A DNA stretch of 64,000 bases from an uncultured Lentisphaeria bacterium (GTDB lineage Bacteria > Verrucomicrobiota > Lentisphaeria > Victivallales > Victivallaceae). The notes beneath the pieces are model-generated. The model saw nothing but the letters and a program-made list of their open reading frames with translations, was not told the origin of the DNA and made no database searches. A program made the translations under genes and the position numbers. The stretch is from NCBI GenBank assembly GCA_903863035.1, contig CAIPAT010000107.1, positions 1 through 64,000 on the forward strand, given 5' to 3'. Positions 1-64,000 of the stretch are shown here, one piece after another. Position 1 is the stretch's first letter. Every line of letters starts with the position of its first letter.

Positions 1-63
1 AATTAACGGTTCCACGCGACCCCAAAACGCATCAGAAACTTCCCATGATTTGATCTTTGCCAT
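1..63 (-). CDS. IS5-like (DUF4096-type) transposase, N-terminal fragment cut by the window edge
   Basis: The first 63 bases read on the minus strand give 21 residues beginning MAKIKSWEVSDAFW and continuing GRVEPLI. This is the characteristic N-terminus of IS5-family transposases whose first domain is DUF4096 (the S-W-E-[VI]-S-D-x-x-W-x-x-[IV]-x-P-L motif). A good ribosome binding site (AGGAAG, about 7 nt before the ATG) precedes it. The rest lies outside the window, so intactness cannot be judged. The debris at 284-451 may mark gene loss near this insertion. No terminal inverted repeat could be delimited because only one end is visible. Confidence 0.75.
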   Translation of the reverse strand, partial: MAKIKSWEVSDAFWGRVEPLI

Positions 64-283
64 TATGTACTTCCTTTTAGAAGAATAAAATGACACAAAT
101 TTTTAATATTTCAACTGTTATTTACGGATAAGCTCTTAATCGCATTCAGTATGCAGCCTGTAGAGTGATTTTTAAACGAAACAATCAATATTCGTATGAT
201 CGTGTACTTTTTAAAAAAGTAGCATAATTTATTTAATAAGTAATTAGCATATATCTGCTTGAAGAGGGGACATTTTTGCCGCG

Positions 284-451
284 ATGCGGGACCCGATACC
301 ATTCTGCTACGACCTGGTTGATCATCCGGAAGTGATCAAAAAACATCTGACCGTGCTCAACGAGCTTTATCACAAGTATCTCTGTCCTTTTAGTCTGAAC
401 ATGGGCCGTTCAATAATTCATCCTAAAAAAACAGTTGAACCGTTACTTTAG
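284..451 (+). pseudogene. Gene remnant, possibly the C-terminal part of a uroporphyrinogen-decarboxylase-like protein
   Basis: A 55-codon frame reads M-R-D-P-I-P-F then CYDLVDHPEVIKKHLTVLNE and L-Y-H-K-Y-L, ending at TAG 449-451. The pattern 'YDL-x-[DE]-x-P-E-x-[IV]-x-x-x-L-x-x-L-x-E-L-Y' is common in URO-D-superfamily (corrinoid methyltransferase-like) proteins, which are numerous in Lentisphaerota. That assignment is from memory of the family pattern and is tentative. There is no ribosome binding site and the frame is closed upstream by TGA at 260-262, so this is a fragment. It could be the edge of a gene destroyed when the IS5-like element arrived. Confidence 0.35.
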
Positions 452-709
452 TCTTATGTTGTTTAAAATAAAGGTCTTATGGCAAAAATTAATTTAACAA
501 AAAGTTAACAACGATGAATTACCAGAAATCCGGTATTCAACCCTTCGGGTCGGCCATTGCACCATGCCTGCACTGTGATTTTGAACTTGCAGTGGTTCCC
601 GCAGCGGCGATCAAAATCACCGCACATCCACAACGGTGTAGTTCCGCTCAAACAAGGTTGTAAAATGCGTTTTTAAAAATACAGTTAACCATGAAGCTGG
701 TAATTGTGA
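452..709. other. Non-coding stretch with no supported gene
   Basis: The stretch lies between the gene remnant and the DUF4105 gene's stop codon. A nine-codon frame begins at ATG 480 (MAKINLTKS) behind a weak AAGG, but it is too short to support. Several open minus-strand frames between 520 and 660 carry no motif I recognise and no start signal. Part may be further debris of the same degraded locus. Confidence 0.4.
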
Positions 710-1726
710 TCACCATCTGGTTTGTGCATTGCGGTGCAGGGCTTCTGAATATTTGTCGCGGTCGGTTATTTCCTGCATTCTGGGGGTGATATAATGTTCC
801 AGCCGGAACTGCTCGTAGGAAATTTCTTTCGACTTTATGTTCTGTTCGTAGATTATTTGGTCTGAATAACCATTCTTCAGGAACCTGATGTCTTTGAAAA
901 CGTCCTTGTTGTGAGCCACTTTTCGCATACTGGGGATGAGCGAGGTCATGCAATTGCCGGTAATGGTGTTGTAAAATTGCGGATGAGTAATGAGCTTATT
1001 GCTGCGATTGACCAAATCCAGCAACAGTGTTCTGCATTCCGCGGGGGTAGACCGCAACTGATACATATAGACCTGCTCTTTACGGTAATTAGTGCGCAGC
1101 ATCAGCAAATCAGCTTCAGTGCCGATGATAAACAGACTGCCATATTGCTTAAAAAGACCGCCGATGGCTGTCTGTTGCTGCCCATTCTTCAATCTGGTTT
1201 CGGAGGATATTGCCAGCCATCTGCCATCGTTAAAACCGAAATCCAGAATGGTATGGGCAACGGCGGTATTGCCGTCCCAGTATGACAATATCAGCATCAC
1301 CTTATCCAGTTTATTCAGATCATAATCGCCTGAAATATATTTGATGTCATAGTCATTTTCACTGCGATAGTTGAAATCCCGGATATTGTGAATTGACAGT
1401 ATATGATTATTGACTTCAATTGCCGGCATTTTAGCCCATGATATCTGCCAGTCGGCATTGTTGGTCGGGGTGATTGTAAACCACCATGCAATTACAATCA
1501 GCAGCAAAAACGCTGCAATGACTGATGCAATAAAACGTTTTCGTTTCACAAATACGATAATTATGGATAATGCTGCGGCAATCAGCACATATCCACATGC
1601 ACATAATTGTGGCAGAAATGGCAGATGATAGTACACCACCATGCTGCACCATGCGCAGAGAAGCCAATACGCCAGAACGGCGGCAGTCCAGCATAATTTT
1701 CTGAAGATGTGATGACGGCCTGTCAT
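710..1726 (-). CDS. DUF4105 (Lnb N-terminal periplasmic-domain-like) membrane protein
   Basis: This 338-residue protein starts with about three hydrophobic segments (roughly residues 10-85), so it is inner-membrane anchored with a periplasmic remainder. The soluble part carries the DUF4105 signature: a V-A-H-T-I-L-D-F-G-F block near 157, a following AISSETR (about 173-179), a Q-Y-x-x-L-F-I-I-G-T-E-x-D segment, and a late YNTITGNCMTSL with invariant-looking Asn and Cys. In this family the His/Cys/Asn pattern is thought to form a papain-like or NlpC-like fold; the enzymatic role is not settled. Its ATG follows the upstream lipoprotein gene's stop by one base, so the two are translated from one minus-strand message. 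A cell-envelope role is inferred from location and partner. Confidence 0.8.
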   Translation of the reverse strand: MTGRHHIFRKLCWTAAVLAYWLLCAWCSMVVYYHLPFLPQLCACGYVLIAAALSIIIVFVKRKRFIASVIAAFLLLIVIAWWFTITPTNNADWQISWAKMPAIEVNNHILSIHNIRDFNYRSENDYDIKYISGDYDLNKLDKVMLILSYWDGNTAVAHTILDFGFNDGRWLAISSETRLKNGQQQTAIGGLFKQYGSLFIIGTEADLLMLRTNYRKEQVYMYQLRSTPAECRTLLLDLVNRSNKLITHPQFYNTITGNCMTSLIPSMRKVAHNKDVFKDIRFLKNGYSDQIIYEQNIKSKEISYEQFRLEHYITPRMQEITDRDKYSEALHRNAQTRW

Positions 1727-1727
1727 A

Positions 1728-3569
1728 CTATTTGATTCTTCCTATCGTGCGCAGGTGGAGCAGCAGGATTTTACGCACTTCCTCGATTGCAGCGGCATTG
1801 TCCTGCACACTATGGTCGGATTGCACAATAAGTTCACTTTTTGCAGTATTTAAATGCGAACTCCAGTAAGGCACAATGCCGTCCGTGCCGCCGGGAACTC
1901 CGGCAGCATTTTCATTCCCGCAGACAGTGAAGTAAGGAACAGTTGCAGAGAAAGGAACTTCTGACAATGCGTTTAACATTTTATTTTCCGGGGCCAGACT
2001 ATCCAGACCGGTGTCAACATGAATACTGTCGACATCATCTGCCGCAGTTATCCGTTTGCGTAATCCGGAAACATGTTCTTTCAGGTAACTTGGCAGTGAA
2101 ATCCATGATGACGCCCAGCGGACAATAACCCATGTCGCCATATCCGCACCTTTATGTGGCGTTGCCATAAAAATAACTCCTTTTACAAAGCTAAGCTGTT
2201 CAAATACCAGCATATCCATCACAAACTGCTGCTCTTCCGGGCTGAGTTTTTTCTTTGCTATTGCCGATGCCGGCACGAGCTTGTCCTTCAGTTGATTTCC
2301 GGTGTTCTGGATCGTCGTTTTAGACAGCAGCCCGCCCATGCTGTGACTGACAATGAACATCTGATTGAAGTTCGCCGCCGCTTCCGGTGTGTCGAAATGT
2401 ACTTTGGCATCCAGCAACGATTTGCGCAGCAGATACGCGGAATACAGCACCGGATTGCCAGTGCTGTAGGTAAACAACCACATTTGATAATTGCGGCGTA
2501 TGTCCGGATCATCCAGCAGTATATTCACCATCTGCGCCCATGTCCTTGGATTGGACATTAAGCCATGAACAAAAACCAGCGGGATCTTATTCTTTTCCAG
2601 TTCAAGCGCGAACAATCCGTAATTATCCGGAGAGTCGGCTTTAAACATAAAGGAAAACCCATCAATAATCGGCGGATTGCGTAAATCGTAAGCCAGCGGA
2701 GTAGTAAAATCCACACTCAACGGTACTGTCTTGTTTTCAACCTTTACCGAATCTGTATTTAAAGAATTATATAACTCAATGCGTGCCCGGATAGTACCAT
2801 TTTCAGCCTCTCCCATTCGCAGGAAAAATGTTGACGGATATGAAAGATAGTTCGTCGTCTTAAACGGCTTAGGCCGCGGCGCCGGGTTCTCTGATCTGGC
2901 AATCAGCGGAACTCCGAGACCGGGTTTATAAGAAAACACATAAAAACCTTCAGCGCTGAAACGATAGCACGACAGTATCTTAGCTGTTTTATCAATAGCA
3001 AACGGCAGTTCATTTAATGGTTCTTCAAATGTCAGAGTCAATCCGGCTACAGCCGGCAAATTATAAGACTTGTTAAAGATGATGTGTTTATTATTCAAAT
3101 AATCAATCAGTGTATCCAGTGCGCTGTTATAGTATCTGGCTATTACAAAAACATCCATGTCATACGGCATGGGCAAATCCGGATGAACACTCTTGCTGAA
3201 TAGATATTGATAGGCAAAATAAGCTGACGCACAGTGAAACGCGACTCTTTTATCATTGTTGTCAGCATTCATTCCGGCGACGTAGCATAACTCAGTAAGC
3301 ACATTCAGATAACGCCGCTCATGGGAAATACGGTAATCCTGATAGATGCAATAAATTGCCGACTCCGGGTCATTGTCATAAAGTTTACTCAATTGTCTTG
3401 ACAATAAAAACATCCGGCAATTATTGCTGATCTCATTACTCCTGAAGGCCATGCTGCCGTTTTTCTGGAACCACTCTTCGGATGACGTGCTGGTAACGCC
3501 GATACTGCGGCAGCCGGAAAATAAAGTCATAACGGCCAGCAAAATCGCTAATAATTTTATAACGCGCAT
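1728..3569 (-). CDS. Alpha/beta-hydrolase lipoprotein (lipase/esterase-like)
   Basis: A 613-residue lipoprotein: the N-terminus has a hydrophobic signal ending in the lipobox L-F-S-G-C (Cys about residue 20). The C-terminal half is an alpha/beta hydrolase, with an oxyanion-loop strand LVFVHGLMSNPRTW (about 328-341) and a nucleophile elbow S-H-S-M-G-G (about 408-413). A downstream D-G-I-V-P-Y and a late S-D-H-S supply plausible acid and histidine of the triad. The N-terminal half has no recognised domain. The start has a ribosome binding site (AGGG, 7 nt upstream). It heads a unit with the DUF4105 gene just downstream, suggesting joint action at the envelope, perhaps on lipids or acylated polymers. 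The substrate cannot be told from sequence. Confidence 0.85.
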   Translation of the reverse strand: MRVIKLLAILLAVMTLFSGCRSIGVTSTSSEEWFQKNGSMAFRSNEISNNCRMFLLSRQLSKLYDNDPESAIYCIYQDYRISHERRYLNVLTELCYVAGMNADNNDKRVAFHCASAYFAYQYLFSKSVHPDLPMPYDMDVFVIARYYNSALDTLIDYLNNKHIIFNKSYNLPAVAGLTLTFEEPLNELPFAIDKTAKILSCYRFSAEGFYVFSYKPGLGVPLIARSENPAPRPKPFKTTNYLSYPSTFFLRMGEAENGTIRARIELYNSLNTDSVKVENKTVPLSVDFTTPLAYDLRNPPIIDGFSFMFKADSPDNYGLFALELEKNKIPLVFVHGLMSNPRTWAQMVNILLDDPDIRRNYQMWLFTYSTGNPVLYSAYLLRKSLLDAKVHFDTPEAAANFNQMFIVSHSMGGLLSKTTIQNTGNQLKDKLVPASAIAKKKLSPEEQQFVMDMLVFEQLSFVKGVIFMATPHKGADMATWVIVRWASSWISLPSYLKEHVSGLRKRITAADDVDSIHVDTGLDSLAPENKMLNALSEVPFSATVPYFTVCGNENAAGVPGGTDGIVPYWSSHLNTAKSELIVQSDHSVQDNAAAIEEVRKILLLHLRTIGRIK

Positions 3570-3820
3570 AGCTCGACCCTTTAATTATATTAATTTAGTG
3601 AATCAAGTACATGTTAATTTTGCACTCAGCCGGGAAAAATCAACCAGGGATTCAAAGAACTATATTTTTCGCCTGTCCTAAGTCCTGGCAGCCGGAACCA
3701 AAGAACCCTGTCTTCCTCTTAGCCGCCGGACCAAGCCCCTGCCTTTGGTAAGAATTCAAAAACACTTTATCTTTGAAATATGAAATTATTAATATATGTT
3801 TTATTATTACCTGACAAAAC

Positions 3821-3987
3821 TAAGGAGCTGTCAAGAAATAAACTTGACAAGTCTCGCGAAATATCCCGAAGAGATTTAGGGAATTGCCGGTAAGGCGCAT
3901 ACCTGAAGGTATGTAACGAACCGGCAAACACAAAGGCATTCGGGAGAAGCGCGAAGATTTAAAGGTTATTTCTTTACGGCTCCTAAG
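3821..3987. repeat. Long palindromic (hairpin) element, full-length copy
   Basis: A 167-bp segment folds on itself along almost its whole length. The outer arms begin AAGGAGC and end GCTCCTAAG. Inside are a CGCG/CGCG and CCCGAA/TTCGGG stem (3865-3870 with 3939-3944), a perfect TTGCCGGT/ACCGGCAA stem (3884-3891 with 3920-3927) and an apical CATACC-TGAA-GGTATG hairpin (3898-3913). The left 26 bases (3823-3848) recur exactly, on the opposite strand, inside the short hairpin at 58011-58051, which also has the right-end GGCTCCTAAG. That second copy makes this a dispersed element rather than a simple terminator. It could be a non-autonomous mobile element (MITE/REP-like) or a structured RNA. Confidence 0.7.
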
Positions 3988-4076
3988 CACAACTATTCGG
4001 GAGGACGTTCGAATTCAAGAGCAGCGCTATCATACATAATGGTGGAAATAATATAAACCGTACCATGGAGAATAAA

Positions 4077-5552
4077 ATGAACCAATGGCCGAAATATCCT
4101 GTCATATACGAGATAAACACTTTCGTCTGGCTTTATGAACTCAGTGAAAAATATAAAACAACAATCACTCTTGCCTCAGTACCTGTCAGTGAGTGGGATT
4201 ATCTGGAATCACTCGGCATCAATGCGGTATGGTTCATGGGCGTCTGGGAGAGAAGCCCGGCAGGAATAAAGATTGCATCAGCAAACAATGGTTTGATGTC
4301 AGAATTTAGAGCGGTCCTGCCTGATTTTCAGGATAAAGATCTGATCGGCTCTGCATACTGTGTAAAAAACTATGTTGCTGACACAAAAGCAGGCGGTTCT
4401 GCAGGTCTTGCTTTCGCCAGGGAGATGCTCGCACGGCGCGGAATAAAACTCATTCTTGACTTCGTTCCCAACCACGTCGCACCTGATCATCCATGGGCAT
4501 CCGCCCATCCTGAATATTTCATCCGGGGCGCTGAAGAAGATATTAAAAATGCTCCTTCATCCTTCATACAAATCGGTGAAAATATCATAGCACTGGGCCG
4601 TGATCCATATTTTCCGGCATGGCCGGATGTGCTCCAGCTTAATGCGTTTGATGCGGTCTTGAGGAACGCAGTACTGGATACGGTTTCAGAAATAGCAACC
4701 CAGTGCGACGGCATCCGTTGCGACATGGCGATGCTGATGTTGAACAATATTTTTGAAAACACCTGGGGTGCACGGGCGGGACAAAAACCGGCAGAAGACT
4801 ACTGGGCATCGCTGACCCATGCGATTAAAAACAAATTTCCCGGCTTCCTGTTCATCGCCGAGGCGTATTGGGATCTGGAATGGGAGCTTCAGCAGCAGGG
4901 ATTCGACTTCTGTTATGACAAGAAACTTTATGATCGCATGGAGCATGGCAATACTGAAGATATCCGGCTTCACTTGCTTGCAGATATGCCATATCAGGAC
5001 AAGTTGATACGGTTCATCGAAAACCATGATGAACCCCGTGCTGCAAGTTCATTCTCCTTCGAGGAAGAAAAAATGGCGGCTGTCGTTTTCTCTACTCTGC
5101 CCGGCGCCCGGCTTTTCTATGAAGGGCAGTTCGAAGGATGCAAGACACGTGTCCCGGTATTCCTTGGAAGACGTCCAAAGGAAATGACTAACAAAGAGCT
5201 TGCAGTCTTCTATCAGAATCTGCTGGCACAGACAGACAAAGACGTATTCAGGAACGGAAGCTGGCAGAGTTGTGAAATTTGCGGATGTACGGACGGCGGC
5301 ATACACAGGAATATGTTATCCTGGACCTGGCGCAAAGACAGTGTTTCTTATCTTATCGTTATCAACTACAGTGACTCAGAATCTAAAGGGATGTTAAAAC
5401 TCCATTGGAAAGAGATTGACGGTAAAACCTTGCGATTGACAGATGTTCTTAATGGTGAAAAATATAACCGGTCCGGTAATGAAATGATTGGCAACGGGAT
5501 ATATGTCGCTCTCAAGCCATGGAGTTGTCATTTCTTCAAGATGGAGATATAG
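4077..5552 (+). CDS. GH13 (alpha-amylase family) glycosidase
   Basis: This is an intracellular GH13-family (beta/alpha)8 barrel enzyme acting on alpha-glucosidic bonds. No signal peptide is visible. All four GH13 signature regions are present (numbering from ATG 4077): D-F-V-P-N-H near 129, G-I-R-C-D-M with the nucleophile Asp near 215, F-I-A-E-A with the acid/base Glu near 262, and F-I-E-N-H-D-E with the transition-state Asp near 318. At 491 residues with a C-terminal beta domain the length is normal for the family. The start at 4077 is preferred because GGAG sits 6 nt before it; an in-frame ATG at 4065 has no such site. Substrate (starch oligosaccharide, trehalose or sucrose-type) is not resolvable from motifs alone. 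It converges on the SUMF1-like gene, with a hairpin between. Confidence 0.88.
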   Translation: MNQWPKYPVIYEINTFVWLYELSEKYKTTITLASVPVSEWDYLESLGINAVWFMGVWERSPAGIKIASANNGLMSEFRAVLPDFQDKDLIGSAYCVKNYVADTKAGGSAGLAFAREMLARRGIKLILDFVPNHVAPDHPWASAHPEYFIRGAEEDIKNAPSSFIQIGENIIALGRDPYFPAWPDVLQLNAFDAVLRNAVLDTVSEIATQCDGIRCDMAMLMLNNIFENTWGARAGQKPAEDYWASLTHAIKNKFPGFLFIAEAYWDLEWELQQQGFDFCYDKKLYDRMEHGNTEDIRLHLLADMPYQDKLIRFIENHDEPRAASSFSFEEEKMAAVVFSTLPGARLFYEGQFEGCKTRVPVFLGRRPKEMTNKELAVFYQNLLAQTDKDVFRNGSWQSCEICGCTDGGIHRNMLSWTWRKDSVSYLIVINYSDSESKGMLKLHWKEIDGKTLRLTDVLNGEKYNRSGNEMIGNGIYVALKPWSCHFFKMEI

Positions 5553-5560
5553 CATTTATT

Positions 5561-5594
5561 CAGAACCTTCGCGACTCTGGTCATGAAGGTTCTG
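5561..5594. terminator. Bidirectional hairpin between convergent genes
   Basis: A perfect 10-bp stem, CAGAACCTTC (5561-5570) with GAAGGTTCTG (5585-5594), lies just after the GH13 stop and before the convergent SUMF1-like gene's stop. No long T-run follows on either strand, so intrinsic termination is plausible but not proven. Confidence 0.5.
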
Positions 5595-5606
5595 GAAGGC
5601 ATGCCC

Positions 5607-6314
5607 TCAGCGCGACAACACCAGACGGAAACCGCCCACGTTTAAGCGCCCGGACTCGCTGTGTCTGTGGGTGTAAGTTGAGCTCATGTAGTCGGGATGC
5701 TCATCAGTGAACCATGCAGCGCCGCGCCAGCCGGCAAAAGACATATCAGATGCCGACTTTACCGTACATTCCCAGACGTTGCCGCCGACACCATACAAAC
5801 CCCAGTCGTTCATTCCGCTCTTTTCCACCGGACAGGTTACAGGAAAACCATCATTACTCATCGCATAATGCCCATATTGAGGTGGCATTGATTTCCCCCA
5901 TGGGAATTTGCGGTTGTCGCCACACTGGCAGAATGTTGTCCATTCAGCCTGGGTAGGCAGACGGTAACTGTATCCGGCTGGTATACGTCCGGCTTTCTGT
6001 TCCCGTTCAGTCAGCCATTTTGCGTATTCGACTGCATCGTTAAAGTTTACATATACTACAGGCTGTTTGTCGCCATTCATAGAGTTGCCGTCATAGCTTC
6101 TGCTGTCGTGATCAGGTTTGAACTTCCTGTACTCCAGGTTCGTCACTTCATACTTTCCAACCCAGCAGTTTAGTGCTTTTATCCAGACGAATTCCATTCC
6201 GATGTCTGGAACTTTCCAATCACTGCCGGAAACAGGCTTGCCAAGGTCTTCAGCGGCCAGACTCATGGAGGCACAACACGTAACAATTAACATTATTCTG
6301 GTGAACAACTTCAT
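5607..6314 (-). CDS. SUMF1/FGE-sulfatase-domain protein, secreted
   Basis: A 235-residue protein with an N-terminal signal peptide (MKLFTRIMLIVTCCASMSLA, then A-E). It is a compact formylglycine-generating-enzyme (SUMF1) fold: G-M-E-F-V-W-I near 39, Y-R-L-P-T-Q-A-E-W near 141, G-L-Y-G-V-G-G-N-V-W-E-C near 173, then R-G-A-A-W and N-V-G-G-F-R-L-V. These are the usual calcium-site and core residues. The paired active-site cysteines of true FGE are not evident in the C-terminal region, so it is more likely a SUMF1-like structural or binding protein than a sulfatase activator. The start is supported by AAGGATG about 7 nt upstream. PVC bacteria carry many such proteins; the partner is unknown. Confidence 0.82.
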   Translation of the reverse strand: MKLFTRIMLIVTCCASMSLAAEDLGKPVSGSDWKVPDIGMEFVWIKALNCWVGKYEVTNLEYRKFKPDHDSRSYDGNSMNGDKQPVVYVNFNDAVEYAKWLTEREQKAGRIPAGYSYRLPTQAEWTTFCQCGDNRKFPWGKSMPPQYGHYAMSNDGFPVTCPVEKSGMNDWGLYGVGGNVWECTVKSASDMSFAGWRGAAWFTDEHPDYMSSTYTHRHSESGRLNVGGFRLVLSR

Positions 6315-6411
6315 TTGGATGCATCCTTATTTTTAATTAGATGTTAATGGTTTCGCCAATATTCACGAATCGATATGTGAATATAATCCATTCAAAATTT
6401 AATACAAGATA

Positions 6412-6690
6412 TCACAATACCATACGGTAAATTATCGAAAAAACGTCCCCTTCTCCAACTAAATTATAAGTACTTTCTGAAACATTAATTCTCATAGGTA
6501 AACTATTTGACTCCATCCTTGACGCGGTGTTGACCTCATCCCCGAAAACATCATAAATATACTTTCTCACGCCAACGATTCCTCCTGTCACGTTGCAGCC
6601 GTATATTCCACTTGTGGACAGAATCCTCATTCGGTTTTTTTATGAAATCAATCATTTCAATAGCGAATTTTAAACTTGCTTTATCCGTTC
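6412..6690 (-). pseudogene. Adenylate/guanylate cyclase catalytic domain, broken remnant
   Basis: Two adjacent minus-strand frames together give a class III cyclase core. From about 6688 the frame reads F-A-I-E-M-I-D-F-I-K-K-P-N, then K-W-N-I-R. It then shifts near 6600 into G-C-N-V-T-G-G-I-V-G-V-R-K-Y, followed by DVFGDEVNTASRMES and P-M-R-I-N-V-S-E. The N-[TS]-A-S-R-M block is the substrate- and metal-site region typical of these enzymes. The canonical link 'W-N-x-R-x-G-I-N-x-G-x-V-x-G-G' is short by several residues at the shift, and both N-terminal regulatory domains and the C-terminal end are missing. No active enzyme can be made from this. Confidence 0.85.
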
Positions 6691-6724
6691 CACCTCAACA
6701 TTCTTCTTAATATTTGTGGGCTTT

Positions 6725-9454
6725 TTATTTAATCTGTTCTCCGCCCACTTGTCCCTTTACGAGCTTTTCCTGAATGTGTTCGCGTTCGGTCTCCAGCATC
6801 GTTTTGCCGTCCATACGCCCGAAGAAGTCCATCATCTGGGCGACCAGGCCGGTCCACCCCGTCTGGTGACTGGCTCCCAGCCCTGCTCCGTTGTCCCCGT
6901 GAAAATACTCATAAAAAAGGATCAGATCGCGCCAGTGCGGATCTTCCTGGAACTTGGCAGTCCCGCCGTAGACCGGACGCCGTTCGTTAGCGTCGCGCAG
7001 GAAAATTCCCGAGAGCCGGCTTGCAATCTCCTGCGATACCTCGAAGAGTGTCATGTATTTCCCCGAACCGGTCGGACACTGGACCTTGAAATCGTCGCCG
7101 TAGAAAGAGTACAAATTCAACAGTGCGCGTATCACCAGCACATTGACAGGCATCCAGACCGGGCCCCGCCAATTGGAGTTTCCTCCAAACATCCCGGTGT
7201 TGGACTCGCCTGGCTGATACGGCACCTTAAACTCCTGCTGCCCGGCCATGAACGTGAACGGATGATCTTGATGATATTTAGAGAGGGAACGGATACCGTA
7301 CGGCCCTAGAAACTCATTCTCGTCGAGCATGTAGGAAAGCACCCTTTCCAGCTTCTGCTTGCTGAGAATCGACAGGAGACGCCGTCCTTTATAGCCGATG
7401 AAGCCCTCCGGGGCCACCTGTGTCATTACTTCCGGATGGCGTTTCCGGAACAGCACTATCAGTTCCGTCAGTTTGGGATACCGTGTTGCTGCGTCCTTCT
7501 CGAAGACAGTGGAGGCGCACAGTGGCAGCAGCCCCACCATTGACCGTACTTTCAAGCGCATGGTCTGTCCGTCCGGCAGCCTCAGCAGATCATAAAAGAA
7601 TCCGTCCTCTTCATCCCACATCTCGTCTGCATTCTCGCCGATGCGGTCCATGGCATAAGCAATCCAAATGAAATGCTGGACGAACTTGAAAGCGACCTCC
7701 TCGTAAATTTCATCGTGTTCGCAAAGAATAAGGGCTATTTCCAGCATGCACTGGCAATAGAACGCCATCCACGCCGTCCCGTCCGCCTGCTCCAGAGTTC
7801 CGCCGGTAGGAAGCTGTGCACTGCGGTCGAATACGCCGATGTTGTCCAGTCCCAGAAATCCCCCGGCGAATACGTTGCGTCCGGCTGGATCCTTCCGGTT
7901 CACCCACCAGTTGAAGTTAAGCATCAAACCCTGAAATGCCCGTTCCAGGAAACGAAGGTCAGCGCGGCCCAGACCGCGCTCGTACTTGTAGAGGTAGAGC
8001 GTAGCCCAGGCATGCACCGGTGGATTCACATCGCTGAAATTCCATTCATAGGCTGGAATCTGCCCGTTAGGGTGGGCATAGAGGCTGCGCAGCATCAGCA
8101 GAAGCTGCTCTTTGGCGAAATCGAAATCGACCAGTGACAGGGTAATCGTGTGGAAGGCAAGATCCCAGGCCGCATACCACGGATATTCCCACTTGTCAGG
8201 CATCGAGATCACGTCGGCATTGAGCATGTGAAACCATTCAGCGTTTCGCATGCCTTGAGGAGAGGAATCGAGCAACGGGTGACTTTTATGCTCCAACAAC
8301 CATTTCTCCAGATCGAAGTAGTAGAACTGCTTGCTCCACAGCATTCCTGCCAGTGCCTGACGGTGTACGCGGCGCTCATCCTCATTCAACGATTGCGGCG
8401 TAATCCTCTGGTAAAATTCGTCCGCATCCCTTATTCGGCTTTCAAATATGTCATTAAAGCCTTTGAAGGCATTGTCTAGCTGATTTGATGCCAGCCGCAA
8501 ACAGATCGTCCGGCTGCCTCCGCCAGGTATTTCAAGCACATAGTGGGCCGCTGCTTTGGTTCCCTCCTTAGCAGGATTTACCGCATTGTCCTGTCCGGAA
8601 ATGATGTAAGAGTGGAATGCATCTTTGACGTAAGGCGAAGCGTTGGGTTGTTTGAAGAGACGCTGTGAATTGCTTTCATTTTCGGTGAAGAGCAGTTCCG
8701 CAGCTCCATCGCAGTAAAACCAGTACTCGCCAAATTCATGATGTGAAGCTTTAATGACGCCTGCACCAGCCTCGCGCAGCGAAGGTTTTTCATTGTTCTC
8801 GCCCCATGACCATGTGTTCCGGAACCACAGCGTCGGCAAAAGACGAAGCCTGGCGGTTTCCGGTCCGCGATTATAAACCGTGATGCGAATGAGTACGTCT
8901 TCCGGTCCTGTCTTGGCGTATTCCATGAATACGTCAAAATAGCGGTCTTCGTCAAAGACTCCGGTATCAAGCAGTTCATACTCCATTTCATCCCGTGAAC
9001 GGCCCCGGTTCTTTTCGATAAGTTCGCTGTATGGGAATTCCCGCTGCGGGTATTTGTATAAATACTTCATGTAAGAGTGAGTGGGGGTGCTGTCGATATA
9101 AAAATAGTACTCTTTCACGTCCTCCCCATGGTTTGCTTCGCTGTTGGTGAGCCCGTAGAGACGCTCCTTCAGAATAGGGTCCTTTTCGTTCCACAGAGCG
9201 AGGGCAAAACACAGCCGTTGCTTTTCATCGCTGATTCCTCCTAGCCCGTCTTCGCCCCACCGGTAGGCCCTTGAACGCGATTGGTCATGCGTAAAATAGT
9301 CCCAGGCATTGCCGTTCTCGCTGTAGTCTTCGCGGACTGTGCCCCATTGTCTTTCGCTGAGATAGGGCCCCCATTTTTTCCAGGGAATTCCAGTATTGCG
9401 TGCATCATTCAAGCGCTTCTGCTCCGCGACATCGATTATTTTCTGTTCAGCCAT
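6725..9454 (-). CDS. GH63-like glucosidase (MGH1-type glycoside hydrolase)
   Basis: A 909-residue cytosolic protein with an (alpha/alpha)6 barrel of the GH63/MGH1 type, a family acting on alpha-glucosides, mannosylglycerate or glucosylglycerate. Recognisable blocks are the N-terminal [17 protein letters not shown], the central [17 protein letters not shown] (about 471-487, containing the probable acid Asp), [14 protein letters not shown], and the late [13 protein letters not shown]. The length matches the large bacterial subgroup. The start has AAGGGG 8 nt upstream. It is followed upstream on the same strand by a conserved membrane protein, 38 bp away. Exact substrate is unknown; osmolyte or glycogen-derived glucosides are possible. 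Confidence 0.85.
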
Positions 9455-9492
9455 GTTTTTATCCCCTTTGATTATTTTGCTAATTCAAGTCC

Positions 9493-10743
9493 TTAAAATA
9501 ATATGCCAAGCAGCTTTTTCAGCAGTTCTTCCAGCGGCATCATGGTAAGTGCCAGCGGCACAATCGGCGCAAGTATAGCGGCCAGCAGTAGAAGGATGGA
9601 ATCTTTCGTAACAGGTGCGCTCTTCATGGTCTTTACCACCTCGATACTATTCCCCAGATCTGCGAGAGACTGGATGTCGCTGCTCCCCAGCAAAGGCTCA
9701 TCCGCCGACGCACCGCCCCGTAACCATTTATTGTCGAATTCGCGTACATAACATTGGGCCAGCGTACCATATTCACGAATACCCCTCCGCTTTGCCTCTG
9801 CGAGCTGAGGAGCAAACATCAAAAGCGGGCCGATGACTACGCAAAAGAGAAAGATGACGAGGGATGCGGTTTCCATCTTGAAATCGGTAAGTTTGGCTCC
9901 CATGTAAAAAATACGGTTGGCGAACATCCCGGCAAGCAGTGCGCCGTGCGCTAATGCGAGTGGAGCGAAGGCGTAAACCGTATTGGAGAGGAATCCCAGG
10001 CCGCCGACGCGGTCAGGATGCGTGGGTATCAATTTTAATTTGATGCGTGATACCTGCCGGAGAAAGCGCATCCAGATGAACAATCGAAAATACCAGCGGA
10101 TCAGCAGGAACTGGAAGACCGGCAGACTGACGTAGGCAAACCACATTCCGGCGAGCGAGAGTGTTGAACCAGCGCCAGACGGTGTCGCATACCATGTAAC
10201 CGCGGTTAATGCCATGTACTGTCGCCAAATGATCATGATACCGGCAATATAAACTAATGCGATTAACAGCAGCTCTGCGAGTATCGAGTTGCGCAGCCGC
10301 AATGCTGACGTGATGGCGGTATTGAACCGCGTCAGGTCGCTCTCAGGAATTAAATCCCGTTCCAGAAATTGCTCCACCAGTGTATGCATGCGCCGGTGTA
10401 CCACAAGCTCGGCAATGATTAACAGCGGGATTGCCACGAGGAAGCGGATATGGACTTCCACATCCATGAGAAAAGGTACGGCGGCATTACCGCCCAGCAA
10501 CTGTCCTTCCAAAGCCGAGAGTATCAGTAGCGGCAGCCATGCGAACAGCGAAATGATTATAATGCGTTTGCGTACCAGCGTCGGGGCATCGTCGGACAAA
10601 TGCGCCCGGCGCAGAAGCTGGAAGAGAGGCCCTCCCAGGACGAGTGAAAAATTCCGATCTACGAGTATACTGTTACTGGCTGCAGACGAAATAAATGCAT
10701 CCCTCGCAAGAGTGAGATGCTTGTCTTTTTTTATTGCTGCCAC
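9493..10743 (-). CDS. Conserved multipass membrane protein of unknown function
   Basis: A 416-residue integral membrane protein with about seven hydrophobic segments (near residues 46-65, 90-112, 160-178, 200-225, 255-280, 290-312 and 385-408). Between them are conserved-looking soluble stretches, including L-I-P-T-H-P-D-R-V-G-G-L-G-F-L and S-D-I-Q-S-L-A-D-L-G-N-S. Highly similar uncharacterised proteins occur in many bacteria; I know of no assigned function. The start is GTG at 10741-10743 behind a strong AGGAG. It is 38 bp upstream of the GH63-like gene on the same strand, so the pair probably forms an operon. A transport or sensing role beside the glucosidase is only a guess. Confidence 0.7.
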   Translation of the reverse strand: MAAIKKDKHLTLARDAFISSAASNSILVDRNFSLVLGGPLFQLLRRAHLSDDAPTLVRKRIIIISLFAWLPLLILSALEGQLLGGNAAVPFLMDVEVHIRFLVAIPLLIIAELVVHRRMHTLVEQFLERDLIPESDLTRFNTAITSALRLRNSILAELLLIALVYIAGIMIIWRQYMALTAVTWYATPSGAGSTLSLAGMWFAYVSLPVFQFLLIRWYFRLFIWMRFLRQVSRIKLKLIPTHPDRVGGLGFLSNTVYAFAPLALAHGALLAGMFANRIFYMGAKLTDFKMETASLVIFLFCVVIGPLLMFAPQLAEAKRRGIREYGTLAQCYVREFDNKWLRGGASADEPLLGSSDIQSLADLGNSIEVVKTMKSAPVTKDSILLLLAAILAPIVPLALTMMPLEELLKKLLGILF

Positions 10744-11137
10744 GATGGTCTCCTGTTAAGCTCGGCAGAGCTTAAATCCACGCAAAAAAATAAACGACTA
10801 CATAGCAATTTTCATTCAAATATGTAAATATAATAACTCTGCACTAAAATATTACAAGATTAAAATCCAAAAAACAATGGAACCGTAAATAAATGCGGCG
10901 CATAATGCATATCTCGCAAGAAATCATTGTTTGGTTGCACATTTTCCTGGATGGCTTGTCAGCCTATGAATGATTATGCTCAATCATAACCGGATTTTTC
11001 GTCTTTATTAAAGATATTTCCGCGACTGCGGAGGTGGAGCGGCTGCCGCTGAGGACAAGCCATGGATATGCGTATTAAACTATTAGTTTGATATCTGGAA
11101 AATATTTTTACACCTTTTTATTTGCGGCAAATCAATC
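10744..11137. other. Intergenic region holding a branched hairpin element
   Basis: This 394-bp gap lies between the RND permease stop and the GTG of the membrane-protein gene, both on the minus strand. It is AT-rich from 10780 to 10880, which may include the promoter for the downstream pair. The only clear structure is the inverted-repeat element at 10951-11063. No open frame of note was seen. Confidence 0.5.
10951..11063. repeat. Inverted-repeat element with three internal hairpins (possible structured RNA or MITE)
   Basis: The outer arms are ATGGCTTGTCAGC (10951-10963) and GCTGAGGACAAGCCAT (11048-11063), pairing except for a 3-nt bulge. Inside are three further self-complementary units: ATGATT/AATCAT near 10969-10986, CCGC-gact-GCGG near 11020-11031, and AGCGG-ctg-CCGCT near 11038-11050. 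The last partly competes with the outer stem. The layout is a multi-branched fold. No other copy was found in the window. It lies upstream of the membrane-protein/GH63 pair on the minus strand and downstream of the RND gene, so it could be a leader RNA, a terminator variant or a mobile hairpin. Confidence 0.45.
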
Positions 11138-14100
11138 TCAAAATTTTACATCGATGGCAGTTTTTTCCTTGTCATGTTCCATTGCAGATTCAGGGAGCCC
11201 GTGCCCTGGCTTATTAGCATATATCAGCCAGTAAGCAACAGGAATCACGAATAATGTAAAAATCGTTGATGCGAACAGTCCGAAAATCAATGCCCATGCG
11301 AGTCCGGAGAAAATAGGGTCTAAAATAATCGGAACAGCGCCGAACATGGCGGCACCGGCGGTCAGCAGAATCGGGCGTAATCGCACGACCCGGCTTTCCA
11401 TGATTGCGTCAAATAATGTTCTGCCGCGAGCCAGGGACAAATGAATAAAATCAACCAGGATGATTGAATCACGGGTAACAATTCCAGACAGTGCAATCAT
11501 GCCAATCATACCAGTGGCAGTGAAGTATACAGGATTGAGAAACCCGCCGATGCTTTGAGCACTGACGACGTTTAGTAACCAGAATCCCGGCATGACGCCC
11601 AATACGGTGAGCGGTATTGCCAGCATTATTACCGCGGGAAGAGCGAAAGACCCGGTTTGTGCGACCAGCAGAATGTAAATTCCAATCAGCGCCGCCGCAA
11701 ATGCCAAACCCAGGTCGCGAAACACATCCAAAGTGATTTTCCATTCGCCTTCGCCCGAGAATGTTACGTCATAATTATCGGGAACAGCCCATTTTATGCC
11801 GCCGCCTGCGGCGAGGAATGTGCGTTTAGACACAGGTTTTGCGGGTGTATTGTCGACCCATCCGATGCCGGCGTCTTTTTTACTATGTTTTACGGAGTTT
11901 TTGAAACTGGTTTTATCGCTTTGCACATCGACAACGACATCCGCCGGCGGTCGTCCGACAGTTTCTGCAAAAACATATGCCACGCGGCGAAGATTTTTAT
12001 GATATATCTGCTGGTCGACCCGCGATTTTCTCCAATGGCCGATCTCAGATAATTGAACCGTCTGTCCAGTTTTACCTTTGACATATATTCCGGCTAAATC
12101 AGACAGGCCGGTACGTTGCGCGACTGGGAGCCGCAGTTCGATGATTAAAGGATTGAGTTCAGTTGCGCTGTGGATTATTCCTGAGGCTGTACCAGCCAGC
12201 GCCGCTTTAATGGTGCCGGCGATGGTTGCCGTACTGATTCCATGCATAGCGGCTTTTTCATTGTCCGGCACAAAAGTGAATTTTGTACGAGGTGCTTCGC
12301 GCACATCGTCAAGATCAGCCACGCCAGGTTCGGCGGCAAGACGGGCTTTTACAGTATCGGCTGCAGATAATATATTCTGATACGTGCTGTCAGGCGGCCC
12401 ATATACTTCAGCGGTAACGCTGGCAATCACAGGCGGTCCTGGCGGTGTTTCGACCAGCTTCATTTTAACGTTATGCCTGTTCGCTATTTTCTGCAATGCA
12501 TCCCGCATGCGTAATCCAATTCCGTGGCTTTGTAATTTTCGGTTGTTTTTATCGGCCAGATTTATTCTGATTTCCGCCCGGTTATCGCCCTGGCGAATAT
12601 AATAATGACGGACCAGTCCGTTAAAATCAATCGGTGACGGCACCCCGACATAGCTGATGTAATCGACGACTTCCGGAATTCCAGCCAGATAATTTTCAAA
12701 ATCGCGCACTGCGGCATCAGTTCTTTCCAGCGTTGTTCCTTCATCCATATCCAGCAGGAGAAGCAGTTCATTTTTGTTGTCAAAAGGGAGCATTTTCAAC
12801 GGTATGCCGCGAACCACTCCCAACCACATCGCGCCAAAGGTCAACATTGCTATTATCATCAGGAAAATCCATGCATTGCGGCGGGAGTGCATCAACGGCT
12901 CCATCAACGGATAAAAGAATTTATAAAGGCGTGTTTGTCTGATATCCTCCATGTTCTCCTGCGGGGCACGGCTTATATTGCTTGCCAAAGCTTTTTTCGT
13001 GTACTTGCATTTTAGCACATGGTAAGCAAACCACGGCGTTATCGTGAAAGACACCAGCATGGACATAATCATCGTCACAGGAACGTTTAAAGCCATCGGG
13101 CGCATATACGGACCCATCATTCCAGTAATAAAAAACATCGGCAGAAAACTGATAATTACTGCCAGCGTGGCAATAATCAGCGGTGGACGGATTTCAGCAA
13201 CTGCCGCCAAAACGATATTCCGTGAAGCTTTTTTCATACGGTCAAAATGGCGTGAAATATTTTCTACATCCACAATCGGGTCGTCCACCAGCAGCCCCAG
13301 CGCCAATATCAGTGCGAATAAAGTGACCCGGTTGATGGTAAAGCCGAGCAGCATATTTACCGCCAGCGTCAAGCCGAAAACCACCGGTACCGCCATCGCC
13401 ACAATCATGGCCTCGCGCCATCCCAGTCCGATTGACAAAAGCACAGTAATAATGATAATTGCGGCAACCAGCGCCCAAACCAGCTCATTGACCTTCTCAT
13501 CTGCAGTCAAGCCGGAATTACGGGTGACAATCAGTTCCATATCCTGGGGGATAATCGTCTGTTTAATGGTGTCTGCTTTCTGCAATACGGCATCAGCAAT
13601 CCAAACTGCATTTGCTCCTCTCTTCTTGGCAATGGCAATCGTAACCGCTGGCGAAGCGGCATTTTTAAATTCAGAAGCTGTCACGGCGACAGGATATCCC
13701 CCAAGAGCAGTTCCCGGAAAATGCCGGTGTTGAGTGACGTTTCCGGCGGGTCCCCAGCCATGCCGCACGTAATTGCTGATTTCCTCCGGTCCGTCCACTA
13801 TTTTGGCAACATCTTTAAGAAAAACCGGGTGTCCGTCAGATACCGCGACAACAATGTTTTGCAACTGGCTGGCGTCTTCAACCGGGCTTCCTGCCGCAAT
13901 CTGAATAAGATTATCTCTGCTGCGAAAATCGCCAGCCGTCAGGGATAGATTAAAGCTTTCGACAGCGCTTTGCAGTTCCAGTGGCGATACCTGATATGCC
14001 GCCATCCGGTCCGGGTCCATGTATATCTGTACCTTGCGCGGGCGACCGCCGACCACATAAGCCCGTGAAACATCTTTAACATCTGTTAGTTGCCGGATAA

Positions 14101-14623
14101 CCTCCTCCGCAGTCCGGCGCAACTCCATATCATCAGCCGCGGCGGAAGTCAGGGTCATGGTTACAATCGGTACATCGTCTATTTCAACCGGTTTAATTAC
14201 CCATCCGGCTAGGCCCGGCGGGACGATATCCAGGTTTTCCTGGATTTTTTTATATAGTTTTACCAGGCTGCGTTCACGGTCTTCTCCAACAAAAAATCTT
14301 ACCGTAATTATTGCCTGGTCCTGCCGGCTCATTGAATAAACATATTCCACTCCGTCAATCTGATAAAGGATTTTTTCCAAAGGCGTAGTGACCATTTGTT
14401 CGACTTCAGCGGCGGAATGTCCGGGAAAATTTACATAGACATCGGCCAGCGGAACCACAATCTGAGGGTCCTCCTCGCGGGGTGTCATAAACAATGCGGT
14501 CAGGCCGATAATTACTGCCAGCAGAATCAGAATCAAAGACAGATTGGAGTTCAGAAAAATCCTGACGATATTGTCCGTAAAACGATGTTCTCTTAACGGC
14601 TGTAAGCCGGAGTTATTTTCCAT
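11138..14623 (-). CDS. RND-family efflux permease (AcrB/HAE1-like)
   Basis: An 1161-residue inner-membrane proton-driven pump subunit. It shows the RND plan: TM1 near residue 25, a large periplasmic loop, TM2-6 around 375-530, a second loop and TM8-12 after about 960. The porter N-terminus P-G-H-S-A-A-E-V-E and the TM4 proton-relay stretch L-A-L-G-L-L-V-D-D-P-I-V-D-V-E-N-I (paired Asp) are present. The start is taken at ATG 14623 (M-E-N-N-S-G) because it overlaps the adaptor's last codons by 11 nt; a longer frame reaching 14662 lacks support. With the adaptor it would export hydrophobic compounds or metals. No TolC-like outer-membrane factor follows within the window, so that component must be encoded elsewhere. 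Confidence 0.9.
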   Translation of the reverse strand: MENNSGLQPLREHRFTDNIVRIFLNSNLSLILILLAVIIGLTALFMTPREEDPQIVVPLADVYVNFPGHSAAEVEQMVTTPLEKILYQIDGVEYVYSMSRQDQAIITVRFFVGEDRERSLVKLYKKIQENLDIVPPGLAGWVIKPVEIDDVPIVTMTLTSAAADDMELRRTAEEVIRQLTDVKDVSRAYVVGGRPRKVQIYMDPDRMAAYQVSPLELQSAVESFNLSLTAGDFRSRDNLIQIAAGSPVEDASQLQNIVVAVSDGHPVFLKDVAKIVDGPEEISNYVRHGWGPAGNVTQHRHFPGTALGGYPVAVTASEFKNAASPAVTIAIAKKRGANAVWIADAVLQKADTIKQTIIPQDMELIVTRNSGLTADEKVNELVWALVAAIIIITVLLSIGLGWREAMIVAMAVPVVFGLTLAVNMLLGFTINRVTLFALILALGLLVDDPIVDVENISRHFDRMKKASRNIVLAAVAEIRPPLIIATLAVIISFLPMFFITGMMGPYMRPMALNVPVTMIMSMLVSFTITPWFAYHVLKCKYTKKALASNISRAPQENMEDIRQTRLYKFFYPLMEPLMHSRRNAWIFLMIIAMLTFGAMWLGVVRGIPLKMLPFDNKNELLLLLDMDEGTTLERTDAAVRDFENYLAGIPEVVDYISYVGVPSPIDFNGLVRHYYIRQGDNRAEIRINLADKNNRKLQSHGIGLRMRDALQKIANRHNVKMKLVETPPGPPVIASVTAEVYGPPDSTYQNILSAADTVKARLAAEPGVADLDDVREAPRTKFTFVPDNEKAAMHGISTATIAGTIKAALAGTASGIIHSATELNPLIIELRLPVAQRTGLSDLAGIYVKGKTGQTVQLSEIGHWRKSRVDQQIYHKNLRRVAYVFAETVGRPPADVVVDVQSDKTSFKNSVKHSKKDAGIGWVDNTPAKPVSKRTFLAAGGGIKWAVPDNYDVTFSGEGEWKITLDVFRDLGLAFAAALIGIYILLVAQTGSFALPAVIMLAIPLTVLGVMPGFWLLNVVSAQSIGGFLNPVYFTATGMIGMIALSGIVTRDSIILVDFIHLSLARGRTLFDAIMESRVVRLRPILLTAGAAMFGAVPIILDPIFSGLAWALIFGLFASTIFTLFVIPVAYWLIYANKPGHGLPESAMEHDKEKTAIDVKF

Positions 14624-15698
14624 TGTCCGTATCCTTATGCAAAGAATCGGACTCAGCAACAATCACCTGTTCATTCTGTCGCAACCCTGAGAGTACTTCA
14701 ATTTCCTCGCCGAATTTTCTGCCGGCCCTGACCGACCGGCGAACCGCATGGCCGGCAACGGCAACATCAACCAGTTCCAGTTGTCCGACATTTCTGATAG
14801 CCCGGCATGGAATCAACAATACCTCTTCATTTTCAAGAGGAATCAGAATGCGGCCGAACATGCCTGTATAAATACCGGCGGGACATGGGCCGGTTACTTT
14901 TACCAAAAAAGTTCTGCTGGCTGAATTTGACTCTGGAACAATTTCACTTACTGTGCCGCTGCAAAGTCTGTTCAGCGCATCAACACGGACTCCAATATTT
15001 TGTCCGACTTTAAGTTTAAAGGTAAGTGATTCCCTGACACTGGCAACTATCTGCATCTGTTTCTGATCATACAGCTTGAGCAGTATCTGTCCAGGCATTA
15101 CGGTATCACCTACGTCAACTTTTTTATCTATGACAATTCCATCCATCGGCGCGGCAATGACCGTATAGTCAAGCAGGGACTGGACTTCTTTAACCGTTTC
15201 GCGGACCATTCTCAGTTCAGCATCAGCAGATTTAAGCCTGGTTGCGGCGTTTTCATATAACTGCCGGCTGGTCGCTTGCGACATCAATAAAGTACCGAAT
15301 CTGCGTTCGTCGAGAACAGCCTGAGCATGAGCGGCCTCCGCCATTACTACATTTGATTTTGCCTTTTGCAGTTTTGCCTGCAATTCAGCGTCATCCAGCC
15401 GCAACAGTACCTCGCCTTTGTTGACAGTCTGGCCGGCTTTAATATTCATCTCTGTCACCCTGGCCGGAAGTTTGGAGGAAATCGTGGTTTCGTGTACTGC
15501 TTGAATACTTCCAGTCGCGGACTCAAGTAAAGGTAATTTTGCCAGGCGGACATTTACAATCATGCCATTAATATTACGCGGTTCAGGCGGAACTGTCTTC
15601 ATGGAAATCTTTGTCGAAAAAGTTCCTGACAGCCACAACAGAAGAACGATTACTCCCACAACAGAGCAGGCGATTAAGGCGTATTTTTTTAAAAGCAT
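14613..15698 (-). CDS. RND efflux periplasmic adaptor (membrane fusion protein)
   Basis: A 361-residue periplasmic adaptor with an N-terminal membrane anchor (about residues 8-26). The order is typical of HlyD/AcrA proteins: a biotinyl-lipoyl half (V-N-K-G-E-V-L-L-R-L-D-D-A-E-L near 92-106), a helical hairpin (about 107-165), the second lipoyl half (A-P-M-D-G-I-V near 180), a beta-barrel and a membrane-proximal domain with P-G-Q-I-L-L and later L-R-Q-N-E-Q-V-I-V. It joins the pump to an outer-membrane channel. Its TAA overlaps the permease ATG by 11 nt, indicating translational coupling. The upstream gap to the divergent rlmI gene (15699-15899) should hold the promoters for both directions. 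Confidence 0.9.
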   Translation of the reverse strand: MLLKKYALIACSVVGVIVLLLWLSGTFSTKISMKTVPPEPRNINGMIVNVRLAKLPLLESATGSIQAVHETTISSKLPARVTEMNIKAGQTVNKGEVLLRLDDAELQAKLQKAKSNVVMAEAAHAQAVLDERRFGTLLMSQATSRQLYENAATRLKSADAELRMVRETVKEVQSLLDYTVIAAPMDGIVIDKKVDVGDTVMPGQILLKLYDQKQMQIVASVRESLTFKLKVGQNIGVRVDALNRLCSGTVSEIVPESNSASRTFLVKVTGPCPAGIYTGMFGRILIPLENEEVLLIPCRAIRNVGQLELVDVAVAGHAVRRSVRAGRKFGEEIEVLSGLRQNEQVIVAESDSLHKDTDNGK

Positions 15699-15899
15699 AC
15701 AAATTCTCCAGAAATTAAATCCTAAAACAATATAGTCATGATATTTACTGGTTCAATGCAAACATGATTAAAATTATCGTTGACCGAAGAAATTATAAAT
15801 TAATCTCAGACTGGCAAAAGTGGTGTTAACGCGGTATCTTATACCTCTTGACATTTATTTATAACAGACAAATCATAATTTTAACATAGAAAAGGCATT

Positions 15900-17087
15900 A
15901 TGAAAAAAGTTATTCTGGAAAAAGGTCGCGAAAAATCTTTACAACGTCATCATCCGTGGATATTTTCCGGTGCAATCAAACAAGTCGAAGGCAAGCCTGG
16001 TCGCGGCGAAACCGTTGATATCGTCAGCATCGGCAATGACTGGCTGGCTCGCGGTTCGTATTCCCCTGATTCACAGATCACAGTACGCGCCTGGACGTTC
16101 GATAAAGATGAAAATATTGACCGTGATTTTTTCCGGCGTAAAATCGTCAAAGCACTGGAGTTCCGGCAAAGACTTTCCGGCATTGGTACTGATTTCACCG
16201 CTTATCGTATCATTGCCGCCGAGTCCGACGGATTGCCGGGACTGATTGTTGACCGTTACGGCGATTTCCTGGTAGTACAATTTCTGGCATCCGGAGTGGA
16301 ACTGCATAAGCCGCTTATTATCGAACTGCTGGCCGAACTTACCGCCTGCAAAGGCATTTATGAGCGTTCCGACGTCGCCGTGCGCCTGAAAGAAGGACTT
16401 ACAGAAACAGCCGGACTGCTGTATGGCGAAGAACCGCCGGCAAAGATCGAAATCCGCGAACATGCACAAAAATTTTACGTTGATGTCCGACAGGGCCATA
16501 AAACCGGATTTTACCTGGACCAGCGCGACAACCGCGACTATTTGTATAAACATGCAGTCGGCAAAACCGTGCTCAACTGCTTTTCTTATACCGGCGGCTT
16601 CGGCGTTGCCGCCGCCCTGGGCGGCGCGGCCATGGTGACCAATGTCGACTCATCCGCGCCGATGCTGGCGCAAGGCTCTGAAAATATGCAGTTGAACGGC
16701 ATTGATGAAAAGCGCTATGAAAATATCGAGGCCGACGTATTCTGTCTGCTGCGTAAATTCAGAGCAGAAGGTCGTAAATTCGATGTCATTGTGCTGGATC
16801 CCCCAAAATTTGCGGACGCGAAAAATCACATGGACAAGGCCTGCCGCGGCTATAAAGACATTGCCATTCTGGGCTTTCAACTGCTGAATCCCGGCGGACA
16901 GCTTTATACGTTCTCATGTTCCGGCCTGATGGTGCCTGAGTTATTCCTGAAGATTACGGCTGATGGTGCGCTGGACGCTGGAATGGATGCACACATTATC
17001 AAACGTTTCTCCCAGGCTCCTGATCATGCAGTATCGCTCCACTTTCCTGAAAGCCAATATCTGAAAGGCCTGCTGCTGAATATTTGA
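15900..17087 (+). CDS. rlmI: 23S rRNA (cytosine-C5) methyltransferase, RlmI-like
   Basis: A 395-residue class I SAM-dependent RNA methyltransferase. The N-terminal PUA domain begins V-I-L-E-K-G-R-E-K-S, followed by H-P-W-I-F-S-G-A. An EEHEC-like middle region and a Rossmann domain follow, with motif I N-C-F-S-Y-T-G-G-F (about 221-229), V-L-D-P-P-K-F (about 298-304) as motif IV and the catalytic cysteine in F-S-C-S-G-L-M (about 338-344). This matches RlmI, which modifies C1962 of 23S rRNA in Escherichia coli. Length is normal. Upstream AAGGC is a weak ribosome binding site. A paralogous family (RlmI/RlmK-like) exists, so the exact target nucleotide is inferred. Confidence 0.88.
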   Translation: MKKVILEKGREKSLQRHHPWIFSGAIKQVEGKPGRGETVDIVSIGNDWLARGSYSPDSQITVRAWTFDKDENIDRDFFRRKIVKALEFRQRLSGIGTDFTAYRIIAAESDGLPGLIVDRYGDFLVVQFLASGVELHKPLIIELLAELTACKGIYERSDVAVRLKEGLTETAGLLYGEEPPAKIEIREHAQKFYVDVRQGHKTGFYLDQRDNRDYLYKHAVGKTVLNCFSYTGGFGVAAALGGAAMVTNVDSSAPMLAQGSENMQLNGIDEKRYENIEADVFCLLRKFRAEGRKFDVIVLDPPKFADAKNHMDKACRGYKDIAILGFQLLNPGGQLYTFSCSGLMVPELFLKITADGALDAGMDAHIIKRFSQAPDHAVSLHFPESQYLKGLLLNI

Positions 17088-17121
17088 TGTAATGCTGCTG
17101 CTTCAAACGCCGAAGTTTTAA

Positions 17122-18510
17122 ATGAAATATAAATGTCCAGGCAAAAAATCACGGAAGAAGCAGGACGCAATTATCACTGCAATAGTCCGTCATATCGCTG
17201 ACAACGGTTTTAACCCTGGTCAGAAACTCATTTCCGAGCGGCAGTTGGCCGGAATCTTTGAAGTGCAGCGGTTGACGGTGCGCCGTGCAGTCAAGAAGCT
17301 TTGTCAGCGTGGTATTCTTGTGCAGTTCCCGCAACGTGGAACCTTTGTGGCCGGCGGAAAATCAGCTTCAAGTTCACAATACGGAAAATGTAATCCAGAG
17401 GAACTGGTTTTCTGTGTTGATGATTTGCTGCCGGAACAGGTGACGGGCTGGCGTGTATTTTTCACCGAGCTTGAGCGTGCCAATCCCCGTATTAAAATCA
17501 TCTGCAAATTCAATGTTCCGGCCGTTACAATGCGTGCCAGCCAATGGGATCTGGCGCTGGTGTCGGTATTTAACTTGAAATTCATGCCGGAATTGCGCTG
17601 TGACGGGCTGCCTTCAGCATGGTTTGAAGCAGGCACGTGGAATTGCCTGAATCCGGTTATGGTGCGCAGCGTACGGCAGTTTTGTGCCACGGCATTCGGC
17701 GGTTACGATGTATTGCCGGTTGGACTGATTGGCTGCTTGCGCGGGATTAATATGGAAATAGTCAAAGCATACCATCTGCCGGAACCGCCGCTCCGGTCGG
17801 ATTGGCGATGTCTGGCGGCATGGATCCGGCAATGCCGGAAGATTGCTCCCGGCCTGGCAGTCAATCCAGTACTGCATTCGCTGCATAACCACTTATTCCG
17901 GATTGAGCGTCGAATCATTGGTGCTGAAGGTGTAAATCTGGATTTTGAAGAAGTGAAAGCGTTCCTGGAATTTCTGCGTTCTGATGTCTCCCGGCATCTG
18001 GGATTGGATTCTATTCAGGATTTCAAAAACTTCTTGAGCGGCAGGTCGCTTATCTGCGAATTTTTCTCTCAGTTCATGCCGGTTGTGTCCGCCAGTCTGG
18101 AGAATAATGTTTTTTTTACCACAAACAGTATTTCAACTGCCGGCGGATCACAGCTTCTGCCGCGGTTGCTGGCTTTCGGGAAACGCCGGAAAGATCGGAC
18201 GTCACTGCTGGCTGCCGGCGATTTTTTTATTTCAGATCAGGGTCAGCAGATACTGGCGGAACAGTGTTTGATGCTGCCGTTTTACGGACAGACTGACGGT
18301 CTGTCCATAATCCGGGGAAAATACCGGATTGACTATCCGGGAATGCTGGACGAGGTAAATACCGCGGAATATTTTTATGAAAGTCGTTTTTTTAGCGCGG
18401 ACGCGCAGGGGAGGGTGCTGAATCCGGTGTTTGGCCGCTTTTTTGACGGAGAAATGAGTATTGATGAGACCGTTACGGCGATTAAAAATCGTACAGCTAA
18501 ATTCAAGTGA
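17122..18510 (+). CDS. GntR-type winged-helix regulator fused to a solute-binding-protein-like domain
   Basis: A 462-residue predicted cytosolic regulator. Residues about 12-75 form a GntR winged helix: I-A-D-N-G-F-N-P-G-Q-K-L-I-S-E-R-Q-L-A near 25-43, followed by T-V-R-R-A-V-K-K-L and R-G-T-F-V-A-G. The rest resembles a type II periplasmic (ABC sugar) binding protein without signal peptide, for example W-D-L-A-L-V-S-V near 139 and Y-D-V-L-P-V-G-L near 195. Fusions of this type are frequent in Lentisphaerota and are presumed to bind sugars in the cytosol. The GH36-like alpha-galactosidase begins 115 bp downstream on the same strand, so control of that enzyme by a galactoside is a reasonable inference. 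Confidence 0.78.
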   Translation: MKYKCPGKKSRKKQDAIITAIVRHIADNGFNPGQKLISERQLAGIFEVQRLTVRRAVKKLCQRGILVQFPQRGTFVAGGKSASSSQYGKCNPEELVFCVDDLLPEQVTGWRVFFTELERANPRIKIICKFNVPAVTMRASQWDLALVSVFNLKFMPELRCDGLPSAWFEAGTWNCLNPVMVRSVRQFCATAFGGYDVLPVGLIGCLRGINMEIVKAYHLPEPPLRSDWRCLAAWIRQCRKIAPGLAVNPVLHSLHNHLFRIERRIIGAEGVNLDFEEVKAFLEFLRSDVSRHLGLDSIQDFKNFLSGRSLICEFFSQFMPVVSASLENNVFFTTNSISTAGGSQLLPRLLAFGKRRKDRTSLLAAGDFFISDQGQQILAEQCLMLPFYGQTDGLSIIRGKYRIDYPGMLDEVNTAEYFYESRFFSADAQGRVLNPVFGRFFDGEMSIDETVTAIKNRTAKFK

Positions 18511-18625
18511 TAAGCTAGCAAGTATACCAGTTTATGATTTTGTTGACTTATCCAGCCATGTGCTTTATTATATTACTTCAATATCATCACCAATGATTAA
18601 TTTAAAACAATATGGAAATATTTAG

Positions 18626-20890
18626 ATGAATGAATTTAGTGAATTGATGCGGTCGTGTCTGGAAAATTCCAGTGCTATTACATTTAAACCGTATGCGATT
18701 GTATCTGGTAAAAAGATAACGCCGGACCGCCATGCCGAAAGAGTAAATTTAAAAAAAAGCCTGATACATCTGACGTTCGAATATGACGCGCTGTTTAAAG
18801 AGGATTTTTTCATTTCGCAGGGGGAGGGGGAATTAACTGCTGAACGCTCAATTCGCAATCTCAGCGGTAGGACACTGGAATTGACTGAACTCGGCCTTGA
18901 ACTCGGCGGAATAACGTTTGATGCGGACGCGCCTGATGATTATTTTTACCATGTCGAAAATCCCCGGATTTACAGTCGGATGGGGATCAAAATTGATTTG
19001 AAGCGGACGCAGGAGATGGCGCAGGCGTCGGAATTCGATACGCTTGCCGGCAACCGCTGGGCTGATCCAGGCGTGGTATCTGACCGGATCGGCGCTTCGC
19101 CGTACCAGCCGTTCCCGGCAATCCTGCTTTCAAACTATCACCGTCACAGAGGTGTTGTTCATGGCACTCTCAGTCAGCGGGTGTTCTTTCATAACTATCT
19201 GGTTCAACATGACGCAGACGGTATCCGCCTTGATGTGCTATCCTCTTTCAAAGGTGTTTCCCATCTGGACTTTAAGGTGGGGGCTGTACTGAAAGATGCA
19301 TGGTATCTGGGAACGGTTGACTGCGCGGACGAACTGCAGAAAATTTTTGTACGCTATGTCGCCGCTCTGCGTAAAAAACTGCCGCCGATGTATGGCGCGA
19401 CCGGTATCAATCGCCATTCTCTGGTGTGGGGATCGTGGAACGACGGTATTTACCGCGATATTACGCAGAAAAAACTGCTCAAGACCGCTGAGTTTCTGGC
19501 GGATCATTTTCCGACAGTTCAGTGGATGCAGGTGGATGATGGTTATGCTGCGCTTGCCACCGATAAAACCAGTGCTCATGGATTGGGTATGCCTTACGAG
19601 GGGGAAGCCGGAGTGGCGAAAGACAAATTTCCTGCCGGATTGAAAGATTTTACCGATAAAGTCAGGCAGACCGGATTGAAACCGGCGGTTTGGATCGGCG
19701 GCGCGCTGCCGGATGTCGTTCCGCTGGCTAAGGATCATCCGGAATGGTTTGTTGATTACTCATACCGTACTCCGAATCGTCGGGTGCTGGATGTCAGCAA
19801 GCCGGAGGTCAGAGAATATATGTGCCGGGCTTTGGACTATTTTCTGGTTGAGTCCGGGTTTTGCGGTGTCAAACAGGATTTCTGGTCGTATGTGTTTGAA
19901 GACAGTCACTCTCTGCTGGCGTATCATGAGTGTTCCGGATACCAGTGGCGCGAGTGGTGGCTGAAGGAAATCCGGAAACGGATTCCGGCGGACGGCTATC
20001 TTCAGACCGGCTGCGATATCGTTATGGCCAATCCGTTCCTCGGTGAATTCTTTACCAATTACCGTTATGGGATTGATATTGGTTCCGGTAACTGGGAGCA
20101 TGTGAAAACTAATTTTCTGTGGGGGACCGCGTGTTTTGCCCTGCAGGTTGGCGACCTGATTGTGCCGAACAGTGATTCGGTCGGACTGTTTCCCGGATTG
20201 TCGGACACTGAAGCGATGCTGTGCATTAACTACTGTCTGATTTCCCGGTCAATGGTGGAGATTGCAGGCTGGTTGTACAATGAACCGCAGGACAATCCGC
20301 GATTCAAAATTCTGAGAAAAGCAGTCTGCTGCCCGAACAACGGGCAGGATGTTTATTTTGCCGGTCATCGTTACAGGGAGACAGACGATGCTCCGGCTGT
20401 GTGGTATCTAAAAAGCGCGCATTTTTCACTGCTGGAAGACAATCCGCGACTGCCGTTGCGGACTGTTGCGCTGTTCAACACTCAAGACTGTCCGCAGACA
20501 ATCGGATTCAGTTTTGCCGAACTTGGTCTGACGACTGGTACATACTTATTGAGCGATATATGGAACAATGAAGCCGTCACCGTTGAACGGGACGCTTTTG
20601 CGGTGGAAATGCCGCCGCATTCCAGCCGTCTGTTCGCAGTGAACCGGTATGCTGCCGAATATCCCCAGGTATTGGACGGAAATATTAAGATTGTTCAGGT
20701 CGGCGGCGGTAATGACGAGTTAATATTGCACTTGGCCCATCGCGGAGAATTTGAGTTCAGACTGGATCGTAAACCGATGTCGTATAAGTTCAACGGCAAA
20801 CCAATTGTGCTAACCGTGACTGCCGTCGGGGCCGGATACGTTGTATCAGGTACTCTGACGGAAGCAGGCATTGTGGAGTTTAAGTTTTAA
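18626..20890 (+). CDS. GH36-like alpha-galactosidase
   Basis: A 754-residue protein without signal peptide, with an N-terminal beta-sandwich (about 1-245) and a central (beta/alpha)8 barrel. Barrel landmarks are S-W-N-D-G-I-Y near 272, Q-W-M-Q-V-D-D-G-Y-A near 301, L-K-P-A-V-W-I-G near 352, and V-K-Q-D-F-W-S-Y near 414, where Asp of the K-x-D-F-W motif is the expected nucleophile. The family removes alpha-galactosyl (or related) residues from oligosaccharides. A C-terminal beta domain completes the fold. The neighbouring GntR/SBP regulator suggests substrate-induced expression. Alternative activities within GH36/GH27-like groups (raffinose-type transferases or alpha-N-acetylgalactosaminidases) cannot be excluded. 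Confidence 0.82.
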   Translation: MNEFSELMRSCLENSSAITFKPYAIVSGKKITPDRHAERVNLKKSLIHLTFEYDALFKEDFFISQGEGELTAERSIRNLSGRTLELTELGLELGGITFDADAPDDYFYHVENPRIYSRMGIKIDLKRTQEMAQASEFDTLAGNRWADPGVVSDRIGASPYQPFPAILLSNYHRHRGVVHGTLSQRVFFHNYLVQHDADGIRLDVLSSFKGVSHLDFKVGAVLKDAWYLGTVDCADELQKIFVRYVAALRKKLPPMYGATGINRHSLVWGSWNDGIYRDITQKKLLKTAEFLADHFPTVQWMQVDDGYAALATDKTSAHGLGMPYEGEAGVAKDKFPAGLKDFTDKVRQTGLKPAVWIGGALPDVVPLAKDHPEWFVDYSYRTPNRRVLDVSKPEVREYMCRALDYFLVESGFCGVKQDFWSYVFEDSHSLLAYHECSGYQWREWWLKEIRKRIPADGYLQTGCDIVMANPFLGEFFTNYRYGIDIGSGNWEHVKTNFLWGTACFALQVGDLIVPNSDSVGLFPGLSDTEAMLCINYCLISRSMVEIAGWLYNEPQDNPRFKILRKAVCCPNNGQDVYFAGHRYRETDDAPAVWYLKSAHFSLLEDNPRLPLRTVALFNTQDCPQTIGFSFAELGLTTGTYLLSDIWNNEAVTVERDAFAVEMPPHSSRLFAVNRYAAEYPQVLDGNIKIVQVGGGNDELILHLAHRGEFEFRLDRKPMSYKFNGKPIVLTVTAVGAGYVVSGTLTEAGIVEFKF

Positions 20891-20905
20891 GGTAAAACAT
20901 TGATG

Positions 20906-20930
20906 CCCTCGATCACATCATGGTCGAGGG
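20906..20930. terminator. Convergent terminator hairpin
   Basis: A perfect 7-bp stem CCCTCGA (20906-20912) / TCGAGGG (20924-20930) lies 16 bp past the alpha-galactosidase stop and just before the convergent ruvB stop. Only short A/T runs flank it. Confidence 0.55.
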
Positions 20931-20935
20931 TAAAA

Positions 20936-21979
20936 CTACTGAAAAAGCTCGGGTTGAGCAGAATCAGATTTTGATTTGCGATAGTGTACCGGGGGAAGCC
21001 CGAGTTTTTCTCTTGCTTTATTGGTTGCCACGCGGCCCTGCGGGGTCCGCATCAGATATCCCTCCTGAATCAGGAACGGTTCGTAGACATCCTCAATGGT
21101 GCCTTCATCTTCACTTACCGCCACGGAAATGGTTTTAATGCCGACCGGGCCGCCGTTGTAATTCTGGATAATGACTTCCAGTATCCGGTTATCCATTTCA
21201 TCCAGACCTTCATTGTCAATATCAAGCATCGTCAGCGCGGCGGATGCGGTTTTTCCGGTTATGGCGCTGTCTGCCCTGACTTGGGCATAATCTCTGGCCC
21301 AGCACAGTAGATTGTTGGCGATACGCGGAGTGCCGCGGCAGCGGCGCGCGATTTCGTGAGCACCTTCCTGATCTATTTTAATGCCGAGAATACCGGCAGA
21401 TCGGCAGATAATGGTTTCCAAATCTTCCACCTTGTAATAATCCAGCCGGCAGGCGAGGGCAAAACGTGAGCGCAGCGGTGCGGACAGCATGCCCTGGCGA
21501 GTAGTTGCTCCAAGCAGGGTGAAGCGCGGAACGTTCAACCGTACAGAACGCGCTCCCGGTCCCTGGTCAATCATGATGTCAATGAAGAAATCCTCCATTG
21601 CGCTGTAAAGATACTCTTCCACTGTAGTATTCAAACGGTGGATTTCGTCAATGAACAGGATGTCGCCTTCTTCGAGCGAGGTCAGGAGTCCTGCCAGGTC
21701 GCCGGGTTTTTCAATCACCGGTCCGCTGGATGATTTAATATTAGCGCCTTTTTCGTGTGCGATGATATAGGCGAGGGTAGTCTTGCCGAGTCCCGGCGGT
21801 CCACTGAGCAACAGATGTCCGAGCGGTTCATTTCTGCCTTTAGCGGCTTCAACATAGAGTTCTACTCTTTCTTTTACTTTTACCTGTCCGGGAAAGTCGG
21901 CGAACTTTAACGGTCTGAGCGTATTGTCACGGGTTGCGTCTTTTTTGTTAAGAGTGGATGTAATGAACCGTTCCGCCAT
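20936..21979 (-). CDS. ruvB: Holliday junction branch-migration helicase RuvB
   Basis: A 347-residue AAA+ motor that drives Holliday-junction branch migration with RuvA. Landmarks: an N-terminal [11 protein letters not shown], Walker [12 protein letters not shown] (about 61-71), Walker [11 protein letters not shown] (about 109-118), sensor 1 L-L-G-A-T-T-R-Q-G (about 154-162), then an arginine-finger region A-P-L-R-S-R-F and a C-terminal winged helix with G-P-V-G-I-K-T-I and [14 protein letters not shown]. Length is standard. ruvA and ruvC are not beside it. The start has only a weak AAGG upstream. It is divergent from transketolase with a 188-bp gap. Confidence 0.97.
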
Positions 21980-22167
21980 TTTTCGTATATGAACCTTTTT
22001 TAGTTGTTACTATATTCAAAAACATCCAGGCATCACTTTGGCGCCTGTTTGTCTTTCAGTTTTCCATTATCTGCTTAATTTATCGTTTGTAAATGTTCTC
22101 TAATGAAATTATCTTATTTAGTTAAAATTTCCAATCAGATTCAATAAAAAGAAAGGATGTTTAGAAG

Positions 22168-24195
22168 ATGCTCGACTTGCAATTGTCAAAACTTGCGGCG
22201 AATACAATTCGCGTATTGTCCGCTGAAGCCGTTCAGAAGGCTAAATCCGGCCATCCCGGCATGCCGATGGGATGTGCCGACATCGCGTTCACGTTGTGGT
22301 ACAAATACATGAAACACAATCCGAAGAACCCCAAATGGCTGGGACGCGACAGATTTATCCTTTCCGCCGGACATGGTTCCATGCTGGAATATTCGCTGCT
22401 TCACCTGTTCGATTACGGTCTGCCAATGGACGAACTCAAGGCGTTCAGACAGTGGGGCAGCAAGACTCCGGGACATCCGGAATATAATCATACCGCCGGA
22501 GCCGATATCACCACCGGTCCGCTGGGCAGCGGTTTTGCTTCAGCTGTCGGAATGTCCATGGCAAACAAATACTTTGCCGCCAAAACCGGCCTGGACAAAA
22601 CCGGACTGGTTGACAACAAGATATTCGTCATCTGCGGCGACGGCTGCATGATGGAAGGCGCTACTGCCGAAGCCGCCTCTCTCGCCGGACATCAGAAACT
22701 TGACAACATCATCTGTTTCTATGACGATAATTCAATCACCATCGAAGGTTCAACCAACCTCTCGTTTTCTGAAGACGTAGGCGCCAGATTTACCGCATAC
22801 GAATGGCGCATAATCAATGTCGCCAATGCCAATGATATCGAACAGTGCGACAAGGCGCTGTCCGAGGCGGTTGTTTCCGATGGCCGCCCTACCTTGATCA
22901 TCGGCAAAACCAAGATCGGTTTCGGCGCACCCAACAAGCAGGGTAAATCTTCAGCGCACGGCGAACCGCTCGGAGTGGAAGAAGTCGAAGCTACCAAGAA
23001 AAACCTCGGTATGCCTGCGGAACCGTTCTTTGTGATGCCGGAAGTTAAAGCATTCATCGATAAACGTGTCGAGTCTCTTATAACGGAAGCCGCCGGATGG
23101 GACAAGAAATTCCAGGCATATATCAATGATAATCCGGACAAAGCCGAACTTATTTCTAAAATGCTCAACCGTACTGTTCCGGAAAATATCCTGGAAGAGC
23201 TTCTTAAAGTAACTCCGGTCAGCAAGCCGATTGCCAGCCGCGCTTCAGGCGGTGAAGTTCTTCAGCGTGCCGCCGCGCTCGTACCGTCACTTATCGGCGG
23301 TGCCGCCGACCTCGCGCCGTCCACCAAGACCGACATTAAAGGTGCTGCCGATTTCAATCCTGAAAATCGCGGCGGATGCAATTTCCATTTCGGTGTGCGC
23401 GAACTGGCGATGGGCATGGCCGCCAACGGTATGGCTCTGTACGAAACTATTATTCCTTACACTTCCACTTTCTTCGTATTCTCTGATTATATGAAACCGG
23501 CAATCCGTCTGGCGTCAATTCAGGGACTGCATGAAATCTATGTATTTACCCATGACTCATTCTATGTCGGCGAAGACGGCCCGACTCACGAACCGATCGA
23601 ACAGATGGCGATGCTGCGTTCGATTCCCGGCGTTACCGTGCTCCGTCCCGCGGAAGCTCATGAAGTTGCTCATGCCTGGGCTGCGGCGTTGCAAGCCAAA
23701 GGCCCGGTCGCAATTCTGCTTACCCGCCAGGATCTCGCTCCGTTTACCCCGGAAATGGCAGCCAGAATTGATGTCGCCAAAGGCGCTTACGTGCTCAGTG
23801 ATGATGAAGATTTCGATATAATCATGATTGCTACCGGTTCTGAAGTCAACCTGGCGCTTAAGGCCGCCGATTTGATCCGCGCCAAAGGCATCAAGGTCAG
23901 AGTGGTGTCCATGCCGTCGCAGGAGTTATTCCTGAAGCAGGACGTTGACTATCAGGAATCGGTTCTGCCGAGTTACTGCTTGAATCGTGTTTCGATCGAA
24001 GCAGGCTGCACTTTCGGCTGGCATCGTTTTGTCGGCAGAGACGGGCTGGCGATCGGAGTGGATACTTTCGGCGCGTCCGCACCATATAGTGTACTTGCTG
24101 AAAAATTCGGTTTCACCCCTGAACTGGTTGTCGAAACCATCAAGAAATATTTCGGCTGCGGCTGCAATTGCGGAGGCGGTTGCTGTAACGGATAA
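22168..24195 (+). CDS. tkt: Transketolase with an unusual Cys/Gly-rich tail
   Basis: A 675-residue thiamine-diphosphate enzyme that transfers two-carbon units in the non-oxidative pentose phosphate pathway. It has the N-terminal G-H-P-G-M-P-M-G (about 28-35), the TPP motif G-D-G-C-M-M-E-G (about 157-164), the pyrimidine-domain [14 protein letters not shown] (about 462-475), and a C-terminal transketolase domain with A-T-G-S-E-V-N-L. A clear AAAGGATG ribosome binding site precedes the start. The last residues, [16 protein letters not shown], add five cysteines in 13 residues after the normal fold end. Such a tail is not a usual transketolase feature and may bind metal or be a lineage trait. 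A strong terminator follows. Confidence 0.96.
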
Positions 24196-24220
24196 CTTGA
24201 CAGTTCATTCGTAAAAATTA

Positions 24221-24258
24221 AAAACTCCCGGCGCTGTAAAGTCACGGGAGTTTTTTTT
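24221..24258 (+). terminator. Rho-independent terminator of tkt
   Basis: A perfect stem AAAACTCCCG (24221-24230) / CGGGAGTTTT (24245-24254) with a 14-nt loop runs directly into eight Ts. It ends the transketolase message. A second small hairpin, CACCGG (24281-24286) / CCGGTG (24292-24297), follows closely. Confidence 0.9.
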
Positions 24259-24423
24259 GTCCTTCTTCATGGCAAAATACCACCGGTTTGGCCGGTGATT
24301 TTTCGGAAATATTCAGATGCAAGAAAAACATCCAGTGCTGTAGCAACGCATGGTCCGCCAACCACGTTTCCGACGAACACAGTAGGTTAAAACTACAGAT
24401 GTACAAAGTTTATCGCACAGTAA

Positions 24424-24712
24424 ATGGAATTCAAATATCACATAGTATTTGCACCAGAATTTTGCAGGCGGGAAATATATGGCAAGTTAAAAATCGACAA
24501 ACGTCAAATTCTGCGCTAGCTTTGCGAACAGAAGAACGTGGATATATTGGATACTGAAGCGTGTCCAAATCATATTCACATGTGTTGTCAGTATTCCGCC
24601 GAATTTGAGTGTCGCAAAGTTTACGGGCTACTTGAAAGGCAAAAGCTCGTTAATGATCTTTGACCATGTAAACAGGCATTTTGGGTGTCTAGCAGTCTGT
24701 CGTACTTTCCCT
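24424..24712 (+). pseudogene. IS200/IS605-family TnpA transposase, decayed
   Basis: From ATG 24424 the frame gives M-E-F-K-Y-H-I-V-F-A-P-E-F-C-R-R-E-I-Y-G-K-L-K, which is the start of an IS200-type single-strand transposase (K-Y-H-[IV]-V-F-x-P-x-x-x-R-R). After an in-frame TAG near 24520 it continues with L-C-E-Q-K-N-V and E-A-C-P-N-H-I-H-M, the conserved H-x-H metal-binding motif region. A +1 shift then restores P-P-N-L-S-V-A-K-F-T-G-Y-L-K-G-K-S-S-L-M-I-F, ending N-R-H-F-G. The catalytic-tyrosine helix is absent. This is a dead insertion sequence; the ends could not be delimited. Confidence 0.85.
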
Positions 24713-24770
24713 GAATGCGCTGTGACATGAACAGTTCGTAGTGAAATATTACGCTAAAAAAGGATTGAGG

Positions 24771-24920
24771 ATGGTAGCGAAGTTTTTAACTGTGGACATT
24801 GATACACCGATGATGTTTCCTCCAGACCTGCGGGAAGCGCATCGGGGAATTCCCCCGTCTTTTGATTTAAAAAGCCTCCGGACGGCTGGCCGCCCGGGGC
24901 TGAAATATGATTATTCCTGA
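24771..24920 (+). pseudogene. IS1182-like transposase, N-terminal fragment
   Basis: A 49-codon frame behind a good AAGGATTGAGG begins M-V-A-K-F-L-T-V-D-I-D-T-P-M-M-F-P-P-D-L. The pattern 'A-K-F-x-x-x-D-x-D-T-P-x-x-x-P-P-x-[LV]' is the start of IS1182-type transposases. After about residue 22 the sequence stops resembling the family, so only the first 60-70 bp are recognisable. The frame runs over the end of the convergent sialate esterase gene. Together with the IS200-like remnant just upstream it marks an old insertion hotspot. Confidence 0.55.
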
Positions 24921-27112
24921 ACAAGAACTTTAAATTCGCCGCGCACAAAATTCTTAGCACTGCCGGAGAAAGTCCAGTCTAACGTTTTGCCGCCTACCCA
25001 GTTGCCAATACCAGCATCGGCACTTCTGCCGCCGCTAAAGTTGTTGAAGCAAATCACCGACTGTTTTTCTTTCCAGTTATGGATCTGCATGCAGCCGTAA
25101 CCCGGGGAACGGTTGGAGTCGTACTGGTCGCCGAAATCCAAAGCGCTATCAGAAGCCCCGGGAACTTTGGCGCTGTTGTTGCCGCCGTAGTTGCAATCCC
25201 AGAACTCGATATTGCCGCCTTCGGGGTAGTCGCCGGTTTTGACCCCGTCAACATTCGATTTTACCGTCATGCCGGTAACCAGCTGCTGAAAAATCTGGCC
25301 GGCGGACTTCACCGGCACACCGATTTTCCTGACGTCGTCGGTAAACGGATCCATACATACAAAGGCATAAGATACCTTGCCGTCATTGGCTTGCAGCGCC
25401 ATGAAATAGGCGACCTTTTTGAATTTGCCGGTGATTTTTGCAGAGTTATCTTCCGCATAAACGATTTTAGTGTTGTTATCGGTCAATTTGGGATTGGTCG
25501 GATCGAAACTGTACACCAGTTTGTAATCGCCTGCTTCAGCAGGCAGCAGTTTTGCCATGAAATTGGTTTTCGGCATGGTGCCGAAACGGAACGGCGAAGC
25601 CGGCAGCCCGGCCTTGTTGATCAGGTTCACGCCGGTCGGATTGTTGGCCCATGCATAATAAACCATTGCGGTTTTCTTGACTTCCGGCGCGATTACTTCA
25701 ACGGTGTCCTCTCCGGTGATTTTCGCATCGGCCTTGACCGTCAGGCCTTCATCGTTAACCAGGGCGAAACCTTGCAGTTTTTCGCCTTTGACAGCAAGCG
25801 GAGATCCGCCGTTTTCAAACCGGACAATCGCTTTTTCATCATCGAATTTACAGGATTGGGCAATCGGGCCGGTCCATACTGTATCTTTCATGCCGTAAGT
25901 CTTGTACAGGGCGACGCGGGCCAGACGGTCACCGACATCCTGCTTGTTCTTCGGATGGATATCGTTTTCCTCGCCGATGTCAATCGTGATCGCCATACCG
26001 GTATTCGGCACTTCCATGGCTGTTTTCATGAATGCCTCACGCAATACCGGCCAGCTGCTGTCTTCAACTGGAGTTGACCAGGCTTTCATAAAGTTAGGCA
26101 ACTGGACAAAATAAAATGGCAAATCTTTCTGATCCCAGGCATCGCGCCAGCAGGTAATCATCCGTTCCATCTGCGTACGGTAATTATTCGCCTGCCCCGC
26201 ATTGGACTCGCCCTGATACCAGATCGCGCCTTTGGCTGCAAACGGCAGAATCGGAACAATCATGCCATTGTAGAGATTGCCGGGATAGTTCTGATGCTGC
26301 TGCGGATGCGGATCCAGACGCGGTTCGCGAGGTTGCTGACCTTTGTTGCCGGCGGCTTTCCATTCTTCAAGTTTTTTCTGCCAGACTATTTTTTCGTCAT
26401 CAAATTTTTTCTTAGCGGCTTCAGGTGTGTAAGTTGTCGCGTTCCTGTCGTAATTGTCTTTCATGTTTTTCACGACCGGATCGTTGATCTGTTTATCCAG
26501 CGGAGTCCAGGCCTCGATGCAGGTGCCTCCCCAGGACGTGTTAATCAAGCCGACGGGTATTTTCAGGTCTTGATTGAGCTTGCGTCCAAAGAAGTAACCT
26601 GCTGCGGAAAAATAGCCGATGGTATCTGGTCTGCATGGCATCCATTTGCCGGCGGTGTCTTTCAATGGGGTCTGCGAAGCAGCAGATTTAACCGTGAAAA
26701 GACGGATTTCAGGATATTTTGCGTTTTCTATTTCCTGTTTGGCATTGTTGGAATTGTTGACGTTCCATTGCATATTCGACTGTCCGGAGCAGATCCAGAC
26801 ATCGCCGGAGAGTACATTATTCAGTTCTATTTTATTTTTGCCCTGAATGGTGATAACGAACGGGCCGCCAGCTTTGGGAGTATCTAGTTTCACCTGCCAC
26901 TTGCCGTCTTTGCCGGCCTCGGTGTCAGACTTTTCGCCCCAGGAACCGGAAACGGTCACTTTTTCTTCGGGATCAGCCCAGCCCCAGACCGGAGCCGCAA
27001 TTTCCCGCTGAATTACCATGTCGCTGTTAAAGATCGCCGGCAGTTTGACGTCGGCGCATAAGCCCCCCGCCGCCATCATCAGCGCCCCCATTAGAATGCT
27101 CTTCTTGATCAT
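24911..27112 (-). CDS. Sialate O-acetylesterase-like secreted esterase
   Basis: A 733-residue protein with a signal peptide (I-L-M-G-A-L-M-M-A-A-G-G-L-C-A). The central SGNH-type esterase domain has W-I-C-S-G-Q-S-N-M-Q-W near 106-116, containing the nucleophile Ser, and A-I-W-Y-Q-G-E-S-N-A-G near 297-307. The His-bearing D-I-H-P-K-N-K segment near 387 can complete the site. The family removes acetyl groups from sialic acid or other glycans in the periplasm or outside. An N-terminal beta domain (M-V-I-Q-R-E-I-A-A-P-V-W-G-W-A) is typical. About 180 C-terminal residues form an extra domain of unknown role, longer than the basic family. The start has an excellent AAGGAG. It fits a mucin- or glycan-degrading lifestyle. 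Confidence 0.88.
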   Translation of the reverse strand: MIKKSILMGALMMAAGGLCADVKLPAIFNSDMVIQREIAAPVWGWADPEEKVTVSGSWGEKSDTEAGKDGKWQVKLDTPKAGGPFVITIQGKNKIELNNVLSGDVWICSGQSNMQWNVNNSNNAKQEIENAKYPEIRLFTVKSAASQTPLKDTAGKWMPCRPDTIGYFSAAGYFFGRKLNQDLKIPVGLINTSWGGTCIEAWTPLDKQINDPVVKNMKDNYDRNATTYTPEAAKKKFDDEKIVWQKKLEEWKAAGNKGQQPREPRLDPHPQQHQNYPGNLYNGMIVPILPFAAKGAIWYQGESNAGQANNYRTQMERMITCWRDAWDQKDLPFYFVQLPNFMKAWSTPVEDSSWPVLREAFMKTAMEVPNTGMAITIDIGEENDIHPKNKQDVGDRLARVALYKTYGMKDTVWTGPIAQSCKFDDEKAIVRFENGGSPLAVKGEKLQGFALVNDEGLTVKADAKITGEDTVEVIAPEVKKTAMVYYAWANNPTGVNLINKAGLPASPFRFGTMPKTNFMAKLLPAEAGDYKLVYSFDPTNPKLTDNNTKIVYAEDNSAKITGKFKKVAYFMALQANDGKVSYAFVCMDPFTDDVRKIGVPVKSAGQIFQQLVTGMTVKSNVDGVKTGDYPEGGNIEFWDCNYGGNNSAKVPGASDSALDFGDQYDSNRSPGYGCMQIHNWKEKQSVICFNNFSGGRSADAGIGNWVGGKTLDWTFSGSAKNFVRGEFKVLVQE

Positions 27113-27189
27113 CTTTGACTCCTTTACAGTTTGAAAGTTTCAGCTTAAATAACTTAAAAAAGATATATCATGCAAAACTAACTGCAAAC

Positions 27190-27436
27190 AAAATGCGCAA
27201 TAAATCACTAATATTTCGGAATGCTAACTGCGATACAATGATACTAGTTAGAAATGACGCAGATATAAATATTGATGACGGCCATGCAACTCCGCATATC
27301 ATATCTCTATTAGGGGTTAATACTAATTTGAAAGATAAAGATGGAAATACGATTGATACAATTAGGGAATAATACATCAAAACCGATAAAGAACTTGAGG
27401 AATTATATAAAGAAAGAAGAACAAAGCTATCCTAAG
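27190..27436 (+). pseudogene. Ankyrin-repeat remnant
   Basis: Frame reading from about 27190 gives N-A-D-I-N-like residues (V-R-N-D-A-D-I-N-I-D-D), then A-T-P-H-I-I-S-L-L-G-V-N-T-N-L-K-D-K-D-G-N-T. These are worn versions of the ankyrin pattern (D-x-x-G-x-T-P-L-H-x-A ... G-A-x-x-N-x-x-D-x-x-G-N-T). The frame stops at TAA 27370-27372 but continues past it as Y-I-K-T-D-K-E-L-E-E-L-Y-K-E-R-R to a second stop near 27436, so the present stop may be a mutation. No proper start exists. It looks like the 3' end of a lost ankyrin protein wedged between two minus-strand genes. Confidence 0.55.
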
Positions 27437-27438
27437 CA

Positions 27439-29112
27439 TCAAGATTTTAGTATTTTAGCCGCTAATACGGCCAGTTTTTCACGGAATATTTTGGCGTTAT
27501 GGCGGATATCCACCGGGAACGAACGGTGGAAGAGGAACGTTTGAATGCCGGAGGTGAACGGATACGCTTGACCGAGATTCTTCAGTTCGCTGATAAATTC
27601 AGACTTAGCAGCTTTAGTTTCAGGGAATTTGCCAGATTTAGGTTCGACAAACAGCACCGGCATTCCGTTCACTCCAGTTAGCGCGGTGCGGTTGACATCC
27701 GGATGCTGGTTGAAAATTGCTTCGGAGCAGACGGAATAATAAATCCGGTCAGGAGTGATGACACGATGATTTTTTCTGCCGCAGAACCACAGTCTGCCTT
27801 TGGTATCAAAGTTTCCCATGTCGCCCATGCGATGCCAGCGGCTTCCGTCGGCACCGGTAATCGTGGACATCAGGTTATGCTGCGGATTATTGAAATATTC
27901 TTTTTTAACGACATCCCCCTGAACGACGATTTCGCCGATTTTATCAGGTGGCAGGACGAACTGATCATTCCATGTCCTGATTTCTTCATCCGCCGGAGTG
28001 ATGACCCGGATTTTGATGCCTGGGTTGGGATAGCCGACGCAGTAGCCTTTGCCCTGCGCGGTGAGCGCTGCGGTTTCCGCGAGCATTTCGGTGCCGGTGA
28101 AACTGGCGATTGGCAGCGCCTCGGTAGCGCCGTACGGCACCATAATTTCGCCGTCTGCGGCCATGATTTGTTTGACCGCCCGGTGCAGACCGGCGGTTAC
28201 CGGGGCACCTGCCATCAGCACTTTTTTCAAAGACGGCAGTGTGATGTTATTTGCAATGCAGTATGCGCTGACAGTCCGCCACAGGGCAGGGGAGCCGAAA
28301 GAAAAGCTGATATTTTTATCCAGTATTGGACGGATGATATTTTCCGGATTGACCTTGGCCGGTCGGGTGAAATCCATTTTGGGAATCACCGACGGCATGC
28401 CGAGAATCACGGCGAACAGCGCGAACAGCGGAAACGCTGACATATCAATATGATCCGGCCCGGCGCCGTAAACTTCGCGAATCAATTCCACCTGTGCCTT
28501 GAAAGTGCGGTGTGTGTAGACCACTCCTTTCGGGGGACCGGTGCTGCCGGTGGTGAATACGATGGCCGCGGTATCGCTCAGCGTCGTGTCCGACGCCTCG
28601 AAATCGAATTTTCCGCACTGCCTGATGGTTTCAATGGAGACGATATCTTCAATTCTTGCACAACCAGGCGGCGGGAATTTGCCGAGTGAAAAAAATATTT
28701 TAGCGCAGGGAAAATATTTACGGAACAACAGCCGTATCCAGTGCGCCGGGGAAATGGCGATGACCGCTTCCGGCAGCGTCTGCCGGATACAGCCGAGCAG
28801 ATTTTTCGTTCCCATGCCGGGGTCGATCAATACCGGCACCGCTCCGGTTTTGTAAACGGCAAAGACGGCGGCGGCGAATTCCAGTCCCGGTTTGAGCAGC
28901 ATCAGTACGCGGGTGCCTTTGGCAATGCCGCGGCGGCTGAATGCCAGCGCATAGGCATTGACCAGATTTTCCAGCTGCCGGAAGGTCAGTACGGAATAGT
29001 GGAAACTGCCGTCAGGTTTTTGTCCGCACGGCGCGAACAGCGCTTCCCTGTCTTCGTATTTACCGGCGGCTTCAGTCAGCAGCCGCGAGATATTAAATAA
29101 TTGATTGTTCAT
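27439..29112 (-). CDS. OleC-like AMP-dependent ligase (fatty acid CoA ligase family)
   Basis: A 557-residue ANL-superfamily enzyme. The phosphate-binding loop is F-T-T-G-S-T-G-P-P-K-G-V (about 190-201), followed by Y-T-H-R-T-F. The stretch F-P-L-F-A-L-F-A-V-I-L-G-M-P and the following I-P-K-M-D-F-T-R-P-A resemble OleC, the beta-lactone synthetase of long-chain olefin synthesis. Late motifs are M-V-P-Y-G-A-T-E and H-R-M-G-D-M-G. OleC adenylates a beta-hydroxy acid and closes a beta-lactone. The usual partners OleA, OleB and OleD are not adjacent, so the product is uncertain; a related 'peptide synthase' annotation is also common. Its ATG overlaps the stop of the upstream 5'-nucleotidase gene (ATGA). 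Confidence 0.75.
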   Translation of the reverse strand: MNNQLFNISRLLTEAAGKYEDREALFAPCGQKPDGSFHYSVLTFRQLENLVNAYALAFSRRGIAKGTRVLMLLKPGLEFAAAVFAVYKTGAVPVLIDPGMGTKNLLGCIRQTLPEAVIAISPAHWIRLLFRKYFPCAKIFFSLGKFPPPGCARIEDIVSIETIRQCGKFDFEASDTTLSDTAAIVFTTGSTGPPKGVVYTHRTFKAQVELIREVYGAGPDHIDMSAFPLFALFAVILGMPSVIPKMDFTRPAKVNPENIIRPILDKNISFSFGSPALWRTVSAYCIANNITLPSLKKVLMAGAPVTAGLHRAVKQIMAADGEIMVPYGATEALPIASFTGTEMLAETAALTAQGKGYCVGYPNPGIKIRVITPADEEIRTWNDQFVLPPDKIGEIVVQGDVVKKEYFNNPQHNLMSTITGADGSRWHRMGDMGNFDTKGRLWFCGRKNHRVITPDRIYYSVCSEAIFNQHPDVNRTALTGVNGMPVLFVEPKSGKFPETKAAKSEFISELKNLGQAYPFTSGIQTFLFHRSFPVDIRHNAKIFREKLAVLAAKILKS

Positions 29113-30605
29113 CGTTTTTTCGCGGTTATATTTTTATCTATTTTATCTTCTGTCGCAGCCATCTTTTCAATATACTTTCTTACACATGCTCTTACAAGCA
29201 CGCCGGTGTTTTCCGGGAGTTTTTTGCTGTCAGCCGCGTATTCCCGCAGCAGAGGAAAGACGCCGCCACCGCCGGCCAGCGGAAAACTGCTGAATGCGAT
29301 TCTAATTTTTTTATCCGTTCCCTGCCATGGCGTACCGTCCGCCAGGATCAGTTTTTTGACCTCGCAGGTTTGAGGATCGGTTTCGGTTGTTACCCCGTAC
29401 AATGACGGCGACGATTTATATTTTTTTAATTGCGCCGACTGTTCATGCAATACCGCCTTAAATTCGTCGGCGTTGAGGGTTAAAGTGCAGACCGTATCTT
29501 CATACGGCATCAGGTAGAAGATCGTTTTAGCGTTCAAGCCAAGTTCCGGCTTTATCGGCCATCTGCTATGACTGTACAGCGCGATGCCGACGCCGGATGA
29601 TTCAGCCATAGCCCCGGCAATGATTGTTCCAGGATCGCCGGTGAGTCTGCCGGTTATTTCTTTTATGCGTTCAGGATTTCCGGGTATGGGCATTGAATAG
29701 AAGCCGGAGACAGCACGTAAATCATCATCAATGGCTTGATGCAGCGCGTTATCGTCAGGGGTAGCTGTTTGGACTGGGATCAGCACGGAAGATATCCGGA
29801 TGATCTTTTTTGCGTCGTCGTCCCATGCAATATTGATTTTGCCGAAACACCCGGCTGCATGTCCGGCCTGGGCAAACCAGCAGTTCCTGCCGATTTTAAC
29901 GCCGGATACTTCCTGATGGGTATGACCTCCGAGAATGAGGTCAATCTCCGGATACTTCAAGGTCAAATCATATAATGCGGTATCTTTGGAATACTGTCCG
30001 TGATGGATGATCAGCACGATGATGTCCGGTTTGGTCTGCCGTACAGCGGCAATGATCCTGCCCAGCGAGCTTTCAATGCCGTAGACTTTCAATCTGCCAG
30101 ACTCCGGCAGCCAGAGATAACTCAGCAGATTGGGAGAAGTCATGCCGATAACCGCGATTTTCAGATTATTCTTCTCGAAAATCCGCCATGGTCTGATTAC
30201 GCCTGCCAGTTTTGTGGATTCGACATTCGCGGTCAGAACGGTGCCGCGGAAATTACTGATATTCGTCTTCAGGGCATCAGACCCGAAATCAAAGTCGTGA
30301 TTGCCGGGTATCCATACATCGTAAGCGAGTTCATTGAGGATTTTAATCATAATTGCGCCGCCTGAAAAAGCGCTTTCCGGGGTTCCCTGCATGATGTCGC
30401 CGCAGTCGATGACCAGACAATTGGCCGCGCCGCCTGCTGCCGCGATTTCCTGGCGGATTGCCGGAGCCGCTTTAAGCCAGCCATTGCCGCTGCCGTAAAT
30501 CCGGCCATGGGTGTCGGTGGTATGGATGACAGTGATTTCCTTGACTGCGCCTTGCAATCCGGTTATAAGCAGTAATAATAATATTATCAGCACTGTTCCG
30601 CGCAT
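29109..30605 (-). CDS. 5'-nucleotidase / 2',3'-cyclic phosphodiesterase family, secreted
   Basis: A 498-residue periplasmic metallophosphatase. From ATG 30605 there is a clean signal peptide (M-R-G-T-V-L-I-I-L-L-L-L-L-I-T-G-L-Q-G-A). The dimetal site is shown by H-T-T-D-T-H-G-R near 28, D-C-G-D-I-M-Q-G-T near 67, P-G-N-H-D-F-D-F-G near 100 and I-L-G-G-H-T-H-Q near 225. The C-terminal domain that holds the nucleotide includes N-A-K-T-I-F-Y and P-Y-E-D-T-V. The start at 30605 is chosen because a frame extended to 30650 would put 15 non-signal residues first. It salvages phosphate or nucleosides. It overlaps the OleC-like gene by 4 nt, but a functional link is not obvious. Confidence 0.88.
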   Translation of the reverse strand: MRGTVLIILLLLLITGLQGAVKEITVIHTTDTHGRIYGSGNGWLKAAPAIRQEIAAAGGAANCLVIDCGDIMQGTPESAFSGGAIMIKILNELAYDVWIPGNHDFDFGSDALKTNISNFRGTVLTANVESTKLAGVIRPWRIFEKNNLKIAVIGMTSPNLLSYLWLPESGRLKVYGIESSLGRIIAAVRQTKPDIIVLIIHHGQYSKDTALYDLTLKYPEIDLILGGHTHQEVSGVKIGRNCWFAQAGHAAGCFGKINIAWDDDAKKIIRISSVLIPVQTATPDDNALHQAIDDDLRAVSGFYSMPIPGNPERIKEITGRLTGDPGTIIAGAMAESSGVGIALYSHSRWPIKPELGLNAKTIFYLMPYEDTVCTLTLNADEFKAVLHEQSAQLKKYKSSPSLYGVTTETDPQTCEVKKLILADGTPWQGTDKKIRIAFSSFPLAGGGGVFPLLREYAADSKKLPENTGVLVRACVRKYIEKMAATEDKIDKNITAKKR

Positions 30606-30710
30606 AGTATTGCTTTCTGAATGATTTTTAAGTTGAAGCAATAAAATCATGCAAATTACGTATTTTACAAATTCCAGCGGTAAAAATATCCTTTTTTTTG
30701 AAATTATTCC

Positions 30711-30740
30711 TTGAAAATGAGAATTTCAGAACAATATTAT
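30711..30740 (+). promoter_or_regulatory. Candidate sigma-70 promoter of the small basic protein gene
   Basis: TTGAAA (30711-30716) and TATTAT (30735-30740) are separated by 18 bp and lie about 50 bp upstream of the start codon. This is the best -35/-10 match in the gap; transcription would begin near 30747. Confidence 0.4.
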
Positions 30741-30791
30741 TTGGCTTAATTTGTGTAATTAAATATTTTAATTTAAATACGAGGTAAAGAA

Positions 30792-30944
30792 ATGTCACAA
30801 CATCCGAGTCTGAGAGTTGGCGGGAAGATCCGCAAGAAAAGAAATGTAATGAAACGCTTTGAACGCATTGACGTTCTTCAGGCGGAAAAGCGTCTCCCGG
30901 AAGGCAAAGTTTTTGGTCTGCCCAAGACCAAGCCGACTGAATAA
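30792..30944 (+). CDS. PVC-type small basic protein (TIGR04137-like)
   Basis: A 50-residue, strongly basic protein starting MSQHPSLRVGGKIRKKRNVM and ending G-L-P-K-T-K-P-T-E. The pattern H-P-S-L-[KR]-V, then K-R-x-N-V-[LM]-K-R-F-E-R-I and a final G-L-P-K-T-K-P, matches the small basic protein family described for Chlamydiae/Verrucomicrobia relatives (TIGR04137). It is presumed ribosome- or RNA-associated because of its charge; the role is not established. A good GAGG ribosome binding site sits 8 nt upstream, and a strong terminator follows at 30969, so it is a single-gene unit. It is a useful taxonomic marker for the PVC superphylum. Confidence 0.88.
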   Translation: MSQHPSLRVGGKIRKKRNVMKRFERIDVLQAEKRLPEGKVFGLPKTKPTE

Positions 30945-30968
30945 GACGTTATTTCGATGTTATTTTTG

Positions 30969-30999
30969 CGGAACTCTTTGCGGGTTCCGCTTTTTTTTG
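30969..30999 (+). terminator. Rho-independent terminator of the small basic protein gene
   Basis: Perfect stem GCGGAAC (30969-30975) / GTTCCGC (30985-30991), 9-nt loop, then eight Ts. Confidence 0.92.
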
Positions 31000-31080
31000 T
31001 TTTTCTTCAGTTATCTTAACAATAGTCTATTCTCGATATCCGTTATTATATTATATAAATGTAAAACATGGAGACGGTAT

Positions 31081-31866
31081 ATGCGTTATTTTATAATGAG
31101 TGGATTGGTTGTTTTTCTGGCGTTGTCCGCCGGCATGACGCTTGATGCGGCGACTATTTCTTATAAACCCAACAGCTCCAGCGAACCGCAAAAGCTGACG
31201 AAAGTAAAAATATTAAGTATCAGCAGAGGTGTAATGTTGGTTGAAAGAGACGGTGCAAAGCGGTCAATTTCATTGAGTCAACTGGTCGAATATTCTGATT
31301 CAGACATGGTTGGCGGCGATTCATTTGATGATAATTCAGCCGAATACACTGTGACTCTCATCAAAGTTGATATGCCGAAAACCGGGGTGGTTAAAACCAG
31401 CGCCAGGCAAACCGCCGCGCCTGTAGCCGTTTGCGAAATAGAATATACAATCAACCGTAAAAGCGGGGAAGGCAAAGATATTAACCGGATCAAAGCTCCG
31501 TACTTTTATCTGTATGTGCTTACTGAAGGCAGTGACGAGTATAACAATCACCACACTTTCCGTTTTTTTTATCCATCCGAGGCCAAGCCGGGGTCTGACA
31601 GTTTTGATGAGGCCAGAATAATGACGGCAGTCGAGAGCTTGAAGCGGCCTGTGATTAATTTTGATAACATTAATAGTTTATCAACGTCTAAGAAGTCGGC
31701 GATGAGCCTGGGAGATCGCGAAGTCAAAATTAAGTTAGATAAAATCAAAGAGCGCAAGATTGTTGCCTATCACCTGGAAGTATGGGGCAAATCTGAGAGG
31801 ATAGCGGAAAAAGACTGGAATGAACCAGGTTACGCCAAAGATAAAAAATGGTGGCTCAAGTACTGA
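31081..31866 (+). CDS. Secreted protein of unknown function
   Basis: A 261-residue protein with a signal peptide (M-S-G-L-V-V-F-L-A-L-S-A-G-M-T-L-D-A, cleavage about residue 24). After it comes T-I-S-Y-K-P-N-S-S-S, then K-V-K-I-L-S-I-S-R-G-V-M-L-V-E-R-D-G, a small beta-rich domain in which a residue list is read as a data-like 'response to damage' strand pattern; I recognise no named family. A C-terminal beta-sandwich-like part (about 95-255) ends W-N-E-P-G-Y-A-K-D-K-K-W-W-L-K-Y. The start at 31081 is chosen for its GGAG (8 nt away); an upstream open frame has none. It lies between two core genes, and no neighbour hints at function. Confidence 0.7.
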   Translation: MRYFIMSGLVVFLALSAGMTLDAATISYKPNSSSEPQKLTKVKILSISRGVMLVERDGAKRSISLSQLVEYSDSDMVGGDSFDDNSAEYTVTLIKVDMPKTGVVKTSARQTAAPVAVCEIEYTINRKSGEGKDINRIKAPYFYLYVLTEGSDEYNNHHTFRFFYPSEAKPGSDSFDEARIMTAVESLKRPVINFDNINSLSTSKKSAMSLGDREVKIKLDKIKERKIVAYHLEVWGKSERIAEKDWNEPGYAKDKKWWLKY

Positions 31867-31980
31867 TTTTAATCAGAATCAGTCTTGCGATTTTCGCCCC
31901 TTGGGATTATTTTATCAGTTCACTTATTATCAGAAATAATTTACGCAGTATTATTCAGTTTATATTTGAAAGGAATTAAG

Positions 31981-33930
31981 ATGGCTAAAGGAACGATTGT
32001 ACAGAAAATTATCGATAAACATTTTGTTTCAGGCGAAAAGACCGTCGGCTGTCCCGTCGCGATCCGGATCGATCAGACGCTGACGCAGGATGCCACCGGC
32101 ACTATGGCGTATCTTGAACTGGAAGCCATGAAAGTACCCAGAGTTAAAACCGAACTTTCCGTATCCTACGTTGACCACAACATGATGCAGAACGGTCCTG
32201 AAAACCGTAATGACCACCTCTATCTGCAATCTGTCGCCGCGGCCAAAGGCGTTTATTTTTCCCGTCCCGGCAACGGCATCTGTCACCAGGTGCATCTGGA
32301 ACGTTTCGGCGAACCTGGCAAAACGCTACTGGGGTCGGATTCTCATACCCCGACCAACGGCGGCATTGGGATGATGGCGATCGGCGCAGGCGGTTTGGAT
32401 GTTGCGCAGGCTATGGCCGGAGTTCCGTTCCGGATGGCTTATCCGAAAGTTATCGGTGTCAAACTGACCGGCAGCCTTTCCCCATGGTGTTCCGCGAAAG
32501 ACGTTATTCTGAAACTGCTGGAAATTCTTACGACTAAAGGCAACGTCGGCAGTATTGTTGAATATTTCGGAACAGGCGTTAAAAGCCTGTCGGTGCCGCA
32601 GCGCGCAACCATTACCAACATGGGCGCGGAACTCGGAGTCACTACTTCGATCTTTCCGTCAGATGCAAATACTAAAGCCTTTCTTGATGCTCAGAAGCGC
32701 GACGATAAATGGGTCGAAATCAAAGCTGATGCTGATGCCGAATATGACCGGGTGATCGAGTTGAATCTGGCTAGTGTTGAACCGATGGCTGCGTGTCCTT
32801 CCAGCCCGGATAATATCAAACGGGTTAAAGAATTGAATGGAATCAAAGTCGAGCAGGTGATTATCGGATCCTGCACCAACAGTTCAGTCCGCGACCTGGC
32901 GATCGTCGCCGCTATGCTGAAAGACCGTCACGTTCATGATAAAGTCACATTATCCATCGCTCCCGGCAGCCGTCAAGTGCTGGAAATGCTTTCGCGCAAC
33001 GGGATGCTGGGCGATCTGATCGCCGCCGGAGCAAGAGTCCTGGAAAGCGGTTGCGGACCGTGTATCGGTCAGGGCCAGAGTCCGGCTGACACGACTGTTA
33101 CGCTGCGGACTTTCAACCGCAATTTTGCCGGACGCACCGGCACTAAAGGCGATCAGGCGTATCTGGTCAGCCCGGAGGTCGCCGCCGCCGCCGCGCTCAC
33201 CGGAGTATTTACCGATCCGCGCGAACTGGGGATGAAATATCCGGAGATCGCTGAAGTAAAAGAATTCCTGGTTAATGATAATATGATCATTCCACCGCAA
33301 CCGGCAGAGGCTTCAATCGAGATCATCCGCAAACCGACCATTGGTCGTCCTCCTGAAAACACCGCGCTACCGCAGAATATTACCGGAGAAGTTATAATCA
33401 AAGTAGGTGATAAAATCACTACTGACCATATTATGCCAGCCGGAATTCATCTAAAACTGCGCAGCAATATTCCAGCGTATTCCAAGGTTGTGTTTGAGTG
33501 TTTCAATGAAGACGGCAAACCGACTTTCGCCGAACGCGCTGCTATGGTGCGTGACGCCGGACGGCACGGCATTATCGTCGGGCGCGACAGCTACGGTCAG
33601 GGCTCATCCCGCGAACATGCCGCGATCTGTCCGATGTTTCTGGGTATCAAGGGCGTCATCGCTTTTGCCATTGAACGTATTCATGCCGCCAACCTGGTCA
33701 ATTTCGGAATCCTGCCGCTGGTTTTTGCCAATCAGGCAGACTATGACAAGATCAATGAAAAGGATGCTGTCCTGATTGAGAATATCAGGGAACAACTGGC
33801 TGTTGACAAGCCGGTCAAGGCTGCGGTTCAGAACGCTTCCGGCGGCGAATTTGAAATAGAATTAAATCACAATCTTTCCGAAGAAGACATCAGGCTTATC
33901 CTTGCCGGAGGTTCCTTGAACTGTGTCTGA
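31981..33930 (+). CDS. Aconitate hydratase (Aquifex-type, TIGR01342-like)
   Basis: A 649-residue [4Fe-4S] enzyme that isomerises citrate to isocitrate in the TCA cycle. Landmarks: I-D-Q-T-L-T-Q-D-A-T-G-T near 27-38, V-S-Y-V-D-H-N near 60, P-G-N-G-I-C-H-Q-V-H near 96, L-L-G-S-D-S-H-T-P-T near 116, the cluster cysteine in I-G-S-C-T-N-S-S near 298, the paired cluster cysteines in C-G-P-C-I-G-Q-G near 358, and the swivelling domain with G-Q-G-S-S-R-E-H-A near 539. About 650 residues is typical of the single-chain Aquifex type, shorter than AcnA or AcnB. ATG 31981 has a strong GAAAGGAA site, so the longer upstream frame is rejected. ung overlaps its end by 8 nt. Confidence 0.95.
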   Translation: MAKGTIVQKIIDKHFVSGEKTVGCPVAIRIDQTLTQDATGTMAYLELEAMKVPRVKTELSVSYVDHNMMQNGPENRNDHLYLQSVAAAKGVYFSRPGNGICHQVHLERFGEPGKTLLGSDSHTPTNGGIGMMAIGAGGLDVAQAMAGVPFRMAYPKVIGVKLTGSLSPWCSAKDVILKLLEILTTKGNVGSIVEYFGTGVKSLSVPQRATITNMGAELGVTTSIFPSDANTKAFLDAQKRDDKWVEIKADADAEYDRVIELNLASVEPMAACPSSPDNIKRVKELNGIKVEQVIIGSCTNSSVRDLAIVAAMLKDRHVHDKVTLSIAPGSRQVLEMLSRNGMLGDLIAAGARVLESGCGPCIGQGQSPADTTVTLRTFNRNFAGRTGTKGDQAYLVSPEVAAAAALTGVFTDPRELGMKYPEIAEVKEFLVNDNMIIPPQPAEASIEIIRKPTIGRPPENTALPQNITGEVIIKVGDKITTDHIMPAGIHLKLRSNIPAYSKVVFECFNEDGKPTFAERAAMVRDAGRHGIIVGRDSYGQGSSREHAAICPMFLGIKGVIAFAIERIHAANLVNFGILPLVFANQADYDKINEKDAVLIENIREQLAVDKPVKAAVQNASGGEFEIELNHNLSEEDIRLILAGGSLNCV

Positions 33931-34651
33931 CAGGGTAAATAGTTCAAACGATATTACGGCGTCATTGCCAGAAGACTGGAAAACTCTGCTGCAAGGCGAG
34001 TTTCTCAGAGATTATTTTATTGCGCTCCAGGAGTTTCTGGCTCTGGAAATGAGAAATCATCAGGTTTTTCCGCCGAAGGAAAAGATTTTTACAGCGTTCG
34101 AGCTTACGCCTTATGTCAAAGTCAAGGTATTGCTACTCGGACAGGACCCTTATCATGATGACGGACAGGCGCACGGACTCTGTTTTTCCGTCATGCCGGG
34201 CGTCAAGCCTCCGCCGTCTTTGCGCAATATGTTTAAAGAACTTAATTCAGACCTGGGAATTCCTTGTTCTGACAATGGTTGCCTGGAATATTGGGCAAAG
34301 CAGGGCGTTTTGCTTTTAAATACCGTGCTTACGGTGCGGACGCATGAAGCTGCTTCGCATCAGGGCAGAGGGTGGGAACATTTTACCGATGCGGTTATCC
34401 GGGCAGTGAATAACAGTGCAGAACCGGTTGTTTTTGTGTTGTGGGGCGGACACGCACAGAAGAAAGCGGTGCTGATCGACAATCGCCGGCACATGGTAAT
34501 TTCCGGTGCACATCCGTCACCGCTGTCCGCTTATCGCGGTTTTTTCGGCAGCCGTCCATTTTCAAAAATTAATCAGTCTCTGATTCAATTTGGATATTCT
34601 CCGATTGACTGGATGATTCCAGGCAGTCAACCTAAACTACCACTATTTTAA
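33923..34651 (+). CDS. ung: Uracil-DNA glycosylase, family 1
   Basis: A 242-residue base-excision repair enzyme that removes uracil from DNA. The catalytic water-activating motif is L-L-G-Q-D-P-Y-H-D-D (about 70-79), the uracil pocket includes G-L-C-F-S-V near 85, L-L-N-T-V-L-T-V-R near 131, and the minor-groove intercalation loop is A-H-P-S-P-L-S-A-Y-R-G-F (about 195-206). The start is GTG 33923, the only one compatible with the full family N-terminus; it overlaps the aconitase stop by 8 nt, so the two are co-translated although functionally unrelated. Length is normal. Confidence 0.96.
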   Translation: MSDRVNSSNDITASLPEDWKTLLQGEFLRDYFIALQEFLALEMRNHQVFPPKEKIFTAFELTPYVKVKVLLLGQDPYHDDGQAHGLCFSVMPGVKPPPSLRNMFKELNSDLGIPCSDNGCLEYWAKQGVLLLNTVLTVRTHEAASHQGRGWEHFTDAVIRAVNNSAEPVVFVLWGGHAQKKAVLIDNRRHMVISGAHPSPLSAYRGFFGSRPFSKINQSLIQFGYSPIDWMIPGSQPKLPLF

Positions 34652-34664
34652 GGATGAAATAATC

Positions 34665-35189
34665 GTGAACCGACAATCTGAAAAATTTATTGATGTCGCT
34701 TATGCGCTTGTGAATGCGGCCAGAGAAAAAGGTTACCTTGCCGGCCAGGTGACTGTGATTGAGGATCTGGCGGAACCGGAAAAAGGACTTTTTGTGCGGA
34801 TTGCCGCCGCAGTTATACAGTATGCGGAAAATAAACCGTCAGGCGAACTGAGTCAGGACGATATCCTTTCGCTTTTCATATTTGTCTATGCTAAATCCGG
34901 TGAAATGGTTTTCAAGTGGCGTCATGGCGATAGAAATTTCGCCAATGTGTCGCTAGACGGTATATTTGTAGGTAATGTGGCGATGTCTGCCAATGAAAAG
35001 ATGCTGGAATATTTTTCAAAATTAAAACTTGCCGAGGATATGGCAAGCGCTTTCAGTGCATGGAACAAAGACAATCCTGGTTATTGCGAAGAAAACTCCG
35101 TTCATCCGCTGCTGCCTTTACTGGAAGCGCTGAAATGGACATGGCGGATCACAGTAGATATCGCCGCAAAATATCTCTCTATTAAATAA
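34665..35189 (+). CDS. Conserved-looking protein of unknown function
   Basis: A 174-residue soluble, largely helical, acidic protein beginning at GTG 34665 (AAGGATGA site about 10 nt upstream), 13 bp after ung. It has no signal peptide or membrane segment. Notable stretches are L-S-Q-D-D-I-L-S-L-F-I-F-V-Y-A-K-S-G-E-M and V-S-L-D-G-I-F-V-G-N-V, with a final L-E-A-L-K-W-T-W-R. I recognise no family. Position in a unit with acn and ung suggests co-expression only. The broken histidine kinase starts 52 bp downstream. Confidence 0.6.
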   Translation: MNRQSEKFIDVAYALVNAAREKGYLAGQVTVIEDLAEPEKGLFVRIAAAVIQYAENKPSGELSQDDILSLFIFVYAKSGEMVFKWRHGDRNFANVSLDGIFVGNVAMSANEKMLEYFSKLKLAEDMASAFSAWNKDNPGYCEENSVHPLLPLLEALKWTWRITVDIAAKYLSIK

Positions 35190-35241
35190 AATGATTTAGA
35201 TATTATCCGCAAATAACACCGAGTTTTATGTATATAAATTT

Positions 35242-35949
35242 ATGGAAAAATTGCAGGAACTGAATGATGCGAAAGACAGATTTTTCTCTATTCTCGGGCA
35301 TGACTTGAAAAATATGTTCCACAATATTATTGGATTTGGAGATTTGCTAAAAGATGATATTAAACTCGGCAATATCAAAACGATTGAAGAGGATGTCAGG
35401 GTGATTAACAGTGCTGCCGAGATGCTTTTGAGTCTGCTGCTGTTAGGCACCAATGCGCAACGCGGCAATCTGCTGTTCAAGCCTTGTTTGCTGGTTTTGA
35501 ATGAAATGGTAAATGAAGTTGTGGATGAAATATATGAAATTGCCATCAGGAAAGATATCAAACTGAAAATGACCATCCCTGAAAATTTAAAGTGACTGAC
35601 GATAAGGAAATGCTTCGAGTCATATTGCGTAATTTACACCAAGGCGATTAAATTCTCCTACAGTGGAGGGCTGATAGAGTTTCAGGGAGTTGCAGATGAC
35701 GGTCAAGTTGAAATATCTGTTTCTGACAATGGTATGGCCATGACTGAGGGAGCTGTTCAAAAACTGTTCAAGCCAGGTACAAGCAGTTCTCGCGGCACCG
35801 CAAACGAATGCACCGGTCTGGGGTTGCTGTTGTGCTATGAATTTGTCAAAAAGCACGGTGGCAGAATATGGGTGGAAAGCCAGCCCGGCAAAGGCAGCTC
35901 TTTTAGATTTACCCTGCCGGCGGCATCTGATGCGGTTGACGCAGAATAA
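35242..35949 (+). pseudogene. Histidine kinase fragment, frameshifted and lacking a sensor domain
   Basis: The first frame (35242-35595) gives D-R-F-F-S-I-L-G-H-D-L-K-N-M, a HisKA H-box with the phospho-accepting His, and its dimerisation helices. It stops at TGA after P-E-N-L-K. The sequence resumes D-D-K-E-M-L-R-V-I-L-R-N-L, breaks again near 35640, and continues in a third frame with A-I-K-F-S, the G1-type I-S-V-S-D-N-G-M and the G2-type C-T-G-L-G-L-L-L-C, then H-G-G-R-I-W-V-E-S. So the ATPase domain is recognisable but needs at least two repairs. No sensor or membrane segment lies upstream before a stop, so the gene is also truncated. It is non-functional unless read by recoding, for which I see no signal. 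Confidence 0.85.
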
Positions 35950-35954
35950 AACGG

Positions 35955-36935
35955 CTATGAAGTTTTCGGGCCGTAGAAAATGTTCTTCAGAGATATTTCA
36001 GGGCGGGGCAGGGAACGTCCGGCAATAAAATCTTCAACCAGCTTGAATGGATCCGGGCCTTTCTGCTGATCAATCCAGTAGATGGTACGGCCTTCGCGTT
36101 CCAGTTTCCGGAACCAGATATCCTGGCGTTTGGCGAACTGGCGTATGCTGTACAGAAGTTGATTGCGCATTGTTTCATAATCCAGTTTGCCTTGTAAGTG
36201 CAAGGCTATAAAACGATATTCGAGTCCGAAAAATTCAAGTTTTTCCCAGGATACGCCGCGCTGATGCAGTTGTTTTACTTCCTCTATCATGCCGTTCTTC
36301 AGGCGGCGGTCCAGCCGTTCCTCGATGCGGCGGTGTACTTCCTGACGCGGGAAATAAACGCCGATGACCAGGGGGTCTAGCTTGCAGAAGGAACTTTCAT
36401 CCAGCGCGTTAGTCGTTACCGCGGTCTTCTCAATGGCGCGGAGCAGGCGAAGCCGGTTGTCCCGGTCTTTGAATTCGCAATAAGCTTTTTCATCGTTTTC
36501 TTTTAAAATTTCCAGCAATTCTTCCAGAGTTTTCCCATCCAGGCTTTTGCGCAACTCAGAATCCGGCGGGCCGCCTGGCAGTTCATATTCCGACAGTATG
36601 GCATTCAGGTACATCGGAGTTCCGCCGCACAATACCGGTAAATTGTTTCTCACTGCTATGTCGCTGATTGCTTTCCAGACATCGCGACAGAATTCCATCA
36701 GGTTATATGCATCTTCCGGATTCACCATATCAATAAGATGATAAGGCACCGGCTTACCGTCAAACGCGTATTCTTCAAGGTCTTTACCGGTGCCGATATC
36801 CATGCCGCGGTATACCTGCCGGGAATCAACACTGATGATTTCGCCGCCGAATCTTGACGCAAGTTTTACCGCCAGCGCGGTTTTGCCGGTAGCGGTAGGT
36901 CCGGTGATTACAACAGTCTTCAATCCTTTTCTCAT
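35955..36935 (-). CDS. miaA: tRNA dimethylallyltransferase
   Basis: A 326-residue enzyme that isopentenylates A37 of tRNAs reading UNN codons. The P-loop V-I-T-G-P-T-A-T-G-K-T-A-L (about 9-21), D-S-R-Q-V-Y-R-G-M-D-I-G-T-G-K (about 37-51) and G-G-T-P-M-Y-L-N-A (about 103-111) are diagnostic, as is the late F-A-K-R-Q-D-I-W-F near 268. Length is typical. No Shine-Dalgarno sequence is seen before the ATG. It is divergent from lpxC with a 99-bp AT-rich gap and its stop nearly meets that of the kinase remnant. Confidence 0.96.
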   Translation of the reverse strand: MRKGLKTVVITGPTATGKTALAVKLASRFGGEIISVDSRQVYRGMDIGTGKDLEEYAFDGKPVPYHLIDMVNPEDAYNLMEFCRDVWKAISDIAVRNNLPVLCGGTPMYLNAILSEYELPGGPPDSELRKSLDGKTLEELLEILKENDEKAYCEFKDRDNRLRLLRAIEKTAVTTNALDESSFCKLDPLVIGVYFPRQEVHRRIEERLDRRLKNGMIEEVKQLHQRGVSWEKLEFFGLEYRFIALHLQGKLDYETMRNQLLYSIRQFAKRQDIWFRKLEREGRTIYWIDQQKGPDPFKLVEDFIAGRSLPRPEISLKNIFYGPKTS

Positions 36936-37034
36936 ATTTTTTCGGCTCGAATTTTAATAATAAATTTTATTTTCAGTTTTTTGCGTTATATTATACTTTT
37001 TGAATTTAACAACACTATACATCAGCATAAGCAT

Positions 37035-37868
37035 ATGGAAAAACAAAGAACGTTAAAAGATACAGCTTTTCTTTCGGGGATTGCGCTGCATACCGGTGCC
37101 AGGGCCACTTTGCGGATACTCCCGGCCGCTCCCGATCACGGCATAACTTTCCGGAGAATCGATCTGCCGGAACGCCCAGAAGTCAAAGCGCTTGCGTCAA
37201 ATGTTGTTGATGTGCGCAGGGGAACGACAATTGCATCCGGCAAGGCGGTGGTTTACACCATCGAGCATATCATGTCCGCGCTTCATGTCTGCATGATTGA
37301 CAATGCTGTGGTAGAGATGGACGGGCAGGAACCGCCAATTGCCGATGGCAGCGCATTGCCGTATCTGGAAATGATAATTAAGGCTGGAAACGTCGAGCAG
37401 GATGCGCCTGTTCAGTACTGGACCGCTAAACAAACTATTTTTCTAGAAGAAGGCGAGACTAAGATGGTGCTTGCCCCGTCGGATACGCTGAAGATAAGCT
37501 GTCTGGCATCATTTAAAGGCTGCCCGATTGATCCGCAGTATTTTTCGTTGCAGATTGATCAGAAATCATATTCCGCGCAGATAGCTTCCGCCAGAACATT
37601 CGTTCAGTTTCGCGACCTGGAACAACTGCTGGCGATGGGACTGGTCAAGGGCGGCAGTCTTGACAACGCTGCCATCCTGCATGACGGCGCGATCATCTGC
37701 AAAGAATCGCTGCGCTTCCGTGACGAGATTGTCCGACATAAGATTCTTGATATTGTCGGCGACATTTTCCTTTGCGGTCACCGTGTAAAAGCTAATATTA
37801 TTGCAATTAAGCCGGGACATCCAATGAATGTCAAACTTGCGCTTGAAATGCTTAAACAGATCTCATGA
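37035..37868 (+). CDS. lpxC: UDP-3-O-acyl-N-acetylglucosamine deacetylase
   Basis: A 277-residue zinc hydrolase carrying out the committed step of lipid A synthesis. Key blocks: the N-terminal F-L-S-G-I-A-L-H-T-G, then V-Y-T-I-E-H-I-M-S-A-L with the zinc-ligand His near 79, I-A-D-G-S-A-L-P-Y near 102, and the late R-H-K-I-L-D-I-V-G-D (about 233-242) and K-P-G-H-P-M-N-V-K (about 260-268). Start ATG 37035 gives the normal N-terminus; a frame open further upstream lacks support and neither has a clear ribosome binding site. fabZ follows after 44 bp. Adjacent lpxC and fabZ are the same pair that is fused into one protein in some other phyla. Confidence 0.95.
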   Translation: MEKQRTLKDTAFLSGIALHTGARATLRILPAAPDHGITFRRIDLPERPEVKALASNVVDVRRGTTIASGKAVVYTIEHIMSALHVCMIDNAVVEMDGQEPPIADGSALPYLEMIIKAGNVEQDAPVQYWTAKQTIFLEEGETKMVLAPSDTLKISCLASFKGCPIDPQYFSLQIDQKSYSAQIASARTFVQFRDLEQLLAMGLVKGGSLDNAAILHDGAIICKESLRFRDEIVRHKILDIVGDIFLCGHRVKANIIAIKPGHPMNVKLALEMLKQIS

Positions 37869-37912
37869 GCACTAAGAAAATTTATTAATAACATAATTTA
37901 TGGAGAGGGAAA

Positions 37913-38836
37913 ATGATCGGTAAAATTTTAGGACTGAAAGAAATAAGAGAAATTCTACCCTATCGCTATCCGATGCTGATGCTTGACCGGGCTGTCGCCG
38001 AAAGCGAAACTAAATATGTCGGAGTAAAGAACATCAGCATGAATGAGTTGTATTTTCAGGGGCATTTTCCGAACCATCCGATTATGCCGGGAGTGCTCCA
38101 GGTTGAAGCCATGAAACAACTGGCCCAGATTGCGGTACAGAAAAAACTCGATCCCTCCGGCAAAAATGATGTTTATATGAAAATTGTTGAGCGGGTTAAA
38201 TTCCGCAAACCTAATTTTCCCGGCGACCGCTTGAAAATTGATGTTGAAGTCGAATCTGTAACAGATACTGAAGCCATTATAACTGCCAGTACCAGCAATA
38301 ATTCCGGTCTTACCTGCCAGGCGAAGATCACGTTAGGTGTCCGCCACAGACAATATCCGGATGCCATGCCGCCGCTTTTCAATGAATATGATAAAGCCGC
38401 GAGTACCGCCAAAGATATCAATGAGATAATGTCGATCGTTCCACACCGCTATCCGTTTTTATTAATTGACAATATCGTTAAAATTGAAGGCGATCACATC
38501 GTCGCGATTAAAAATACTACGGCAAATGAAGAGATTTACTGCGGCTATACTCCTGATTACGCAGTGCTTCCTGAATCTTTGCAATGCGAGATTATCGCTC
38601 AGGCCGGTTGTGCTTGTGTGCTTTCCCGTCCGGAAAATAAGGGAAAACTTGGATATTTCATGTCCATTGACCGCGCCGAAGCGTTCCATCCGATTTTTCC
38701 AGGAGACCAGATGGTTTGCGAGCTCGATATTCCGCCTGGCCAGTCCCGTTTCGGCAAGGGTACCGGCAATATCAAAGTTGGCGATAAAATAGTTTTTGCT
38801 ATTACTTTGATGTTTGCCATCGTAGATCCGGCCTGA
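37913..38836 (+). CDS. fabZ: FabZ-type (3R)-hydroxyacyl-ACP dehydratase with two hotdog domains
   Basis: A 307-residue protein, about twice the usual FabZ length (about 145). Domain 1 (about 5-145) has I-L-P-Y-R-Y-P-M-L-M-L-D-R, then Q-G-H-F-P-N-H-P-I-M-P-G-V-L-Q-V-E-A-M, so the catalytic His and Glu are present. Domain 2 (about 163-305) begins I-V-P-H-R-Y-P-F-L-L-I-D but replaces the G-H-F-P block with C-G-Y-T-P; a Glu remains in L-Q-C-E-I-I-A-Q. Domain 2 is therefore probably inactive or altered. The enzyme dehydrates 3-hydroxyacyl-ACP in fatty acid synthesis. A strong GGAGAGG site precedes the ATG. It stands just after lpxC, and the two would compete for 3-hydroxyacyl flux. Confidence 0.92.
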   Translation: MIGKILGLKEIREILPYRYPMLMLDRAVAESETKYVGVKNISMNELYFQGHFPNHPIMPGVLQVEAMKQLAQIAVQKKLDPSGKNDVYMKIVERVKFRKPNFPGDRLKIDVEVESVTDTEAIITASTSNNSGLTCQAKITLGVRHRQYPDAMPPLFNEYDKAASTAKDINEIMSIVPHRYPFLLIDNIVKIEGDHIVAIKNTTANEEIYCGYTPDYAVLPESLQCEIIAQAGCACVLSRPENKGKLGYFMSIDRAEAFHPIFPGDQMVCELDIPPGQSRFGKGTGNIKVGDKIVFAITLMFAIVDPA

Positions 38837-39442
38837 TTACATTCAGTAAAAAGTATGACTTGTTAGTCTCGTCCGACACGGATGCCGCTCCGTGCTCAGC
38901 AGTTTGCCGTGTGCTTTTTTTTGGGGTCTTTACTGGAATTGGTTTTAAAAGAATATCCAATATCCAACAAGGAATATCCAACTGATGAAGGAAAGGCGAA
39001 ATACAAAAGACAATCATAGCGGTTGCGATCTGCAAGACCATTTCATAAATATTGATTCAACCTTCAACCAGGTTCCCGGCAGCGGATGGTATTTGAACCG
39101 TATTCGATTCCGGCAGGGCGCTGGCCTTATATTCTGAAGGCTGTTCATCAAATTCCGCTTCCCGCCGCCGGCCGTCAAAAGACCGGGGATTCAGATGTTT
39201 ATGCCGGCAATACTTCTCCACCGGGCAAACCGCTGCTCCGGAAGTCTGCATATTACCTTCCGCCGGTAATCGTAGCTTCTCTGATCCATTGGAGGAAATT
39301 TAGCATTCAAATCGCCGGAAGCTTACGAATGTCTTAAATTATTGCGAATGGCAGCAAACAGTTCGCATAATTGAATTTTATGAAACTGGAGATATTCTTA
39401 TAACAGCCGAGTGTATTGAGCAATTTTAAGGGAGATATGCAA
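38837..39442. other. Intergenic region with a candidate terminator and worn sequence
   Basis: A terminator-like hairpin (ACACGG 38876-38881 with CCGTGT 38907-38912, followed by eight Ts at 38915-38922) closes the lpxC-fabZ unit. From about 39040 to 39340 the base composition turns GC-richer and open frames run on both strands, suggesting a decayed coding fragment, but none shows a known motif or start signal. No functional gene is supported. Confidence 0.5.
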
Positions 39443-40060
39443 ATGCGTAATTTATTGAGAGTTGTTCCGCTGTTGCTGCTGGGAATTGCCGCCGGATGTA
39501 TCATTTATTCAATTAATCCATTCTGCACAAAAGGTAAAATATTGGAACTGAAAGAAGTTGGCGGTTACTGGAAGCTGAATGTTTCTGCTGGTGAAGATGT
39601 TTCCAAAAGTGACATAACTCCCTGGAAAATTACAGATAATACGTTAATCACTTACGATAAAAACAATAAGCGGTCTGATTTTAATATCGTTTTTTTTAAG
39701 TTGAAAGACCAGTTGTTGGCGGATATTACCGCCACATTCCCACAGAACAATGAGTATTGGAATGTCACCGTTCTGCCGATGCATGTTTTGTTGAAAGTTG
39801 AGCTTGGCGGCGAGAATATGGTTTTTGTTCCGCTCAATATGGAGTGGTTCAACAAGGCTGACAATGAAAAGGTCAAGGCATTGAAAAGCATGGCTTATGA
39901 CGGCAACGACAAAACGAGAATTTATACCAATTCCCCTGCTGAATGGGAATTTTTTCTGGAAAATAATCTGAATACACCGGAACTGTTCAATGATAAACAG
40001 AAGTTTGTCCTGCAGAAAATAGTTGCGGTGCCAACCGCGGCCGCCGCAGAAAAAAAGTAA
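39443..40060 (+). CDS. Lipoprotein-like or membrane-anchored protein of unknown function
   Basis: A 205-residue protein with a short basic start, a hydrophobic stretch (V-V-P-L-L-L-L-G-I-A-A-G-C) and a Cys at residue 18 that could be a lipobox (A-A-G-C, weak), otherwise a signal anchor. The remaining domain (about 35-195) is a probable beta-rich module with G-G-Y-W-K-L-N-V and L-L-K-V-E-L-G-G-E-N-M-V-F-V-P-L. No family is recognised. ATG 39443 is chosen because AAGGGAG lies 8 nt upstream; ATG 39437 would leave too little space. It converges on the marC gene with 20 bp between stops. Confidence 0.65.
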   Translation: MRNLLRVVPLLLLGIAAGCIIYSINPFCTKGKILELKEVGGYWKLNVSAGEDVSKSDITPWKITDNTLITYDKNNKRSDFNIVFFKLKDQLLADITATFPQNNEYWNVTVLPMHVLLKVELGGENMVFVPLNMEWFNKADNEKVKALKSMAYDGNDKTRIYTNSPAEWEFFLENNLNTPELFNDKQKFVLQKIVAVPTAAAAEKK

Positions 40061-40080
40061 GTTTCTGCGGATTAATTCAT

Positions 40081-40686
40081 TCACTGGAAAAATGCGCTTT
40101 TGATTCCTTTAACCAGCATTTCAATGGCCAGTGCGGTAAGCAGCAGCCCCATCAGTGATTCTGAGGCATCGAGTATTTTGTGTCCTAAAACGCGGGAAAG
40201 CATCTTGGAGAACATCAATATAATGGTTGACAGGCACCACGCGATAGCCAGCGCGATAAAGCAGTCTATCAAAGACGCATCTGCTCTGCCCCTCACCAGA
40301 ATTATAGTTGCGACGGCGGATGGGCCGGCAATCATTGGCACTGCCAGCGGAACTATAAACGGTTCTTCCCGTTTTTTATCCTCGTTATTGTCAATTGCCG
40401 GACTGAAAATAGGCAGACAGAAGATCATCTGAAGAGCGATTAAAAAAAGTATTATTCCCCCTGCGATACCCAGCGATGCCTGGGAAATCTGCAATATGCC
40501 GAGAATATCTTTCCCAACCAGCATAAATATCGTCAGTACAACCAGCGCAATAACTGATTCCCTGAAAATGATTTTTAAATACCGTTCAGACGGTGCTTTT
40601 TTTAACGAACTGATGAAAAACGGCAGATTGCCAAGCGGGTCCATTACCAGGAAAAACAGCAATGCAGTTGAAAATATAAATTCCAT
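40081..40686 (-). CDS. MarC-family inner-membrane protein
   Basis: A 201-residue protein with six predicted membrane segments, matching the MarC/UPF0056 family. The signature F-L-V-M-D-P-L-G-N-L-P-F-F occurs near residues 12-24, and the middle segment A-V-P-M-I-A-G-P-S-A-V-A-T near 114-126 is also family-like. The family's function is unsettled; the old link to multidrug resistance has not held up. It is monocistronic, with its ATG preceded by a weak GGAGT. Confidence 0.88.
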   Translation of the reverse strand: MEFIFSTALLFFLVMDPLGNLPFFISSLKKAPSERYLKIIFRESVIALVVLTIFMLVGKDILGILQISQASLGIAGGIILFLIALQMIFCLPIFSPAIDNNEDKKREEPFIVPLAVPMIAGPSAVATIILVRGRADASLIDCFIALAIAWCLSTIILMFSKMLSRVLGHKILDASESLMGLLLTALAIEMLVKGIKSAFFQ

Positions 40687-40754
40687 TTAATACTCCAGAT
40701 ACGAGTTTACGTTAAATACAATATAACCATGTTCCAAAGATAAAAAAGTAAAAT

Positions 40755-41303
40755 TTACCCGGGCAGTGAATTAATCCAGGCTTCGGTGCTTAATACCTGG
40801 CTGAAACGCATGGACTGAGTGACCAGAATCGCCCGGTGCAGTTCTTCGGCGGTGACGTGTCCGGCTGAATTGGAGAAATCCCGCGTACCGGTGGCATCAG
40901 CGAGAAATTCTACTTTGAAACCGAGATGAAACGCCTGCCGGGCGGTAGTATCGCAACACATTTGGGTCATATAACCGCAGATGGCGATGGTATCTATGGC
41001 GTGCTCCAGCAGATATTTTTCCAGAATCGTGCCGGTAAAGCTGCCGGGATAGTTTTTCTCCAGCAGCAGATTGAATTTGCGGCGGGTTATTTCCGGATGA
41101 AGCTCCCATGTGGGGCTGTTTTTTGCGAAAATATTAGCATCAGCCTGTAAGACCGTATGCTGGATGCAGATTGTTTGAATTGAGCTTGCCGCGGCATCAA
41201 TGGCTTTAAGAATGTTTTGAAAGCTGTCTGCGGGATGAGTAACTGGCAGTTTTCCAGTGAAATATTCATTTTGAACGTCGATTACTAATAAAGCTCTTTT
41301 CAT
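40755..41303 (-). CDS. Isochorismatase-like cysteine hydrolase
   Basis: A 182-residue protein with the isochorismatase fold. The catalytic triad is visible: Asp in L-L-V-I-D-V-Q-N (about 5-12), Lys in [10 protein letters not shown] (about 81-90) and Cys in [12 protein letters not shown] (about 113-124). The family includes nicotinamidases, ureidoacrylate hydrolases and similar amidases; the substrate is not evident from residues around the site. Start ATG has AGAGGT 6 nt upstream. A small open frame of uncertain reality ends 13 bp upstream on the same strand. Confidence 0.88.
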
Positions 41304-41316
41304 GATATACCTCTAA

Positions 41317-41520
41317 TTAAATATTTTGAGGAAATATAAGCTGTTCCTGGTGATATGACAAATAGTCATTGTAATATTTAACAGCCCTGGCGATTCCTTT
41401 TGTCTGATCTTTTGAAATCTTTGCTTTATGGCCTGAAATAATTAACTTCACGCGCAAGCTGATCATTGCCGAGCCAGAAGCAGCTTCACCACCCGCTAGA
41501 AATATGTTTTTTAAAGCCAT
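41317..41520 (-). CDS. Possible small protein of unknown function
   Basis: A 67-codon frame starting at ATG 41520 (M-A-L-K-N-I-F-L-A-G-G) and ending Q-E-Q-L-I-F-P-Q-N-I. It is basic, with a Q-T-K-G-I-A-R-A-V-K-Y-Y-N-D-Y stretch, and has no known motif. A longer reading would begin at TTG 41544. The ribosome binding site is poor (AGGT). Its placement 13 bp before the isochorismatase-like gene is the main support; it may also be a fragment. Confidence 0.3.
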   Translation of the reverse strand: MALKNIFLAGGEAASGSAMISLRVKLIISGHKAKISKDQTKGIARAVKYYNDYLSYHQEQLIFPQNI

Positions 41521-41582
41521 TTTACCTGTTTCATATATAGCCAATTTTAAAATTATTGGTTTTTCCTTGAAAGGAGTCGAAC

Positions 41583-41720
41583 ATGAAATTCAACGAGCTT
41601 CTCAAGCCGATACGGAGCGAGCAACTCTATGGAAAAACGTGTTCTAACAAAGTTTATCACGGGAACTTTGCGCTTTCAAACACACTCCAGCGCCCAGCCT
41701 TCGCGAGTCTCTTTAATTAA
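41583..41720 (+). pseudogene. Short truncated frame with a strong ribosome binding site, next to the repeat array
   Basis: AAAGGAG stands 6 nt before ATG 41583. The 45-residue product begins M-K-F-N-E-L-L-K-P-I-R-S-E-Q-L-Y-G and ends at TAA 41718-41720, just as worn units of the 53-bp repeat begin. The strong initiation signal with such a short product suggests the 5' end of a gene whose body was lost. I do not recognise the N-terminus. It may instead be a genuine small protein. Confidence 0.3.
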
Positions 41721-41885
41721 TATCATTTTAGAGAGCCATTGAGCACAACGTGTTTCAGGATTTATAAGATTTTCAAACAACATCTTCAGTTAATGATTCC
41801 GTTAACTGACAATATTTCAGACTGGACATTTTATACTCACATTCCGGATACCTTGGCAATAATGGTTCCGGCGCTTTTCAAAAAC

Positions 41886-42479
41886 CACTCCGAGATATTG
41901 GAGTCCAGTTGAACATAATGTTTTACCTTTTCCATAAACACTCCGAGTCCTTGGATAGTGGTTGAGCATAACAAGTTTCCAGATTCCCAACTTTCCACTT
42001 TTCTTGCTTTTCTCGCTTGTCTCGCTTTTTCACACTCCGAGATATTGGAGTCCAGTCGAGCACGATGTTTTTCGCTTTTCATAACCACTCCGAGATATTG
42101 GAGTCCAGTTGAGCACGATGTTTTTCGCTTTTCATAACCACTCCGAGATATTGGAGTCCAGTTGAGCACGATGGTTTTCACTTTTCATAACCACTCCGAG
42201 ATATTGGAGTCCAGTTGAGCACGATGGTTTTCACTTTTCATAACCACTCCGAGATATTGGAGTCCAGTTGAGCACGATGTTTTTCGCTTTTCATAACCAC
42301 TCCGAGATATTGGAGTCCAGTTGAACATAATGTTTTACCTTTTTCATAAACACTCCGAGTCCTTGGATAGTGGTTGAGCATAACACGTTTCCAGATTCCC
42401 AACTTTCCACTTTTCTCGCTTTTTCACACTCCGAGATATTGGAGTCCAGTTGACCACGATGTTTTTCGCTTTCCATAAA
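41886..42479. repeat. 53-bp tandem repeat array (minisatellite) with higher-order structure
   Basis: Ten unit starts (CACTCCGAG) fall at 41886, 41939, 42033, 42086, 42139, 42192, 42245, 42298, 42351 and 42427. Seven spacings are exactly 53 bp; two units are longer variants (94 and 76 bp) that carry an inserted GATTCCCAACTTTCC-type segment. A 147-bp block (41886-42032) recurs in shorter form at 42298-42426, so the array has higher-order repetition. Worn units flank it (about 41724, about 41838 and 42480-42520). Each unit has an imperfect palindrome CTCCGAGATATTGGAG and the conserved GTCCAGTTGAGCAC. The stretch between conserved parts is itself repeated, so this is not CRISPR. Stops recur about every three units on the minus strand, so it is not coding. 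Confidence 0.92.
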
Positions 42480-43334
42480 CAACTCAAATTTAGAGACCCG
42501 TTGAAAAGTATCATTTTTTATTTTTTCAATTTTACCGCTTAAACTTTAGAACTTCTTGACCACTGGTCTTTACATATATAGTAGATTAGTCAACTGAAGC
42601 ACGCAATCAAGCTCAATAACAGCGAAAATCCAAGGCAGCCGCAGCCGGCTTGAAAGCGAACGCGGAACTCCGGCATTCCTGCACAATCTGCTGGCGTTAT
42701 CCGGCACCGATGAGAAGCACACCGCGAGCGTGGAGGCCATGAACTATCTGAAGAAAAACATGCAGCCTGCCGGAGTCATGGAGGAACTGCCAGGTCAGCT
42801 GCTGCTGCAAATCGCCCACATGCTGCATCAATTGATGGTTAAAAGCGATCTGTTCAGCAAACTTCAGAGAAAATTCATCTTGCTTGAAACTCAAGCATGG
42901 CCGGAGAAAACAAAAATCCCGCTGGCGGCCATGGCGGATGGCGGCTACCACGCTGCAACACTTTCGCACCGTCAAAGACTTTGTCAAACGGCTGGCCGAA
43001 TCGTTCCGCAACCAAATCTTTTCCGACTTGGCAACCAATCCGGAGGCGTTCGGCAAAATTCAGATCAGATTCAATTCAGACTGATTTCCGCGTCTCGCAG
43101 TTATCCGGATCTTCCCTCCTCGTTATAATCGCAGCTTGATGAAGGCACTATGCGCCGTACCTGATTGTCGGCAGATTTCCGGATCAATGCAAGCCGGACT
43201 GGCAGATTATAAAATTTCAATCCTGATTCTTTGTCGCTGTCTTGACGCCGGTGAAATTTGCTTTCCCATTGTATACACTATATATTCCTGTAGCAACGCT
43301 GTGCGTAGTACTCAACAAAAAAGGACGGGGGAAT
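42480..43334 (+). pseudogene. Decayed coding sequence of unknown family, with non-coding flanks
   Basis: From about 42625 one frame reads L-E-S-E-R-G-T-P-A-F-L-H-N-L-L-A-L-S-G-T, then E-A-M-N-Y-L-K-K-N-M-Q-P-A-G and L-L-L-Q-I-A-H-M-L-H-Q-L-M-V-K-S-D. It loses sense near 42900, where another frame takes over with F-R-T-V-K-D-F-V-K-R-L-A-E-S-F, ending E-A-F-G-K-I-Q-I-R-F before TGA 43084. Together they look like one frameshifted gene of about 150 codons. The final block resembles the end of some transposases, but this is not firm. The rest, 43085-43334, shows no gene. Confidence 0.4.
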
Positions 43335-43772
43335 ATGGGAAAGTTATTTGCTGCGATCGGTATTTTTATCGGAATTTGCGTTCTTGGCGGCCCCCTGTGT
43401 GCGGCTGAACAAACGGCAATTAGTGAGGCTTCGGCTGTTGCGACGCAACCAGCGGTGACACCATCGCAAAAAGCGGAACCGCAATACGAGAGTCTTAACA
43501 ACCCTGTATTATGTTTCGGCAGAGGGATTGTCAATGTGTCCACCTGCTGGCTGGAGATTCCGCGCTGCGTCATTTACGACAATGCAGCAATTCCTTTTTT
43601 CGGTGTGATCGTGGGTATTCCGGAAGGCGCTCTCTTCACTGTCGCCAGAGCGTTAACCGGGGTGGCTGATATCGTCTCTTTCGGTTTTATCGGCAATGCA
43701 ATGTACGGACGGAGTTATCCCGATTTCATATGGGATGCCAACTGGATGCTGCCGGAAAAGAACAAGAAGTAA
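43335..43772 (+). CDS. TIGR04073-like exosortase-system-associated secreted protein
   Basis: A 145-residue protein with a signal peptide (A-I-G-I-F-I-G-I-C-V-L-G-G-P-L-C-A, cleavage about residue 23). The mature part has F-G-R-G-I-V-N-V-S-T-C-W-L-E-I-P (about 59-74), then G-V-I-V-G-I-P-E-G and A-R-A-L-T-G-V-A-D-I-V-S-F, ending in Y-P-D-F-I-W-D-A-N-W. The order 'L-G-R-G-x-x-N-x-x-T-G-x-x-E-x-P ... G-x-x-x-G ... x-x-G-x-x-[DE]-x-x-x-F' matches the TIGR04073 family, often found in genomes with exosortase. No exosortase gene lies in this window. The start is chosen for GGACGGGGG 5-9 nt upstream. Role unknown. Confidence 0.72.
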   Translation: MGKLFAAIGIFIGICVLGGPLCAAEQTAISEASAVATQPAVTPSQKAEPQYESLNNPVLCFGRGIVNVSTCWLEIPRCVIYDNAAIPFFGVIVGIPEGALFTVARALTGVADIVSFGFIGNAMYGRSYPDFIWDANWMLPEKNKK

Positions 43773-43805
43773 AGGTCGGTTATACAAATATACGAACTTT
43801 AGAAT

Positions 43806-44630
43806 TCATGGTCTTAAGCGTATTTGTATGACGTGCCTTTTGAATTCAGACGGAGATCCTCCGGTTACTTTTTTAAAGTAATTAGAAAAGTAATATTGAT
43901 CGGAAAATTGCAGTTTGCCGGCTATTTCCTTGATTGGCATAGTGGAATGGATGAGCATAAGTTTGGCATGGTCAATTCTTTTTTTCATCAGGTAATCATA
44001 GGGGGTACTGCCGGTGTATTTTTTGAACAGCCGGATCAGATGGGGCTTTGAACGACTTACCTGCTGGCATATTTCGTCCAGATTGACTTTGCGTTCGGTA
44101 TTTTCGTCAAGATACTTCTTCAGTATGTTGATCTCTTCCGGCATTTGCCAGTATCTGGCATAAATCATTTCGTATAAATCCATTACAAACTGGTGAAACA
44201 ATACCGACCCCCGCAAATCTTTATCCGGCGCCGATGATGAACAAAGTGACATGATTTCAGTAAAGTAGTGAAATATTGAACTGCAATTTTCGACAAAATA
44301 GATTTGATCCACTCCGTATATTTTCAACAGTTGCTCCATCAGCGGGCCGTCAGCTATGAAAAATATCTTCTGCCATGGAGATCGTGGATTGGGCCAATAG
44401 CGATGCTTCTGGTGTTTATGCAGAAAATATATGCTGTCTTTTTTTAGAAGTGATACTTTGCCGGCGCATTCCAAATAACCTTCGCCTTCGGTAATATACT
44501 CAATCGTGCAGTATTCATAATTGATGCGTTCAATGGCCGGAGTCCTGGCGTCAGCATTGCCGTAATTAGCAAAGAGCAATTGAAAAGGAAATTTTTCTGT
44601 CAGTTCTTTTATTGTCTGTTTATTGTCCAT
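43806..44630 (-). CDS. AraC-family transcriptional regulator
   Basis: A 274-residue regulator with an N-terminal cupin-like ligand domain (about 20-130, including E-Y-I-T-E-G-E-G-Y-L-E) and a C-terminal pair of helix-turn-helix motifs. These are V-N-L-D-E-I-C-Q-Q-V-S-R-S-K-P-H-L-I-R and M-P-I-K-E-I-A-G-K-L-Q-F-S-D-Q-Y-Y-F-S-N, followed by G-G-S-P-S-E-F-K. The start is set at ATG 44630; a TTG further upstream (44639) is less likely. It is divergent from the Gfo/Idh/MocA oxidoreductase across 159 bp with repeated TTACATT motifs, so regulation of that gene and of itself is likely, probably in response to a sugar. Confidence 0.9.
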   Translation of the reverse strand: MDNKQTIKELTEKFPFQLLFANYGNADARTPAIERINYEYCTIEYITEGEGYLECAGKVSLLKKDSIYFLHKHQKHRYWPNPRSPWQKIFFIADGPLMEQLLKIYGVDQIYFVENCSSIFHYFTEIMSLCSSSAPDKDLRGSVLFHQFVMDLYEMIYARYWQMPEEINILKKYLDENTERKVNLDEICQQVSRSKPHLIRLFKKYTGSTPYDYLMKKRIDHAKLMLIHSTMPIKEIAGKLQFSDQYYFSNYFKKVTGGSPSEFKRHVIQIRLRP

Positions 44631-44640
44631 AAATATCAAT

Positions 44641-44732
44641 ATGTTACATTATTTTGATAATTTAATATATTTTTTTATGCAATTATACTATTTACATTCA
44701 TTATATCAACTGTAAATTTATTACATTATATA
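44641..44732. promoter_or_regulatory. Candidate AraC-regulator operators in the divergent promoter region
   Basis: The very AT-rich gap has TTTACATTCATTATAT (44691-44706) and ATTACATTATATA (44720-44732) in direct orientation, 29 bp apart, and a further GTTACATTATTTT at 44643-44655. Direct repeats in the gap beside an AraC gene are the usual form of its binding sites. Binding is inferred only. Confidence 0.4.
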
Positions 44733-44789
44733 GCTTAACAGCATATTTAAGTTTATCAACTATAATTTATCGCAGAAGGTGTCAGTAAA

Positions 44790-45956
44790 ATGGATGATTT
44801 AAGAATTGGCGTGATCGGGGCAGGGGGGCGTGGACAATTAGCCGGCAATGCACATAACCCGGGAAATGGTTCCAGGCTGGTTGCCGGAGTGGATGTCAAC
44901 CCCAAGGCGCTCATAAAATTCAAAGAGACCTATGGCGAAGACGTTTTTGTAACTGATGACTACCGGAAACTGCTGGAACGCAAAGATATTGATGCCGTTT
45001 TTGTCACCTCACCGGACTTTCTGCATGAAGAACAGGCCCTGGCGGCACTTGAAGCAGGCAAAGCCGTCTATCTGGAAAAACCGATGGCGATCACCATTGA
45101 AGGTTGCGACAAGCTGCTCAATACCGCCATGCGCACCGGTTCAAAACTTTATCTCGGGCACAATATGCGCCATTTCCCGGCAATCCTGAAAATGAAAGAA
45201 GTGATTGATTCCGGGCTTATTGGCAAAGTACAGCTTGCATGGTGCCGTCACTTTATCTCCTATGGCGGCGACGCATATTTCAAAGACTGGCATTCCGAAC
45301 AGCAATTCAGCACCGGCCTGCTGCTCCAGAAAGGCGCACATGATATTGACGTAATCCACTGGCTTGCCGGCGGATATACCAAATCAGTCGTCGGCATGGG
45401 CATGTTGTCGATTTATGACAAATGCGAGCGCCGGGATCCGTCTACGCCCGGTATTGCCTCATGGAGCAATGCCCACTGGCCGCCGCTTGCGCAGAAAGCC
45501 ATGTCTCCGGTGATTGATGTGGAAGACAGCAATATGATTATGATGCAACTGGACAACGGAGTGCAGGCGTCTTACCTCCAATGCCACTATGCACCGGATT
45601 CCGAGCGTAATTACACGTTTATCGGCACTCAAGGCCGTGTTGAGAACGTCGGCGACTACGGCAAGTGCGAAATACACGTCTGGACCACCCGCGGCAACCG
45701 TGCCGAACCGGATATCATCCATTATTTGAAACCGCTTGAAGGGTCTCATGGCGGTTCCGATCCGGCGATTGTCCAGACTTTTGTTGATTTTGTACGGTTC
45801 GGGGTCAAAACGAACACTTCACCGATTGCAGCCAGAAACTCCGTAGCAGCCGGCGTCATGGGCCATGACTCAATGCGCGGAGACGGTGGAAGACGCGATA
45901 TTCCTCCGCTTCCCCAAAATGTCATCAAATATTTTGAAAATGGACAGAAAAATTAA
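44790..45956 (+). CDS. Gfo/Idh/MocA-family NAD(P)-dependent oxidoreductase
   Basis: A 388-residue cytosolic dehydrogenase. The Rossmann fold starts I-G-V-I-G-A-G-G-R-G (about 6-15), and the family motif Y-L-E-K-P-M-A (about 94-100) holds the catalytic Lys. The C-terminal sheet domain has Q-K-G-A-H-D-I-D-V-I-H-W-L-A-G-G (about 184-199) with the usual Asp/His pair. Members act on sugars, inositols or glycosides; the substrate cannot be assigned. The divergent AraC regulator suggests catabolic control. GAAGGTG lies 8-14 nt upstream of the start. The hairpin element at 45975-46221 follows. Confidence 0.9.
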   Translation: MDDLRIGVIGAGGRGQLAGNAHNPGNGSRLVAGVDVNPKALIKFKETYGEDVFVTDDYRKLLERKDIDAVFVTSPDFLHEEQALAALEAGKAVYLEKPMAITIEGCDKLLNTAMRTGSKLYLGHNMRHFPAILKMKEVIDSGLIGKVQLAWCRHFISYGGDAYFKDWHSEQQFSTGLLLQKGAHDIDVIHWLAGGYTKSVVGMGMLSIYDKCERRDPSTPGIASWSNAHWPPLAQKAMSPVIDVEDSNMIMMQLDNGVQASYLQCHYAPDSERNYTFIGTQGRVENVGDYGKCEIHVWTTRGNRAEPDIIHYLKPLEGSHGGSDPAIVQTFVDFVRFGVKTNTSPIAARNSVAAGVMGHDSMRGDGGRRDIPPLPQNVIKYFENGQKN

Positions 45957-45974
45957 GAATTTTCTGTAATTGGC

Positions 45975-46227
45975 ACAAGGGCAGGGGACGTATACTCTAC
46001 ACGGCTGAAAATTTAAAAATAGATTGCGAAAATTTTGAGAATTGGTTCATATTCTGAGAGGCTGCCGATACTAGGGTATCTATGGTTTCGAAGAGTGCGA
46101 ATCCTCATCCGGGCGATATTCATATCGCCAGTCAATCGGATTGAAAAAATCCAATCCACAATTCTGCTCGTCTATTTTTAAATTTTCAGCCGTGTAGAGT
46201 ATATAAACCTCCTGCCCTTGTCTTTTT
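45975..46227 (+). terminator. Apparent rho-independent terminator split by an inserted hairpin element
   Basis: The outer arms ACAAGGGCAGG (45975-45985) and CCTGCCCTTGT (46211-46221) are perfectly complementary and lead into CTTTTTT, as in an intrinsic terminator placed 18 bp past the oxidoreductase stop. The arms are 225 bp apart because the element at 45991-46203 lies between them. Without it the loop would be about 12-14 nt. A similar AGGGCAGGG stem ends the gene at 48062-48505. Confidence 0.6.
45991..46203. mobile_element. MITE-like element with 33-bp perfect terminal inverted repeats
   Basis: 45991-46023 and 46171-46203 are perfect reverse complements over 33 bp (beginning TATACTCTACACGGCTG). 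The inside folds further: GAATTG/CAATTC (46039-46044 with 46159-46164), GATAC-tagg-GTATC (46067-46080), GCGATA-ttca-TATCGC (46113-46128) and an ATCGGATTG/CAATCC-like stem (46135-46156). There is no coding capacity. Ends reading TA/TA allow a TA target-site duplication, as used by IS630/Tc1-mariner elements, but the palindromic ends make this ambiguous. A structured RNA is the alternative. No second copy exists in the window. Confidence 0.65.
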
Positions 46228-46336
46228 TAGCCAGCCGCTTTTTTCAGGATTATATGTTATGTTTTTATTTTAAACATGGAAATTCGAGAATAAAAGGCTA
46301 TTGATAATATTTAGTAAAAAAAGGCATTCTCTGCAA

Positions 46337-47470
46337 ATGTTTAAATATGCAAAAATTCTGTTACCGGTAATGTTCCTTCTTGCGGCATGGTCTTCCCATG
46401 CGGTGACAGTTGGAGAAATGGCGCCGGGACTCCAGAATATTCAATGGATTAAAAATGGTCCGGTTGATATCTCAAAAGGGAAAGGTAAATACGTTTACGT
46501 AATTGAGTTCTGGGCAACATGGTGTCCGCCGTGCATAGAATCCATTCCGCACTTAACCGCGCTGCAGGAAAAATATAAGACGCAAGGTTTGATCATCACC
46601 GGCATCAGCATTGATCAGGATCTTCAAATTGCACAAGCGTTTACTGCTCCCAATGCTGAAATGAAATATAACGTCGGTTTTGATCCGGCAGGTAATACAT
46701 CAAAGCAATATATGAAAGGAGACAGCGGAATTCCGATCGTTTTCGTAATTGATAAGAGCGGAACTGTCGCCTGGATTGGACATCCGATGGAACTGGATAA
46801 CATTCTTGACGCTGTTCTTGCCGGAACTTTTGATGCGAAAAAAGCCAATCAGCGACTTAAACTCAGCAAAAAGCTGATGCAGCAGATGATGAGCGAAAAT
46901 TATGGAGAAGCGCTAAAAGTTAGCGACGAACTGCTTGAACTGGAACCGGGGAATGAACAGGCTGTCGGCATGAAAGCGTATTTACTTCATCTGTCCGGAA
47001 AAGATGATTTGGCAATCGATTTTGTGAACGAACAGATTAAATCTTATCCGGACAATACCGGACTTCTGAATACCAGAATCAGCATCCTCTTTCAGTTGAA
47101 TAAATATCAATATCTGGAGAAAGAATGTGATTTACCGGCAGTAAGCCGCGTGAATCCAATGGTTTTGGATGCGATTGCCCGGGGAATGCTTAACCCGGAG
47201 CCAGGCCGGCGGGAAGACACAATGATTCTTCAAGTTGCGCTAAAACTGGTTGAAACCGCCTATTCCAAGTGTAAGTTCAAAGACGACGAACAGAAGTCGC
47301 TTGTCGCGGCAACTCTGGCCCGCTGCTATTTTAAGTTAAACAAACCAGTACAGGCGGTTGCAACGCAGAAGCTCAGCATTGGGTTGACTAAAGATAGAAA
47401 TAAAATTAAAAAACTGGAAAGTGCGCTTAAAGAATATCAAACCGCCGGCAAAAGCGGAATTAACAAATAA
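46337..47470 (+). CDS. Secreted TlpA-like thioredoxin-fold protein with a helical C-terminal region
   Basis: A 377-residue exported protein: signal peptide with I-L-L-P-V-M-F-L-L-A-A-W-S-S-H-A (cleavage about residue 22). The thioredoxin domain (about 25-170) has E-F-W-A-T-W-C-P-P-C-I-E-S-I-P-H-L, a C-P-P-C redox site, and the cis-Pro region G-I-P-I-V-F-V-I. The C-terminal half (about 180-375) is helical with TPR-like spacing (for example A-L-K-V-S-D-E-L-L-E-L-E-P-G-N). It probably reduces or isomerises disulfides in the periplasm. The first repeat-protein gene starts 11 bp downstream, so the two are in one unit. The start is ATG 46337; a longer open frame lacks a site. Confidence 0.85.
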   Translation: MFKYAKILLPVMFLLAAWSSHAVTVGEMAPGLQNIQWIKNGPVDISKGKGKYVYVIEFWATWCPPCIESIPHLTALQEKYKTQGLIITGISIDQDLQIAQAFTAPNAEMKYNVGFDPAGNTSKQYMKGDSGIPIVFVIDKSGTVAWIGHPMELDNILDAVLAGTFDAKKANQRLKLSKKLMQQMMSENYGEALKVSDELLELEPGNEQAVGMKAYLLHLSGKDDLAIDFVNEQIKSYPDNTGLLNTRISILFQLNKYQYLEKECDLPAVSRVNPMVLDAIARGMLNPEPGRREDTMILQVALKLVETAYSKCKFKDDEQKSLVAATLARCYFKLNKPVQAVATQKLSIGLTKDRNKIKKLESALKEYQTAGKSGINK

Positions 47471-47481
47471 AGGAGAATATT

Positions 47482-47919
47482 ATGCGTAAACTATTATTAT
47501 GGCTCGTCATGTTTCTGGCTTTCACCATGGTGCACGCGTCTTCATCTGATGCAATTGAAGTTTTCATTTCCGCCGGCAATTCAGCTTTACTTTCCACGAC
47601 CGGGAAAGTATTCCGCATGAATATGACTTCCGGTATTGTGATTTATGATAATTTAAACCGGGTTGTACAAATCGGCGATGTCTCCATAACTTACGATGAA
47701 TTAAGCAGGGTAATGCAGATCGGCAATGTTTCAATCAATTATGACTTATCCAGCAGGGTTATCAAGATCGGCAATACCGCAATTGCTTATGATATTTCAA
47801 ATCGGTTAGTCAAGATCGGGGATGCCGCGATTACTTATGACGAACTCAGCCGGGTTATCAAGATCTCCGGCAAAACTCCCGAAAACCTCCGTTTCGCCAC
47901 TGTTCCAGGGCGGACATAA
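47482..47919 (+). CDS. Secreted protein of five 16-residue YD-type repeats (copy 1)
   Basis: A 145-residue protein: signal peptide (L-L-L-W-L-V-M-F-L-A-F-T-M-V-H-A), a conserved lead-in S-D-A-I-E-V-F-I-S-A-G-N-S, then five tandem units. One unit reads V-S-I-T-Y-D-E-L-S-R-V-M-Q-I-G-N; the others vary at surface positions while keeping I-x-Y-D, R-[VL] and I-[GS]. The motif resembles the Y-D-x-x-x-R-[LV] core of Rhs/YD repeats but with a 16-residue period and no toxin domain. The end is I-S-G-K-T-P-E-N-L-R-F-A. The 48-bp units drift between repeats. AAAGGAG precedes the ATG. A paralog lies 142 bp downstream. Function unknown; a beta-solenoid or strand stack at the surface is plausible. Confidence 0.8.
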   Translation: MRKLLLWLVMFLAFTMVHASSSDAIEVFISAGNSALLSTTGKVFRMNMTSGIVIYDNLNRVVQIGDVSITYDELSRVMQIGNVSINYDLSSRVIKIGNTAIAYDISNRLVKIGDAAITYDELSRVIKISGKTPENLRFATVPGRT

Positions 47920-47999
47920 GATAAGGGCAGGGGGATTGCGCCATAATTGCTCCACTCCTTCCCCGGTTGATATTTGGTGTTGAAATGAGTTCATATTGC

Positions 48000-48028
48000 T
48001 TGATTTTCCAGTTCCTTAAGTATATTAT
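48000..48028 (+). promoter_or_regulatory. Candidate promoter of the second repeat-protein gene
   Basis: TTGATT (48000-48005) and TATTAT (48023-48028, within TATTATAATG) are spaced by 17 bp, ahead of an AAAGGAGAG ribosome binding site and ATG 48062. It implies the second copy has its own promoter. Confidence 0.45.
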
Positions 48029-48061
48029 AATGCGCTATCAATAAATAAAAGGAGAGTTGTT

Positions 48062-48505
48062 ATGCGTAAACTACTATTATGGTTCGTAATGTTTTTTGTG
48101 GTCTCCGCTATTGTACACGCTTTACCATCTGATGCGATTGAGGTTTTTACTTCTGCCGGCAATTCAGTCTCTATTTCCACTGCCGGGAAAGTATTCCGTC
48201 TGAATATAGCATCCGGCGTTGTTATCTATGATCTTTCAAACCGGGTTACCCAGGTCGGTAATACTTCTGTCACTTATGACAGAGTAACAAACCGGGTAAT
48301 TAAGATTGGTGATATTCCAGTCAATTATGACGCATCCAACCGGGTAATCAAGATTGGAAATACCGTAATTGCCTATGACTTTGCCAACCGCATGTTCAAA
48401 ATTGGCGATGCCTCGATTACTTATGACGTAATCAGCCGGGTCAAAAATATTACCGGCAAGATTCCTGACAACATCCGTTTTGCCTCTGTTCCGGAACAAC
48501 CTTAG
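48062..48505 (+). CDS. Secreted protein of five 16-residue YD-type repeats (copy 2)
   Basis: A 147-residue paralog of the protein at 47482-47919, sharing the signal peptide start M-R-K-L-L-L-W, the lead-in S-D-A-I-E-V-F-T-S-A-G-N-S, K-V-F-R-L-N, five repeat units and the end I-T-G-K-I-P-D-N-I-R-F-A. A typical unit is I-P-V-N-Y-D-A-S-N-R-V-I-K-I-G-N. The second unit is one residue longer (Y-D-R-V-T-N-R). Divergence is spread along the length, so the duplication is not recent. The stop TAG lies inside the stem of the terminator hairpin. Function unknown. Confidence 0.8.
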   Translation: MRKLLLWFVMFFVVSAIVHALPSDAIEVFTSAGNSVSISTAGKVFRLNIASGVVIYDLSNRVTQVGNTSVTYDRVTNRVIKIGDIPVNYDASNRVIKIGNTVIAYDFANRMFKIGDASITYDVISRVKNITGKIPDNIRFASVPEQP

Positions 48506-48551
48506 GGCAGGGGATGGATCACGAGTGCCCTGCCCTTATAAGTGTTTTTTT
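48504..48551 (+). terminator. Rho-independent terminator of the second repeat-protein gene
   Basis: Stem AGGGCAGGG (48504-48512) / CCCTGCCCT (48528-48536), 15-nt loop, with a T-run at 48545-48551. The left arm shares AGGGCAGGGG with sequence just after the stops at 45956 and 47919. Confidence 0.75.
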
Positions 48552-48557
48552 GATACA

Positions 48558-49289
48558 TTATTGAAGCATAAAATCAAGCGATACTACTATTTTTATTACT
48601 TTTAGCGGTGATTTAGTATCAAAAACACCGTAATCAGACACATCGGCTGAATCCGGTGCTGTGATCTGAATGATTCCCTGCCGGGCGGCAAGAAGCCGTT
48701 TGATCTGTCCGCCGCAGTTCCCGGCCATTATCCTGGCGCGCTCTTCCGCATTTCTGGTCGCGCCGGCAATCAACCCTTGTTTGAATTTTTCCAGATCAGA
48801 GATGAAATAATCCGGTGGATTGACTGCAACATCCAGTCCTTCAGCCAGTAATGAATATAAATCCTTCTGTCCGGAAGTAACCAATTCGATATTATTTGAC
48901 CTCACAACGATGCATTGCGACAAGGAGTAGTACTGAATATCGTTGGTATCCTTGCCGTTAATTTTTTTGTATATCTTATTAACTGTCATGCCGTTAACCG
49001 CCATTTCCTCATCTTTAAACCCATACGACTTGACAGCACTCGACACCTTGGCGCAACACAGTTTAAGGTTCTTGTAGGCCGAGACTAGATCAGGATCACT
49101 GCAACTCGCAATAGCGGTAAATGTACCAATATCAGACTTAACTGTCTTTTCGGCGTAGCCCTTGACGGATAACTTGTTTTCGTGCTGAATCCTTAGAAAG
49201 AATTTTGACAACAACTGTGCCGAAATAACCATTCCTCCAGACAGCAAAGTACTGGCAACTATAATTCCAATCAGATTTTTTGTATTCAT
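48558..49289 (-). CDS. SIMPL-domain (DUF541) protein, membrane-anchored
   Basis: A 243-residue protein with an N-terminal membrane segment (I-G-I-I-V-A-S-T-L-L-S-G-G-M-V-I, about 7-22) and a periplasmic SIMPL/DUF541 domain. Typical features are L-S-V-K-G-Y-A-E-K-T-V-K-S-D-I-G near 39-54, a helical middle, and A-R-I-M-A-G-N-C-G-G near 186-195. Bacterial members form ring-like oligomers, and roles are poorly known. It converges on the repeat-protein gene. No operon partner. Confidence 0.85.
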   Translation of the reverse strand: MNTKNLIGIIVASTLLSGGMVISAQLLSKFFLRIQHENKLSVKGYAEKTVKSDIGTFTAIASCSDPDLVSAYKNLKLCCAKVSSAVKSYGFKDEEMAVNGMTVNKIYKKINGKDTNDIQYYSLSQCIVVRSNNIELVTSGQKDLYSLLAEGLDVAVNPPDYFISDLEKFKQGLIAGATRNAEERARIMAGNCGGQIKRLLAARQGIIQITAPDSADVSDYGVFDTKSPLKVIKIVVSLDFMLQ

Positions 49290-49723
49290 ATCCCATATTT
49301 CCCATTAATTTATTCAAAGCGTTGCGATTTTGTTAATATAAGATTCTATCTCCGGCAAAAGTAAATTCAATGGCCGGTTTCTGAATTTTAAGCATATTTA
49401 CAACGTCGCATAATATATCTTATGTTAAGTTGAATACCGTATTTATCTCTGCCTATTAAAAGCATAAGTTATTTACTTAGAATAGATTGCAAGTATTATA
49501 CGAACGGCCTGTTAATAACTTGATAATAGAAAATTTAATTTATTTATTCAATTGATGTTTATTGACAACTCGGCAAGCATCAGTATCTAAAAGTATTAAA
49601 ATTAAATAATTAGAGGATGTTTTTTCAGTGTAAATATGCTATGCTAATAGTTTGTTAATTAAAAACCATCTAAAATAGAACACGTTGGTTTGCTAACGGG
49701 TCCACTTTGGGAGTTCCGGTTGT
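49290..49723. promoter_or_regulatory. AT-rich divergent intergenic region with a candidate promoter
   Basis: This 434-bp gap lies between the divergent SIMPL and P-type ATPase genes. TTGACA (49562-49567) with TATCTA (49584-49589) at 16 bp is a candidate for the ATPase, though 130 bp from its start. No open frame, hairpin of note or regulator-type palindrome was found. The start codon lacks a clear Shine-Dalgarno sequence. Confidence 0.35.
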
Positions 49724-51925
49724 ATGAGAATCTGCGGTCGATGCCAGGCAATATATACTGAACATGCCGTATACAAGGTCAAGCTTGATGCTATTAATTA
49801 CGATAGCGATTCTTATTTAAAAGAAAATCTTCAGCATAATTACGGCATCTGCAATGTTAAATTTGATTATTTTGACGGTTTGCTGATAATTACTTACAAT
49901 CCGCTGATCATTTTGCAAGAACGGATTGATAAGATTCTGTCGACACCCGGTTTTATCATTGAAGATTCATATTTCCGTTTTTTGATAAATTTCCTTAAAG
50001 TACATGCAAAAGTACTTCGTTTTTCAACTGTTCTTCTGTTGCTCATCTTCGCATGGCTGATTTTCTTTAAATTCGGATCAAACCAGTTCCGCCAGCCATT
50101 TAATTACCGTGCTATAACATTAATTAATACGTATTATATTACTATCAACCTCGTCATACTGTTTATTTGCTCCTTTTCCATATATAATGGCATTAAGCAG
50201 GCATTCAAATATAAGAGATTTAATGTTTATCTGCTGGTACTGCTTGCTGTATGCGGCGCAGTTCTTTCCGGATTTCTGTTTGAAGCTTCAAATTTTCTGC
50301 TGGTGCTGCTGCTAGTCGAATCGCTGGAAGATTTCATAAAATGCAGATCGTCGGAAGAGGTTGCGGCGGCGGCTGTCGCCAGTGCTAAAAATGCCTTTGT
50401 GATCATTGACGGAACTTCCCGCAAAATTCCTGTACATAATTTGATTCCCGGCCAGCTTGTTGATGTAAAACAAGGTATGATTGTTCCGGTAGACGGAGTT
50501 GTTGTCAGCGGGAATGGACAAATCAATGAAGCCGCTATTTCCGGGGAAAACTCATTTAATTCCAAATCAAGCGGCGACAAGGTCTATGCAGGAACTCTGC
50601 TGGAAAACGGGTCATTGGTGGTCAAAGCGGTTTCAGTCGGACATGACACTGCCATCGGTAATATCGCAAAACTGATTGAAGGGGCGGCAGACAACGCTGA
50701 TGCACGGCAAGGTTTCCAGAAAGCTGTTGACAGATATTCTGTTTACCTGACAATTATTGTAATCGCTTTCTCAATCGTTGCATTTTTCGTTTCATTTTCG
50801 GTTTTAGATATGGAACTATTTGAATCCGTAGAACGCAGTGTTGCAATTCTTTTTGTGGCCTGCCCTTGTGCGTTGATTCTCAGTACTCCAACTGCAATCC
50901 ATGCCGGAATCTGGATTGCCGCGCGCAATGGGATTCTGTTCAAGGATGGCGGGGTTATGGAATATTTTGCCAGGACTACCGCGCTGCTGGTTGACAAAAC
51001 CGGCACCCTCACCCATGCCAGTCCGGTAGTTGCTGAAGTAAAGACTTTTGGCGACACTGAATTGAAGGATATTCTATTTATAGCAGCGACTGTTGAGCGA
51101 AACTCTTTCCACCCCCTCGCCCTGGCGGTCTGTGAATATGCAGCGCAGCGCAATATTCAATTCGGCGGGGTCGAGCAGTATATTGAGCTTGAAGGCGGCG
51201 GCGCTTGTGCTGTAATTGACGGGAAAAAATATAAAGTCGGGGCCAGATGGCTGATGGATGACGGAAGAGAGATCACCCCGGAAATAAACAACTGGATTCA
51301 GGAAGCGGCAAAACAGGGACTGGTCACCGCGCTGGTGGCGGATGAAACAAGAATTACCGGCGCCTTTACTTTTACCGACAGATTAAGAGAAGAAGCTCCG
51401 GCGGTGATTCAGCAACTGCGTGCGCTTGGGATGAATAAAATCATTATGATCACCGGAGACAACTGCGCGGCTGCGGAACGCATCGCAAATTCACTGCATC
51501 TCGATGACTATTTTGCGGAATGTATGCCGGAAATGAAACTGCAAAAACTTTATGAACTGAAAAAGACTGAAAAATATGTTGCTATGATCGGTGACGGCAT
51601 TAATGACGCTCCGGTACTGGCCGCGGCAGATGTCGGGATCGCGATTGCAGGAACTGGAGCTGACGCCGCGATCGCCGCCGCCGATATTGCACTGACCGGG
51701 GAAGGGCTGGATGAGCTTTCCAAGTCTTACAGCATCAGCAAACGCGTATTTTTTGCAATACGCGTCAATCTGTTCTTTTCACTGCTGGCAAGCCTGGCAA
51801 TGATGTTTCTGGTAAGCACAGGAATATTCAGCTTGATGACCGGAACTCTGATCTATGCCGCCTGCTCGGTTCTAGTGTTAATCAACTCTTATCTGCCGGC
51901 GATGATTCCGGTCAAGAAGTTTTAA
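49724..51925 (+). CDS. P1B-type heavy-metal-transporting ATPase
   Basis: A 733-residue membrane ATPase. Residues 1-90 form a heavy-metal-associated-like domain with a C-G-R-C near the start. Eight membrane segments are suggested. TM6 carries the ion-pathway C-P-C in F-V-A-C-P-C-A-L-I-L-S-T-P near 384. The phosphorylated Asp is in D-K-T-G-T-L-T near 425, the P1B-specific His-Pro is in F-H-P-L-A near 464, and the hinge is G-D-G-I-N-D-A-P near 625. TM8 (I-Y-A-A-C-S-V-L-V-L-I-N-S-Y) has neither the M-x-x-S-S of copper pumps nor the D-x-G of zinc pumps, so metal specificity is unclear. It overlaps the convergent purH stop by 4 bp. Confidence 0.92.
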   Translation: MRICGRCQAIYTEHAVYKVKLDAINYDSDSYLKENLQHNYGICNVKFDYFDGLLIITYNPLIILQERIDKILSTPGFIIEDSYFRFLINFLKVHAKVLRFSTVLLLLIFAWLIFFKFGSNQFRQPFNYRAITLINTYYITINLVILFICSFSIYNGIKQAFKYKRFNVYLLVLLAVCGAVLSGFLFEASNFLLVLLLVESLEDFIKCRSSEEVAAAAVASAKNAFVIIDGTSRKIPVHNLIPGQLVDVKQGMIVPVDGVVVSGNGQINEAAISGENSFNSKSSGDKVYAGTLLENGSLVVKAVSVGHDTAIGNIAKLIEGAADNADARQGFQKAVDRYSVYLTIIVIAFSIVAFFVSFSVLDMELFESVERSVAILFVACPCALILSTPTAIHAGIWIAARNGILFKDGGVMEYFARTTALLVDKTGTLTHASPVVAEVKTFGDTELKDILFIAATVERNSFHPLALAVCEYAAQRNIQFGGVEQYIELEGGGACAVIDGKKYKVGARWLMDDGREITPEINNWIQEAAKQGLVTALVADETRITGAFTFTDRLREEAPAVIQQLRALGMNKIIMITGDNCAAAERIANSLHLDDYFAECMPEMKLQKLYELKKTEKYVAMIGDGINDAPVLAAADVGIAIAGTGADAAIAAADIALTGEGLDELSKSYSISKRVFFAIRVNLFFSLLASLAMMFLVSTGIFSLMTGTLIYAACSVLVLINSYLPAMIPVKKF

Positions 51926-53037
51926 TGATGCGAGAATATCCGTTCCGGTGCGTAATAGAGCGCCACCCCAAGTTCATTGGCGCGCTTGATTACTTCGGCG
52001 TCACGAAGTGAACCGGCCGGACAGACAATTGCGGTTATACCGGCTTCCGCCGCGACTTCAACCGCATCCGCAAACGGAAAGAACCCGTCGCTGGACATGA
52101 CTGAATTCTTAATGGAATTATCGCCCTGATACTTCTGACGATATTTGGCGATGGCCTGTTCGACCGCCCCTACCCTGTCCTGTTCTCCTGTTCCGACAGA
52201 AATGGTTTGACCATTCTGAGCTATTACCACGCCATTCGATCTGACGCTTAAGTTTACATACCAGGCGAACAGCAAATCGGCAAGCTGTGCCGGAGTTGCG
52301 CTGTGTGCGGAAACTTGTTTTCCAACCTTGGCATTTTCGGACTCGGCGGATTTCAAATCGCTTACACTTCTGAGTGAGGTCGTGAGCGGAGCGGCAATAA
52401 TCAGCGAACCGTCGGCCAGGACTTTGATCGTGTTTGACTGCGCATCCCCCTGCCCTGTGAACTTTGGCAGACGGGATATATCGCCGCACTGAATAATGCG
52501 GATATGCCTGTTCAGTTTAAAGGTCTCGCCATCATTAAAAATATCAAGTACACCGGCTTCGTATGCCGGAGCTACAACACATTCCACAAAAGACCCCATG
52601 ATTTCTTTCGCCGTTGCAGTATCAACTACAGTATTAAATGCTACGGCGCTGCCGAAAGCGGCGCGGGCGTCAGCATCGCGAGCCTTGATGTAAACCTGGC
52701 GGATGTCTTCACCGCCGCACTGCACCGCCGCCCCGCTGGGATTGACATGTTTCATCACCGCACAGGCCGGCCGGTCGAAAAACTTAACAATGTTCAGTGC
52801 ATAGGAAATATCTTCCAGGTTGGTCTGGGAAAGGCCGCTTTTGCCATCTTTCAAAATCTGCATATCGCCAATAGGACAGACTGTATCCGCCGGCTTATAA
52901 TATGCCGCCGGCTGGTGCGGGTTGGTACCGTAGCGCAGATCCTGTACTTTTACATATTCTCTGCCGCCGATAACCGTTGTCGCCGGAAAATTGCCGACAT
53001 TTTTAGACAAATACGAATTTCTGTTAAGTTCCGCCAT
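51922..53037 (-). CDS. purH: AICAR formyltransferase, standalone
   Basis: A 371-residue protein equivalent to the C-terminal transformylase part of PurH, which adds the last carbon in IMP synthesis. It begins with about 25 residues, then D-L-R-Y-G-T-N-P-H-Q-P-A. The active-site Lys-His pair is in V-M-K-H-V-N-P-S-G (about 93-101), with A-F-G-S-A-V-A-F-N near 122, then G-E-Q-D-R-V-G-A-V and S-S-D-G-F-F-P-F-A-D-A-V. The N-terminal IMP cyclohydrolase (MGS) domain of bifunctional PurH is absent, so ring closure must be done by another gene. Start ATG has a weak GGAGA site 7 nt upstream. It is divergent from tmk. Confidence 0.9.
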   Translation of the reverse strand: MAELNRNSYLSKNVGNFPATTVIGGREYVKVQDLRYGTNPHQPAAYYKPADTVCPIGDMQILKDGKSGLSQTNLEDISYALNIVKFFDRPACAVMKHVNPSGAAVQCGGEDIRQVYIKARDADARAAFGSAVAFNTVVDTATAKEIMGSFVECVVAPAYEAGVLDIFNDGETFKLNRHIRIIQCGDISRLPKFTGQGDAQSNTIKVLADGSLIIAAPLTTSLRSVSDLKSAESENAKVGKQVSAHSATPAQLADLLFAWYVNLSVRSNGVVIAQNGQTISVGTGEQDRVGAVEQAIAKYRQKYQGDNSIKNSVMSSDGFFPFADAVEVAAEAGITAIVCPAGSLRDAEVIKRANELGVALYYAPERIFSHH

Positions 53038-53214
53038 TTATGGTCTCCATATCTTTAAATGTTATATTTATTTAAAATTTTTGACAAATTAAAAAGTACA
53101 ACGTTTTGCGAAGTTAGCAAACTGCGCTATTGTGTAAAAATGAAATTTCTGAGTCTCATTTAAAACTCTATATTATTTTAAAGGTTCAAGGAAAAAATTT
53201 CCTTATATATTATT

Positions 53215-53862
53215 ATGGCTGTAAAAGGGCTTTTTATCACATTTGAAGGACCGGAAGGCGCCGGCAAGACGACTCAACTCAAAATGCTCCGCCAATATTT
53301 ATCCGGGCTCGGCCTGGAATGCGTCGTCACCCGCGAACCTGGCGGCACTCCGATTGCCGAGCAACTCCGGGAACTGGTTAAACATCATTCCGGCGTGGAA
53401 CCGGTTTTTGCGGAAACAGAACTGCTGCTGTTTGTGGCCAGCCGTGCCCAGCACGTCCGTTTCCTGATTGAACCGGCGGTAGCACGCGGGGCCGTCGTGC
53501 TTTGTGACCGGTTTGCCGATTCCACCACCGCTTATCAGGGTTACGCCCGGCAATTGGATATGGATTTTATTCGCAGTTTGAATAAGTACGCGATTGGAAA
53601 CTGTACCCCGGATATGACAATATTGCTGGATCTTCCGCCTGAAGATGGTTTCAAACGCACCGCAACCCGCACGGAAACTGCTGGACGGCATGACCGCATT
53701 GAAGCTGAAGCAATAAATTTCCATCACCTGGTAAGGCAGGGGTTTCTGGAAATCGCCAGAAACGAACCGCAGAGGGTGAAAGTTGTTTCCGCCCTCGCCG
53801 CCGCAGAAGACATTCATCACCAAATTGTGGAGCTGATTAAAAATGCTTTTGGCCCGCTATGA
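53215..53862 (+). CDS. tmk: Thymidylate kinase
   Basis: A 215-residue P-loop kinase that phosphorylates dTMP. P-loop: F-E-G-P-E-G-A-G-K-T-T-Q-L (about 10-22). The DR[YF]-like motif is C-D-R-F-A-D-S-T-T-A-Y-Q-G (about 99-111), and T-R-E-P-G-G-T-P-I-A (about 41-50) binds the nucleotide. Length is normal. No Shine-Dalgarno sequence is visible before ATG 53215. Its 3' end overlaps holB by 20 nt, the widespread tmk-holB pairing. Confidence 0.96.
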   Translation: MAVKGLFITFEGPEGAGKTTQLKMLRQYLSGLGLECVVTREPGGTPIAEQLRELVKHHSGVEPVFAETELLLFVASRAQHVRFLIEPAVARGAVVLCDRFADSTTAYQGYARQLDMDFIRSLNKYAIGNCTPDMTILLDLPPEDGFKRTATRTETAGRHDRIEAEAINFHHLVRQGFLEIARNEPQRVKVVSALAAAEDIHHQIVELIKNAFGPL

Positions 53863-54895
53863 ACAAGAATTCCCCGAGGTTATAGCCTGCTTGAAGCGAG
53901 CTCGTGCTTCAAACAGGATGGCGCATGCTTATCTGCTGCACGGCGATTCACCGGAACTCCGGCGCAATTTTTCGCTGGTGCTCAGCCAGATCGCGATTTG
54001 TCCGAACTGCTCAACTGACGGCACTCCGTGCGGAACCTGCCGCGTCTGCCGCCATCTGGAGAGCGGCATTTATGCGGAATTCTATGAACTGATGCCCACC
54101 GGCAAGACATGGCAGATTCAAGTTGGCGAACGCAGAAACCCGGAACCCAATACCGTCCGCTGGTTTGAAAGCCAGTTTTATTTAACCAGCACCTCGGAAG
54201 CCAGTAAAAAAGTCGGCGTGATCTATGATGCTGACCGGATGAATACCGAGTCGCAGAACGCTTTTCTGAAAACGCTGGAGGAACCGCCGTCCGACTCTTT
54301 TTTCATTCTGGCAACCGGCAATCCCTCCGCCTTGCTGCCGACCACCCGTTCCCGCTGTCAAACCCTGATCCTGCTGGAAAACCGTTGTCTTTTTGAGTTT
54401 GAAAAAAGCAAAGAGCTGTTCGCCATACTTTACGATTTGCAATTTAAGGCCGCCAATAATATTACCGCCGCCGGCAAGTGTGCCGAAAACATCATCAACA
54501 TTGCGCAGCATTTGCAGGACATTGCTGAATCGACGGCGGAAAAACAATGGAAAGAGCGCCTGACCCAGGCCGAAGAACTTGAAAGTCCGATCAAAAAGCG
54601 CATTGAAAAGCAATTTGAATCAGCCGTGGCAGGCGAGTATATCAAAATCAGGAATTACTTCACCGGGGCGATTCATACATGGTTTGCCCAGGTATATCAG
54701 TTGAGCTGCGGAGTTCAGTTTGACAAACTCGCCAATCCGGAAATCTTCGACGGCATGCAACTGCCGGAGAAAATTGCTGAAAAGCGCGCCTGTCACGCAC
54801 TGACGGAAGCCGATCAACTGCTTTACAATCTGCTGTTCAATGTCAGCGAAGAACTGGCTTTTCGCTCTTTCTGTCTGAATGTAGCAGTAAAGTAA
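53843..54895 (+). CDS. holB: DNA polymerase III delta' subunit
   Basis: A 350-residue clamp-loader subunit. It has A-Y-L-L-H-G-D-S-P near 29, a Cys4 zinc module (C-P-N-C, then C-G-T-C-R-V-C, about 51-69), V-G-V-I-Y-D-A-D-R-M near 121, and the SRC motif T-R-S-R-C-Q-T-L near 172. The Walker A lysine region is replaced (D-S-P-E-L-R-R-N), as is usual for delta', which does not bind ATP. The family C-terminus is present. It overlaps tmk and is surely co-expressed. Confidence 0.92.
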   Translation: MLLARYEQEFPEVIACLKRARASNRMAHAYLLHGDSPELRRNFSLVLSQIAICPNCSTDGTPCGTCRVCRHLESGIYAEFYELMPTGKTWQIQVGERRNPEPNTVRWFESQFYLTSTSEASKKVGVIYDADRMNTESQNAFLKTLEEPPSDSFFILATGNPSALLPTTRSRCQTLILLENRCLFEFEKSKELFAILYDLQFKAANNITAAGKCAENIINIAQHLQDIAESTAEKQWKERLTQAEELESPIKKRIEKQFESAVAGEYIKIRNYFTGAIHTWFAQVYQLSCGVQFDKLANPEIFDGMQLPEKIAEKRACHALTEADQLLYNLLFNVSEELAFRSFCLNVAVK

Positions 54896-54968
54896 CCGCA
54901 GCAGTATTGAAATAACTTGAGTTCAGGTATAGATTAGAGTGAATTATTTCGGAGATATAATACATAGA

Positions 54969-56030
54969 ATGAGATTTTTAATTAGCCGTAGTTTGCTGAT
55001 AATGTTCCTGTTTGCCGCCGGCGCGGTGATTCTCTGTTCCTGTATGAACGGTAAAAGTGAAAATAAAATATCCGCCCTGCCCCCGATAACCGCGGAAATG
55101 AGAACCAAAGCAGCAGAGATTAAGAAAACGCTGTTTCCTGCATGCCGGGAATTCGGAGTATTCATTACTTTAAATACGATTGAACTATACGACCAGGAGC
55201 CTGAAGCTCTCGGGGAAAGACTCTCACTGCTTGGCGTAACAGATACATATTTTGATTTTGATATTAACTTGCTGAAAAAATCAGATTTCACAAAAAAATT
55301 GCATAAGCTTGTAAATGAATTAAGAAAACGCAATATTCGATGCAGTCCGGTTATCGGCGACGAACCGCTGTATCATCCCGACCACAAGCGAGACGGTACT
55401 GCCGCAATCAAAAACACGATCAGCGAGATAAAAAGTTTTAACCGCTGGGTTTCTGCGGAGCATGAATTTACCGGAATTGCTCCAGTTATCAATCCGCACC
55501 GCGTAAACTCCGGTAACATCAATATCAAAAACGGCATGATTTATTCCTGGAGCGAAAACACCTACGGCAAAAATGGTGAAAACGACATGATAATGAAGCA
55601 TGCATTTGATGTTCTGGCAGATATCCATAATGCGGCGGAGCCGTTGCCGCTGTCAATAATCATTGATCATTATTATCATGGACGGGCAGTGAAAGGCGAT
55701 CTGTCGTGCGGCAACATCAACGACTTTCTGAAGTATGGCAATCATATCATTTTGACTTCTTACGCGAAGTATTCGAATGAGATCAAAGTGCTGGTGCTGA
55801 ATGTACTTAAAGATTGTAAAAAAGACGACAGCGTGATTCTGTGTCTGCGCACCGCCCGGACAATATACGGAGATGATTCCGAATCGGTATCTTTCACCCG
55901 GAAAAAATGGAAACAGTTTATCAGCGATTTAAACACGCTGGTGCAAACTACCTCAAAGTATAAATCTTTCCATGGTATTGTGTTCCGTGAATTTGACGGA
56001 TTGGAACTGCAATGGGAAAAAGTTGAATGA
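54969..56030 (+). CDS. Predicted lipoprotein of unknown function
   Basis: A 353-residue protein with a signal sequence (L-L-I-M-F-L-F-A-A-G-A-V-I-L-C-S-C) ending in a plausible lipobox Cys at about residue 25. The rest alternates strand and helix in the manner of a TIM-barrel: V-F-I-T-L-N-T near 60, T-D-T-Y-F-D-F-D near 86, then P-L-S-I-I-I-D-H-Y-Y-H near 230 and G-I-V-F-R-E-F-D-G-L near 340. That resembles exported sugar-related or glycosyl-hydrolase-like proteins, but I recognise no family. ATG 54969 is preferred over GTG 54939, since the longer form places ten residues before the signal; both ribosome binding sites are poor. It follows holB by 73 bp. Confidence 0.65.
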   Translation: MRFLISRSLLIMFLFAAGAVILCSCMNGKSENKISALPPITAEMRTKAAEIKKTLFPACREFGVFITLNTIELYDQEPEALGERLSLLGVTDTYFDFDINLLKKSDFTKKLHKLVNELRKRNIRCSPVIGDEPLYHPDHKRDGTAAIKNTISEIKSFNRWVSAEHEFTGIAPVINPHRVNSGNINIKNGMIYSWSENTYGKNGENDMIMKHAFDVLADIHNAAEPLPLSIIIDHYYHGRAVKGDLSCGNINDFLKYGNHIILTSYAKYSNEIKVLVLNVLKDCKKDDSVILCLRTARTIYGDDSESVSFTRKKWKQFISDLNTLVQTTSKYKSFHGIVFREFDGLELQWEKVE

Positions 56031-56077
56031 GTATATCAAGATCAAGGATACTGAAATAGAATTCGGGAGGAAAGAAT

Positions 56078-56524
56078 ATGCGTTGTCCGGAATGTCATTG
56101 TCTTGACGATAAAGTCGTGGATTCCCGTTCAGTAAAGGAAGGTGACGGGGTAAGACGGCGGCGGGAATGTCTGAGCTGCAGTCATCGTTTCACAACCTAC
56201 GAAGGCATTATCCAGGCAGAATTGAAAGTCATCAAACGCAACTCCATCCGCGAAGAGTTTGACCGGGAAAAGTTGCGCCAGGGGATTGAAAATGCTTGTT
56301 ATAAACGGCCGGTAGATCCAGATGAAATAGACCGTATAGTCGAAGAAGTCTATAACTCACTGCAGCGTGATTTCGATAAAGAAGTGCCCAGCCTGGAAGT
56401 CGGCAAGCGCGTCATGGAGGCGCTGAAGCAGGTTGACCAGGTCGCCTATGTGCGTTTTGCCTCGGTTTACCGTAAATTTAAAGATGTGGAAGAATTCATC
56501 GAAGAAATCAGAGCGCTGAAATAA
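56078..56524 (+). CDS. nrdR: Transcriptional repressor NrdR
   Basis: A 148-residue zinc-ribbon/ATP-cone repressor of ribonucleotide reductase genes. The ribbon is M-R-C-P-E-C-H near 1-7 with the second pair C-L-S-C near 31-34, then H-R-F-T-T-Y-E. The ATP-cone (about 49-139) includes V-I-K-R-N-S-I-R-E-E-F-D-R-E-K-L and V-A-Y-V-R-F-A-S-V-Y-R. Length is standard. GGGAGG sits 9 nt upstream. Its stop overlaps by one base with the ATG of a second ATP-cone protein, so both are translated from one message. Confidence 0.97.
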   Translation: MRCPECHCLDDKVVDSRSVKEGDGVRRRRECLSCSHRFTTYEGIIQAELKVIKRNSIREEFDREKLRQGIENACYKRPVDPDEIDRIVEEVYNSLQRDFDKEVPSLEVGKRVMEALKQVDQVAYVRFASVYRKFKDVEEFIEEIRALK

Positions 56525-57501
56525 TGATTAAACTTGCAGATAATTCAATAATGCTGATTGGCCCGGACGGCATACTCAGTGCTTTCGAATCTGACAGCCT
56601 CCAGTCAAAAATAATTCGTTCATTCATGCTTGCCGGTGTCCGCGATATCTGGCTTGCCGAAGATATCACACTGGCCGTCGAATACGCACTGGAACAAGAC
56701 AGCCGGGAAGATAAAATTTTTGCGGTATCCGAGATCAACTCCACTGTAATCAAAATTCTGGAAGACAGCGGGTTTCCGGAAGCGGCTGAAAGTTACCGGC
56801 GCGGCAACCCAAGCACGGAAATTACTTTGAACGCGGAAATCGCTACTGTCGCCGGGCTTATCAACCGGCATCTTGGATTGAATGGTAAATCACTCGACAC
56901 GCTGGTGTCCAAAGTCGTCCAGGCCGCGGTAAAATTGAACATCAGTGTTGCATCGCCGGCCTTATACATTGAACTGGCTAAACATTTCAAATCCGAATTC
57001 ATGCCGGCTGACAGACTGCCGCTGCCGCAAGTAATAATATCCAAATCACAGAAAGCGGCCTCTCCGTGGGTGGTTTCCTTAAAAGACCTCACCGATAAGA
57101 TGTCATCGCAAAGCCGTTCGCTTGTTCATTACAAGATCATCTCGCTGTCCGGCGTAAGCCGCCTGTTTCCGGCAGTCAAGGTAATTTTCAGAATATCCGG
57201 ACTGGTTGAGATGCATAATATGGAATCGCCATTGACAGAAATGACCATGGTTCCGCATTTTCACAGCATCGCGCAAGCGCTGAACGAGTCAATTTCGGCG
57301 ACACAGGCCATATTCCGCGCAAAAGGCGAATCACTGCCGGAGAAAGGATTGCCTGTAATCATGACGGTTCCTGACATGTCATCCTTCGCGCAAAATAATC
57401 TCGAGGCAAGCTGGCCGCAAGCATCCGCCGACTGTCGCGAAATGCTCTCTTATCTGGAAAAAATGGTTAATACCCAGGTGTTCAAAATAAAAATGGCATA
57501 A
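56524..57501 (+). CDS. ATP-cone-containing protein of unknown function
   Basis: A 325-residue soluble protein. Residues about 14-95 look like an ATP-cone: F-E-S-D-S-L-Q-S-K-I-I-R-S-F-M-L-A-G near 20-37, D-I-T-L-A-V-E-Y-A-L near 46-55 and S-E-I-N-S-T-V-I-K-I-L near 69-79. The other 230 residues, including P-L-P-Q-V-I-I-S-K-S and F-H-S-I-A-Q-A-L-N, match no family I know. Catalytic features of ribonucleotide reductase (glycyl radical loop, active-site cysteines) are absent. Its start overlaps the nrdR stop by one base. A nucleotide-sensing partner or regulator of NrdR is a reasonable guess. Confidence 0.75.
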   Translation: MIKLADNSIMLIGPDGILSAFESDSLQSKIIRSFMLAGVRDIWLAEDITLAVEYALEQDSREDKIFAVSEINSTVIKILEDSGFPEAAESYRRGNPSTEITLNAEIATVAGLINRHLGLNGKSLDTLVSKVVQAAVKLNISVASPALYIELAKHFKSEFMPADRLPLPQVIISKSQKAASPWVVSLKDLTDKMSSQSRSLVHYKIISLSGVSRLFPAVKVIFRISGLVEMHNMESPLTEMTMVPHFHSIAQALNESISATQAIFRAKGESLPEKGLPVIMTVPDMSSFAQNNLEASWPQASADCREMLSYLEKMVNTQVFKIKMA

Positions 57502-57513
57502 CGGAATATAGTC

Positions 57514-58005
57514 ATGTCAATCAGCGCGAATAAGATTATTGAAAAACTTAATCTTCAACCATTGACGGTGGAAGGCGGCTTTTTTTACGAAACCTACAGG
57601 TCAGACGTCATGCTTCCTGACGGGAAACATTCCTGCGGAACATGCATCTATTACCTGCTGAAAAGTAATGATTGTTCCAACTGGCATAAAGTTTCCGGCG
57701 ATGAAATATGGCTTTACCATACAGGTATTCCCGCAATTCAACTGCTGCTTTTTCCTGACGGTTCCTGGACTGAGCGGATGATCGGACCGGATATTATTGA
57801 CGGTCAGGTTCCGCAAAGTCTGATTCCCGCCGGGACATGGCAGGCGGCGGTGCTGGTTTCCAGAAAACTGGCAGACTGGGGTTTGTTCGGTGCAGCGGTA
57901 TTTCCATCGTTTGAATACGCCGATTTCACTGTCAGCAACGGAATGGAACTGTCCAAACTGTATCCTGAAGCCGTCGGCCGGATGAAAAAGCTTGGTCTAG
58001 GCTGA
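57514..58005 (+). CDS. Cupin family protein (DUF985 / Cupin_5)
   Basis: A 163-residue single-domain cupin of the DUF985 type. It starts I-I-E-K-L-N-L-Q-P-L, then V-E-G-G-F-F-Y-E-T-Y-R-S near 20-31, T-C-I-Y-Y-L-L near 44, W-H-K-V-S-G-D-E-I-W-L-Y-H near 56-68 with the cupin His and Glu, and V-P-Q-S-L-I-P-A-G-T-W-Q-A near 102-114. The family's reaction is not established, but sugar- or nucleotide-binding has been proposed. It is 12 bp after the ATP-cone gene, so it likely belongs to the nrdR unit. The hairpin repeat 58011-58051 follows directly. Confidence 0.88.
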   Translation: MSISANKIIEKLNLQPLTVEGGFFYETYRSDVMLPDGKHSCGTCIYYLLKSNDCSNWHKVSGDEIWLYHTGIPAIQLLLFPDGSWTERMIGPDIIDGQVPQSLIPAGTWQAAVLVSRKLADWGLFGAAVFPSFEYADFTVSNGMELSKLYPEAVGRMKKLGLG

Positions 58006-58010
58006 TCAAG

Positions 58011-58051
58011 GCTTAGGAGCCGTCAAGTTTATTTCTTGACAGCTCCTAAGC
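58011..58051. repeat. Short hairpin, collapsed copy of the element at 3821-3987
   Basis: A near-perfect hairpin (G-C-TTAGGAGC ... GCTCCTAA-G-C) with a 13-nt inner region. On the opposite strand it equals the left 26 bases of the 3821-3987 element joined straight to that element's right end, so the inner part (about 3849-3977) is missing. The stop codon of the convergent mscS gene (58046-58048) lies within it. It may act as a terminator here. Confidence 0.75.
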
Positions 58052-60325
58052 AAGCGTCACGCTGTTTTCTTTAAACTGCCGCTCTATTTCTTCACGTATC
58101 TTGCTTTCAGAGTCAGTGTTCCTTCTCAGGTCCTTGAACCATAGTCTAAGGCATAAATCCAATTTACTGGATCCAATATCCATGAACAGTACGCGCGGCG
58201 GCGGATGCACCAGCACATTATTGTCATTTGTAGCTATTTCCAATAACAGACGTTTAACTTTCGCGATGTCTGAATCATGTGTCACCCCTACCCTGATATC
58301 GCGTCGTATGACGTTGCCAGTCAATGTCCAGTTCCTGAAGTTTTTCGAAACCACAACCGAGTTCGGCAGGTTGATAATAGCGTCATCAAAAGTCTTGATC
58401 ACTGTTGAACGGATACTGACTTTCTGAACGATCCCCCAGGTGCCGTCAAACTCAATCGTATCACCGGGACGCACCGACTTTCCGGCCAGCAGAACAATGC
58501 CGCAGATAAAGTTTTCAATAATGTCCCGCAACCCGAAACCAAGTCCCATACTCATCCCGCCCAGTACCACCAGAACAGAGTTGGGGGGGACGCGCAAAAG
58601 CATCAATACAAAAACAATATAAATAATCCAGGCCACATAAGTACCCAGTGTCAGGAACGAGGCCAGCAAGCCGGAATCAGCATTTTCCGAATAAAACAGC
58701 CTGATTACATTTTTTATGGTTGAGAGGATAAAAAATAATATCAGCGCGGCAACCAGACTGCAGAAAATAGCCCATACACTGACCTGGACAAATGCCACGC
58801 CAGGACACAAGTTTGATTCCATAAAACTTTCGAGCAGATTTTGCACATTAAATTGTATAGCAGTCCAATAAATCAGCCCGCCGAGGATGAACAGCCATTT
58901 CATCGGGATCAAGATCATGAATATGAAAGACGCCGCAATTTTCTGCGAAGTGGTTTCAGGCTTAAATCTGGCCGCCAGCGCGGTAAGTGAAATTCCCGCC
59001 TGAATGCCGATCGCCGCCAGGAACCAGACCATGGTCACAGTTATTGACATAAAGGCATAACCATAAGCAGCCATGACAGCCCCCCCCAGGGTAGTCACTA
59101 CAGTAAAAAATCCAAGCAGGCGGTCAAGAGCTGGCAATTTATGTTTAAACATATAATAGGCGGTTACAATAGCAACAGGAATATTAACCACGGTCCAAAT
59201 GACAATCAACGGACGGTAAGTCACAACCAGCGTAAAAAGCAGACTGCCGAAAACATACAGTATCAACAGCGGCAGATAGAGTTTGAATACTCCTTTATAC
59301 ATTTCGGGTTTGAGCCGTATTTTCAGGGTGAAGAGCAGAAATGACAAGCTGACAAAAATTACTGCAATCCGGCAGAAAAAGCTGTATTCAACCACGTTTG
59401 TCCAGAAATAAGTGCCAAACATCAGCAATCCGATTCCAAGCAGGATCCATCCTTGTTTTAAAATCGTAATCTCGCCGTGGTTTACCGGGATCATTTTAAA
59501 TTTTTGCAGTTTTTTGTAAAGCAAACGTCCAAACAGCATAAACAACGCTCCGCCGATGACCGCCAGCGCGATAAACTTCAACCAGAAATCATATTCATCC
59601 GGTATTTGTATCGCCAGATTTAACGGAATATCTCTCAACCAGATATAAAATTGAAGTTTAAGCACCACAAAACAATTGATAATATCCGATTGAGGACTGA
59701 ACAGCATTTTCTTTAAAACAGCATCATTGCGTTTTTTTCCGGATTCCATTACGACGGCAATCTTCTCACGTATCTTTTCTGCAATCTTGACCTGGACATC
59801 CACCATTTGAGCGATTGTACGAAGTTCTGTATTAAATTGAGCCATTTTCTTCAGAGTGCCTGTCCTTGCCACCAATTGTTCGGCAGTGAAATATTGCGGA
59901 TTGGCCTGTTCAAGCGCCACACTCAATTCGTCATAACGGTCTATTTCTGATTTCAGATTATCTCTGCCTTGTTTGATACGGGAAAGTCTTGCTTCAAAAA
60001 GGGCATTCAAATCAAGGATTTGCTTGTTATATACCGAAATAGAAATTCCGAGAATTGCATTATCAGGCTGGGCCCACAGCAGAAAATTCAATTCACTGAT
60101 ACGCTTTTCCGCGTCCTGGCATATTCTGGAAAAGACAGCAAGCCTGGCTTCGGCATTCTCTCTGTATTTAACCAGATCTTCATTGGCGTTATTAATCAAT
60201 GCTTGATGTATTTCACCAATCATCGTTGACCAGTTCTCGCGACTGTCCGTCAATACTGAATTACTCGCATGCAGCGGCAGCGCATGGAAAACTAAAAACA
60301 ACAGCAGCAGAAAGAAAACTCTCAT
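58046..60325 (-). CDS. MscS-family mechanosensitive channel (copy 1)
   Basis: A 759-residue channel of the large (MscK/YbdG-like) type: signal peptide (M-R-V-F-F-L-L-L-L-F-L-V-F-H-A-L-P-L-H-A), a periplasmic helical region (about 30-225), about ten hydrophobic segments (about 245-590) and the MscS core. The core has V-V-L-G-G-M-S-M-G-L-G-F-G-L-R-D-I-I-E near 588-606, the lipid-facing R-P-G-D-T-I-E-F and the beta domain (N-L-P-N-S-V-V-V-S-K). It releases solutes under osmotic shock. Its ATG follows C-C-G-G-A-G. The stop lies inside the hairpin repeat. It is a tandem duplicate of the gene at 60466-62745, most similar through the MscS core. Confidence 0.92.
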   Translation of the reverse strand: MRVFFLLLLFLVFHALPLHASNSVLTDSRENWSTMIGEIHQALINNANEDLVKYRENAEARLAVFSRICQDAEKRISELNFLLWAQPDNAILGISISVYNKQILDLNALFEARLSRIKQGRDNLKSEIDRYDELSVALEQANPQYFTAEQLVARTGTLKKMAQFNTELRTIAQMVDVQVKIAEKIREKIAVVMESGKKRNDAVLKKMLFSPQSDIINCFVVLKLQFYIWLRDIPLNLAIQIPDEYDFWLKFIALAVIGGALFMLFGRLLYKKLQKFKMIPVNHGEITILKQGWILLGIGLLMFGTYFWTNVVEYSFFCRIAVIFVSLSFLLFTLKIRLKPEMYKGVFKLYLPLLILYVFGSLLFTLVVTYRPLIVIWTVVNIPVAIVTAYYMFKHKLPALDRLLGFFTVVTTLGGAVMAAYGYAFMSITVTMVWFLAAIGIQAGISLTALAARFKPETTSQKIAASFIFMILIPMKWLFILGGLIYWTAIQFNVQNLLESFMESNLCPGVAFVQVSVWAIFCSLVAALILFFILSTIKNVIRLFYSENADSGLLASFLTLGTYVAWIIYIVFVLMLLRVPPNSVLVVLGGMSMGLGFGLRDIIENFICGIVLLAGKSVRPGDTIEFDGTWGIVQKVSIRSTVIKTFDDAIINLPNSVVVSKNFRNWTLTGNVIRRDIRVGVTHDSDIAKVKRLLLEIATNDNNVLVHPPPRVLFMDIGSSKLDLCLRLWFKDLRRNTDSESKIREEIERQFKENSVTLA

Positions 60326-60360
60326 AATATCTCCGGTTATAATCCATTTAATATGTCAAC

Positions 60361-60445
60361 AATAAACTGAAGCTATTTGTACTATAATTCAAATATTTAT
60401 TGCTAAGATTTACGAAATAGCCGACTGGTCTACTCCAGCCGGCTA
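60361..60445 (-). pseudogene. Carry-over of the prmA 3' end between the duplicated channel genes, forming a hairpin
   Basis: Plus-strand bases 60361-60434 align closely with 62796-62868, which is the gap after prmA together with prmA's last codons. On the minus strand the copy still reads T-S-x-L-F-R-K-S-stop, as prmA does. Bases 60418-60428 and 60435-60445 also form a stem (TAGCCGACTGG/CCAGCCGGCTA, one mismatch) that may now terminate the upstream channel gene. The scar shows the tandem duplication unit extended from prmA into mscS. Confidence 0.75.
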
Positions 60446-60465
60446 TTAACTGACAACCATCGCGA

Positions 60466-62745
60466 CTATGCGATTAACACATTGTTTTCCTTGAACCGCC
60501 GCTCGATTTCTTCGCGAATTCTGCTTTCCGAATCAGTATTTTTTCTCAGATCCTTGAACCAGAGTCTAAGAGAAAAATTCAATTTGCCGCCCACCATATC
60601 CATAAACAGCACGCGCGGCGGAGGATGCATCAATACATTACTGTCATTAGCCGCTATTTCCATTAACAAACTCTTAACTTTCGCGATGTCTGAATCTTTT
60701 AACACATCGACTTTGATATCGCGGCGAATAATGTTGCCGGTCAATGTCCAGTTTCTGAAATTTTTCGAAACCACAACCGAGTTCGGCAGATTGATAATCG
60801 CATCGTCAAAAGTTTTAATCACGGTCGAACGGATACTGACTTTCTGAACGATCCCCCAGGTGCCGTCAAACTCAATCGTATCACCGGGACGGACAGACTT
60901 GCCGGCCAGCAGGACTATGCCGCAGATAAAGTTTTCAATGATGTCACGCAAACCGAAACCGAGTCCCATACTCATCCCGCCCAGTACCACCAGAACAGAG
61001 TTTGGAGGTACACGCAAAAGCATCAGCACAAAAACTGTATAACCGATCCAGACCAGATAAGTACCCAGCGTCAGGAATGAAGCCAGCAATCCGGAATCCG
61101 CATTTTCCGAGTAAAACAGTCTGATAACATTTTTTACGGTTGAAATAATAAAAAACAGTATCAGTGCGGCAGCCAGACTGCCAATGATATCCCAGATGCT
61201 GATCTGAATAAATTGAACCCCCGGACATAGATTTGACTCCAGAAATTTTTCCAGCAGATTTTGAACATTGAATTGAGTTGCAGTCCAGTAAATCAGACCG
61301 CCGATAATCAGAATCCATTTCATGGGAATCAAAATTATAAACACAAAAGACGCCGCAATCTTTTGCGATGTGGTTTTCGGATTGAACCTTGACGCCAGAG
61401 AGGTCAGCGAAATGCCAGTTTGAATTCCGACCGCCGCCAGAAACCAGACCATTATTGCCGTTATCGCTATAAACGCATACCCATAAGCCGCCAGAACTGC
61501 ACTGCCCAGCGTAAGCAGAACTGTAATCAATCCCAGCAGACGGTCCAGTACCGGTAATTTATATTTTAACATGTAATAGCCGGTTGCGGCAGCAACCGGA
61601 ATATTCACTACTGTCCAGATGAAAATCAACGGACGGTAAGTCACAACCAGCGTCCATAATATGCTGCCAAAAATATACAGCAGCAGCAGCGGCAGATAGA
61701 GCTTGAATGAATTTCTGTAAAATTCCGGCTTAAGCCGGATCCGCAAGTTGAAAAGCAGAAATGCAATGCTGATAAAGATCATCGCAAGCCGGCAGAAAAA
61801 GCTGTATTCAATGACAGTCGTCCAGAAATAAGTGCCGAACATCGTCAAAGCCGCGCCAAGACAAATCCAGCCGGGAGTGAAAACAATGAATTTACTGTTA
61901 TACTCCGAAATTATTTTGAACTTCTGCAATTTAGTGTAAAGCAGACGCCCAAGGAGCATAAACAGGGAGCCGACTAATACCGCCAGCCCCGTAAATTTCA
62001 GCCAGAACTCTTTTGCCTCTGGAATCTGTATCCAGATATTATTCGGAATATCCCGGAACCAGAAATAAAAAGATAACCTGAGCGAAGCCAAACAATTGAC
62101 AATATCGGATTGCGGGTTGAACAGCATTTTTTCAAATACTTCGTTGTTGCGTTTTTTGCCGGATGCCATCACTGCGGCAATATTTTTTTGTATTTCTTCT
62201 GCAGCCTTCAGCTTTAAGTCCATCAGTGCGGCAATCTGCTCCAATTCTGCAATGATCTGTTGTAATTTTTTATGAGACGCCTCTTTATCAGCTAACTGGT
62301 TTGTAGTAAAATACTTCAATTTTACATGCTCCAGCATTAAACGTAATTTGCTAAAACGATTAATTTCTGATTCCAGGCTTTTCCTGGACGACGCAATACT
62401 ATTGAGTTTTGCATCAAAAAAATTATTCAAATCGGCAATTTGCCTGTTGTATACCGAAATGGAAATTCCGAGAATCGCATCGTCCGGCTGCAGCCATAGC
62501 AGAAAATCTAATTCACTGTTGCGCTTTTCAGTATCTTCGCATATCTGGGAAAAAGCGGTAACCCGGTTTTCAATACTTTCTCTGTATTTAACCAGGTCTA
62601 GTGTAGTGCGTCCAGCCAGTGAATGATGTAATTCGTCAATCATTGTTGACCAGTTCTCGTGATCATCGGTCAATACCGAATCATCCGCATGCAATGGCAG
62701 TATATTTAATAATAAAAACAGCACCAGCAGAAAATAAAAATTCAT
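60466..62745 (-). CDS. MscS-family mechanosensitive channel (copy 2)
   Basis: A 759-residue paralog with the same plan: signal peptide (F-L-L-V-L-F-L-L-L-N-I-L-P-L-H-A), a periplasmic helical domain with different detail from copy 1, about ten membrane segments and the MscS core (V-V-L-G-G-M-S-M-G-L-G-F-G-L-R-D, then T-W-G-I-V-Q-K-V-S-I-R-S). The start is set at ATG 62745 because G-G-A-G lies 5 nt upstream and matches copy 1; an extension to 62766 is less likely. The C-terminal end differs (N-V-L-I-A). It follows prmA by 92 bp on the same strand. Confidence 0.92.
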   Translation of the reverse strand: MNFYFLLVLFLLLNILPLHADDSVLTDDHENWSTMIDELHHSLAGRTTLDLVKYRESIENRVTAFSQICEDTEKRNSELDFLLWLQPDDAILGISISVYNRQIADLNNFFDAKLNSIASSRKSLESEINRFSKLRLMLEHVKLKYFTTNQLADKEASHKKLQQIIAELEQIAALMDLKLKAAEEIQKNIAAVMASGKKRNNEVFEKMLFNPQSDIVNCLASLRLSFYFWFRDIPNNIWIQIPEAKEFWLKFTGLAVLVGSLFMLLGRLLYTKLQKFKIISEYNSKFIVFTPGWICLGAALTMFGTYFWTTVIEYSFFCRLAMIFISIAFLLFNLRIRLKPEFYRNSFKLYLPLLLLYIFGSILWTLVVTYRPLIFIWTVVNIPVAAATGYYMLKYKLPVLDRLLGLITVLLTLGSAVLAAYGYAFIAITAIMVWFLAAVGIQTGISLTSLASRFNPKTTSQKIAASFVFIILIPMKWILIIGGLIYWTATQFNVQNLLEKFLESNLCPGVQFIQISIWDIIGSLAAALILFFIISTVKNVIRLFYSENADSGLLASFLTLGTYLVWIGYTVFVLMLLRVPPNSVLVVLGGMSMGLGFGLRDIIENFICGIVLLAGKSVRPGDTIEFDGTWGIVQKVSIRSTVIKTFDDAIINLPNSVVVSKNFRNWTLTGNIIRRDIKVDVLKDSDIAKVKSLLMEIAANDSNVLMHPPPRVLFMDMVGGKLNFSLRLWFKDLRKNTDSESRIREEIERRFKENNVLIA

Positions 62746-62837
62746 AACAGCTCCGGTTATAATCAATCTACTATGATAAATAGCAATTCAATACTAATAA
62801 ATTGAAGCAAGTTACTCTATAATTCAAATATATATTG

Positions 62838-63725
62838 CTAAGATTTACGAAAAAGCCCGCTGGTCCATTCTTTTTCGGAGAAACGTAATTCCATGGTAAA
62901 CCCGATCTCACTGAACACGTTTTTCAGATTGTCAAATTCCTCATTCAGGATACCGGCAAGTGAGAGATAACCTCCGGTGCGCACCAGATTGGCAATCAGC
63001 TGACGGTTCGCAATCAACACGCTGCCGAGGATGTTGGCAGCGACAAAATCGTAACTTCCGTCTCCGGCGCAGAACTCGACCAGGCCAATAGTAAGCAATT
63101 TGACAGCATCCGGTTTTATTTTATTCTTTTCAAAATTTTCGGCTGCGACTTTAGTTGCATCCGGGTCAATATCGAAAGCCACCAGCGGGGAATAACCAAG
63201 TTTGGCGGCGGCTATGGTCAGAATACCTGAACCGCAGCCGGCATCCAGAAAAGATTTCATCCCGGGAGTTCCGGCCAGCCGGTCGATCATTTTCAGGCAG
63301 AATGAAGTCGTAGCATGCTGTCCGGTGCCGAAACTCATGCCGGGATCAATCTCAACGATCACCTGCTCCGGTTTCGGGTCTAATTCCAGCCAGCTCGGCT
63401 TGATGACCAGACGGTCGGAAATATGAATAATATTGAAATACTTTTTCCAGACTTCCGCCCAATCCTCTTTTTTCATCGTAAAAACTTCGACGGCAGTTAC
63501 GCGGATGTCGAAGTCTTTCCGCCATGATTCAAGGAGACTGTTTACAAAATCCATTGCCGCTTCCGCATCGCTTTTTTCAGAAAAATAGAGAATGTGATAA
63601 GAAACATTTTCCTGACGATCGGTCCAGGAACTCATTTCATATTCATACGCGCTAAGCAGTTCCGGCAGAATATCCGGCTCCTGTGACTCGTCTTTTATCT
63701 TGCAGCAATACAATAAATCATTCAT
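62838..63725 (-). CDS. prmA: Ribosomal protein L11 methyltransferase
   Basis: A 295-residue SAM-dependent enzyme that methylates ribosomal protein L11. The N-terminal substrate domain (about 1-110) is followed by F-G-T-G-Q-H-A-T-T (about 134-142), motif I D-A-G-C-G-S-G-I-L-T-I (about 160-170), then V-A-F-D-I-D-P near 180 and V-A-A-N-I-L-G-S-V-L (about 223-232). ATG 63725 is chosen for its GGAGAG site (7 nt upstream); the frame open to 63761 is less likely. It is divergent from guaA. Its 3' end has a partial duplicate at 60361-60434. Confidence 0.93.
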   Translation of the reverse strand: MNDLLYCCKIKDESQEPDILPELLSAYEYEMSSWTDRQENVSYHILYFSEKSDAEAAMDFVNSLLESWRKDFDIRVTAVEVFTMKKEDWAEVWKKYFNIIHISDRLVIKPSWLELDPKPEQVIVEIDPGMSFGTGQHATTSFCLKMIDRLAGTPGMKSFLDAGCGSGILTIAAAKLGYSPLVAFDIDPDATKVAAENFEKNKIKPDAVKLLTIGLVEFCAGDGSYDFVAANILGSVLIANRQLIANLVRTGGYLSLAGILNEEFDNLKNVFSEIGFTMELRFSEKEWTSGLFRKS

Positions 63726-63900
63726 TTCAGTGGCTCTCCATATTTTAATAATGAGCTTCAACCAACAAGCGAAGCCTTCCCAATATATCTCCTGGAATAG
63801 TTAAAAGCTCGTTTTTTAGTGTTGTTTCTATTTAAATATTTTAAAAAAGGAGTATTGTTAAGGGCATTATTTTAAAATTAATTTAACGAAAGACAAGGCA

Positions 63901-64000
63901 ATGACAGCTAAAATAGAAACGATCGTCGTACTGGATTTCGGTTCACAATACAGTCAACTGATTGCGCGACGTATTCGTGAATGTAATGTATATAGTAAAA
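63901..64000 (+). CDS. guaA: GMP synthase (glutamine-hydrolysing), N-terminal part, cut by the window edge
   Basis: The 33 visible codons read [20 protein letters not shown], then [13 protein letters not shown]. The D-F-G-S-Q-Y-[ST]-Q-L-I-A-R-R-[IV]-R-E block is the start of the class I glutamine amidotransferase domain of GuaA. The gene continues beyond the window. An AAGGCA lies just before the ATG, at very short spacing. Confidence 0.95.

What the first reader, a model, noticed from the sequence alone, without database searches (positions are those of the whole stretch)
47482..48505. Pair of secreted proteins built of a 16-residue YD-type repeat
Both proteins have a signal peptide, a shared lead-in and five units of the form x-x-[IV]-x-Y-D-x-x-x-R-[VLM]-x-x-[IV]-G-[DN]. 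The Y-D/R-[LV] core is like Rhs/YD repeats, but the period is 16 and no toxin, RHS core or cleavage motif follows. They sit next to a periplasmic C-P-P-C thioredoxin. I know of no described family with this compact form.
Basis: partly seen in the sequence, partly recalled or inferred. Interest (0 to 1): 0.6.

Follow-up and report, generated by a model that had tools for sequence, protein, structure and literature searches.

The report
Small secreted proteins of compact YD-hairpins
Two neighbouring genes in an uncultured lake bacterium encode small secreted proteins made almost only of five short copies of the hairpin that builds the giant hollow shells of Rhs toxins and animal teneurins; they are too small to form a shell, and similar stand-alone proteins turn up in a few distant relatives.

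Summary
Two intact paralogous genes (63% identical) each encode a signal peptide, a conserved ~32-residue lead-in, five 16-residue units (one is 17 in the second protein) and a 17-residue tail. Both are kept in the two other genomes of the genus (dN/dS about 0.16-0.43). Relatives with the same architecture occur in another class of the phylum: G191, G463 and G446, with 5-6 units.

The proteins are not filed in Pfam or NCBIfam, but the unit is a YD/Rhs hairpin. AlphaFold gives two strands per unit. Foldseek's top 16 solved matches are all teneurin, Rhs or Tc YD-shells. A sequence profile alone ranks teneurins first. One relative passes Pfam's RHS_repeat cut-off. The 16-residue period is not new in itself: 13 of 18 full-size Rhs reading frames of this phylum carry one such short unit about 140-175 residues before the core motif, and teneurins have a run of them. 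New are free-standing secreted arrays of only this unit.

The thioredoxin neighbour is found only in this genus. The function is inferred, not shown: an open beta-ribbon acting as an envelope or extracellular binding/structural protein. New variant of a known kind.

The parts
47482..47919 (+). Protein A, 145 aa: signal peptide, lead-in, five 16-residue YD units, tail
   Evidence: ORF; orthologues in G001 and G002, dN/dS 0.16 and 0.23; AlphaFold model pLDDT 81-86 over the repeats
47482..47538 (+). Signal peptide of A (MRKLLLWLVMFLAFTMVHA), Sec type with V-H-A before the likely cleavage site
   Evidence: Read from the sequence; helix 2-17 in the model; conserved in orthologues. No signal-peptide program was available
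47539..47631 (+). Lead-in / N-cap of A, three predicted strands
   Evidence: Strands 26-30, 34-39, 42-45; shared with B and recognisable in G191, G463, G446
47632..47865 (+). Five YD units of A, two strands per unit
47866..47916 (+). C-terminal tail of A (SGKTPENLRFATVPGRT)
   Evidence: Conserved in the six genus proteins; low model confidence
48062..48505 (+). Protein B, 147 aa, paralogue of A with the same layout
   Evidence: ORF; 63% identical to A; kept in G001 and G002, dN/dS 0.43 and 0.33
48062..48121 (+). Signal peptide of B (MRKLLLWFVMFFVVSAIVHA)
   Evidence: Read from the sequence; aligned with A
48215..48451 (+). Five YD units of B; unit 2 has 17 residues
48504..48551 (.). GC-rich hairpin and T-run between the convergent genes B and SIMPL, a likely terminator
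   Evidence: RNAfold -22.8 kcal/mol; not picked up by the consensus scan, so weak
46337..47470 (+). Periplasmic thioredoxin (CPPC) with TPR repeats; ends 11 bases before A; neighbour, not a required partner
   Evidence: AhpC-TSA/Redoxin/TPR in Pfam; same position in G001 and G002; widespread elsewhere without A/B
48558..49289 (-). SIMPL (DUF541) protein, convergent neighbour, same position in G001 and G002
   Evidence: Pfam PF04402, 59.8 bits

Best explanation
A and B are secreted, free-standing arrays of the compact form of the YD (Rhs) repeat. Each 16-residue unit, x-x-[IV]-x-Y-D-x-x-[GNS]-R-[VI]-x-[KQ]-[IV]-G-[DN], folds as strand, DxxxR turn, strand, tight G-[DN] turn. Five units stack into one open, curved beta-ribbon of about ten strands, with a lead-in hairpin at the N-end and a short tail at the C-end. 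With about ten strands against 76 in an Rhs cocoon, the ribbon cannot close a shell or hold a cargo. The most likely job is as a small periplasmic, outer-membrane or extracellular binding or structural protein that presents a flat beta surface to glycan or to another envelope protein. A and B are an old duplicate pair, possibly working together. Well supported: repeat, signal sequence (read by eye), conservation, relatives. Supported by prediction: YD-hairpin fold. Inferred only: open ribbon as the active form, envelope binding, A-B partnership.
For: Two-strand unit with pLDDT 81-86 over the repeats and the same strand pattern in an independent relative, at lower confidence. Foldseek ranks 1-16 for A are all teneurin/Rhs/Tc YD-shell structures with probability 0.89-1.00; for G191, 13 of the top 15 are teneurins or the bacterial teneurin-like protein. 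The nine-sequence profile alone puts teneurins at ranks 1-16 of the PDB, with an ungapped run of 16-residue units YDLRDRITRLGDVQYR/LDEDGFLRQRGTEIFE. Pfam RHS_repeat: G446 relative 23.1 bits, above the cut-off of 22; G191 20.8. The own-genome matches below the threshold are Rhs proteins. Signal peptide, N-cap and repeats recur in G191, G463, G446. Purifying selection: dN/dS 0.16-0.43; third-position bias between the units of G463. Envelope role by analogy only: YD-repeat proteins in the Akkermansia outer-membrane proteome (PMC4960237), secreted YD-repeat Bd0109 of Bdellovibrio (PMC3818213), teneurin YD-shell thought to bind heparin glycans (PMC6425310).
Against: Models rest on 7 sequences, mean pLDDT 71 and 62. 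No Foldseek match reaches E <= 0.001; TM-scores are 0.32-0.46, with large rmsd. Pfam RHS_repeat is below the cut-off for A (15.7) and B (12.6) and absent for G463. No binding partner, location or expression is known.
Confidence: 0.6

Rival explanations
1. Curli-like fibre pair: A and B are major and minor subunits whose strand-loop-strand units stack end to end into extracellular fibres, as in CsgA/CsgB.
For: Same gross design as CsgA/CsgB (own knowledge): two adjacent paralogues of about 150 aa, signal peptide, lead-in, five imperfect strand-loop-strand repeats. Units near-identical in G463. Open beta edges in the predicted ribbon.
Against: No Curlin repeat match in Pfam for any member. No Csg-type secretion gene among the neighbours. 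Structure search gives YD-shells, not amyloid or solenoid fibres. G191, G463 and G446 have a single gene each in the regions read.
Confidence: 0.13
2. The resemblance to YD repeats is convergent; this is another hairpin-repeat wall-binding solenoid, like the choline-binding LytA type.
For: Weak Foldseek matches to C-LytA at rank 17. Small two-stranded units are common in unrelated repeat folds. MORN proteins appear in the viral structure search.
Against: Y-D-x-x-G-R core and hairpin register coincide with RHS units; a relative passes the RHS_repeat cut-off; all best structural and profile matches are YD proteins.
Confidence: 0.15
3. Partner, decoy or immunity factor for the Rhs proteins of the same genome, pairing with their shells.
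For: The own genome has many Rhs genes (38 RHS_repeat matches).
Against: G002 and G463 carry these proteins but have no RHS_repeat match at all in genomes 91% and 94% complete. The genes are not next to Rhs genes.
Confidence: 0.04
4. Remnants of a degraded Rhs gene.
For: Unit homologous to Rhs; short; next to no other Rhs part.
Against: Intact frames with signal peptide and N-cap, pair and synteny kept in three genomes, dN/dS well below 1, same architecture in another class.
Confidence: 0.02
5. Substrate or partner of the adjacent TlpA-like thioredoxin.
For: 11 bases between the genes, so probably one transcript; order conserved in three genomes.
Against: A and B have no cysteine; the thioredoxin-TPR gene is common in the order without A/B; distant relatives have other neighbours.
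Confidence: 0.04

Closest known systems
YD/RHS repeat (Pfam PF05593), as in bacterial Rhs and Tc toxins and animal teneurins
   Same: YDxxGR core, one two-stranded hairpin per unit, best structural matches, one family member above the Pfam cut-off
   Different: Unit 16 residues instead of the dominant 20-21; only 5-6 units; secreted alone; no propeller or plug domain, RHS core, autoprotease motif or toxin
Pre-core short unit of Rhs proteins (e.g. YDAAGRLTKEGDKSYAYGWLDKV, YDADGNLTRKGEMTFEYDAENRL) and the 16-residue run of teneurins
   Same: Identical 16-residue spacing; found 142-174 residues before the core motif; ungapped alignment with teneurin
   Different: There one to three units inside a large shell; here the whole protein
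Bd0109 of the Bdellovibrio hit locus (PMC3818213)
   Same: Periplasmic or secreted YD-repeat protein without a described toxin, beside a small secreted partner
   Different: 13 YD/YE sequences, a pilin-like N-terminus and pilus-linked genes; no link to pili seen here.
Streptomyces/Embleya free-standing YD protein (L020:5998-6456)
   Same: Small protein made only of compact YD units, unannotated in the Embleya record
   Different: 17-residue units, seven of them, no signal peptide, no Pfam match
Curli subunits CsgA/CsgB (own knowledge)
   Same: Adjacent secreted paralogues of about 150 aa with five strand-loop-strand repeats
   Different: Different repeat sequence; no Curlin match; no secretion genes

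Membership tests
Pfam RHS_repeat (PF05593) | Score of at least 22 bits | tested here: not met
   A 15.7, B 12.6; relatives: G191 20.8, G463 no hit, G446 23.1, met
Pfam RHS_repeat (PF05593) | YDxxGR core with one two-stranded hairpin per unit | tested here: met
   Motif; predicted strands; Foldseek
Rhs / polymorphic toxin protein | RHS core with autoprotease motif and variable C-terminal toxin | tested here: not met
   Proteins end 17 residues after the last unit; no Pfam or NCBIfam match for core or toxin
Rhs / Tc / teneurin YD-shell | Closed shell with cavity | tested here: not met
   About 10 repeat strands per protein against 76 in RhsA (PMC8765631); closure by oligomerisation was not tested
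Curli (CsgA/CsgB) | Curlin repeat in Pfam | tested here: not met
   Not among matches with E <= 10 for six proteins
Curli (CsgA/CsgB) | Extracellular amyloid fibres | not testable with these tools
   Needs purified protein and microscopy
Small secreted compact-YD family proposed here | Signal peptide + N-cap + 5-6 compact YD units, nothing else | tested here: met
   Nine proteins aligned end to end; three of them in another class

The most novel reading that the evidence does not exclude
A and B are a two-component extracellular fibre or matrix system made from YD hairpins: the toxin-shell hairpin reused as an open, polymerising beta-ribbon, a curli analogue of different ancestry.
Probability: 0.1. 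Interest if true: 0.75.

Novelty: new variant of a known kind. Interest (0 to 1): 0.4.

Why it matters
YD repeats are known as walls of large hollow shells that carry toxins or, in animals, build teneurin receptors. A natural, soluble-sized array of five hairpins is a minimal YD protein. It would show what the hairpin does without a shell, give a small model for folding and binding studies (for example the proposed glycan binding), and bears on whether shells grew from small secreted arrays or the arrays split off from the pre-core part of Rhs proteins.

Tried and rejected
Full-length search with protein A alone found no relative in genome contigs or viral contigs; nothing convincing in phages or plasmids. 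PHROG matches (phrog_6064, E 2.7e-5 for A) are short, uncharacterised and not reproduced with the G191 relative. The PADLOC match to a restriction enzyme and the NCBIfam matches for A and B are far below any cut-off. A mixed-register alignment (A4) was discarded because MAFFT shifted the repeats. The hhalign result between compact and Rhs units (96.9%) is not used as main evidence, because both window sets were chosen with a YD pattern. G042's secreted YD-type protein (L034) has period 20 and no N-cap and is not counted as a member. An Rhs-partner role was rejected, and a thiol-based link to TlpA.

Full report
What is there. The window holds two ORFs in the same direction, 47482-47919 (A, 145 aa) and 48062-48505 (B, 147 aa), each with a good ribosome-binding site. 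They are 63% identical from end to end. Each has a Sec-type signal peptide ending in V-H-A, a lead-in of about 32 residues, five YD units and a 17-residue tail. The period is 16, except for one 17-residue unit in B. The self-match at lag 16 is far outside shuffled controls, and the array is visible in the DNA as 48-base units.

They are real genes. The genome search gives the pair in the two other genomes of the genus (G001, G002) and in none of the 57 other genomes of the family that were searched. All three genomes have the order thioredoxin-TPR > A > B < SIMPL. A orthologues are 74% identical to A, against 63% for B, so the duplication is older than the split of these species. Nei-Gojobori dN/dS between orthologues is 0.16-0.23 for A and 0.30-0.43 for B: purifying selection. 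The G001 and G002 contigs are deposited as uncultured Lentisphaeria; their isolate names (AlinenLipids, Umea) suggest freshwater metagenomes.

Distant relatives. A profile of the six genus proteins found G191; a wider profile found G463 and G446 in the same other class. G191 encodes 162 aa with five clear units and one degenerate unit; G463 165 aa with six near-identical units; G446 140 aa with five units. All keep signal peptide, lead-in and compact units. In G463 the protein units are almost identical while the DNA units differ mostly at third positions, so selection holds each unit. None of these three has the thioredoxin or SIMPL neighbour within the region read.

Is it a YD/Rhs repeat? 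Pfam RHS_repeat is below the cut-off for A (15.7), B (12.6) and G191 (20.8), above it for G446 (23.1; cut-off 22), and absent for G463. AlphaFold from seven sequences predicts two strands per unit with pLDDT 81-86 across the repeats of A (mean 71). The G191 protein gives the same strand pattern with lower confidence (mean 62). In the PDB by fold, ranks 1-16 for A are all teneurin, Rhs or Tc YD-shell proteins (probability 0.89-1.00, E 0.003-0.1, TM 0.32-0.46), and for G191 13 of the first 15 are teneurins or the bacterial teneurin-like protein. Independently of any model, the nine-sequence profile ranks teneurins at places 1-16 among all PDB sequences (E 0.005-0.2). Each line is weak alone; together they place the unit in the YD family with good confidence.

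What the 16-residue form is. In Rhs proteins of the same phylum the YD spacing is mostly 20-21 (108 of 187 spacings under 40), and 16 is rare (6). When the second motif is relaxed, 13 of 18 Rhs reading frames with a recognisable core motif carry one 16-spaced pair, always 142-174 residues before that motif (several are near-copies and two loci overlap others). In teneurins the profile aligns without gaps to YDLRDRITRLGDVQYR/LDEDGFLRQRGTEIFE/YSSKGLLTRV, again 16-residue units. So the compact unit is the short hairpin of the pre-core region of YD-shells, and A and B are free-standing arrays of it. Whether the array came from an Rhs gene or the reverse is not decided.

How it may work. Each YD repeat is a pair of strands joined by a hairpin, and many repeats form a spiralling sheet (PMC6425310); RhsA uses 76 strands (PMC8765631). 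About ten strands give an open curved ribbon, not a container. With a signal peptide, no cysteine, no catalytic motif and no toxin, the most likely role is binding or structure at the envelope or outside the cell. Analogies are YD-repeat proteins in the outer-membrane proteome of Akkermansia (PMC4960237), the secreted YD-repeat protein Bd0109 (PMC3818213), and proposed heparin binding of the teneurin shell (PMC6425310). These are analogies, not tests.

Rivals. A curli-like fibre pair fits the gross design but has no Curlin match and no secretion genes. An Rhs-partner role is contradicted by G002 and G463, which have no RHS_repeat match. A TlpA substrate is unlikely: no cysteines, and thioredoxin-TPR genes occur in 38 of 61 relatives, and none of the nine best of them outside the genus has A/B beside it.

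Wider context. Free-standing YD arrays exist in other forms: a 17-residue, seven-unit protein without signal peptide in Streptomyces (L020), with a homologue in Embleya lying under no listed gene (that gene table is incomplete), and a secreted period-20 protein in G042 of the same family. No paper in the searched library describes a compact secreted YD family, which is an absence in that library only.

Verdict. Real and conserved; a new variant of a known repeat kind with unknown function. Interest 0.4.

Noticed in passing
window 37913-38836 (+): A 307-aa protein that looks by eye like two FabZ-type hotdog dehydratase domains fused head to tail, directly after an LpxC-like gene (36981-37868).
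   Followed up: no
window 22168-24195 (+): Transketolase with an odd cysteine/glycine-rich C-terminal tail ([14 protein letters not shown]).
   Followed up: no
window 51922-53037 (-): A 371-aa protein resembling only the AICAR formyltransferase half of PurH, without the IMP cyclohydrolase half.
   Followed up: no
window 58046-60325 and 60466-62766 (-): Two adjacent long MscS-like channel paralogues, nearly identical in the C-terminal half.
   Followed up: no
L034:1423-1920 (-), genome G042 of the same family: Another small secreted YD-type repeat protein, period 20 (YYDESGRVTGRATRNGNTT), without the N-cap of the present family.
   Followed up: partly
L020:5998-6456 (+), Streptomyces hilarionis: Free-standing 153-aa array of seven 17-residue YD units, no signal peptide, no Pfam match; homologue in Embleya (69.5% identity) lies under no listed gene.
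   Followed up: partly
13 Rhs reading frames such as L012, L008, L025: One 16-residue YD unit recurs at a nearly fixed distance (142-174 residues) before the RHS core motif, while other YD units are 20-21 residues apart.
   Followed up: yes
window 48236-48499 (-) and antisense of the array in L003, L006, L030: Long open frames antisense to the repeat arrays, probably a by-product of codon composition.
   Followed up: no
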